DNA of 33,898 bases. Source: an uncultured Clostridia bacterium. Lineage in GTDB: Bacteria; Bacillota; Clostridia; Christensenellales; UBA1750. Below the pieces are notes generated by a model, which was not told where the DNA came from, searched no databases, and worked only from the letters and a program-made list of their open reading frames with translations. A program made the position numbers and the translations under genes. The stretch spans positions 1 through 33,898 of the forward strand of contig CALWRM010000153.1 in NCBI GenBank assembly GCA_944383925.1, given 5' to 3'. Each line of letters starts with the position of its first letter. The stretch's first letter is position 1. This document shows, piece after piece, positions 1-33,898 of the stretch.

Positions 1-430
1 TTGGGCCGGAACGGCTCGCCCTGGCGAGGGCCCGGAAACGGCGACCTGCCCCCGCCCCCGCCTTTCTGGGCCGGAGCGACGCGCCCCGGGGGGGCCGTAC
101 CAGCAACAGCAAAATTTTGGGCCGGAACGGCTCGCCCCGGCGGGGACCCGGAAACGGCGGCCTTCCTCCACCCCGGCCTTTCTGGGCCGGAACGGCTCGC
201 CCTGGCGGGGGCCCGGACACGGCGACCTTCCTCCGCCCCGGCCTTTCTGGGCCGGAACGACTCGCCCTGGCGGGGGGTTTCTGGCTCTGGCCTTTTCTGG
301 CCCGGCCTTTCCTGGGCCGGAATGGCTCGCCCTGGCGGGGGGCTGGCCCCTGCCTTTCTTTTGCCGGGACAGCTCGCCCCGGCGGGGGGTTTTCTGGCCC
401 CGCTTTTCCTGGGCCGGAACGGCTCGTTTC
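1..430. repeat. GC-rich tandem array, about 65-bp period
   Basis: The motif GGGCCGGAACGGCTCGCC or a close variant begins near 3, 68, 119, 184, 249, 314, about 363 (degenerate) and 411. Four of the intervals are exactly 65 bp and the others are about 50 bp, so units have been gained and partly deleted. The period is not a multiple of three, and several frames stay open only because the DNA is GC-rich and stop-poor, so I do not call a protein here. The array continues past the left edge of the window. It lies downstream of the PHP gene. Nothing recognisable is seen in 430-559. Confidence 0.85.
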
Positions 431-559
431 GGCGGGGTCGAGGACGGCGGGCTTCCGTCGGGGCCGAGGCACAGCGCGGCGGCCCAGCGTCTCCGCGCCG
501 GACCGCCGCGCATCGCGTCCTCGCTCGCCCCCGGCGGGCGGATCGCCGGCCTCCCGGGC

Positions 560-1264
560 CTAAACCCGGCGCTCCACGCCCCTTTCCCGCTGAAAGCAGC
601 GGTGCCGCCCCTGGCGCAGCAGCTCGGCCAAGGCCTTGCCGTCCCGGGCGTAGGGGGCCAGGATTCCGGCCGCGCCCGCGTCGCCCAGCTGGTGCACGTC
701 CGAGCCGGCCACGCGCAGCAGGCCGTTCTCCCGGGCAAAGGCCAGCGCCCGGTCGTTGTGGCTGTCGTGGCGGGGGTTGGCGTTGACCACCTCCACCCCG
801 TCCATGCACGCCGCGGGCATGCAGCGCAGGTATTCCCGAAAGGGATGGGCCTGGAACAACAGCCCGCCGGCCTGGCGCACCAGGGATAGGGTGCGGTTCA
901 GGGGCAGGAAACAGGGGCAATCCATCTCCCCCAGCTCCTCCTGGGTCAGGCCGTAGATCAAAAAGTCCTCCATGCCAAAGACGTTGCGCAGTTCCAGGGC
1001 CGGCAGCACCAACAGGCCCAGCCGCCGCCCTTCCTCCGCAGCCGCGCGATAGCCGGCGAAAAAGTCCTCCAGCCGGCTCCGGTAGGCCGGGCCGCGCTGG
1101 CAACCGTCGAAAAACTCCGGGTCAAAGTGGTCCGTCACCACCAGCGCGTCGTACCCCGCCTCCTTCACCTGGCGCACCATCTGGGCCGCCGGCATCTTGG
1201 CGCAGCGGCTGATCTCCGCCGTGTGGGCGTGGGGTTCGTAGCGCAGCAGCCTCTTCTCCTGCAT
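560..1264 (-). CDS. PHP-domain metal-dependent phosphoesterase
   Basis: This 234-residue protein belongs to the PHP superfamily of metal-dependent phosphoesterases. The metal-binding signature is visible in order: H12-A-H14 (PHAHT), D45-H46 (VTDHFD), E91 (ALELRN), H140 (FQAHPF) and D189-V-H191 (GSDVH). The length fits stand-alone PHP proteins. There is no polymerase or histidinol-phosphatase extension, so the substrate is unknown; a nucleotide or sugar phosphate is only an inference. The gene starts 18 bp after the MalY-type lyase stop and is probably cotranscribed with it. A purine-rich GGAAAGGG lies a little upstream of the ATG. It could instead be annotated as a histidinol-phosphatase-like protein, but the neighbours give no support for histidine synthesis. 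Confidence 0.85.
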   Translation of the reverse strand: MQEKRLLRYEPHAHTAEISRCAKMPAAQMVRQVKEAGYDALVVTDHFDPEFFDGCQRGPAYRSRLEDFFAGYRAAAEEGRRLGLLVLPALELRNVFGMEDFLIYGLTQEELGEMDCPCFLPLNRTLSLVRQAGGLLFQAHPFREYLRCMPAACMDGVEVVNANPRHDSHNDRALAFARENGLLRVAGSDVHQLGDAGAAGILAPYARDGKALAELLRQGRHRCFQRERGVERRV

Positions 1265-1282
1265 GCGGCCCGCCCTTTCCGC

Positions 1283-2449
1283 CTAGCGGCAAACGCTCTG
1301 GATGCGGCCCAGGGCCTCCTGCAGGGTCGTGGCGGGACAGGCCAGGTTCAGGCGCATGTAGCCCTCGCCCAGGGCGCCGTAATCCGTGCCGCGGTTGAGC
1401 ATCACCTTGGCCTTTTCCAGCAGGATCTTGTCGATCTGCTCGCAGGTGGGCGCCAGGGCGCGCATGTCCGCATAGACCAGATAGGTGCCTTGGGGCGTCA
1501 GGGCTGGCAAACCCATGGCGTTGAGCGCCTGCACGGCCAGGTCGCGGTTCCTTTCCAGCACGTACAGCAGGGTGTCCATCCATTCGTCGCACTGGGTGTA
1601 GGCCGCCGTGGTGGCGCACACGGCCAGCATGTTGCCGCCGCCCATGCCCATGGCGCTGGCCTGGTCCTGCAGCTTCTTGCGCAGCTCCTCATCGGGGCAT
1701 ACGAGGGTGGAATGCTTCAGGCCCGCGATGTTGAAGGACTTGGTGGCCGAAACCGCCGCCACAACGCCGGTCTGCGTGCCGGGCAGGCTCAGCAGGGGCA
1801 CGTGCGTGTGGCCGGTAAACACAAAGTCGCAGTGGATCTCGTCCACGGCCAACAGCACGCCGTGCTTCTTGCAAAGGGCCAGCACCTGCTCCAGGGCCTC
1901 GCGCTTCCACACGCGGCCGGAGGGGTTGTGGGGAGAGCAGAGCAGCATCAGCTTGCAGCCGGGCAGCTTCTTGTCCAGGTCCTCAAAGTCCATCTCCCAA
2001 TCCTCGCCGGTGAAGCGAAGGGGGTTTTCCACCAGCTGGCGGCCCTTGCTGCGCTTGACCACGGAAAAGAAGGGGCCGTAGACGGGCGTCTGGATCAGCA
2101 CCTTGTCGCCGGGCTCGGTGAAGGCCTGCACGCTCAGCAGCAGCGAATCCACCACGCCCGGGGTGAAGAGCATCTGCTCCTTCTCGATGGTCCAGCCATG
2201 GCGGCGCTTGTAAAAACCGCTCACGGCCTGGTAGTCCTTTTCGTCCATGTGGGTGTAGCCGAAGGCCGGGTGCTTGGCCCGCGCCTCAATGGCCTGGACG
2301 ATGGCCGGCGCGCAGGGGAAGTCCATGTCCGCCACCCAAAGGGGCAGCACGCCCTTGGGCGGCGCGTCCCATTTCTGGCTGTTGGTGCCCGTGCGGTCCA
2401 GCCCCACGTCAAAGCCGTAGCGCTTGATCCTGCTCTCCATGCTTTCCAT
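1283..2449 (-). CDS. MalY/PatB-type PLP-dependent C-S lyase / aminotransferase
   Basis: This 388-residue fold-type I PLP enzyme resembles the MalY/PatB group, whose members cleave cystathionine or other cysteine conjugates (beta C-S lyases). The N-terminus carries the family motif RTGTNSQKWD. Cofactor residues are visible: Y124, N175 in SPHNPSGRVW, D203 in AVDEIHCD and the Schiff-base lysine K237 in SATKSFNIAG. The start at 2449 has an AGGTGGAG ribosome-binding site 7 bp upstream. A TTGACA promoter lies about 85 bp upstream, making this the first gene of a two-gene unit with the PHP gene. MalY in E. coli also has a regulatory role; nothing here tests that. The exact substrate is undetermined. 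Confidence 0.9.
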   Translation of the reverse strand: MESMESRIKRYGFDVGLDRTGTNSQKWDAPPKGVLPLWVADMDFPCAPAIVQAIEARAKHPAFGYTHMDEKDYQAVSGFYKRRHGWTIEKEQMLFTPGVVDSLLLSVQAFTEPGDKVLIQTPVYGPFFSVVKRSKGRQLVENPLRFTGEDWEMDFEDLDKKLPGCKLMLLCSPHNPSGRVWKREALEQVLALCKKHGVLLAVDEIHCDFVFTGHTHVPLLSLPGTQTGVVAAVSATKSFNIAGLKHSTLVCPDEELRKKLQDQASAMGMGGGNMLAVCATTAAYTQCDEWMDTLLYVLERNRDLAVQALNAMGLPALTPQGTYLVYADMRALAPTCEQIDKILLEKAKVMLNRGTDYGALGEGYMRLNLACPATTLQEALGRIQSVCR

Positions 2450-2533
2450 TGTGTCTCTCCACCTTTGTCTGTATTTCGCCTCGGACCCGGCGCCGGAGAA
2501 GGGAAGCCCTCGGGCGCAGGGCAGTTTGTTTTT

Positions 2534-2562
2534 AGTTTAGCTCCAAAGGCCGCGCTTGTCAA
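2534..2562 (-). promoter_or_regulatory. Sigma-A-type promoter for the lyase-PHP operon
   Basis: On the minus strand TTGACA (2557-2562) and TAAACT (2534-2539) are separated by exactly 17 bp. The predicted start is near 2527, leaving a leader of about 75 nt. The 145-bp tandem array begins immediately upstream of the -35 element, so array DNA abuts the promoter. Confidence 0.75.
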
Positions 2563-2599
2563 ATGAAGTCGAGGCCGCGCGCCCGCCCCCTGCCCAGGG

Positions 2600-3725
2600 A
2601 CGCGGGAAGAACGCGCCCCCCGCCTTCGAAAAGGGAAACGGGCCGCCACCCCGGCCTTTTCGACGGGAAGCAAACCGGGCCCTTTCGGCCTTCCCAACGG
2701 AATTCAAACCCGCCCTCGGCCTTCGAAAAGGGAAACGGGCCCGCATCCGGCCTTTTCAACGGAACACAAGCCCGCAACCGCCCTTCGAAAAGGGAAACAG
2801 GCCGCGCCACGGCCTTTTCAACGGGGAGCAAGCCTTTCCCAATGGAATTCGAATCCGCCCTCGGCCTTCCCAAAGGGAAGCGGGCCCGCATCCGGCCTTT
2901 TCAACGGAACGCAAGCCCGCAACCGGCCTTCTCAAAGGAAACAGGCCGCGCCTCGGCCTTCCTAAGGGGAAACAAATCAGGCCCTCGCGGCCTTCCCAAT
3001 GGGAAGCGGGCCCGCAATCCGCCCTTCCCAAAGGAAAACATGCCGGACGCACCTGCACCTTCGCAAAGGGAACGCAGGCCGCTGCCCCGGCCTTCCCGAC
3101 GGGAAGCAAACCAGGCCCTTTCGGCCTTCCCAGCGGAATTCGGGCACGCCCTCGGCCTTCCCAACGGGAAGCGGGCCCGCCATTGGCATTTTCAAAGGAA
3201 CGCAAACCCACAACCGCCCTTCTCAAAGGAAACAGGCCGCGCCACGGCCTTTTCATCGGGGAGAAAACCATTCCCAACGGAATTCAAACCCGCCCTGGAC
3301 TTCCCCACCGGGAAACGGGCCCGCATCCGGCCTTTTCAACGGAACGCAAACCCACAACCGCCCTTCTCAAAGGAAACAGGCCGCGCCATGGCCTTTTCAA
3401 CGGGGAGCAAACCTTTCCCAATGGAATTCGAATCCGCCCTTGGCCTTCCCAACGGGAAACGGGCCCGCATCCGGCCTTTTCAACGGAACGCAAGCCCGCA
3501 ATCCGCCCTTCCCAAAGGGAAACGGGCCCGCGCCCAGGCCCTCCCAACGGGAAGCAAACCTTTCCCAGCGGAATTCGAGCCCGCCCTCGGCCTTCCAACC
3601 CCAACCGGCATTTTCAACGGATCACAAACCCACATCCGGCCTTCCCAATGGGAAACGGGCCGCGTCCAGGCCCTCCCAACGGGAAGCAAACCTTTCCCAA
3701 CGGAATTCGGGCCCGCGCCCGCCTT
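2600..3725. repeat. Higher-order tandem array, about 145-bp period
   Basis: This stretch has no believable gene and is made of variant copies of a unit of about 145 bp. A marker GGAATTC begins at 2699, 2844, 3135, 3279, 3423, 3570 and 3702; the gaps are 145, 291 (two units), 144, 144, 147 and 132 bp. Each unit holds several short imperfect sub-repeats such as CCTTCCCAACGGGAAGC, CCTTTTCAACGGAACGCAA and CCTTCTCAAAGGAAACAGG. Many are small palindromes of the form CTTCCC-AAC-GGGAAG. All three plus frames stay open for hundreds of codons, which reflects composition rather than coding: the period changes frame between units. It fills the gap between the oxidoreductase terminator and the lyase promoter. 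Confidence 0.85.
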
Positions 3726-3735
3726 CGCGCAAGGA

Positions 3736-3760
3736 AAGGGCCGGCTGCGCGCCGGCCCTT
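3736..3760 (-). terminator. Intrinsic terminator after the oxidoreductase
   Basis: A perfect 10-bp stem, AAGGGCCGGC with GCCGGCCCTT, and a 5-nt loop lie 8 bp beyond the oxidoreductase stop. On the minus strand it is followed by a T-rich but interrupted tail (TCCTT). Confidence 0.75.
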
Positions 3761-3767
3761 TTCCCTT

Positions 3768-4907
3768 TCATTCCTCCGCCGCCACGAAGCCGCCCCTGCG
3801 CTCCGAAAGGTAGCAAAGGTCCAGCAGCCTCTGCACGTAGGCCCCCTCCTCCAGGGACGGGCTCGGCCGCGCGCCCCGGAAGTAGCAGTCCAGAAAGCTG
3901 TAATAGCAGTGCATGTGGGCCCGGGCCCAGCCGATGGCGTTTTTCGGCGGCAGGAAGGCGCCGCCGGGGGCCGGGTAGTCCTGAATGGTCTCCAGCCGCT
4001 GCCAGCCGCGCTCGCCGCCGTACAGCCCGCCGGGCCGGGTGTTGTCGTAAAAGTAGAGCCAGTTGGGGTCCATCAAGTTGAAGCGCAGGGCGCCCTTGTC
4101 GCCGCAAAGCTCCACCGTAAAGCCGTCGGAGGCGCCAGTGGCCACCTTGGAAACCTCCACCAGGCCCTGGGCGCCGTTTTGCAGGCGCAGCAGCAGATAG
4201 CTGGCGTCCTCGCCCAGGCGCTCGATCCGGCCGCCGCCCTTGCGGGGCCTGGAGGCATACAGGGTCTGGTTGCGGCAACAGAGGCTTTCCACGGGGCCGG
4301 CCAGGTGCACCAGCATGTCCAGGGCGTGGGAGCCCAGGTCCAGCAGCACGCCGCCGCCGCAGATCTGCCTGTCGCTCTTCCAATTGACGGGCCTTTCCTC
4401 GTCCACGGAACCGGAATGCAGGTACTGGATGCGGAAGTTCAGCAGCTTGCCCAGCCGCCCCTCCTCCACCAGCTGCTTTGCCCGCAGGGCGCAGGGAAAG
4501 AAGCGGTTGTGAAAGGCCACCTGGGCCATCCGCCCCGCCCCGGCGGCGGCCACCCGGGCCGCGCTCGGCCCGTCCACGGACACGGGCTTGTCCAGATACA
4601 CCGCCTTGCCGGCCGCAAAGGCCTGCAGCGCCATCTGCTCGTGCAGGGCGTTGGGCGTGCAGATGGACACCACGTCCACCCCCGGCAGGGCCAGCAGCTC
4701 CTCAAAGCTGTCGCAGGCCCGCGCAAAGCCCAGCTCCTCCTGGGCCATTTTTGCGTTTTCCACATGTCCCGAGCACACCGCCCGAAGCACCGGCCGAAAT
4801 GGCAGCCCCTCGTAAAACAAGGGAATGTTCAGCGCCGCGTAGGCGTGGGTGCGGCCCATGAAGCCCCAACCCGCGATGCCGATGCCAATCGGCCTTTTTT
4901 TCGTCAT
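3768..4907 (-). CDS. Gfo/Idh/MocA-family oxidoreductase
   Basis: This 379-residue NAD(P)-dependent dehydrogenase is of the Gfo/Idh/MocA type, usually acting on sugars, inositols or related polyols. The N-terminal Rossmann domain has a glycine-rich loop (GIGIAGWGFMG, residues 8-18), and DKPVS at 106-110 matches the conserved EKP-type catalytic lysine motif. GGGVLLDLGSHALD (184-197) supplies the D and H of the substrate domain. I chose the ATG at 4907 because GGAAGGAGA lies 6 bp upstream. The longer reading frame to 4952 would run into the asnS terminator hairpin. No promoter is evident between asnS and this gene, so transcription may come from read-through. The substrate is unknown. Confidence 0.88.
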   Translation of the reverse strand: MTKKRPIGIGIAGWGFMGRTHAYAALNIPLFYEGLPFRPVLRAVCSGHVENAKMAQEELGFARACDSFEELLALPGVDVVSICTPNALHEQMALQAFAAGKAVYLDKPVSVDGPSAARVAAAGAGRMAQVAFHNRFFPCALRAKQLVEEGRLGKLLNFRIQYLHSGSVDEERPVNWKSDRQICGGGVLLDLGSHALDMLVHLAGPVESLCCRNQTLYASRPRKGGGRIERLGEDASYLLLRLQNGAQGLVEVSKVATGASDGFTVELCGDKGALRFNLMDPNWLYFYDNTRPGGLYGGERGWQRLETIQDYPAPGGAFLPPKNAIGWARAHMHCYYSFLDCYFRGARPSPSLEEGAYVQRLLDLCYLSERRGGFVAAEE

Positions 4908-4931
4908 CTGGATTCTCCTTCCCCTTTGGAA

Positions 4932-4969
4932 AAGGGGCCGGACGAAGCGCATGGCCCGTCCGGCCCCTT
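4932..4969 (-). terminator. Intrinsic terminator of asnS
   Basis: A perfect 13-bp inverted repeat (4932-4944 with 4957-4969, AAGGGGCCGGACG and its complement) with a 12-nt loop is followed on the minus strand by TTTCC. It sits between the asnS stop and the oxidoreductase start. Confidence 0.75.
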
Positions 4970-5008
4970 GATCGACTTCACAACGGATCTTGTCGCAACG
5001 TCCCCTGG

Positions 5009-6400
5009 TTAGAACTCGGCGTTCTTGGTGGTTCTGGGGAAGGGAAGCACGTCGCGGATGTTGTTCACGCCCGTCAGGTACATCACCAGGCGCTCAAAGC
5101 CGATGCCAAAGCCCGCGTGCTTCACGCCGCCAAAGCGGCGCAGGTCCAGATACCACCAATAGTCCTCCTTCTTCAGGCCCAGCTCGTCCATGCGCTGTTC
5201 CAGCAGCTCCAGCCGCTCCTCCCTCTGGGAGCCGCCGATCAGCTCGCCGATGCCCGGCACCAGCATGTCCATGGCGGCCACGGTGCGGCCGTCGTCGTTT
5301 TGGCGCATGTAGAAGGCCTTGATCTCCTTGGGATAGTCGGTGACGAACACCGGCCTGCCAAAGGTGGTCTCGGATAGATAGCGCTCGTGCTCGGTCTGCA
5401 GGTCGCAGCCCCAGTAGGCCTTGTATTCGAAGGCGTCGTTGTTCTTTTCCAGAATTTTGACGGCCTCGGTGTAGCTCACGCGGGCAAAGTCCGCGTCCTT
5501 CACCCGTTGCAGCCTCTCCAGCAGGCCCTTATCCACAAACTGGTTCAGGAAGGCCAGCTCCTCCGGGGCCTTTTCCATCACATAGCCGATGATGTGCTTG
5601 ATCAGGCCCTCGGCCAGCTCCATGTTGTCGGCCAGGTCGGCAAAGGCGATCTCCGGCTCGATCATCCAAAATTCGGCGGCATGCCTGGGCGTGAAGGAGT
5701 TCTCCGCCCGGAAGGTGGGGCCGAAGGTGTAGATGTTCTGGAAGGCCATGGCGAAGCACTCGCCGTTGAGCTGGCCGGAAACGGTCAGGTTGGCGGGCTT
5801 GCCGAAGAAATCCTGGGAAAAATCCACCTCGCCGTCCTGCGTCAGGGGCGGGTTCTTGGCGTCCAGCGTGGTCACGCGGAACATCTCGCCCGCGCCCTCG
5901 CAGTCGCTGGCCGTGATCAGCGGGGTGTGCACGTAGACGAAGTCCCGATCCTGGAAGTAGCAGTGGATGGCGTGGGCCGCCAGGGAGCGGATGCGAAACA
6001 CCGCCGAATATAGGTTGGTGCGGGGCCGCAGGTGGGCGATGGTGCGCAGGTATTCCACGCTGTGGCGCTTCTTCTGCAGGGGATAGTCCGCCGGGCAGCT
6101 GCCCTCCACCACCAGAACGTCCGCCTTCAGCTCAAAGGGCTGCTTCATGCCCGGGGTCAGCACCAGCTCGCCCTCCACGGTCACGGCCGTGCCCACGTTC
6201 AGCTTCACGGCCTCCTTGAAGTTCGCAAGCCGGCCCTCCTCCGCCACCACCTGCAGGTTGCGGAAATAGGTTCCGTCGTTGAGCTCAATAAAGCCGAAGC
6301 TCTTGACGTCCCGCGCGGTGCGCACCCAGCCGGAAACCCGGCGCCGGCCGGCGGCTTCGTCCATCCGGGTATACAATTGGCGTATGCTCGTACGCTCCAT
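5009..6400 (-). CDS. asnS: Asparagine--tRNA ligase
   Basis: This cytoplasmic class II aminoacyl-tRNA synthetase charges tRNA-Asn with asparagine. An N-terminal OB-fold anticodon-binding domain ([20 protein letters not shown]) precedes the catalytic core. Motif 2 appears as [21 protein letters not shown] and motif 3 as [13 protein letters not shown] followed by [11 protein letters not shown]. The length of 463 residues is typical. Two further in-frame ATGs lie upstream, but GGGAGGA sits 9 bp before the ATG at 6400 and directly against the preceding one, so I use 6400. It has its own promoter with a leader of about 45 nt, too short for a T-box. The product suggests direct Asn charging rather than sole reliance on GatCAB. 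Confidence 0.96.
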
Positions 6401-6450
6401 TTGTTCCATTCCTCCCATGCGTTTGAAAAAGCCCTCCGGCTTTTTTCCAT

Positions 6451-6479
6451 AGTATAGCATTTTGTCCGGCGCATTGGAA
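6451..6479 (-). promoter_or_regulatory. Promoter of asnS, extended -10
   Basis: On the minus strand TTCCAA (6474-6479), a 17-bp spacer and TGCTATACT (-10 at 6451-6456, with TG extension) lie upstream of asnS. The -35 is poor and the TGC extension probably compensates. The gyr operon promoter has the same arrangement. Confidence 0.6.
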
Positions 6480-6563
6480 TACTAGATTCCCAAGGGACAA
6501 AGCCCTTTTGTCCCCAAAGCCCCCGTCCCAACCCCGCCCGCGCAAAAAGGAGGCGCCTTCCCC

Positions 6564-7478
6564 ATGCCCCATAGCGTCTACCTCAGTTGCGAGGCGCCCG
6601 GCTTGTTGCTGGCCAACGGCCGCTGCCTGGGCAGCCTACAGCCCCAAGGCCCGCATCCCACCAGGCGCGTGTGCCTGCAGGGAGAGGCCTTTCTCCAATT
6701 TTTCCCCTTCAGCCAGGCCGCTATGCCCAGCTGCCTGCGGTTTTTTTCCGGCCCCCAGGGACCGGCCGTCCAGGGCGGCCTGCTGCGGCTCTGGCCCGGC
6801 GGCCAGCTGGAGCTGCGCTTCGGCGCCCCGGAACCCCCGCGGCAGGAAGACCTCCCCACCCTCCTGGCCAAGTCCTTCCTGCAAAGCGTCGCCGGCGGCC
6901 TGCGCGCCTCCGCCCTGCTGGCCCTCAGCCAGAACCTGTTGGCCTGCGTGGACTTCGACGGCCTGCGCGCCTTCCTTGGCCCCTTCTCCGGCTTTGAAAC
7001 CGCCCGCTTCGTCCCCCCGGGCGAGGGCGGCCTCACCTTGGCCGTCTACCAGGACGAAGGCCCCGGGCGCTGCCTCCGCCGCCTCCGCCTACTTTCCTTT
7101 GACTTCGTGAACCAGCAGGGCGACCTGCGCATCGACGACCTGCGCGCCTACGTCGGATCCCAACCCCCCGCTCTCCCCAGCCCGGGGTTCGCCAAGGGGG
7201 CCTCCCCCTTGGCCGCAGGGGTCCGGGGGCCGCGTAGGCCCCCGGCTTCCCCCTTCCCCCGCGCGCGCAGGTCCCCGGGTTCCCCCCCTTCCATACAAAA
7301 GAAGGGAACCCGCCACCAGCGAGTCCCCTTCTTGCGTTCCCCTCTATCCATCTACGCGCCCTTGCGGCCGGACATCCGGCCGGGAATCAGGTTCCAAAGC
7401 CCCAGGCTCAGCCAGCCCAGGCTCAGCGTCAGCGCGTCCATGTTTCCATTGCCAAAGAGCAGGCTGTTGTACAAATAG
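6564..7478 (+). CDS. Hypothetical protein with run-on C-terminus
   Basis: I do not recognise this 304-codon gene. AAGGAGG lies 10 bp before the ATG. Residues 1 to about 197 read like a real protein, with a hydrophobic-aromatic N-terminus (VYLSCEAPGLLL) and no obvious signal peptide or transmembrane helix. After about residue 199 the frame enters a GC-rich double hairpin repeat (7191-7246), becomes Pro/Arg/Ser-rich, and then runs antisense through the terminator and last 127 bp of the convergent membrane-protein gene. The original stop was probably lost when the repeat arrived, so the true C-terminus may lie near 7160. It is divergent from asnS. A small hairpin (GGGACAAA with TTTGTCCC, 6494-6514) lies in the shared upstream region. 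Confidence 0.55.
   Translation: MPHSVYLSCEAPGLLLANGRCLGSLQPQGPHPTRRVCLQGEAFLQFFPFSQAAMPSCLRFFSGPQGPAVQGGLLRLWPGGQLELRFGAPEPPRQEDLPTLLAKSFLQSVAGGLRASALLALSQNLLACVDFDGLRAFLGPFSGFETARFVPPGEGGLTLAVYQDEGPGRCLRRLRLLSFDFVNQQGDLRIDDLRAYVGSQPPALPSPGFAKGASPLAAGVRGPRRPPASPFPRARRSPGSPPSIQKKGTRHQRVPFLRSPLSIYAPLRPDIRPGIRFQSPRLSQPRLSVSASMFPLPKSRLLYK
7191..7246. repeat. Double-hairpin GC repeat
   Basis: Two perfect inverted repeats stand side by side: CCAAGGGGG-CCT-CCCCCTTGG (7192-7212) and CCGGGGGCC-GCGTA-GGCCCCCGG (7223-7245), joined by GCAGGGGTC. The second half resembles the GGGGTCCGGGGGC part of the dispersed repeat found at 14.5-15.3 kb and 17.4 kb. Confidence 0.7.
7299..7333 (-). terminator. Intrinsic terminator of the membrane-protein gene
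   Basis: The 8-bp outer stem AAGAAGGG/CCCTTCTT (7299-7306 with 7326-7333) continues into a second paired block (ACTCGC/GCGGGT on the minus strand) and is followed by TTGT. It lies about 20 bp past the stop of the leftward gene. Confidence 0.7.
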
Positions 7479-8263
7479 CTGATCGCCAGGTTCCTCTGTT
7501 CCACCCCCTGCTGGGAGAAGCCGCCAAAGCCTCGGCTGTAGATGTACAGCACGAGCCCCAGCGCGCCCAGCGCCGCCAGCGTCCAGGCCGTCCGCCGGTT
7601 CCATCCCCGGCAGCTCCAACCCGCCAGCAGCGCCGCCGCCAGCGCCAGCGCCCAGCAAACCAGGTTCGCCACCAGCTTGTTGCGCTCCACCGTCCCCGCA
7701 TCCATGCTCGATTGCATCGCCCAGCGCACCAGCCACCCCTGCACAAAGCCCGCCGCCAGCAGCAGCAGCGACGCCGCCAAGGGCCACAGCGCTCCCTTCC
7801 AGGCAAAGCCCCGCCGCCCCTCTGGACGGCACAGGCCCTCGATCAGGCAGAGCAGCAGCAGGCCCCCATAGGTGCAGCTCAGCGCGTCCGGCTGGATCCA
7901 CTTGGCAAAGTCGCTGCGATCCTGGGGATAGATCCCATAGACCAGCGGCGCGCGGCTCAGCAGCAGCGCCAGCAACCCCAGCGCCAGGGCCGGAACCAGC
8001 TCCAGCGCCCGCGCCCTGGGCCGCACCCCCATCAGGTACAGCCCCAGCCCCATCAGCAGCCCCAGCACCGCCATCGAGGGCGAGGCCATGGTCTGCAGGG
8101 CCTCCAGGCTGCCGTCAAAGTCCTCCGGCAGGAAGGTCCTCCTGGTCAAAAACAACAGGAAGAACCCGCAAACCGCCAGCAACAACACGCCAAGTACCGG
8201 CAATATAAAGGACATGGATTTTTGAAGTTCCTTACCTTTTTCGCCCTGTATCGTTGCTTTCAT
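7352..8263 (-). CDS. Hypothetical polytopic membrane protein
   Basis: This 303-residue integral membrane protein of unknown function starts at 8263, where AAGGAGG lies 8 bp before the ATG. After a short cytoplasmic N-terminus there are about seven hydrophobic segments, beginning with SFILPVLGVLLLAVCGFFLL near residue 18. Later segments include GLLMGLGLYLMGV, LVPALALGLLALLL, LWPLAASLLLLAAGFV, LVCWALALAAALLAG and TLAALGALGLVLYIY. No catalytic or transporter signature is visible. The nearest clear promoter is the consensus one at 8839-8867, which would give a leader of about 570 nt containing the broken signal-peptide gene. The 3' end overlaps the convergent run-on gene at 7352-7478. Confidence 0.8.
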   Translation of the reverse strand: MKATIQGEKGKELQKSMSFILPVLGVLLLAVCGFFLLFLTRRTFLPEDFDGSLEALQTMASPSMAVLGLLMGLGLYLMGVRPRARALELVPALALGLLALLLSRAPLVYGIYPQDRSDFAKWIQPDALSCTYGGLLLLCLIEGLCRPEGRRGFAWKGALWPLAASLLLLAAGFVQGWLVRWAMQSSMDAGTVERNKLVANLVCWALALAAALLAGWSCRGWNRRTAWTLAALGALGLVLYIYSRGFGGFSQQGVEQRNLAISYLYNSLLFGNGNMDALTLSLGWLSLGLWNLIPGRMSGRKGA

Positions 8264-8510
8264 CCAGGTTTCCTCCTTTTCGTCATCCGCTCCTTGCACA
8301 TAAGAAGTTACAAAAAACCGAACCGCCACCGGAAAACCGCGCAGTAACTTGGGCGTCAAGCGCAGGGTTATGTCCGACTGGGAACCAAGATACTACAGGC
8401 AGCTCCAGTAGAATGGACGCTTCCACCAACAAGGGACTGGCAATTTCCGGCATCCCCTCCGGCTGCGGCATTGACTTTTCCTTGCCCTCTATCCATTCTT
8501 CATTCTACCG

Positions 8511-8759
8511 TCAATCCGCTGTGTGGTTTGTTTTATCGTCCTTCCTCCCACCCTTCAGGGCATAAACATCGCTAAAACTCACAACCTTATCTTTTGCCAT
8601 ATCACTTAACTCGTTTACCCCAAGCAAAGCGTTTCGATGGAAAACTTCCATATCCGTGATTTCATTTGTTTTTTATTATAATATTCCGTTTTTTGCTGCA
8701 AATCCAACATTAATCAAAAGTAAAAACGCACATATCAATATAAAAAGTCTTTTCTTCAC
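8511..8759 (-). pseudogene. Small secreted protein gene with two in-frame stops, or short exported peptide
   Basis: From a GTG at 8759 the minus strand encodes MKKRLFILICAFLLLINVGF plus AAKNGIL, a textbook Sec signal peptide (Lys-Lys-Arg, hydrophobic core, VGFAA cleavage region). It then meets TAA TAA at 8678-8673. The same frame stays open after the stops for about 54 codons, giving an acidic segment with MEVFHRNALLGVNELSDMAK, and ends with TGA at 8511. The simplest reading is a secreted protein of about 82 residues killed by two adjacent stops. The alternative is that the 27-residue signal-peptide ORF is itself the product, a Phr-like exported peptide. The region is AT-rich, unlike its surroundings, which suggests transfer. 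No other gene is seen in 8264-8979. Confidence 0.5.
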
Positions 8760-8838
8760 CCCTATACTTCTCTCTTTGTAAATATTCTAAATCCTTACAT
8801 TTTAAACCATTTGAATCATTTCCTTCTCTTTTGTTAAT

Positions 8839-8867
8839 ATTATACATTCCCGTTTTATTTATGTCAA
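8839..8867 (-). promoter_or_regulatory. Perfect consensus sigma-A promoter
   Basis: On the minus strand TTGACA (8862-8867) and TATAAT (8839-8844) match consensus at all twelve positions with a 17-bp spacer. Transcription would start near 8832 and run into the signal-peptide gene and then the membrane-protein gene. It lies just past the terminator of the XRE gene, so it begins a separate unit. Confidence 0.85.
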
Positions 8868-8897
8868 TGCTATTTCAGGCATGTTTTTTTTCTTTAC

Positions 8898-8930
8898 AAA
8901 AAAACGGCGTTCCGTCTCTTCGGAACGCCC
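8898..8930 (-). terminator. Intrinsic terminator of the XRE regulator
   Basis: The 9-bp perfect stem GGCGTTCCG/CGGAACGCC (8906-8914 with 8921-8929) has a 6-nt loop and is followed on the minus strand by G and a run of seven T. It is a classic Rho-independent terminator. Confidence 0.9.
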
Positions 8931-8979
8931 TTTCTAGGCCGCTGGCTCAGCAGACCCTGTTCATCTCTTTCTCCTTCGG

Positions 8980-9264
8980 CTACATATCGTATCGCTCCAC
9001 CAGAAAATGCATGAACAGCTTTAGGCTGTCCAGCGCCTCCATCGGAAAGTTTTCCGGCAAGCGCAAAAAGCGTATGCCCCCTTCCCTCGGCGCCGGGTCC
9101 TCCGTCACACCCAGCAGATAGTCTAGCGATACCCCAAAGAAGCTCGCCATCCGGATCTTCAGCGCGTCCGAAGGCTCGCTCTTTCCCCTTTCGTAGGAAG
9201 AGATGGAGTGCTTGTTGACATGCAACTCCCTTGCCAGGGCCTCCTGGCTTAGTCCACGATCCAC
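8980..9264 (-). CDS. XRE-family HTH regulator, N-terminus interrupted by a stop
   Basis: Residues 1-55 form a Cro/CI-type helix-turn-helix (LSQEALARELHVNKHSISSY then ERGKSEP), followed by the typical FFGVSLDYLLGVTED linker and a short C-terminal helix. The protein from the GTG at 9264 is 94 residues and lacks the first helix. Upstream in the same frame, an ATG at 9294 with AAAGGAGG 10 bp before it begins MRGERLQE, meets TGA (9268-9270), then continues RVDRGLSQE. Related regulators typically read GERLKELRKDRGLSQ, so TGA probably replaced a leucine codon. Either the gene is inactivated, or translation restarts at the GTG. A TATACT at 9323-9328 may be its -10. It has no C-terminal sensor domain. 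Confidence 0.75.
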   Translation of the reverse strand: MDRGLSQEALARELHVNKHSISSYERGKSEPSDALKIRMASFFGVSLDYLLGVTEDPAPREGGIRFLRLPENFPMEALDSLKLFMHFLVERYDM

Positions 9265-9405
9265 CCTTCATTCTTGTAGCCGCTCTCCTCTCATATCACC
9301 GGCCCCTCCTTTCTTGGCTACAAGTATAGATGATTGATCGATTTTCAAACTTCTTTTTGAGAAAATAATCCAAAACTTCTTTAAAATAGACAAAATCTCT
9401 ATAGA

Positions 9406-9437
9406 ACACACCCCTCTGTTGGGTCAGAGGGGTTTGT
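9406..9437 (-). terminator. Intrinsic terminator of the gyr operon
   Basis: The stem CCCCTCTG/CAGAGGGG (9411-9418 with 9425-9432) extends outward with A/T pairs, has the loop TTGGGT, and begins about 9 bp beyond the gyrA stop. On the minus strand it is followed by GTGTGTTCT. Confidence 0.8.
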
Positions 9438-9445
9438 TTGTATGT

Positions 9446-11920
<2,475 letters not shown>

Positions 11921-12013
11921 AGTTCCTCCCTAAAAAGCGTCCCTCCAGGCCCGCCCGGGGCGCAAGGCCCCCAGGCCCAGAGGGGAATCCTCCCGGGCTT
12001 TTCCGGGAAAAGG

Positions 12014-12029
12014 GCCCGGCGCGCCGGGC
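12014..12029. other. Perfect 16-bp palindrome between gyrB and gyrA
   Basis: GCCCGGCGCGCCGGGC is self-complementary over 16 bp and lies just past the gyrB stop. Next to it is the odd palindrome CTTTTCCGGGAAAAG. These may form an mRNA hairpin in the 113-nt gyrB-gyrA spacer. There is no T-run, so it is probably not a terminator; RNA stability or partial read-through are inferences. Confidence 0.5.
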
Positions 12030-12033
12030 GAGG

Positions 12034-13980
<1,947 letters not shown>

Positions 13981-14000
13981 TCAAAGCGAAGTCACGCCCG

Positions 14001-14285
14001 CTAGGGGCGCAAGAAGGCCTGGCTGTCGCCCAGGGCGCCGCGCAGCCACAGCGTTTTGGAGGAGATGGGGGAGTAGTACACGCGGGTCCGGTTGCCGCTT
14101 TGGCAGATGACCACGGACTTAAAGTCGCCGGGGCCCACGTTGCGCACGAAGCCCTCCTCCTCGGCCATCTGCAAGAAACCCTGGGTATCCGGGCTGAGGG
14201 AACTGGAAAGGTCCAAGATGGCGACGACCTCCCTGGAAAGGACGACGACGTCCTCGCCAACGTGCAGGATCAAGGCGCTGATCAT
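14001..14285 (-). CDS. remB: RemB-like DUF370 regulatory protein
   Basis: This small protein of the DUF370/RemB family (B. subtilis YaaB), associated with control of extracellular matrix genes, is normally encoded just before gyrB, as here. Conserved features are HVGEDVVVLSREVVAILDL at the start and VYYSPISSKTL near the end. The ATG at 14285 has GGAAGGG almost touching it. A TTG at 14273 would give MILHVGEDV, matching the B. subtilis start MYIHLGDD, with a 12-bp spacing, so the true protein may be 90 rather than 94 residues. It is first in the gyr operon and has a small hairpin (CGCCGG-TTC-CCGGCG) in its leader. Confidence 0.85.
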   Translation of the reverse strand: MISALILHVGEDVVVLSREVVAILDLSSSLSPDTQGFLQMAEEEGFVRNVGPGDFKSVVICQSGNRTRVYYSPISSKTLWLRGALGDSQAFLRP

Positions 14286-14328
14286 CCCTTCCGAAACGCC
14301 GGGAACCGGCGGAGTTTCTACTAATTAT

Positions 14329-14357
14329 ATTATAGCATTTTTGGCGCGTTTTTGGAA
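14329..14357 (-). promoter_or_regulatory. Promoter of the remB-gyrB-gyrA operon
   Basis: On the minus strand TTCCAA (14352-14357), a 17-bp spacer and TGCTATAAT (-10 at 14329-14334, with TG extension) precede remB by about 40 nt. The arrangement and the TGC extension match the asnS promoter. Confidence 0.7.
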
Positions 14358-14500
14358 GGGGGGCCAGCCAAAGAGCACGAAAATTTAGCAAAGCGCAAAG
14401 CGCAGAAAAGGGGGGTTTCAACGGACGGTTCTTGGCGGAACCGGGGGAGGCGGGCGGGAAAGAAGGGGAAAGGACGGAGGGCGAAGGGAAAGGGTAGGAT

Positions 14501-14533
14501 GGCCAAGGGAAGGGCGTTGCCCTTCCCTTGGCC
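14501..14533. other. Perfect 15-bp hairpin
   Basis: GGCCAAGGGAAGGGC (14501-14515) is followed by GTT and its exact complement (14519-14533). There is no T-run on either side, so it is not an ordinary terminator. It stands at the left end of the repeat block upstream of the gyr operon. Confidence 0.7.
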
Positions 14534-14540
14534 GGGACTG

Positions 14541-15345
14541 GCCAGGGGCTCTGCCCCCGGACCCCCGCTCAAGGGGACGCCCCTTGAGAATCCCCGCCGC
14601 GAGCGGGGCCCGCTGCCCCGTTCCCCTGCCTTGCCTTCCTCCTTGCCTTTGCAATCGGGAAGAGAGGGGCGGGCGGGGACTGGCCAGGGGCCCTGCCCCC
14701 GGACCCCCGCTCAAGGGGACACCCCTTGAGAATCCCCGCCGCGAGCGGGGCCCGCTGCCCCCGGTCTTCCTTTCCTTCTTGCATTTACAAACGGAGGAAA
14801 GGGGACGGCGCTGGCTAGCCTTTCGCCTTTGTTTTGCCTTTCGTCCTGCCTTTGCGATTAGAACTGGCCTTTTTTCTTGCATTTACAAACGAAGGAAAGA
14901 GGGCGGACACGGGCAAGCCTTTCGCTTTTTTTGCCTTCCTTCCTGCTTCACAAATGGGAACGTGAGGTATGGGCGGGCTAGCCAGGGGCTCTGCCCCCGG
15001 ACCCCCGCTCAAGGGGACGCCCCTTGAGAATCCCCGCCGCGAACGGGGCCTGCTGCTCCTAGCCTGGCCTTTCCTTCTTGCTTTTACAAACGGAGGAAAG
15101 GGGACGGCGCTGGCTAGCCTTTTGCCTTTGTTTTGCCTTTCGTCCTGCCTTTGCGATTGGAACTGGCCTTTCTCCTTTCAATTGCAAACGAGGATAGGGG
15201 AACGGCACGGGCTAGCCTTTTGTCCTGCCTTCGCAATTGGGAACGTGAGGTGCGGCTGGGCTAGCCAGGGGCCCTGCCCCCGGACCCCCGCTCAAGGGGA
15301 CGCCCCTTGAGAATCCCCGCCGTAGACGGGGCCCGCTGCCCCGTT
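14541..15345. repeat. Dispersed hairpin repeat, four copies, partly tandem
   Basis: The gap 14,358-15,510 holds no gene. It contains four copies of a module of about 85 bp starting at 14541, 14683, 14981 and 15264. Each reads GCCAGGGGC, then CCCCCGGACCCCC, then CTCAAGGGG-ACG-CCCCTTGAG (perfect hairpin), then CCCCGCCGCGAGCGGGG. Between them, a segment with CTTGCATTTACAAACG and a CCTTTGCGATTAGAACTGG-like tract occurs at about 14776 and again at about 15076, so a unit of about 300 bp has been duplicated in tandem. The short open frames across it are repeat translations and I do not call them. Confidence 0.85.
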
Positions 15346-15465
15346 CCCTGCCTGTACAACGACCGCAGGATGTTCTTTGGTTTGCCTGGTTAGTCTTTCC
15401 ATTTCCACTCGCTTTCACACCCCAGGAATTGGGCTCAAAGCCTGTTTTTTCCTGTCGCAATCGGG

Positions 15466-15471
15466 TATACT
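15466..15471 (+). promoter_or_regulatory. Possible -10 for the flavin reductase-rubredoxin gene
   Basis: TATACT lies 40 bp before the ATG at 15511. The hexamer 17 bp upstream (TGTTTT) is a weak -35, so this is a tentative call. Confidence 0.35.
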
Positions 15472-15510
15472 ATATGAAGAACGCCTTAGCCACAAGGAGG
15501 GATCAACTCT

Positions 15511-16215
15511 ATGGATGCTCGCGTCTACCATTCCATCAGCTATGGCCTATACGTGTTGGGCGTCAAGGGCGAAAACGGCGCCATGGGCGGCTGCGTGGTG
15601 AACACGCTGTTCCAGATCACGGCCACGCCTCCCGTCTTCGCGGTGAGCGTCAACAAGGAAAACCAAACCTGCTCGCTCATCCAGAAGGAAGGCCTGTTCA
15701 CGGCCAGCGCCTTGGCCCAGGATTGCGACCCCGGCATCATCGGCCTGTTCGGCTTTCACTCCGGCCGGGATGTGGACAAAAACCAAAACGGCGATTTGGC
15801 ACTCTCTCCCAACGGATTGCCCTACCTGAAAAACGGCAGCTGCGCCTATCTGGAGTTCGCGGTTTGCGGCCAGCAGGATCTAGGCACCCACCTGCTGTTC
15901 TTCGCCAGGCTGATCAACGGCGAGGTGCTTTCCAGCTCCACCCCGCTGACCTACGCCTACTACCAGACGGTGCTCAAGGGAAAGAGCCCCAAGCTGGCGC
16001 CCACCTACCGGCCCGACGCAACCACCCCCGCCCCCGCTAAACAGCCGGCCCCCGAGGCACCCAAGGCAGAAGCGGCGCAGGATTCCGGGAAAAAGCAGTA
16101 CGTATGCACCATCTGCGGTTATGTATACGACGGCGAGATCCCCTTCGAGGAGCTGCCGGAGGATTGGACCTGTCCCATCTGCGGGGTTCCCAAATCCATG
16201 TTCGAGGTGAAATAA
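15511..16215 (+). CDS. Flavin reductase-rubredoxin fusion (high-molecular-weight rubredoxin type)
   Basis: This 234-residue two-domain redox protein is expected in the cytoplasm. Residues 1 to about 165 form a split-barrel FMN-binding flavin reductase domain ([10 protein letters not shown], then [20 protein letters not shown]). A Pro/Ala linker (167-190) leads to a compact rubredoxin domain with iron ligands C199, C202, C221 and C224 (CTICG and CPICG). The spacing between the Cys pairs is short, as in rubrerythrin-type rubredoxins. In Moorella the equivalent Hrb passes electrons to oxidative-stress proteins such as flavodiiron proteins; that role is inferred here. AAGGAGG lies 11 bp before the ATG. 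The GNAT gene begins immediately after its stop. Confidence 0.9.
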
Positions 16216-16980
16216 TTGAAATCCATCCCCACCGACATCGCCCGCACCCTGACCGCGCGCTTTCCCGGCGTGCAGGACACGGCGCTGTATTCCGCCCTGC
16301 AGGGCCATATGGGCTGCGTACTTGGCAGCGAACAGCCGCCGTTGGACTTTGTCTACGCCAATTGCGGCGAGTACCACTACTTTGGCGGAAATCCAGACCA
16401 TCCCCAAGCGGAAGCCCTGATCCGCAGCCTGCCCGCGGGCGCCTACCTGGTCTCCTTCGAAGAGGCCTGGAAGGCGCTGTTCACCCGCCTGTTGGCGGGC
16501 CGGCACGAGGTGCAGGAGCGCTACATGCTGCAAAAGAACATGGACGCCCTGGACGAGAAGAAGCTCGAGGGGTTTTTCTCCGCCGTGCCGGAGGGCTTTC
16601 GGCTTGTGGCCATGGATGGCCCCCTGTTTCGCCGCGTGCTGCCCCTTCCCTGGGCCCATGAGTATTTGGAGCAATACGCCTCGGAGGAGGACTTCTGCAA
16701 GCAGGGCTTTGGCTTTGCCCTGCTCCAGGGCGAGGAAGCGGCCTGCATCGCGCCGGCCTTCAGCGTGTTCGACGAGGGCATCGAGGTGGGCATCGCCACA
16801 AACCCCGCCTTCCGCAAGAGGGGGCTGGCCACCGTCTGCGCGGCGCGGCTGGTGTACGAGGCCAAGCGCAGGGGACTGCTGGCCAACTGGGACGCGGCCA
16901 ACAAGCTGTCGCTCCATCTGGCCATGAAGCTGGGCTATGCCTATGAAGGCACCTATACGGTCCACCACATTCTATCCTAG
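16216..16980 (+). CDS. GNAT-family acetyltransferase
   Basis: This 254-residue protein has a C-terminal GNAT fold. The acetyl-CoA loop is visible as EVGIATNPAFRKRGLATVCA, followed by WDAANKLSLHLAMKLGY, the usual motif-B region. The N-terminal 130 residues are less conserved, as in the larger GNAT_acetyltran-type proteins. The TTG at 16216 directly follows the TAA of the rubredoxin fusion, with GAGGTG 6 bp upstream inside that gene, so the two are translationally coupled. The acceptor substrate is unknown. The candidate oriC begins 9 bp after its stop. Confidence 0.85.
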   Translation: MKSIPTDIARTLTARFPGVQDTALYSALQGHMGCVLGSEQPPLDFVYANCGEYHYFGGNPDHPQAEALIRSLPAGAYLVSFEEAWKALFTRLLAGRHEVQERYMLQKNMDALDEKKLEGFFSAVPEGFRLVAMDGPLFRRVLPLPWAHEYLEQYASEEDFCKQGFGFALLQGEEAACIAPAFSVFDEGIEVGIATNPAFRKRGLATVCAARLVYEAKRRGLLANWDAANKLSLHLAMKLGYAYEGTYTVHHILS

Positions 16981-16988
16981 CCCCGCTT

Positions 16989-17259
16989 TTGTCCACAGCG
17001 AGGCTTTCCACAGGTGGATCGTTCTTGGGATAAGTTTGGACGGGCGTTTGCGCAATGCGGACGCCCGTTTTTGATTCCTTTCTGTAAAGAAAACCATTTA
17101 TGGGGACGGTTGTTTGTGGGGCTGTGGAAAAAACGGTGCAATTGTGGATAACTCTTTGGCTTTTCCACAAAGGGGTGTGGCCGTTTTTTTCCAGGCGCCA
17201 GGCTGACAAACCAGGCTTTTCCACAATATCCACCGCCCTACTACTACGACTACTTCTTT
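16989..17259. other. Candidate replication origin: DnaA-box cluster
   Basis: Within 240 bp there are one perfect DnaA box, TTATCCACA (minus strand, 17143-17151), and three copies of TTTTCCACA (minus at 17123-17131; plus at 17161-17169 and 17217-17225). TTGTCCACA (16989-16997) and CTTTCCACA (17004-17012) add weaker matches. The right edge carries a DnaA-trio-like tract (separate entry). Gene orientation switches close by: genes on the left run leftward and genes on the right run rightward. No dnaA or dnaN is adjacent, which is unusual. The stretch 16,981-17,669 holds no convincing protein gene. Confidence 0.75.
17239..17259 (+). promoter_or_regulatory. DnaA-trio-like unwinding element
   Basis: Seven consecutive triplets, TAC TAC TAC GAC TAC TTC TTT, start 13 bp after the last TTTTCCACA box with a short GC-rich CCGCCC between. 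This is the layout of the basal unwinding system described in B. subtilis (DnaA boxes, GC-rich spacer, DnaA-trios). Strand opening would proceed rightward. The DNA just beyond is only mildly AT-rich. Confidence 0.65.
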
Positions 17260-17405
17260 CCTATACCGCCTTTGTCATGCTTAAGAATTGGGAAGGTGGC
17301 TGCCTTCCAATTGCGCAAGGGGGACAGAGAAGCGCGCTTTGTTTCCTGCAAAGAACGCCGCAAGGAAAGCCGAAGAGGAGGAGAGAGGAAGATGGCTGCG
17401 CCTGG

Positions 17406-17461
17406 TGCGGGGATTCTCAAGGGGGCTCCCTTGAGCGGGGGTCCGGGGGCTGGCCCCCGGC
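17406..17461 (-). repeat. Inverted copy of the dispersed hairpin repeat
   Basis: On the minus strand this reads CCCCCGGACCCCC, CTCAAGGGAGCCCCCTTGAG and GAATCCCC, the same module as the four copies at 14.5-15.3 kb but in the opposite orientation. It lies about 150 bp to the right of the DnaA-trio tract. Confidence 0.75.
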
Positions 17462-17465
17462 CTGT

Positions 17466-17506
17466 CCCCGTCCAGCCGCCGGACCATGTCCGGCGGCTGG
17501 ACGGGG
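17466..17506. other. Perfect 19-bp hairpin beside the candidate origin
   Basis: CCCCGTCCAGCCGCCGGAC (17466-17484) and its exact complement (17488-17506) are separated by only CAT. CATTTTAG follows on the right, so it could act as a strong rightward terminator or a structured barrier between the origin and the next gene. Confidence 0.6.
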
Positions 17507-17552
17507 CATTTTAGCAGGCGCCGGCAACTTGCTGGACGATGGGTCTTTGTCC

Positions 17553-17581
17553 TTTACCCGCAGGCGCTTTGGTTGTATGAT
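17553..17581 (+). promoter_or_regulatory. Possible promoter for the DUF4091 gene
   Basis: TTTACC (17553-17558), a 17-bp spacer and TATGAT (17576-17581) lie about 90 bp before the ATG at 17670. Each hexamer has mismatches to consensus. Confidence 0.4.
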
Positions 17582-17669
17582 GGAAGGGAAGAGAAAATCG
17601 TGCAAACGCAAGGCCGTGGTTCTGTTGACGTATGCATGGATCACAAAAGCGCATGAGGAGGCGAGAAAA

Positions 17670-19400
17670 ATGTCGTTGCTGTTCAAGCTTGTAAACGAAG
17701 GGTTCAAGCTTTGCTTGGACGGGGAGACCGCCTTTGAGGTGGAACGGGAACCGGCGCTGACGAGGGTCTTCGGCCAGCGGGGCGGGCGGGTGTGCTTTCA
17801 GGCGCTGTTGCGCAGCGAGGAAGCGGCCATATGGAACCTGGGACAGGAACCCTGGTTCAGCCAGCAGGGCCCCCTTCTGCACCTGCGCCTGGAGCTGCGC
17901 GCTCCATATCCCCTGCGGGCTTGGCACGAGCAGCTGCACCTGGACGACGATGGCAACCTGCGCGCGGACGCCCTGCTTCCCCATCCCGTGCGGGAACTGC
18001 ACGCCAAGGAAACGGCGGCGGCCTTCTTCGAGATGGAACTGCCAGCGGACGCGCGGCTGGACGAGGGCCAGGGCATCGAGCTTCGGCTGTATGCGAGCAG
18101 GCTTACCGGAGAGGAAAGGCTGGTGGAGCGGCTGGAGCTCCCCCTAACCGTCTATGCGGCCAGGCAGCTGGCGCCGGAGGAGAGGCCCATCTACCTGGAT
18201 CTTTGGCAGCATCCCTGCAACATTGCCCGAAAGCACGAGGCCGCCCTCTGGTCGCAGGAGCATTTTGAGGCGATGGAAGGCTATGCCAAGGCCCTGGCCG
18301 GCCTGGGACAGCGGTCCATCACGGTGCTGCTGTCCGACGCGCCCTGGCGCGGACAAAGCTGCATGCAAAACCAACGCAACCCTTCCAACCTTTTCGAATA
18401 CTCCATGACGCGCATCTTCCGCGGCAAGGACGGCAGCCTTCGCTTCGACTTCTCCATCGTGGACCGGGTGATCGAGCTGTTCGAGCGCTGCGGCGTCCAG
18501 GGAGAGATCGAATGCTTCGGCCTGGTCAATATCTGGCCCAACCAGATCTTCGACCCAAAGCCCCTGGTGGAAGGGGACGTGGAGCCCCAGATCAGCCTGC
18601 GCTGCTTAAATGAAAGCAGCGGCAGCTATGAATACCTGCACGACACCCAGGAGGTGGAGGAGTATTTTCGGGCCGTCGAGCGGCATTTCGTGCAGACCGG
18701 CCGGGTGGATCGGGTGCGCGTAGCTGCGGATGAACCGGCGGATCCGGAACGCTTCGAACGGGCTGTGGAGCGGCTCCGGCGCTGCGCCCCCAGGCTGCGC
18801 CTGCGCACGGCCATCAACCATGCGGATTTTATCGGCCGCTTTGGCCAGCAGATCGACGAGTTTGTGCCGAACCTGGAATCCAGCTGCAAGGAGTACGAGC
18901 GGCTGAAGGCGTACCAGAAGGCCATGCCGGATAAGCGCTTTTTGTGGTATGTGTGCTGCGTTCCGGACCATCCAAATACCTTCCTGCGTTCCAAGCTGCT
19001 GGAAGCCAGGCTGATTGGCCCCCTCAGCTATTTGCTTGGCTTCGACGGCTTTTTGCGCTGGAACTTTACCGTTTGGCCGGAGGATCCCCGCTTGGATATT
19101 CGATACGGAAACTTTGCGGCAGGGGATACAAATTTCGTCTATCCTGGCCGTGGAAGGGAACCCTTGCTCAGCCTGCGCTATAAGGCCTTGCAGCGCGGAC
19201 TGGAGGACCATGCCCTGCTTTGTCAGGCGCCCAAGGAGGCGGCCGAGCAAGCGCTTGGGCTGATCTTCCGCAAGAGGGATCCCAGGGACTTCCTGCAGGA
19301 TCGCGCGGGCGAGCTATTGGATTTTCAGCAGATCTGCTCCACCACGTACGCCGATTTTGAACGGGCGCGGGAGCTGTTGCTGCAGGCCGTGGCCAATTAG
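17670..19400 (+). CDS. DUF4091 / GH123-like glycoside hydrolase-type protein
   Basis: This 576-residue protein has an N-terminal beta-rich region of about 170 residues and a C-terminal TIM-barrel-like DUF4091 region related to GH123. Family landmarks are YLDLWQHPCNIA, AADEPADPERF (the Asp-Glu pair at the GH123-like catalytic position), FDGFLRWNFTVWPEDPRLD, GDTNFVYPG and LLSLRYKALQRGLEDHALL near the end. I see no signal peptide, so it is probably cytoplasmic. I chose the ATG at 17670 because AGGAGG lies 8 bp upstream; the frame is open much further back through the origin region, which is not coding. Activity on an N-acetylhexosamine-containing glycan is an inference from GH123. Confidence 0.85.
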   Translation: MSLLFKLVNEGFKLCLDGETAFEVEREPALTRVFGQRGGRVCFQALLRSEEAAIWNLGQEPWFSQQGPLLHLRLELRAPYPLRAWHEQLHLDDDGNLRADALLPHPVRELHAKETAAAFFEMELPADARLDEGQGIELRLYASRLTGEERLVERLELPLTVYAARQLAPEERPIYLDLWQHPCNIARKHEAALWSQEHFEAMEGYAKALAGLGQRSITVLLSDAPWRGQSCMQNQRNPSNLFEYSMTRIFRGKDGSLRFDFSIVDRVIELFERCGVQGEIECFGLVNIWPNQIFDPKPLVEGDVEPQISLRCLNESSGSYEYLHDTQEVEEYFRAVERHFVQTGRVDRVRVAADEPADPERFERAVERLRRCAPRLRLRTAINHADFIGRFGQQIDEFVPNLESSCKEYERLKAYQKAMPDKRFLWYVCCVPDHPNTFLRSKLLEARLIGPLSYLLGFDGFLRWNFTVWPEDPRLDIRYGNFAAGDTNFVYPGRGREPLLSLRYKALQRGLEDHALLCQAPKEAAEQALGLIFRKRDPRDFLQDRAGELLDFQQICSTTYADFERARELLLQAVAN

Positions 19401-19533
19401 CCTCCCTTGTGAAAGGGAGGTGGCGGGCGCAGCCCGTCGGAGGGATTCCCCCGGGGAAGAAGCGGCGACGGCTTCTGGGCGGGGGCGGGGGAATCCCCCA
19501 GTCCTTCGGACAGCCCCCTTTCACAAGGGGGCC
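19399..19533. repeat. MITE-like element with inverted ends
   Basis: The element is about 135 bp and begins with CCTCCCTTGTGAAAGGGAGG. It ends with CCCCCTTTCACAAGGGGG, so both ends carry CTTGTGAAAGGG in inverted orientation. The interior contains GGAGGGATTCCCCC and its partner GGGGGAATCCCCC, so nearly the whole element can fold on itself. Similar elements are common between genes in GC-rich Clostridia, from memory. It sits directly after the DUF4091 stop and may also terminate transcription. It has no coding capacity. Confidence 0.7.
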
Positions 19534-19669
19534 TAGCGCTGCGCGCCGGTAAATTTACCTATTCTTGCGGAAACTCATGCGCAGCTGTGGTACAATCTTC
19601 CCGTTTTAGGCGAGAAACGGCTGGAAACTGCGCATGGGAACGCGAAGGCGGAAAGGAACGGGAAAGGGC

Positions 19670-20452
19670 ATGGAGAGGAAGAGAACGAGGGAGGCGGGCT
19701 GCTCCAGGGAGACGATGGAGCGCTTGGTCTCCTTGGCCGCGCGCTTGTTGTTGGAGTGCGGGGCGGAGACCTACCGGGTGGAGGAAACCGTCTGCTTCAT
19801 CGCAAGGCGCCTGGGCGCCAGGGACGCCCAGGTATTGTCCCTGCCGACGGGCTGTCTCTATACCCTGGTGGATGCGGAAGGGGAGACCTTCAGCCGGGTG
19901 GTCCGCGTATACGCCCGCAGCACGAATCTCTCCACCATCGAGCAGGTGAACGACATCTCCAGGGGCTTGGTGGACGGTCGTTTCGACGAGGGGGAGGCCT
20001 TGGTAAAGCTGGAGGCCCTATGCGCCGTGCCGCCGCAGCCCCTGTGGGCGGGGATCGGCGCGTCCGTCCTGGGTGCGAGCGGGTTTGCCGTCCTGTTCCA
20101 GGGCGGCTGGTACGAGGCGTTGGTGGCGGCGGTGTGCGGCGGCCTGGCCAGCCTATTATCCAGGGCCTTTGGACCCGCTCTTTTGCCCAGCTGTTTCCAT
20201 CTCTTCCTCAGCGGCGCCCTATCCGCCGCCCTGGCCAGGATCTCCGCCCTGCTTCGGCCGGAGGCGGGCGTTTCGGCCATCATCGTGGGCGCCATCATGC
20301 CCCTGTTGCCCGGCATGCTGATCACCAACGCAATCCGCGACACGGTCAGCGGGGACCTGCTCTCGGGCGTGGCCCGCAGCGCGGAGGCGTTGATCCGCTC
20401 GGCCGCCATCGCGGCGGGCGTCGGCGTCGCGCTGGCGCTATGGAGGGTGTAG
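19670..20452 (+). CDS. Threonine/serine exporter, ThrE N-terminal-type subunit
   Basis: This is the longer half of a split ThrE-family exporter (DUF1212 type), an inner-membrane protein linked to threonine/serine efflux. The soluble N-terminal motif LLLECGAETYRVEETV is diagnostic. Five or so hydrophobic segments follow from about residue 122 (LWAGIGASVLGASGFAVLF), including VSAIIVGAIMPLLPGMLITNAI. The start is uncertain: ATGs at 19634 and 19670 and one at codon 28 of the longest frame are possible. I use 19670 because AAAGG-rich sequence precedes it. A TACAAT at 19591-19596 may be its -10. It is followed 4 bp later by its partner subunit. Confidence 0.88.
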   Translation: MERKRTREAGCSRETMERLVSLAARLLLECGAETYRVEETVCFIARRLGARDAQVLSLPTGCLYTLVDAEGETFSRVVRVYARSTNLSTIEQVNDISRGLVDGRFDEGEALVKLEALCAVPPQPLWAGIGASVLGASGFAVLFQGGWYEALVAAVCGGLASLLSRAFGPALLPSCFHLFLSGALSAALARISALLRPEAGVSAIIVGAIMPLLPGMLITNAIRDTVSGDLLSGVARSAEALIRSAAIAAGVGVALALWRV

Positions 20453-20456
20453 GCCG

Positions 20457-20978
20457 ATGGAAATGAACCTGGATTTTATCGCAAAGGCCTGCGTGAGCTT
20501 TCTGGCCGCCGCTGTCGGCGCCGTGGGCTTTGCGCTGATGTTTCGCCTGCGGCCTCGCGCCCTGCTGCCCGGCGCCTTGTTGGGCGGCGCCGGCTACGTG
20601 CTCTATCTGTTTGGCATGCAGCTGTCCCTGGGCGCCGTGGCTTCCTCCCTGCTGGGCGCCGCGTTGGTGGGCGTGCTCGGCGAGCTGGCCGCCAGGCGCA
20701 TGAAGATGCCGGCCCTGGCCCTGACCACCATCGGCGCCATTCCCCTGGTGCCCGGCTATGGGCTGTACCAAACCATGTTGTATTTTGTCGAGGGCCAGAA
20801 CCAGCTGGCCTTGGCCACCGGCGTGGAAACCCTGCTGGTGGCCGGCGCCATCGCCGTGGCATTGGGCATTGCCGCGGCGGTGAGCCGCTCCGCAGGCGGC
20901 TTTTTGCACAAAAAGGAAAAGGGCGGAGACAACGGAAGGGAGGGCGGCGAGCTTGGAGAGGCCAAGCAGAACGGCTAG
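20457..20978 (+). CDS. Threonine/serine exporter, ThrE C-terminal-type subunit (DUF3815)
   Basis: This 173-residue protein is the short partner of the split ThrE exporter (ThrE_2 type). It has about four or five membrane helices beginning at residue 7 and the family motif LTTIGAIPLVPGYGLYQTM. The C-terminus is a charged cytoplasmic tail. GGAGG lies 10 bp before the ATG, inside the end of the previous gene. Its last 26 bp overlap azlC. Pairing with the preceding gene is what is seen for split ThrE systems, so the two probably form one transporter. Confidence 0.88.
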   Translation: MEMNLDFIAKACVSFLAAAVGAVGFALMFRLRPRALLPGALLGGAGYVLYLFGMQLSLGAVASSLLGAALVGVLGELAARRMKMPALALTTIGAIPLVPGYGLYQTMLYFVEGQNQLALATGVETLLVAGAIAVALGIAAAVSRSAGGFLHKKEKGGDNGREGGELGEAKQNG

Positions 20979-21726
20979 GGCCAAGCGTTCGGGGCGAGGG
21001 GATTCCCTGTTCTTCAAGGGCCTTCAGGACGGCTTCCCCATCTGCGTCGGCTACCTGTCCGTTTCCTTCGTGTTCGGCATGCTTTGCCTGGAAAGCGGCC
21101 TTGGCATCGGCTACGGCCTGCTCATCTCCGCCACGAACCTGACCTCCGCCGGTCAGTTCGCCGGGCTGGAGCTGATCCTTGCCGGCGCCCCCCTGCTGGA
21201 GATCGCCATCACCACCTTGGTCATCAACATCCGCTATACCCTGATGTCCCTCTCCCTTTCCCAGAAGGTGCGGCTCAATGGCTGGCAGCGGGCCATCATT
21301 TCCTTCGGCAACACGGACGAGGTCTTCGCCGTGGCCATGCAGGCCGAAAACCCCTTGAGCTTTTCCTACATGCTCGGCCTGATCGCCACCCCCTACCTGG
21401 GCTGGACGGTGGGCACCCTCTTGGGCGGAACGGTCACCAGCCTGCTTCCCCTCTCCCTGCGCTCGGCCCTGGGCATCGCCATTTACGGCATGTTCATCGC
21501 CATCCTGGTGCCGCCTGCCAAGAAGCTTCGACCCGTACTGGTCACCTGCGTGCTGGCCCTGGCCCTGTCCTGCGCCTTTTCCTACGCGCCCTGGCTGCGG
21601 GAGCTTTCCTCCGGCTGGACCATCATCCTCTGCGCCCTGCTTGCGGCCGGCTTTGCCGCCTGGCGCTATCCCGTGCCTGTGGAGGAAGCGATGGATAACG
21701 AGGGAAAAGGGGGAGAGAAAACATGA
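20953..21726 (+). CDS. azlC: AzlC-family branched-chain amino acid exporter, large subunit
   Basis: This 257-residue polytopic membrane protein is of the AzlC family, which with AzlD exports branched-chain amino acids and analogues such as azaleucine. Recognisable segments are GFPICVGYLSVSFVFGML, the conserved SATNLTSAGQFAG, NIRYTLMSLSLSQ and SFGNTDEVFAVAM. The frame opens at a TTG (20953), with GGGAGGG 8 bp upstream, overlapping the end of the ThrE subunit. The stop overlaps the azlD start (ATGA), so the two subunits are translationally coupled. Confidence 0.92.
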   Translation: MERPSRTARAKRSGRGDSLFFKGLQDGFPICVGYLSVSFVFGMLCLESGLGIGYGLLISATNLTSAGQFAGLELILAGAPLLEIAITTLVINIRYTLMSLSLSQKVRLNGWQRAIISFGNTDEVFAVAMQAENPLSFSYMLGLIATPYLGWTVGTLLGGTVTSLLPLSLRSALGIAIYGMFIAILVPPAKKLRPVLVTCVLALALSCAFSYAPWLRELSSGWTIILCALLAAGFAAWRYPVPVEEAMDNEGKGGEKT

Positions 21727-22052
21727 GCGATTTGAGCGGCGGCTACATCCTGCTTTGCACGGCCGTGATGGCCCTGGTGACCTACCTGACCCGGATGCTC
21801 CCCCTGGTTTTGTGTAGGGGCCGCATCAAGAACCGCTTCGTCCGCTCCTTTCTCAACTACGTGCCCTATGCGGTTCTTTCGGCCATGACCTTTCCGGCGG
21901 TGTTTTCCTCCACGGGCTCCGTGCTCTCGGCAACGGCCGGCCTGGCCTGCGCGCTGGCCATGGCCTACTTCGGCCGAAGCCTTCTGGCCGTGGCGCTCAG
22001 CTCCGCGGCGACGGTGTACCTGGTGGAGCTGTTGCAGGGGCTTTTCCATTGA
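21723..22052 (+). CDS. azlD: AzlD-family branched-chain amino acid exporter, small subunit
   Basis: This 109-residue protein has three to four membrane helices and the AzlD landmarks VTYLTRMLPLVL and FLNYVPYAVLSAMTFPA. The ATG overlaps the azlC stop by 4 bp. It is needed with AzlC for branched-chain amino acid efflux in characterised systems. The threonine-aldolase-type gene follows after 48 bp. Confidence 0.92.
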   Translation: MSDLSGGYILLCTAVMALVTYLTRMLPLVLCRGRIKNRFVRSFLNYVPYAVLSAMTFPAVFSSTGSVLSATAGLACALAMAYFGRSLLAVALSSAATVYLVELLQGLFH

Positions 22053-22100
22053 AAAACGGAATGTAAAAATAGATGAGCTTGTGTAGGAGGAACGGGAAAT

Positions 22101-23141
22101 ATGCTGCGATTTGACAACGACTACACCCAAGGGGCCTGCCAGGAGGTATTGGACGCCTTGGTGCGCACCAACTGGGAGCAGACCGGCGGCTATGGAAAGG
22201 ACGAGTATTGCCGGCAGGCGGAGGAGCGGATCCGCAGCCTTTGCCAGGCGCCGGAAGCCCGCGTGCACTTTTTGACCGGCGGCACCCAGACGAACCTAAC
22301 CCTGATCGCAGCGGCGCTGCGCCCCCATCAGGGCGTGCTCTGCGCCGACAGCGGGCACATCCAAACCCACGAGACCGGCGCGGTGGAGGCCACGGGCCAC
22401 CGGGTGATGGCGTTGGCCACGCCGGACGGCAAGCTGCGGGCCTCGCAGCTGGAGGAGGTCGTGCGCGCCCATGCGGAGGACACCAACCGGGAACATTGCG
22501 TGCAGCCGGGCATGGTGTATCTCTCCTACCCGACGGAAAACGGCACCCTATACGAAAAACAGGAGCTGGAGGCCATCTCCGCGCTCTGCCGCCGGGAAGG
22601 GCTGTTGCTCTATCTGGACGGCGCCCGTCTGGGCTACGGCCTGGCCGCCGCCCGGGACGGCATGGACCTGCCGAGCCTTGCCAGGCTTTGCGACGCCTTC
22701 TACATCGGCGGAACCAAGCAAGGCGCCCTTTTCGGCGAGGCCCTGGTGGTGCCGGACCCCGCCCTGTTGCCGGAGCTGCGCTACCACATGAAGCAAAGGG
22801 GCGCCATGCTGGCCAAGGGCCGGCTGCTGGGCGTGCAATTCCTGGCGCTGTTGGAGGACGGGGCCTATTTTCGCCTGTCGAGGAAGGCCGTGGACCAGGC
22901 CCATGCGCTGGCACAAGGCCTGCAGGCGGCGGGCGTGGAATTGCTCTATCCCCAGCAGACCAACCAGCTCTTTCCCATCCTGACGCGGGCGCAGGCGGAT
23001 CGCCTGGCCCAGGGGGTGGTGTTTTCTCCCTGGTCCGCGCTGCCGGGCGGACGCGAGGCGATCCGGCTTTGCACCAGCTGGGCCACCACAGACCAACAAA
23101 TGCAGGAGCTGGAGCGCCTGCTGCGCCAAGCCATCGCGTAG
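22101..23141 (+). CDS. Low-specificity L-threonine aldolase-type PLP enzyme
   Basis: This 346-residue fold-type I PLP enzyme matches the threonine aldolase family, which cleaves threonine or allo-threonine to glycine and acetaldehyde. The PLP aspartate lies in LYLDGARLGYGL and the Schiff-base lysine in GGTKQGALFGEALV. HETGAVE and SYPTENGTLY are further family motifs. AGGAGG lies 10 bp before the ATG. Directly after thrE-azlCD, it suggests a unit that disposes of excess threonine or branched-chain amino acids by export and cleavage (inference). No clear terminator separates it from the proS leader promoter. Confidence 0.88.
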   Translation: MLRFDNDYTQGACQEVLDALVRTNWEQTGGYGKDEYCRQAEERIRSLCQAPEARVHFLTGGTQTNLTLIAAALRPHQGVLCADSGHIQTHETGAVEATGHRVMALATPDGKLRASQLEEVVRAHAEDTNREHCVQPGMVYLSYPTENGTLYEKQELEAISALCRREGLLLYLDGARLGYGLAAARDGMDLPSLARLCDAFYIGGTKQGALFGEALVVPDPALLPELRYHMKQRGAMLAKGRLLGVQFLALLEDGAYFRLSRKAVDQAHALAQGLQAAGVELLYPQQTNQLFPILTRAQADRLAQGVVFSPWSALPGGREAIRLCTSWATTDQQMQELERLLRQAIA

Positions 23142-23174
23142 GGCGGAAAAAGACGGGGTTTAACGCCTTGGCAC

Positions 23175-23203
23175 TTGCAATTTGTCGCGCAAAACGGTAT
23201 AAT
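23175..23203 (+). promoter_or_regulatory. Promoter of the proS T-box transcript
   Basis: TTGCAA (23175-23180) and TATAAT (23198-23203) are 17 bp apart. The transcript would start near 23210 and include the whole T-box leader. Confidence 0.75.
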
Positions 23204-23209
23204 GCCAGC

Positions 23210-23455
23210 GAACCGAATAGGGCGAGGCGCGGACCGCGCTTCTGCCGCCCCCCCAGAGAGCGCGCCCTGGTGCTGCAAGCGCGCAATAGGCAGAAGACCA
23301 TCCCACCCGCGCGCCCGCGGCCAATCCCCGCCGGCAGGCCCCCGATATCGGGCCCATGGAAACACAAAAGTCGGGCGTTCCGCAAGGGACGCCAAGCAAG
23401 GTGGTACCGCGAAGCGACCCTTCGTCCCTGCAAAGCCGGGGCGAAGGGTTTTCTA
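23210..23455 (+). promoter_or_regulatory. T-box leader controlling proS
   Basis: The leader fills the gap between the aldolase and proS. Stem I distal motifs AGAGAG (23255-23260) and GGTGCTG (23269-23275) are visible. Pro codons CCA (23298-23300) or CCC followed by A (23302-23305) are candidate specifiers on the 3' side of stem I. The T-box itself, AAGGTGGTACCGCG, ends at 23411; its TGGT (23402-23405) would pair with the ACCA end of a tRNA with discriminator A, as in tRNA-Pro. The terminator hairpin ACCCTTCG/CGAAGGGT (23417-23424 with 23442-23449) is followed by TTTCT. Uncharged tRNA-Pro should favour the antiterminator and raise proS expression. Confidence 0.88.
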
Positions 23456-23513
23456 TGTGGGGCGCGGGAAAACATCCCAGGATCTTTTGTTCCAAGGAAG
23501 GAGAATATGCCCA

Positions 23514-24956
23514 ATGGCCAAGGAAAAGAAGCAGGAGTTCGTCCAGCACATCACCCCGAGGGAGGAAAACTTCTCCCAATGGTACACCGACGTGGTCACC
23601 CAGACAGACCTGATGGATTATACCCCCGTGCGCGGCTGCATGGCCCTCAAGCCCTACGGCAACCGCATTTGGGAGCTGATCCACGAACAGCTGGACGCGA
23701 TGTTCCAGGAAACCGGCCACGAGAACGTGTCCATGCCCATGTTGATCCCCGAATCCCTGCTGCTCAAGGAGGCGGACCACGTGGAGGGCTTTGCCCCGGA
23801 GGTGGCTTGGGTCACCCAAGGGGGCACCGAACCCCTGCAGGAGCGCATGGCCGTTCGTCCCACCAGCGAGACCATCTTTTGTACCATGTTCTCCAAATGG
23901 GTCCAGTCTTGGAGGGACTTACCCTTGAAATACAACCAGTGGTGTTCGGTGATGCGCTGGGAAAAGACCACCAGGCCCTTCCTGCGCACGGCGGAATTCT
24001 GGTGGCAGGAGGGACATACCGTGCACGCCACGGCCGAGGAGGCCGAGGAGGAAACCCGCACGATGCTCGGCATCTACCAGCGCTTCTGCGAGGAGAACCT
24101 GGCCATCCCCGTGTATGCCGGCCAGAAGAGCGATAAGGAGAAGTTCGCCGGCGCCAGGGCCACCTATTCGGTGGAAGCCATGATGCAGGACGGCAAGGCC
24201 TTGCAGGCGGGCACCAGCCATAACTTCGGCACCAATTTCGCGGAACCCTTCGAGATCCGTTACCTGTCCAAGGAGGGCAAGCTGGAGTATTGCCACGAGA
24301 CCAGCTGGGGCGTGTCCACCCGCCTGATCGGCGCGCTGATCATGACCCACGGGGATGAGCGCGGCCTGCGGCTTCCCCCCAAGATCGCGCCCTACCAGGT
24401 GGTGATCCTGCCCATCGCCGCCCATAAGGGCGGGGTGGAGGAGAGGTGCCAGGAGGTATACCAGGCGCTGCGCAAGGCCGGCATCCGCGCTAAGCTGGAC
24501 GATCGGGATAACGTGTCCCCCGGCTGGAAGTTCAACGAATGGGAGCTGAAGGGCGTCCCCCTGCGGGTGGAGATCGGCCCCAAGGACCTGGAAAAGGGAC
24601 AGGCCACCGTCGCGCGCCGCGATACCTTCGAAAAGCTCGCCTTGCCCTTGGAAGGGTTGGAGGACGCCCTGCGCGCCCTCCTGGACGAGATCCAGCAGAA
24701 CCTGTACCGGATTGCCGACGAGTTCCGCTTGGCGCATACCAAGGACGTGCATAGCTTCGAGGAGCTGCGCCAGCAGGTCAACGGCGGGTACGCCAGGGCC
24801 ATGTGGTGCGGGGATCGCGCATGCGAGGATAGGATTAAGGAGGAAACCGGCGCCACCTCGCGCAACATGCCCTTCGATCAAACCCCCATCGGCGATACCT
24901 GCGTCTGCTGCGGCAAGAAGGCGGACAAGGTCATGTATTTCGCCAAGGCCTATTAA
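23514..24956 (+). CDS. proS: Proline--tRNA ligase, short (archaeal/eukaryotic-like) type
   Basis: This 480-residue class II synthetase charges tRNA-Pro. It is the short ProRS form without the inserted editing domain. Visible landmarks are MDYTPVRGCMALKPYGNRIW, the motif RPTSET with WVTQGGTEPL before it, RWEKTTRPFLRTAEFWWQEG, TSHNFGTNFAEPF and HGDERGLRLPPKIAP. The anticodon-binding domain contains DDRDNVSPGWKFNEWELKGVP. The C-terminal domain has cysteines in CGDRACEDRI and CVCCGKKAD, a likely zinc site. The ATG at 23514 has AAGGAGA 10 bp upstream. It is expressed from the T-box transcript. Confidence 0.96.
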   Translation: MAKEKKQEFVQHITPREENFSQWYTDVVTQTDLMDYTPVRGCMALKPYGNRIWELIHEQLDAMFQETGHENVSMPMLIPESLLLKEADHVEGFAPEVAWVTQGGTEPLQERMAVRPTSETIFCTMFSKWVQSWRDLPLKYNQWCSVMRWEKTTRPFLRTAEFWWQEGHTVHATAEEAEEETRTMLGIYQRFCEENLAIPVYAGQKSDKEKFAGARATYSVEAMMQDGKALQAGTSHNFGTNFAEPFEIRYLSKEGKLEYCHETSWGVSTRLIGALIMTHGDERGLRLPPKIAPYQVVILPIAAHKGGVEERCQEVYQALRKAGIRAKLDDRDNVSPGWKFNEWELKGVPLRVEIGPKDLEKGQATVARRDTFEKLALPLEGLEDALRALLDEIQQNLYRIADEFRLAHTKDVHSFEELRQQVNGGYARAMWCGDRACEDRIKEETGATSRNMPFDQTPIGDTCVCCGKKADKVMYFAKAY

Positions 24957-24986
24957 TCCATCCAAGAAACAGCAAGCGCATCGAAA

Positions 24987-25018
24987 AGGCGGCGGCCCGG
25001 GGAACGGGCTCGCCGCCT
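24987..25018 (+). terminator. Hairpin terminator after proS, embedded in repeat copy 1
   Basis: AGGCGGCG (24987-24994) pairs with CGCCGCCT (25011-25018), with an inner CCCG/CGGG pair, 30 bp past the proS stop. The tail CTTGCGTCT is T-poor, so strength is uncertain. Confidence 0.55.
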
Positions 25019-25194
25019 CTTGCGTCTCGCGGCGCAGCAACTTTGGCGCTGGCCTGGGCCAACCAGCAGGCGACGGCCTACGCGCGCCTACCTTTCCTCT
25101 TTCGTAACCGCGTCGTTTCTGCGCAGCCGGTTCCGCCTCGCATGGGGGGATGTCTGAAGGGGGGCCTCCCCCTTCAGCCTTGGGTCACGCTGCC
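24987..25194 (+). repeat. About 190-205-bp repeat R, copy 1
   Basis: This first of three copies runs from GGAACGGGCTCGCCGCCTC through CTGGCCTGGGCCAAC and GCGCAGCCGGTTCCGCCTCG to a hairpin with CTGAAGGGGG and CCCCCTTCAG, ending GCCTTGGGTC. Its left edge includes the proS terminator. It shares TTGCGTCTCGCGGCG with copy 3. Reading frames inside are not convincing genes. Confidence 0.85.
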
Positions 25195-25220
25195 CTTCCT
25201 GTCTGCGACCCCCGGCCAAG

Positions 25221-25408
25221 GCTCGCCGCCTCTAGCGTCTCGCGGCGCAGCTACTCTGGCGCTGGCCTGGGCCAACCGGCAGGCGGCGGCCTACGCGCGC
25301 CTACCTCTCCACTTTCGTAACCGCTTCCTCTCTGCGCAGCCGGTTCCGCCTCGCACGGGGGGATGTCTGAAGGGGGGTCGCCCCCCTTCAGCCTTGGGTC
25401 TCGCTGCC
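25221..25408 (+). repeat. About 190-bp repeat R, copy 2
   Basis: This copy is in direct orientation to copy 1, 26 bp after it, and carries the same landmarks (GCTCGCCGCCTC, CTGGCCTGGGCCAACC, GCGCAGCCGGTTCCGCCTCG, GGGGGGATGTCTGAAGGGGG). The stretch 24,957-25,490 therefore consists of a terminator, two repeat copies and a parS hairpin, with no gene. Confidence 0.85.
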
Positions 25409-25447
25409 GTCCTTTTTCGTGTGCGTGGAATCTTTCTACATACAAGG

Positions 25448-25485
25448 AATCGCGATGATCGTTTCACGTGAAACCCATCGCGATT
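25448..25485. promoter_or_regulatory. parS site nested in a perfect inverted repeat
   Basis: GTTTCACGTGAAAC (25461-25474) is the 14-bp core of the ParB-binding parS site. It is enclosed by AATCGCGATG (25448-25457) and the exact complement CATCGCGATT (25476-25485). The whole 38-bp figure lies 5 bp beyond the parB stop. The outer arms could form an RNA stem for transcripts from either side, with CTTTTCT after it on the plus strand. Confidence 0.85.
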
Positions 25486-25490
25486 CTTTT

Positions 25491-26369
25491 CTATTCCTGT
25501 AACTCCCAGCCGTGCAGGGCTTCGTAGAGCCGTTCCAGCTCCTCCGGGCTATTGTAGTGGAGGATGAGCTTTCCCCTAGTGGAGCTGCCGCTGGCCGTGG
25601 CCCGCACGCCTAGGGCCTTGCGTGCGGCCTCTTCCAGGAGACCGAGCTCCGCCAGGCGCGGCGCTTCTGTGGGTTTCTTCTTTTCCGATCCCTCTCTTTG
25701 GAGGCGCACCAGGGCTTCCGTTTGGCGAACGCTGAGCCCCTCGTCCACCACGCGCTTGGCGAGGCGCAGCTGGCTGGCTTCCTCTGGCAGGCCGAGCAGG
25801 GCCCGGGCATGGCCCTCGCTCAGGCTGCCCTGGGCCACCATATCCAGGAGCTCCTCCGGGAGAGCCAGCAAGCGGAGCAGGTTTGCGACGGCAGGCCGGC
25901 TCTTGCCGACCTTGGCGGCGGCTTCCTCCTGGGTAATCGCACATTGCGTAATCAGGCCCTGAAGCGCCATGGCCGTTTCTACCGGATTTAGATCGTCGCG
26001 CTGCAGGTTTTCCACCAGGGCGATTTGCATGCGCTGGAGCTGCTCCGCCTCGCGGACCACGCAGGGAACCTGATCCAGGCCCGCAAGCCTTGCCGCGCGC
26101 CAACGCCGCTCCCCGGCTATGATTTGGTATCGTCCATTCCGTTCCGCAACGAGCAGAGGCTGCAGGACGCCCACCTCGCGGATGGATTGGGCCAACTGTT
26201 CCAACTTCTCCTGATCGAAGCGCTTCCTCGGCTGATCCCGGTTGGGATCGATGAGGCCCACATCCAAGAAGCGGATGCGGCTCTCGTCGCCGGTCTCCTG
26301 CTCCGCTTCCTGTTCGTATTCATGAAAGAGCACGTCAATACCCCTGCCGAGGGCCGGCCGCTTCTTCAT
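25491..26369 (-). CDS. parB: Chromosome partitioning protein ParB (Spo0J)
   Basis: This 292-residue CTP-dependent DNA clamp loads at parS and spreads on DNA, working with ParA in origin segregation and SMC loading. The N-terminus [14 protein letters not shown] is typical. The CTP-binding motif GERRWRAAR is at residues 86-94, followed by the helix-turn-helix ([20 protein letters not shown]) and a C-terminal dimerisation region ending in [16 protein letters not shown] chose the ATG at 26369, which overlaps the parA stop as ATGA and has GAGGAGG upstream; a longer frame to 26408 would overlap parA by 43 bp. A parS site lies just past the stop. Confidence 0.96.
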
Positions 26370-27142
26370 TTGCCTTCCTCCTCGTTCCAATGGATGAATT
26401 CGTCGCAAAGCCGCTCATAGGCGAGGGCGCCCGTGGACTTGGGATCGTAAACGCTGATGGGTTGGCCATAGCTGGGCGCCTCGCCCAGGCGCACATTGCG
26501 CGGGATGATGGTGGAATATACCTTGGAGCCGAAAACCTTGCGCACCTCGTCCACCACCTGTGCGCCCAGGTTGGTGCGGCTATCCAGCATGGTCAAGGCG
26601 ACGCCTTCGATTTCCAGGCCGCGATTGAGCTTTTTCTTCACCAGGCGCACGGTATTCATCAGCTGCGTCAGGCCCTCGAGGGCGTAGTATTCGCACTGGA
26701 TGGGAATCAACACGCTGTCGGCGGCTGTGAGGGCGTTGAGCGTCAGCAGGCCGAGCGACGGCGGACAATCGATGAACAGATACTCGTACAGGGGCAAGGC
26801 GGGTTCCAGCTGCCGCTTGAGGATCTGCTCTCGCGCCAACATGGATACCAGCTCGATTTCCGCGCCGGCCAAGGAGATGTTGGAAGGCAATATGTAGAGG
26901 CGTTTGACCGCCGTTTCCAGCACCGCTTCCTGGGTGGGCGTGTCGTTGATGAGCACGTCGTAGATGGAGCTAGCCACCTGGCGCCGGTCAATGCCGACGC
27001 CGGAGGTGGCGTTGCCTTGGGGATCTAGATCCACCAAAAGGACGCGCTTACCCCGTTCGGCCACGCTGGCTGCCAGGTTGACGGCGGTGGTGGTCTTGCC
27101 AACGCCGCCCTTTTGGTTGGAAATCGCGATAATTTTAGACAA
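26366..27142 (-). CDS. parA: Chromosome partitioning ATPase ParA (Soj)
   Basis: This 258-residue deviant Walker ATPase of the ParA/MinD family binds the nucleoid as an ATP dimer and drives origin segregation with ParB. The deviant Walker A motif KGGVGKTT (residues 11-18) has both signature lysines. [15 protein letters not shown] and [12 protein letters not shown] are the switch motifs. Translation appears to start at TTG (27142), with AAAGGCGGG about 10 bp upstream. That site can pair with the CCTTTTTTT before the start as a short hairpin (AAAGG/CCTTT), which may reduce initiation (inference). It is coupled to parB by an ATGA overlap. Confidence 0.96.
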
Positions 27143-27296
27143 AAAAAGGCCCGCCTTTCAAACGTGATCAACATCCCCGCGCGCAAGCCGCTGCGCGCGC
27201 TAAGGATATTATACCGTCAATCGGCGGGAAAGAGAAGGGGGATGGCTCAATTCCCGGAAACGAAATCTGCCCGGGCGCAGGGAAACGGTCGGGGGT

Positions 27297-27312
27297 TGTT
27301 CCACGTGAAACA
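27297..27312. promoter_or_regulatory. parS site between noc and parA
   Basis: TGTTCCACGTGAAACA differs from the B. subtilis parS consensus TGTTTCACGTGAAACA at one position that is variable among natural sites. It lies 23 bp beyond the noc stop. Confidence 0.9.
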
Positions 27313-27335
27313 GGCAGCGCCAATGCGAAAGGGGA

Positions 27336-28178
27336 CTAGGAGCGCTTGGGGATGGTGAGACGGATCTCCAGGCCCTTTTCGGTCTCCTGTGCGTCGTAGG
27401 CGGGTTGCAGGCCGGCGCTTTGCATCTGCTGGACAATGGTCTTGATGGAGTTGACATAGAGGCGGGTATCGCGCACGAAGGCGGAGACCTTATTGGCGGC
27501 GGGTCTTTCCTCCTTCTCGATGCCGTAGATGCGGGAGATGGTGCGTTCCACCAATTCCTCGGTCGCCTTGACGTTGAGGGACTGTTCCACGATCACGCGC
27601 GCGATCTTGATTTGCATCTCCTCGTCGTGCAGGCGGAGCAGGGAGCGGGCATGGCGTTCGGTGAGGTTATGCTCCAGCAGCAGGGCCTTCACCGAAGCGG
27701 GAAGCTTGAGGATGCGCATCTTGTTGGCGATGGTGGATTGATTTTTGCCGAGGCGGCGGGCCAGCTCCTCCTGGGAAAGGCCGTGGTCGCGGATGAGGTT
27801 TTGATAGCCCTCGGCTTCCTCCATGTAATGGAGGTTTTCGCGCTGCAAATTTTCCATCATGGCGATGACGGCGCTATCCTGCTCGTAGGCGGAAAAGACC
27901 AGGGCGTCGATGGTGGTCATGCCGGCCATGCGGCAGGCGCGCAGGCGGCGCTCGCCGGCGATGAGCTCATAGACGTCGTTGCCGGCCTTGCGCACGGAAA
28001 TGGGTTGCAGCAGGCCGTACTGACGGATGGATTGACACAGCTCTTCCAGGGCTTCCTGGGAAAACACGCGGCGCGGTTGGTATGGATTTGGCCGAATGGA
28101 ATCTATGGGGATGCGCGCGACTTCGCGCTGGCGCATGCGAATATTTCTACGCTTCAGCTGTACCTGGGTTTGCAGCAT
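27336..28178 (-). CDS. noc: Noc-like ParB paralogue (nucleoid occlusion protein)
   Basis: This second ParB/Spo0J-family protein is encoded just upstream of parA as noc is in Bacillus. The core has IPIDSIRPNPYQPRRVF, the nucleotide motif GERRLRA (75-81), ENLQRENLHYMEEAEGYQ and a helix-turn-helix (LSQEELARRLGKNQSTIANK). Noc links DNA binding to inhibition of division in Bacillus. The membrane-binding amphipathic helix of Bacillus Noc is not obvious in this short basic N-terminus, so the role may differ. The start may be ATG 28178 or GTG 28181; AAAGGGG lies upstream. No perfect Noc site (ATTTCCCGGGAAAT) was found in the window. Confidence 0.85.
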   Translation of the reverse strand: MLQTQVQLKRRNIRMRQREVARIPIDSIRPNPYQPRRVFSQEALEELCQSIRQYGLLQPISVRKAGNDVYELIAGERRLRACRMAGMTTIDALVFSAYEQDSAVIAMMENLQRENLHYMEEAEGYQNLIRDHGLSQEELARRLGKNQSTIANKMRILKLPASVKALLLEHNLTERHARSLLRLHDEEMQIKIARVIVEQSLNVKATEELVERTISRIYGIEKEERPAANKVSAFVRDTRLYVNSIKTIVQQMQSAGLQPAYDAQETEKGLEIRLTIPKRS

Positions 28179-28295
28179 CACTTGTTTTTCGCCCCTTTGC
28201 AAATGTCATGGTCAGTAAATTCTGCTACGTATGCAATTTTCCTGCATGAAAGGCAAGAGATAAAAACGTGCATTTATGGGATAATTCGACATATG

Positions 28296-28326
28296 AAACG
28301 AATATGCTTCAAATATAAACGAATAT
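28296..28326. promoter_or_regulatory. Direct repeats, possible operator between noc and queT
   Basis: AAACGAATAT occurs at 28296-28305 and 28317-28326, exactly 21 bp (two helical turns) apart, in the AT-rich divergent space between noc and queT. A dimeric regulator could bind both on one face. No regulator is known. The rest of 28,179-28,483 shows no gene. Confidence 0.4.
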
Positions 28327-28471
28327 AGATGCAAATGCTGGGCGAAACCTCGAAGGAAAGGGCGTAAAATAGAAAAAGAAAATCGGAAGGAGGCTTGGCG
28401 AACCGGGGGCGTAAGGAAGGGTTCCTGGTTGCTGCACAAGGATTTAACTGTTCAAACGCACCACTTGGTTA

Positions 28472-28522
28472 TATACTAGAGACCATGGCGGTTCTCCCAC
28501 CCGCCCTATCAAAAGGAAAGGA
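28472..28522 (+). promoter_or_regulatory. queT promoter -10 and probable preQ1-I riboswitch
   Basis: TATACT (28472-28477) is a good -10. Just after it GGCGG (28487-28491) pairs with CCGCC (28500-28504) around the loop TTCTCCCAC. An A-rich tail, CTATCAAAAGGAAAGGA, contains the ribosome-binding site. The order of short GC stem, C-rich loop and A-rich tail ending in the Shine-Dalgarno fits class I preQ1 riboswitches, in which the tail folds back into a pseudoknot; UCC in the loop can pair with GGA in the tail. The location before a QueT transporter supports it. The exact consensus is imperfect. Confidence 0.5.
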
Positions 28523-28532
28523 TCTGTTTGCT

Positions 28533-29039
28533 ATGCTTCAACAAATCAAGCGTAATCCCTTGGTTCGCCGCGTGGTGCTGGGCGGGGTAATCGCCGCAGC
28601 CTACGCGGTTTTATGTCTGCTTTTACAGCCCATCTCCTTTGAGGCGGTGCAGTTCCGCCTTTCCGAGGCGCTGTGCATCCTGCCGTTGTTCTTCCCGGAA
28701 GCGGTTGCCGGCCTGTTCGTGGGCTGCTTGCTGTCCAATTTGCTGGGGGGCGTCGGCATACTGGACATCGTCTTCGGATCTCTGGCCACGCTGCTGGCCG
28801 CTTGGGCGACGAGAAGGCTGCGGCGTTTCCCCCTATTGGCGCTCCTTCCGCCGGTGTTGGTGAATGCGGTGGTGATCGGCCTGGTGCTCTACTATGCGGC
28901 AGGCACGCCCCTGCTGGCGGGTATGGGATCCATTTTTGTGTCCCAAGCGGCGGTGTGTTATCTGGTGGGTTATCCGCTGTATCTGTTGCTTCGTAGATAC
29001 CGTTTCTTCCAAACCGAACAGACGGAACAAAAGAATTGA
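28533..29039 (+). CDS. queT: QueT-family queuosine precursor transporter
   Basis: This 168-residue membrane protein belongs to the QueT family (COG4708), the substrate-binding (S) component of an ECF-type transporter for a queuosine precursor such as preQ1. Five or so hydrophobic helices are visible, including GVIAAAYAVLCLLL and PEAVAGLFVGCLLSNLLGG, with the family-typical FEAVQFRLSEALCILPLF between them. The ATG at 28533 has AAAGGA 10 bp upstream, within the probable riboswitch tail; the frame is open further left, but through non-coding leader. It is divergent from noc. The ECF energising module is not in this window. Confidence 0.9.
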   Translation: MLQQIKRNPLVRRVVLGGVIAAAYAVLCLLLQPISFEAVQFRLSEALCILPLFFPEAVAGLFVGCLLSNLLGGVGILDIVFGSLATLLAAWATRRLRRFPLLALLPPVLVNAVVIGLVLYYAAGTPLLAGMGSIFVSQAAVCYLVGYPLYLLLRRYRFFQTEQTEQKN

Positions 29040-29146
29040 CCGGTTGCTATGGAGGGGAGCCGCCGCGCAAGGGTGGGATGAGCGCGGCGGCTCCCTTTAA
29101 ATATGCGGCTGAAAGGTTGGAATTGCCGGGTGGTATGGAAAGGAAA

Positions 29147-29352
29147 GGAAGCGAGACCCAAGGCTGAAGGGGGAGACCCCCTTCAGACATCCCCCCGTGC
29201 GAGGCGGAACCGGCTGCGCAGAGAGGAATCGGTTACGAAAGAGGAAAGGAAGGCGCGCGTAGGCCGCCGCCTGCCGGTTGGCCCAGGCCAGTGCCAGAGT
29301 AGCTGCGCCGCGAGACGCAAGAGGCGGCGAGCCCGTTCCCCGGGCTGCCGCC
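29147..29352 (-). repeat. About 190-205-bp repeat R, copy 3 (inverted)
   Basis: This copy is in inverted orientation to copies 1 and 2. On the minus strand it carries the same blocks (GAACGGGCTCGCCGCCTCTT, CTGGCCTGGGCCAACCGGC, GCGCAGCCGGTTCCGCCTCG, CTGAAGGGGG). It also shares with copy 1 the extra outer block CCCGGGGAACGGG. Together the copies bracket parB-parA-noc-queT. Confidence 0.85.
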
Positions 29353-29371
29353 CCTTGCGTCTGGAAAAAGG

Positions 29372-29398
29372 AAAGGCCCGCCGGGAGGCGGGCCTTTT
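29372..29398. terminator. Bidirectional-looking terminator
   Basis: The perfect 11-bp stem AAAGGCCCGCC/GGCGGGCCTTT (29372-29382 with 29387-29397) has a GGGA loop. T follows on the plus strand, and TTTCC on the minus strand past the zinc-ribbon gene. Confidence 0.75.
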
Positions 29399-29433
29399 GA
29401 ACGTAAGCGCGGGTGGGGGGAAAGGCGGTCAGC

Positions 29434-29580
29434 TCAATCCTTCTTCGCATCCTCGTCCGCGGGTTCCGTTTCTTTTTTGGGAATCATGTGATGGGTGGGG
29501 GCATAGCAAAAGGGGCAAAGGGCCGGTTGTTGTTCGGCCTTGACCTCGAAGCCGCATTTGGTACAAACCCAGGTGGTCAT
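29434..29580 (-). CDS. 48-residue zinc-ribbon / rubredoxin-like protein
   Basis: This very short gene encodes 48 residues beginning MTTWVCTKCGFEVKAEQQ. Two CxxC pairs (C6-C9 in CTKC and C22-C25 in CPFC) form a compact rubredoxin-like zinc or iron knuckle. The C-terminus is charged and ends in EDAKKD. AGGAGG lies 8 bp before the ATG, and a terminator follows the stop, so it looks like a real gene despite its size. It is the last gene downstream of the hydroxyacid dehydrogenase. The function is unknown; electron transfer or structural metal binding are both possible. Confidence 0.8.
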   Translation of the reverse strand: MTTWVCTKCGFEVKAEQQPALCPFCYAPTHHMIPKKETEPADEDAKKD

Positions 29581-29657
29581 GAAAGGCGCCTCCTCATAGT
29601 TCTCATGGGATTTCCGCGATGGGGGGAGATGTGGAAAGGGTGGAAAGGGCGTCTACG

Positions 29658-30626
29658 TCAATAGCGCCAGGCGGCATTGACGGCGCCCGGAAGGGGCTTG
29701 CCATCCAGGAAGGCCTGGAGGTTTTCCGCAAACCACTCGGCGTGGCGCTGCAAGCTGGCGTAGAGGCCCGCGTAATGGGGGGTAATGAGCACGTTTTCCA
29801 TGCGCCAGAGGGGGTGGTCGGCGGGCAAGGGTTCCGGATCGGTGACGTCCATGGCGGCGAAGGCCAGGCGGCCGGAGGCCAGGGCTTCGGTCATGGCCTG
29901 GGTATCGACGATGGAACCCCGGCCGATGTTCACCAAGCCGGCGCCCGGGCGCAGCTGCTGGAACTGTTCCCGGCCGATCAGGCCCTTGGTATAGGGGCTT
30001 CCGGGCAGGCAGACCAGCACATAATCCGCGCGTTCCAGGGCGGAGCGCAGGCCCTCGGGCCCGGTGAGGATTTCGTCGTAGGGGGCGAAGACGGGGCAAG
30101 GGTTGAGCTTATAGCCCAGCAGGCGGGCGGGGCCAAAGGCCTTGAGGGCGCGGGCGGCGTGGTTGCCGATGTCGCCGGTGCCGAGGATCGCGATGGTGGA
30201 GCCATGGATCTGGCCCAGCACGCGGATCTCGTCGGTGGCCCAGCGGCCGCTGGGCATCACCTGGGCGCTCTTGACCAGCCCGCGCAGGCAGGCCAACAGC
30301 AGGGCCACGGTATGCTCTCCCAAGGTTACGTTATACACCCCCGCGCCGTTGGTGAAGGGGAAACCCGGGCCGAACTTTTGCTCGATGGCCTCCAGATAGC
30401 CGTCGATGCCGGCGGACATGGTATGGATGTAGCGGCAGTTTTCCAGGTACTGGATCTGGTTGCTGCCGCCGTAATTGAACAGCACCTCGCAGGTGGCCAG
30501 CTCCTCCTTGGGAGGAAGCTGCTTGCGGGCATAGGAGCGGAAGCGGAACTGGGGAAAGCGCTCCTCCAGCCAGCGCAGCTGGGGTTCCTGGAGCGTGGTG
30601 CTCATGACGATGAGGCGGTCCTGCAT
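29658..30626 (-). CDS. D-isomer-specific 2-hydroxyacid dehydrogenase family protein
   Basis: This 322-residue NAD(P)-dependent dehydrogenase reduces 2-oxoacids to D-2-hydroxyacids or the reverse. The Rossmann loop is GTGDIG (149-154). The catalytic triad is visible as R236 (NIGRGSIVD), E265 (DPEPLP) and H284 (TPHYAG). The pattern fits glyoxylate/hydroxypyruvate reductase-like members rather than SerA, as there is no ACT domain. AAAAGGAG lies 10 bp before the ATG at 30626. It follows the short-chain dehydrogenase but is separated from it by a strong hairpin. The physiological substrate is unknown. Confidence 0.9.
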   Translation of the reverse strand: MQDRLIVMSTTLQEPQLRWLEERFPQFRFRSYARKQLPPKEELATCEVLFNYGGSNQIQYLENCRYIHTMSAGIDGYLEAIEQKFGPGFPFTNGAGVYNVTLGEHTVALLLACLRGLVKSAQVMPSGRWATDEIRVLGQIHGSTIAILGTGDIGNHAARALKAFGPARLLGYKLNPCPVFAPYDEILTGPEGLRSALERADYVLVCLPGSPYTKGLIGREQFQQLRPGAGLVNIGRGSIVDTQAMTEALASGRLAFAAMDVTDPEPLPADHPLWRMENVLITPHYAGLYASLQRHAEWFAENLQAFLDGKPLPGAVNAAWRY

Positions 30627-30675
30627 GGCAAAAACTCCTTTTCTGTTTATAGGGAGGTTGTGAAACGGTGAAAGA

Positions 30676-30708
30676 GCGCCCGCCCGGTTTTAAGTCCGGG
30701 GCGGGCGC
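30676..30708 (-). terminator. Intrinsic terminator after the short-chain dehydrogenase
   Basis: GCGCCCGCCCGG (30676-30687) and CCGGGGCGGGCGC pair around TTTTAAGT. On the minus strand TCTTTC follows. It lies 17 bp past the SDR stop. Confidence 0.7.
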
Positions 30709-30724
30709 AGAAGGCCTGTTGTCG

Positions 30725-31510
30725 CTACCAGGCGGTGTAGCCGCCGTCCACGGTGAACACCGAGGCGTTGACGAAGGAAGAGGCGTCGGAAAGCAGGTAC
30801 ACGGCCAGGGGGCCGAGCTCCTCGGGTTCGCCGGGCCTATCCGTGGGGGACATGGCCATCCAGGTCTTGACCATGTCGCCGCCCTCGGCGAAGATGGAGG
30901 CGGTCATGTCGGTGCGCATATAGCCGGGGGCGATGGTGTTCACACGCACGCCCTTGCGGGCCCATTCGGTGCCCAGGGACTTGGTCAGGTGCATGACGCC
31001 TGCCTTGGAGGCGTTGTAGGCGCACTGGCCCTGGGGGGTGTTGACGATGATGGCGGACATGGAGGAGATGTTGACGATGGTGCCCTTGCCGGCCGCCAGC
31101 ATCTGCCGGCCCACGGCCTTGGACATGAGGAAGACGCCGTTGAGGTTGACGTCCACCACCTTGAACCAATCGGCATAGGCCATGTTCTCCGCGTCCTCAT
31201 GGACGCAGATGCCCGCGTTGTTGATGAGGCAATCGAGATGGCCGAAGCGCGCCATCGCCTCCTCGACCAGATGGTTCACCGAGTCCTCCTTGGTGACGTC
31301 CGTCTGGATGGCGCAGGCCCGGACGCCGCTGTCCTTGGCGATGGAGGCGGCGCTCTGCTCGGCCAACGGCTGGTTGATGTCGGCCAGGATGATGTCCGCG
31401 CCGGCATCGGCCACAGCCCTGGCCATGGCCAGGCCCAGGCCCTGGGCGCCGCCGGTGACGATGCAGGTCTTGCCGCTAAGATCGAACTTCTTTGCCAGTC
31501 TTTCCTTCAT
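30725..31510 (-). CDS. Short-chain dehydrogenase/reductase
   Basis: This 261-residue classical SDR has the cofactor loop TGGAQGLG (19-26), NNAG (97-100) and the catalytic set N122, S149/S150, Y165 and K169 (YNASK). The C-terminal VDGGYTAW is usual. D44 after the second strand (LADIN) points to NAD(H) preference. I chose the ATG at 31510, which has GGGAGGGG 7 bp upstream, over one six codons earlier. Nearby sugar- or hydroxyacid-type enzymes suggest oxidation of a polyol or sugar acid, but the substrate is not determined. Confidence 0.9.
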   Translation of the reverse strand: MKERLAKKFDLSGKTCIVTGGAQGLGLAMARAVADAGADIILADINQPLAEQSAASIAKDSGVRACAIQTDVTKEDSVNHLVEEAMARFGHLDCLINNAGICVHEDAENMAYADWFKVVDVNLNGVFLMSKAVGRQMLAAGKGTIVNISSMSAIIVNTPQGQCAYNASKAGVMHLTKSLGTEWARKGVRVNTIAPGYMRTDMTASIFAEGGDMVKTWMAMSPTDRPGEPEELGPLAVYLLSDASSFVNASVFTVDGGYTAW

Positions 31511-31597
31511 ATTGGTCCCCTCCCGCATGGATGTAGGTTTGTTTGTTTTCTTAAGTTGTGGAAAAGGGATGGCCGGGGGAGCCGGGCCTTCCGGCCG

Positions 31598-32401
31598 TCA
31601 GATCACCTGCACCTCGCCGTCCACCTCCACCCAAAGGGGCGTGTTGGTGGGGTTGACCAGCTTGCCGCCCTGCACCTTCAGCTCCCGCATGGCCGTCAGG
31701 TAGCGGCAAATCTGTAGGTTGGTGGCGTACCAGGTGTCCTCCTTGCCGGAGACGAGGGTCAACAGATCCTCCATGTTGTCCCAGTTGTTGTCCACGTCGA
31801 ATTCATAGCTGTGGCCCCAAACATAGAACAGGGCCAGCTCCTGGTCGGTGGAAAGGAATTCCTGGGCCAGGGGAAGCAGGCCGGGGTAGTTGTGGTGGCA
31901 GCTGGAATCCCAGGCGTAGAACTCGTCGGGGATGGAAAAATCCAAGGTCTGCTTGGTGGTTCGGGCGTAGAGGATGCCCTCCTTTTCCAGGATGGCGGGG
32001 ATGCGGTGGTCATAGGTGCCGAAGGGATAGGCCATGCCCTCCACCACGGCGCCGAAACGGTCCTCCAGGGCGCGCTTGTCGTTGCGCACCTCGGCGATGA
32101 TCTCGGCCGGGCTGAGGGACTCCAGATGGGGATGGTTGACCGTGTGCACGGCCACCTCGTGGCCGGCGTACAGGGCCACGATCTCCTCGGCGGGCAGGTG
32201 GCGGATCTCCAGACCGCAGGCATGGGTCCAGCCGTTGGCATAGGATTGTCTGCCGGAATTGAGGTTGAAGGTGGCCTTGACCTTATACTGGTTGAACAGC
32301 GCCACCAGCCTGCGGTCCTGGCAAATGCCGTCGTCGTAGCTCAAGGTAAAGGCCTTGCGCTTCGCGCCGGGGTATAGGCAGAAAATATCCATCTGTCGCA
32401 T
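31598..32401 (-). CDS. Polysaccharide deacetylase (NodB/CE4 family)
   Basis: This 267-residue metal-dependent deacetylase has the NodB motif 1 LSYDDG (D23 base, D24 metal ligand) and the metal histidines H86 and H90 in VAVHTVNHPHL. YPFGTYDH matches the motif with the catalytic groove. There is no signal peptide or membrane anchor, so it may act on small intracellular substrates rather than peptidoglycan (inference). The start is the ATG at 32401 or the one at 32392; AAAGGA lies just before both. A terminator from the signal peptidase gene precedes it and a GC-rich hairpin follows. Confidence 0.88.
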   Translation of the reverse strand: MRQMDIFCLYPGAKRKAFTLSYDDGICQDRRLVALFNQYKVKATFNLNSGRQSYANGWTHACGLEIRHLPAEEIVALYAGHEVAVHTVNHPHLESLSPAEIIAEVRNDKRALEDRFGAVVEGMAYPFGTYDHRIPAILEKEGILYARTTKQTLDFSIPDEFYAWDSSCHHNYPGLLPLAQEFLSTDQELALFYVWGHSYEFDVDNNWDNMEDLLTLVSGKEDTWYATNLQICRYLTAMRELKVQGGKLVNPTNTPLWVEVDGEVQVI

Positions 32402-32449
32402 CGTCCTTTCTTGGTGAGGATGTTTTCGCGCGTAAAGGGGCGCGGGGCG

Positions 32450-32470
32450 AAAACGGTCAATGCTTGACCG
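32450..32470 (-). terminator. Intrinsic terminator after the tandem signal peptidases
   Basis: The 7-bp stem CGGTCAA/TTGACCG with a 3-nt loop is followed on the minus strand by TTTTCG, 12 bp past the signal peptidase stop. Confidence 0.65.
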
Positions 32471-32482
32471 GATTGCGGGCGT

Positions 32483-33025
32483 TTAGGCGAACCAGCGGAA
32501 GCGGTCGAAGGGAAACACCGCGCCGAGCACGTAGCCATGGAGCTGGTCGCGGGACAGCGGCCCGATGGAGCGGCTGTCCAGGGACACGGCGCGGTTATCG
32601 CCCATGACGAAATACTGGTCCTCCTCCAGCTGGATGGAAAGGCTCTCCTCCGAGGGATAGACCACATAGGTCTCGTCCAGGGCCTGGCCGTCGATGTAAA
32701 CCCGGCCCGATTCGATTTGCAACGTCTCGCCAGGCAGGCCGACGACGCGCTTGACGAAGAGCTTTTCGCCCTGGCCGGGATAATGACAGGTGACGATGTC
32801 GCCCCGCTGGGGCTCGGCGATGCGGTAATGCAGGACCGATACGGCCAGCCATTGGCCATCCTGCAGGGTCTCCAGCATGGAGGTCTCGCTGACGGTGGCG
32901 AAGGTGAAGACGTAGTTGTGCAGCAAGAGCACGGCCACGATGGGGATGGCAAAGGTCAGCACCCACTCCAGGATTTCCCGCTGCACGCTTTTTTTCGGCC
33001 TTTCGGTTTTTTGTTGCTTGACCAT
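32483..33025 (-). CDS. lepB: Signal peptidase I (second of a tandem pair)
   Basis: This 180-residue type I signal peptidase is anchored by one N-terminal membrane helix (residues 20-41) and cleaves signal peptides outside the membrane. The Ser-Lys dyad is S49 (SETSML) and K92 (FVKRVVGLPGE). Box E reads GDNRAVSLDSRSIGP. The fold has the usual short Gram-positive catalytic domain. It starts 6 bp after the stop of the other signal peptidase gene and is its paralogue, so they share a transcript. Confidence 0.94.
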   Translation of the reverse strand: MVKQQKTERPKKSVQREILEWVLTFAIPIVAVLLLHNYVFTFATVSETSMLETLQDGQWLAVSVLHYRIAEPQRGDIVTCHYPGQGEKLFVKRVVGLPGETLQIESGRVYIDGQALDETYVVYPSEESLSIQLEEDQYFVMGDNRAVSLDSRSIGPLSRDQLHGYVLGAVFPFDRFRWFA

Positions 33026-33031
33026 GTGCGC

Positions 33032-33646
33032 TTAACCACCTTCCTGCTGGGCGGCCCCGTCCACCAGGCGCAGCTGGTCGAAGGGGTAGAGCACCGCGAA
33101 CACCCTTCCCTCCAGCAGATCCAGGGGTAGGGCGCCCTCGGCGCGGGAATCGTGGGAGTTGGCGCGGTTATCGCCCATGACGAATACGCAGCCCTCCGGC
33201 ACCTGGTAGGGGCCAAAGTCGCTGTAGGCCTTGTAGACGATGTACTCCTCCTGCAAGGCTTGGCCGTTGAGGAAGGTGACGCCGTCCTGGATTTGCAGCC
33301 GGTCGCCGGCGACGGCCACGATGCGCTTGACATAGTTCTTGGAATCGTTGGGGTAATGGCATATGACGATATCGCCGCGCTGGGGGTCGGCCAGCGCATA
33401 GCGGAGCCTGTCCACGGCCACGATCTGGTGGTCATGCAGGGTTTCCTCCATGGAGGAACCGGAAACGATGGTCAGCATGAACACATAGTGGCGAATCAGC
33501 AGGGCAGCCAGCACCACCGCCACCAGCTCGATGACAAAGCGCAGGTTTTCGCGCTTTTTCTTCTCCCGCTGCCTGCGGGCCTCCACGCGGGAGGCGTCTT
33601 CCTGGGCCTCGGCCTGCGCCGGATAGGCCTGCTTGCTCTCATCCAT
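33032..33646 (-). CDS. lepB: Signal peptidase I (first of a tandem pair)
   Basis: This 204-residue type I signal peptidase has a charged cytoplasmic N-terminus rich in Glu, Arg and Lys (residues 1-34), longer than that of its neighbour, and one membrane helix (36-58). The dyad is S65 (SGSSMEETL) and K107 (YVKRIVAVAGD). Box E is GDNRANSHDSRAEG. The start overlaps the end of the DUF951 gene by 8 bp, so translation is coupled. Its divergence from the downstream paralogue suggests different substrate sets. Confidence 0.94.
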   Translation of the reverse strand: MDESKQAYPAQAEAQEDASRVEARRQREKKKRENLRFVIELVAVVLAALLIRHYVFMLTIVSGSSMEETLHDHQIVAVDRLRYALADPQRGDIVICHYPNDSKNYVKRIVAVAGDRLQIQDGVTFLNGQALQEEYIVYKAYSDFGPYQVPEGCVFVMGDNRANSHDSRAEGALPLDLLEGRVFAVLYPFDQLRLVDGAAQQEGG

Positions 33647-33839
33647 TGGCTTCCTCCGGGCCGTGCGCGAGGATCTTTTTGAGGCGCTTTTCGAATTCCG
33701 GCCTTTCCAGCATCACGATGCGGCCGCAGCCCTGGCACTTGATCTTGATGTCCGCGCCCACGCGGATGATGGTCCAGCGGTCGGTGCCGCAGGGGTGTTT
33801 TTTCTTGGTCTGAACCAGGTCGCCCAAGCGAAGATCCAT
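33639..33839 (-). CDS. DUF951 family small protein
   Basis: This 66-residue basic protein of the DUF951 family is widespread in Firmicutes and often encoded near parB or the origin. The family pattern is clear: LRLGDLVQTKKKHPCGTDRW, then RVGADIKIKCQGCGRIVML with a CxxC pair. HPCG and CQGC could form a metal-binding knuckle. The function is not established. AGGAGGTG lies about 12 bp before the ATG. It is first in a unit with the two signal peptidases. Confidence 0.9.
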   Translation of the reverse strand: MDLRLGDLVQTKKKHPCGTDRWTIIRVGADIKIKCQGCGRIVMLERPEFEKRLKKILAHGPEEANG

Positions 33840-33877
33840 GGCGCGCCACCCACCTCCTGCTCTTAAAAATCCAATCC

Positions 33878-33883
33878 ATTATA
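33878..33883 (-). promoter_or_regulatory. -10 element for the DUF951-signal peptidase operon
   Basis: TATAAT preceded by TG (TGGTATAAT on the minus strand) lies about 40 bp upstream of the DUF951 start. A -35 element at 17-bp spacing would lie just beyond the right end of the window. Confidence 0.6.
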
Positions 33884-33898
33884 CCATGGAAGGCCGCA

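Follow-up and report, generated by a model that had tools for sequence, protein, structure and literature searches.

A probable chromosome origin of the Bacillus type lying apart from dnaA in an uncultured Clostridia bacterium

Genes and features of the window

The window (the whole stretch of DNA analysed, 33,898 nucleotides) was assigned its genes by Pfam, open reading frames and marker comparison. From left to right it carries AsnRS, gyrA, gyrB, remB (RemA-like), a flavin reductase–rubredoxin gene, a GNAT gene, a cluster of DnaA boxes and a GH123/DUF4091 gene, followed on the right of the latter by a ThrE pair, AzlC, a gene for a beta-eliminating-lyase family protein, ProRS, parB, parA, a noc-like parB gene and queT; what we take to be the AsnRS and ProRS genes were named from their sequence. 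The main elements outside the DnaA-box cluster are:

9446-11920, minus strand: gyrA, origin-linked, presumably retained with the core
12034-13959, minus strand: gyrB, origin-linked, presumably retained with the core
14001-14285, minus strand: remB, origin-linked, presumably retained with the core
14506-15353, minus strand: GC-rich dispersed repeat in tandem copies, inverted relative to 17407-17477
15511-16980, plus strand: flavin reductase–rubredoxin and GNAT genes, a block found with the core also in a same-genus genome, there in the opposite direction relative to gyrB
17100-17669, plus strand: in-frame extension to the GH123 gene from the mechanical ORF list, crossing the core and judged non-coding
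17407-17477, plus strand: inverted partner copy of the GC-rich repeat, right of the core
25491-28202, minus strand: parB, parA and the noc-like parB gene (ORFs, Pfam, marker comparison)
27297-27312, no strand assigned: parS site TGTTCCACGTGAAACA, the only match of the genome at ≤1 mismatch

The two neighbours of the cluster, GNAT (PF12746) and GH123/DUF4091 (PF13320), are those named by the first-pass annotation, in which the origin-type genes gyrB–gyrA–remB and parAB–noc of the same window had been overlooked. In many Firmicutes remB–gyrB–gyrA and noc–parA–parB flank oriC, and the window is origin territory. Indeed, gyrA–gyrB–remB are located 3 kb to the left of the core of the cluster and parB–parA–noc with the only parS 8–10 kb to its right, so that both kinds of origin-proximal marker, gyrBA and parS/parAB, are nearby (gyrB at 3 kb, parS at 10 kb). 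Being on the minus strand to the right of the core, parB–parA–noc are, unlike gyrBA on the left, opposed to the predicted direction of the fork, which counts against an origin at the core; the GC skew around them is positive on the plus strand despite their orientation. At the left end of the window, the plus-strand ORFs at 1-786 and 2556-5012 are repetitive and of low complexity (with repeats such as GPERLALAG and RPSQREAGP) and have the appearance of in-frame readings of non-coding repeat arrays.

Anatomy of the core

The cluster is located between the stop codon of the GNAT gene at 16980 and the GH123 match, and consists of the following elements:

16989, plus strand: weaker DnaA box TTGTCCACA, distal, from the box scan of the window
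17004, plus strand: weaker DnaA box CTTTCCACA, distal, from the same scan
17123, minus strand: DnaA box TTTTCCACA, in the distal/central group 16989-17169
17143, minus strand: perfect DnaA box TTATCCACA, in the same group
17161, plus strand: DnaA box TTTTCCACA, in the same group
17217-17234, plus strand: tandem box pair TTTTCCACA-ATATCCACC, likely counterpart of B. subtilis boxes 6 and 7
17217-17225, plus strand: DnaA box TTTTCCACA, first of the tandem pair by the trios
17226-17234, plus strand: weaker DnaA box ATATCCACC, second of the pair
17235-17237, plus strand: GCC spacer from the box pair to the first trio, from the core alignment
17238-17258, plus strand: DnaA-trio tract CTACTACTACGACTACTTCTT, i.e., CTA CTA CTA CGA CTA CTT CTT, predicted start of strand opening

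All the elements that had been proposed for 16989-17259, a DnaA-box cluster and a trio tract, were found in their places, including the seven trio-like triplets after the box pair. As to the counts, the single perfect box and the three TTTTCCACA boxes were borne out, whereas the weaker boxes turned out to be three and not two; overall, 16989-17262 contains one perfect DnaA box and four one-mismatch boxes, plus weaker ones. Compared with 2000 first-order Markov copies of the window, the density of boxes is well above chance: 11 boxes with ≤1 mismatch are present in the window vs a simulated mean of 2.3, and the densest 240 bp hold five of them vs a maximum of two in any simulated window (0/2000 above 2), while CTACTACTA occurs once vs 0.008 expected per window. 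The cluster is also intergenic; the extension 17100-17669 is judged non-coding because the Pfam match of the GH123 gene starts only at 17670 and is confined to the part from there on. An Rfam search of the window gave no match.

The distance from the first box of the pair to the first trio is 12 bp, and at least one DnaA box lies within 16 bp of at least three 3'-NAN-5' trios, as expected of a unit of the basal unwinding system (BUS) type. Among the seven triplets CTA (read as 3'-GAT-5' on the opposite strand) occurs four times, CTT twice and CGA once; the last violates the published 3'-NAN-5' rule, the other six fit it and the first three are all CTA. The AT content near the trios is only ~55%, a point that counts against an origin.

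The resemblance to the unwinding region of B. subtilis claimed by the first-pass annotation holds: tandem box pair, short GC-rich spacer and a run of 3'-GAT-5' trios are all there. In B. subtilis DnaA is led onto the single-stranded trios by the box pair next to them, and a distal box exerts its effect through looping (PMC6669920; PMC8287927); in bacterial origins tandem boxes and a box-to-trio spacing of 10–13 bp are the commonest traits (PMC8287927). The core has both traits, its 12 bp falling inside the 10–13 bp peak, and shares with B. subtilis incC/oriC2 (the BUS) the distal boxes, the tandem pair by the trios, the short GC-rich spacer and the 3'-GAT-5' trios running along one strand (PMC6669920; PMC8287927). 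On the other hand, incC is located between dnaA and dnaN with a second group of boxes before dnaA, whereas the genome of the window has dnaA and dnaN on another contig. In C. difficile, oriC2 carries 5'-CACCTACTACTATTACTACTATGA-3', and its DnaA-dependent opening was demonstrated, although in vitro it required that the plasmid also carry oriC1 (PMC7561715). This trio string, which likewise follows DnaA boxes, nearly equals the CACCGCCCTACTACTACGACTA of the window (PMC7561715), the difference being that the C. difficile oriC2 occupies the dnaA–dnaN gap and the core lies beside GNAT and GH123 genes. Judged from its sequence, the core appears to have the construction of the unwinding half (oriC2/incC) in the bipartite origin of Bacillus and Clostridia. 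With the E. coli oriC it has in common that a single oriC is distal to the dnaA gene (PMC13220808), but the latter belongs to a different phylum and has a 13-mer AT-rich DUE, an IHF site and only putative trios.

Conservation of the core in the family

A DNA search with the intergenic region returned short matches in relatives, confined to the box–trio segment. The aligned cores begin with a box (TTTTCCAC-), directly followed by a second box, three bases and the trios. Seven of the eight cores have a box-to-trio spacing of 12 bp, counted from the first box, and G013 has 13 bp; comparable distal boxes are also present in relatives. The pattern TTTTCCACNNNWTNCACNGNNCTACT, allowing ≤2 mismatches, has one match per genome in nine of 11 genomes of the family, and the reversed control pattern has none in the same 11, so that the core is, as expected of a BUS-type unit, single-copy and conserved in relatives. 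At ≤1 mismatch the sampled genomes of other families gave no match to TTTTCCACNNNWTNCACNGNNCTACT (200 genomes of the order were covered), and the use of the family pattern as an order-wide marker was rejected, since among these 200 genomes it is confined to the family of the window.

The neighbourhood of the core in the family is that of an origin. It is located between recF and gyrB in three genomes (G002, G003 and G006), just after recF and in opposite orientation in two (G004 and G010) and ~3 kb from dnaA in G007. No match was found in G005 and G009; dnaA was also not found in G005, whose draft may lack the origin region. In both genomes of the window's genus (g1) parS, in each case the only one of the genome, lies within ~11 kb of the core.

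A list of all TTWTCCACA sites of the genome revealed further groups before mraZ and before an Amidase_3 gene, as well as an inverted pair. The mraZ group, three DnaA boxes in ~35 bp just upstream of the gene, is present in both genus genomes (G000:C132:3710-3741 and G001:C5:59335-59370), mraZ being the gene with which the division and cell wall (dcw) cluster begins. The amidase array (G000:C138:17665-17768) precedes the Amidase_3 (N-acetylmuramoyl-L-alanine amidase) gene in most family members and, in three genomes from other families, adjoins an amidase match; its boxes are on the same strand and in most members have start spacings of 9, 12 and 42 bp, i.e., near whole helical turns. It contains no trios, and the arrangement suggests that DnaA may control a wall amidase. 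As a replacement origin this array was rejected, given its coexistence in relatives with a core at the canonical recF locus and its lack of trios.

The existence of such clusters, one of them conserved in the family, lends some colour to the idea that the window cluster, too, serves promoter regulation or DnaA titration, the probable role of the mraZ and amidase clusters. However, trios are present in the window cluster alone, the amidase array occurs alongside the core where the latter is at the canonical recF locus, and the core tracks recF, gyrB and parS rather than one promoter; a regulatory or titrating cluster is thus scarcely credible here.

Position of dnaA in the genus

The search of the whole genome for dnaA, suggested in the first reading as a check, located the gene on a different contig. 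The draft genome of the window (G000; 2.38 Mb in 158 contigs) has a single dnaA, on contig C62, where jag–yidC–rnpA–rpmH (all on the minus strand) are followed by dnaA–dnaN (on the plus strand). Since C62 is only 9 kb long, the distance between dnaA and the core could in this draft be as small as ~17 kb. The other genome of the genus (G001), whose GyrB is 90% identical to that of the window (the next relatives are Christensenellaceae), is more informative. Its 70 kb contig C8 has the order parB–parA–noc ... gyrA–gyrB–remB–[core]–GNAT–flavin reductase, with the core flanked by 46 and 24 kb, and its 74 kb contig C6 has recF–dnaN–dnaA–rnpA with 59 kb of sequence beyond recF. The core is absent from C6, including the 59 kb read beyond recF, and the recF 3' flank has no DnaA boxes. 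In G001 dnaA and the core are at least ~25 kb apart, the drafts setting no upper bound. These long contigs, with the core on one and dnaA on the other, show that the split is real, and their flanks rule out contig breaks as its sole cause.

That the split arose by faulty assembly or binning, with dnaA really beside the core, might be argued from the fact that both genus genomes are many-contig drafts and that inverted repeats near 15.3 and 17.4 kb of the window could mislead an assembler. This is nonetheless very improbable in view of the G001 contigs, where the core sits within 70 kb and dnaA–dnaN–recF elsewhere, of the recF 3' flank devoid of boxes, and of a genome of the sister family f4 in which dnaA and a dnaN–recF box array are 1.21 Mb apart inside one contig.

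The bipartite arrangement of Firmicutes, oriC1 and oriC2 flanking dnaA, is not found in the genus, dnaA being on another contig in both genomes. The counterpart of oriC1 is on another contig in G000 and has no box group in G001, unlike C. difficile oriC1, which had to be on the same plasmid as oriC2 for opening in vitro. Specifically, in the rpmH–dnaA gap of G000 a group of two perfect boxes and a weaker one immediately precedes dnaA, while in G001 this group is lost and a single box remains in the gap, TCATCCACA beside rpmH, common to G000, G001 and G003. No trios were found in the rpmH–dnaA or dnaA–dnaN gaps. Since the gaps have no trio and parS is on the contig of the core in both genomes, a trio-type origin is unlikely to exist beside dnaA, and G001 is the least likely place for one.

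GC skew

The skew was computed plain and at third codon positions with gene strand fitted, for the window and for contigs C8 and C6 of G001, C4 of G004 and C2 of G002. The cumulative minimum of the window is at ~10.5 kb, i.e., ~7 kb to the left of the core, which tells somewhat against the latter as origin. With gene strand fitted, a step at 17.2 kb lowers the RSS from 175 to 142; the fit is better still with cuts at 9.4 and 12.0 kb (RSS 116 and 117, respectively). No clean minimum is seen at the core in C8 of G001 (70 kb) and C4 of G004, whereas G003 has its minimum at the core, at 7.0 kb. Along C6 of G001 the plus-strand skew falls steadily and is lowest near recF, next to dnaN–dnaA, at the end of the contig. 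Near a much-rearranged origin the skew is weak evidence either way, and here it is too weak and scrambled to place the origin; for this genus the case given as refuting in the first reading, a minimum away from ~17 kb such as beside dnaA, retains some probability.

The C6 minimum is one of the points favouring an origin at the dnaA locus itself (in the rpmH–dnaA or dnaA–dnaN gap, on C62 in G000), the window cluster being a leftover or a regulatory element. Firmicutes origins are described as conserved in organisation and in most of them the origin is at dnaA (PMC7561715), and G000 retains the boxes just before dnaA. Against this stand the lack of any trio in either gap, the reduction of the rpmH–dnaA gap of G001 to the lone TCATCCACA, and the location of parS and of the conserved single-copy core on the other contig in both genomes. 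An origin at the dnaA locus is accordingly an improbable alternative.

Unlinking elsewhere in the order

Genome G179 of family f4 has a 3.26 Mb contig, a near-complete chromosome. When its GC skew was sampled along the contig, almost every value between 0.16 and 1.70 Mb was negative, and values from 1.84 Mb on were positive. The dnaA gene is at 0.459 Mb, within the negative arm and clearly away from the skew minimum, and in 100 kb read around it there was no match to dnaN, recF, gyrB or parAB and no group of three boxes. Six boxes with ≤1 mismatch are instead present at 1.6707-1.6710 Mb, directly before dnaN–recF. The cumulative skew is nearly flat from ~1.669 to 1.726 Mb, and the box array with dnaN–recF (1.671 Mb) sits at the start of this flat bottom; the lowest point itself, at 1.722 Mb, was rejected as origin, since the low-GC gene cluster next to it contains no group of boxes. 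The array ends with TTTTCCACA-GGATTCACA-CCCC-CTATAACGATGACGA and an AT-rich run. It resembles the window core in being oriC-like and away from dnaA, with a strong box, a weaker box, CCCC, trio-like triplets and the AT-rich run. In G179 only dnaA left, dnaN–recF having stayed with the origin, whereas in the genus of the window dnaN–recF left with dnaA. The G179 dnaA thus lies 1.21 Mb from the probable origin, and this distance from a dnaN–recF box array near the skew minimum indicates that unlinking is tolerated in the order.

In G013, also of f4, a glucosamine-6-phosphate isomerase-family gene and dnaN flank a box–trio element, and dnaA is found on a different contig. A third f4 genome, G119, has a DnaA-box array upstream of recF (G119:C34:58165-58312), dnaA on another contig and no dnaN match in 13.4 kb read around the array; it is another rearranged origin region of this family. 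The unlinking of oriC from dnaA is not unique to the genus of the window within the order: in two families dnaA has parted from the origin, and its companions differ between them.

Probable function and proposed history of the core

The proposal of the first-pass annotation that this is a candidate oriC not next to dnaA is strengthened by the single-copy, family-conserved core, its linkage to recF and gyrB in relatives and the parS within ~11 kb. We estimate at nearly nine in ten the probability that 16989-17262 is a working chromosome origin (oriC) of BUS type, with dnaA unlinked and DnaA encoded elsewhere in the genome. If so, the core is an oriC of the ordinary Bacillus type whose location is unusual, a known kind of origin that has lost its dnaA linkage. 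No direct precedent for an origin between recF and gyrB, or for a Christensenella origin, was found in the freely accessible literature searched.

By analogy with B. subtilis and C. difficile, DnaA produced from the distant gene would bind the distal and central boxes and the tandem pair at 17217-17234; a DnaA-ATP oligomer would then extend from the pair along the trios at 17238-17258, opening the duplex, and the helicase would be loaded at the opened tract. The distal boxes (16989-17169) probably take the looping role.

As to how this arrangement arose, the simplest reading of the comparison of relatives is an ancestral order rnpA–rpmH / dnaA–dnaN–recF–[oriC]–gyrB–gyrA, from which, in genus g1, dnaA–dnaN–recF would have moved off while oriC stayed with gyrBA and parABS. 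The oriC–GNAT–flavin reductase block would later have flipped relative to gyrB; the trios point toward gyrB in G001, as they do in G002 and G003, and the block is inverted in the window. The GC-rich repeat copies bracketing this block, with inverted arms of 43–57 nt that are 74–81% complementary, offer a ready route for a flip by recombination. Further copies of this repeat are located on contigs C28 and C66 of G000.

A broader reading, to which we give rather less than even odds, is that in this order the Firmicutes-type origin became independent of dnaA more than once, that the trio module acts as a one-part origin without the dnaA-side half required in vitro by C. difficile, and that the block flipped in the window might still flip.

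Origin finding and genome-start conventions for Firmicutes make use of the rnpA–rpmH–dnaA–dnaN context and would mark the wrong place in this order. Furthermore, the natural split of a bipartite origin makes testable whether the dnaA-side half is needed, given a box-pair/trio module, and reveals which genes are kept with the origin when dnaA leaves: gyrBA and parABS in the genus of the window, dnaN–recF in the sister family.
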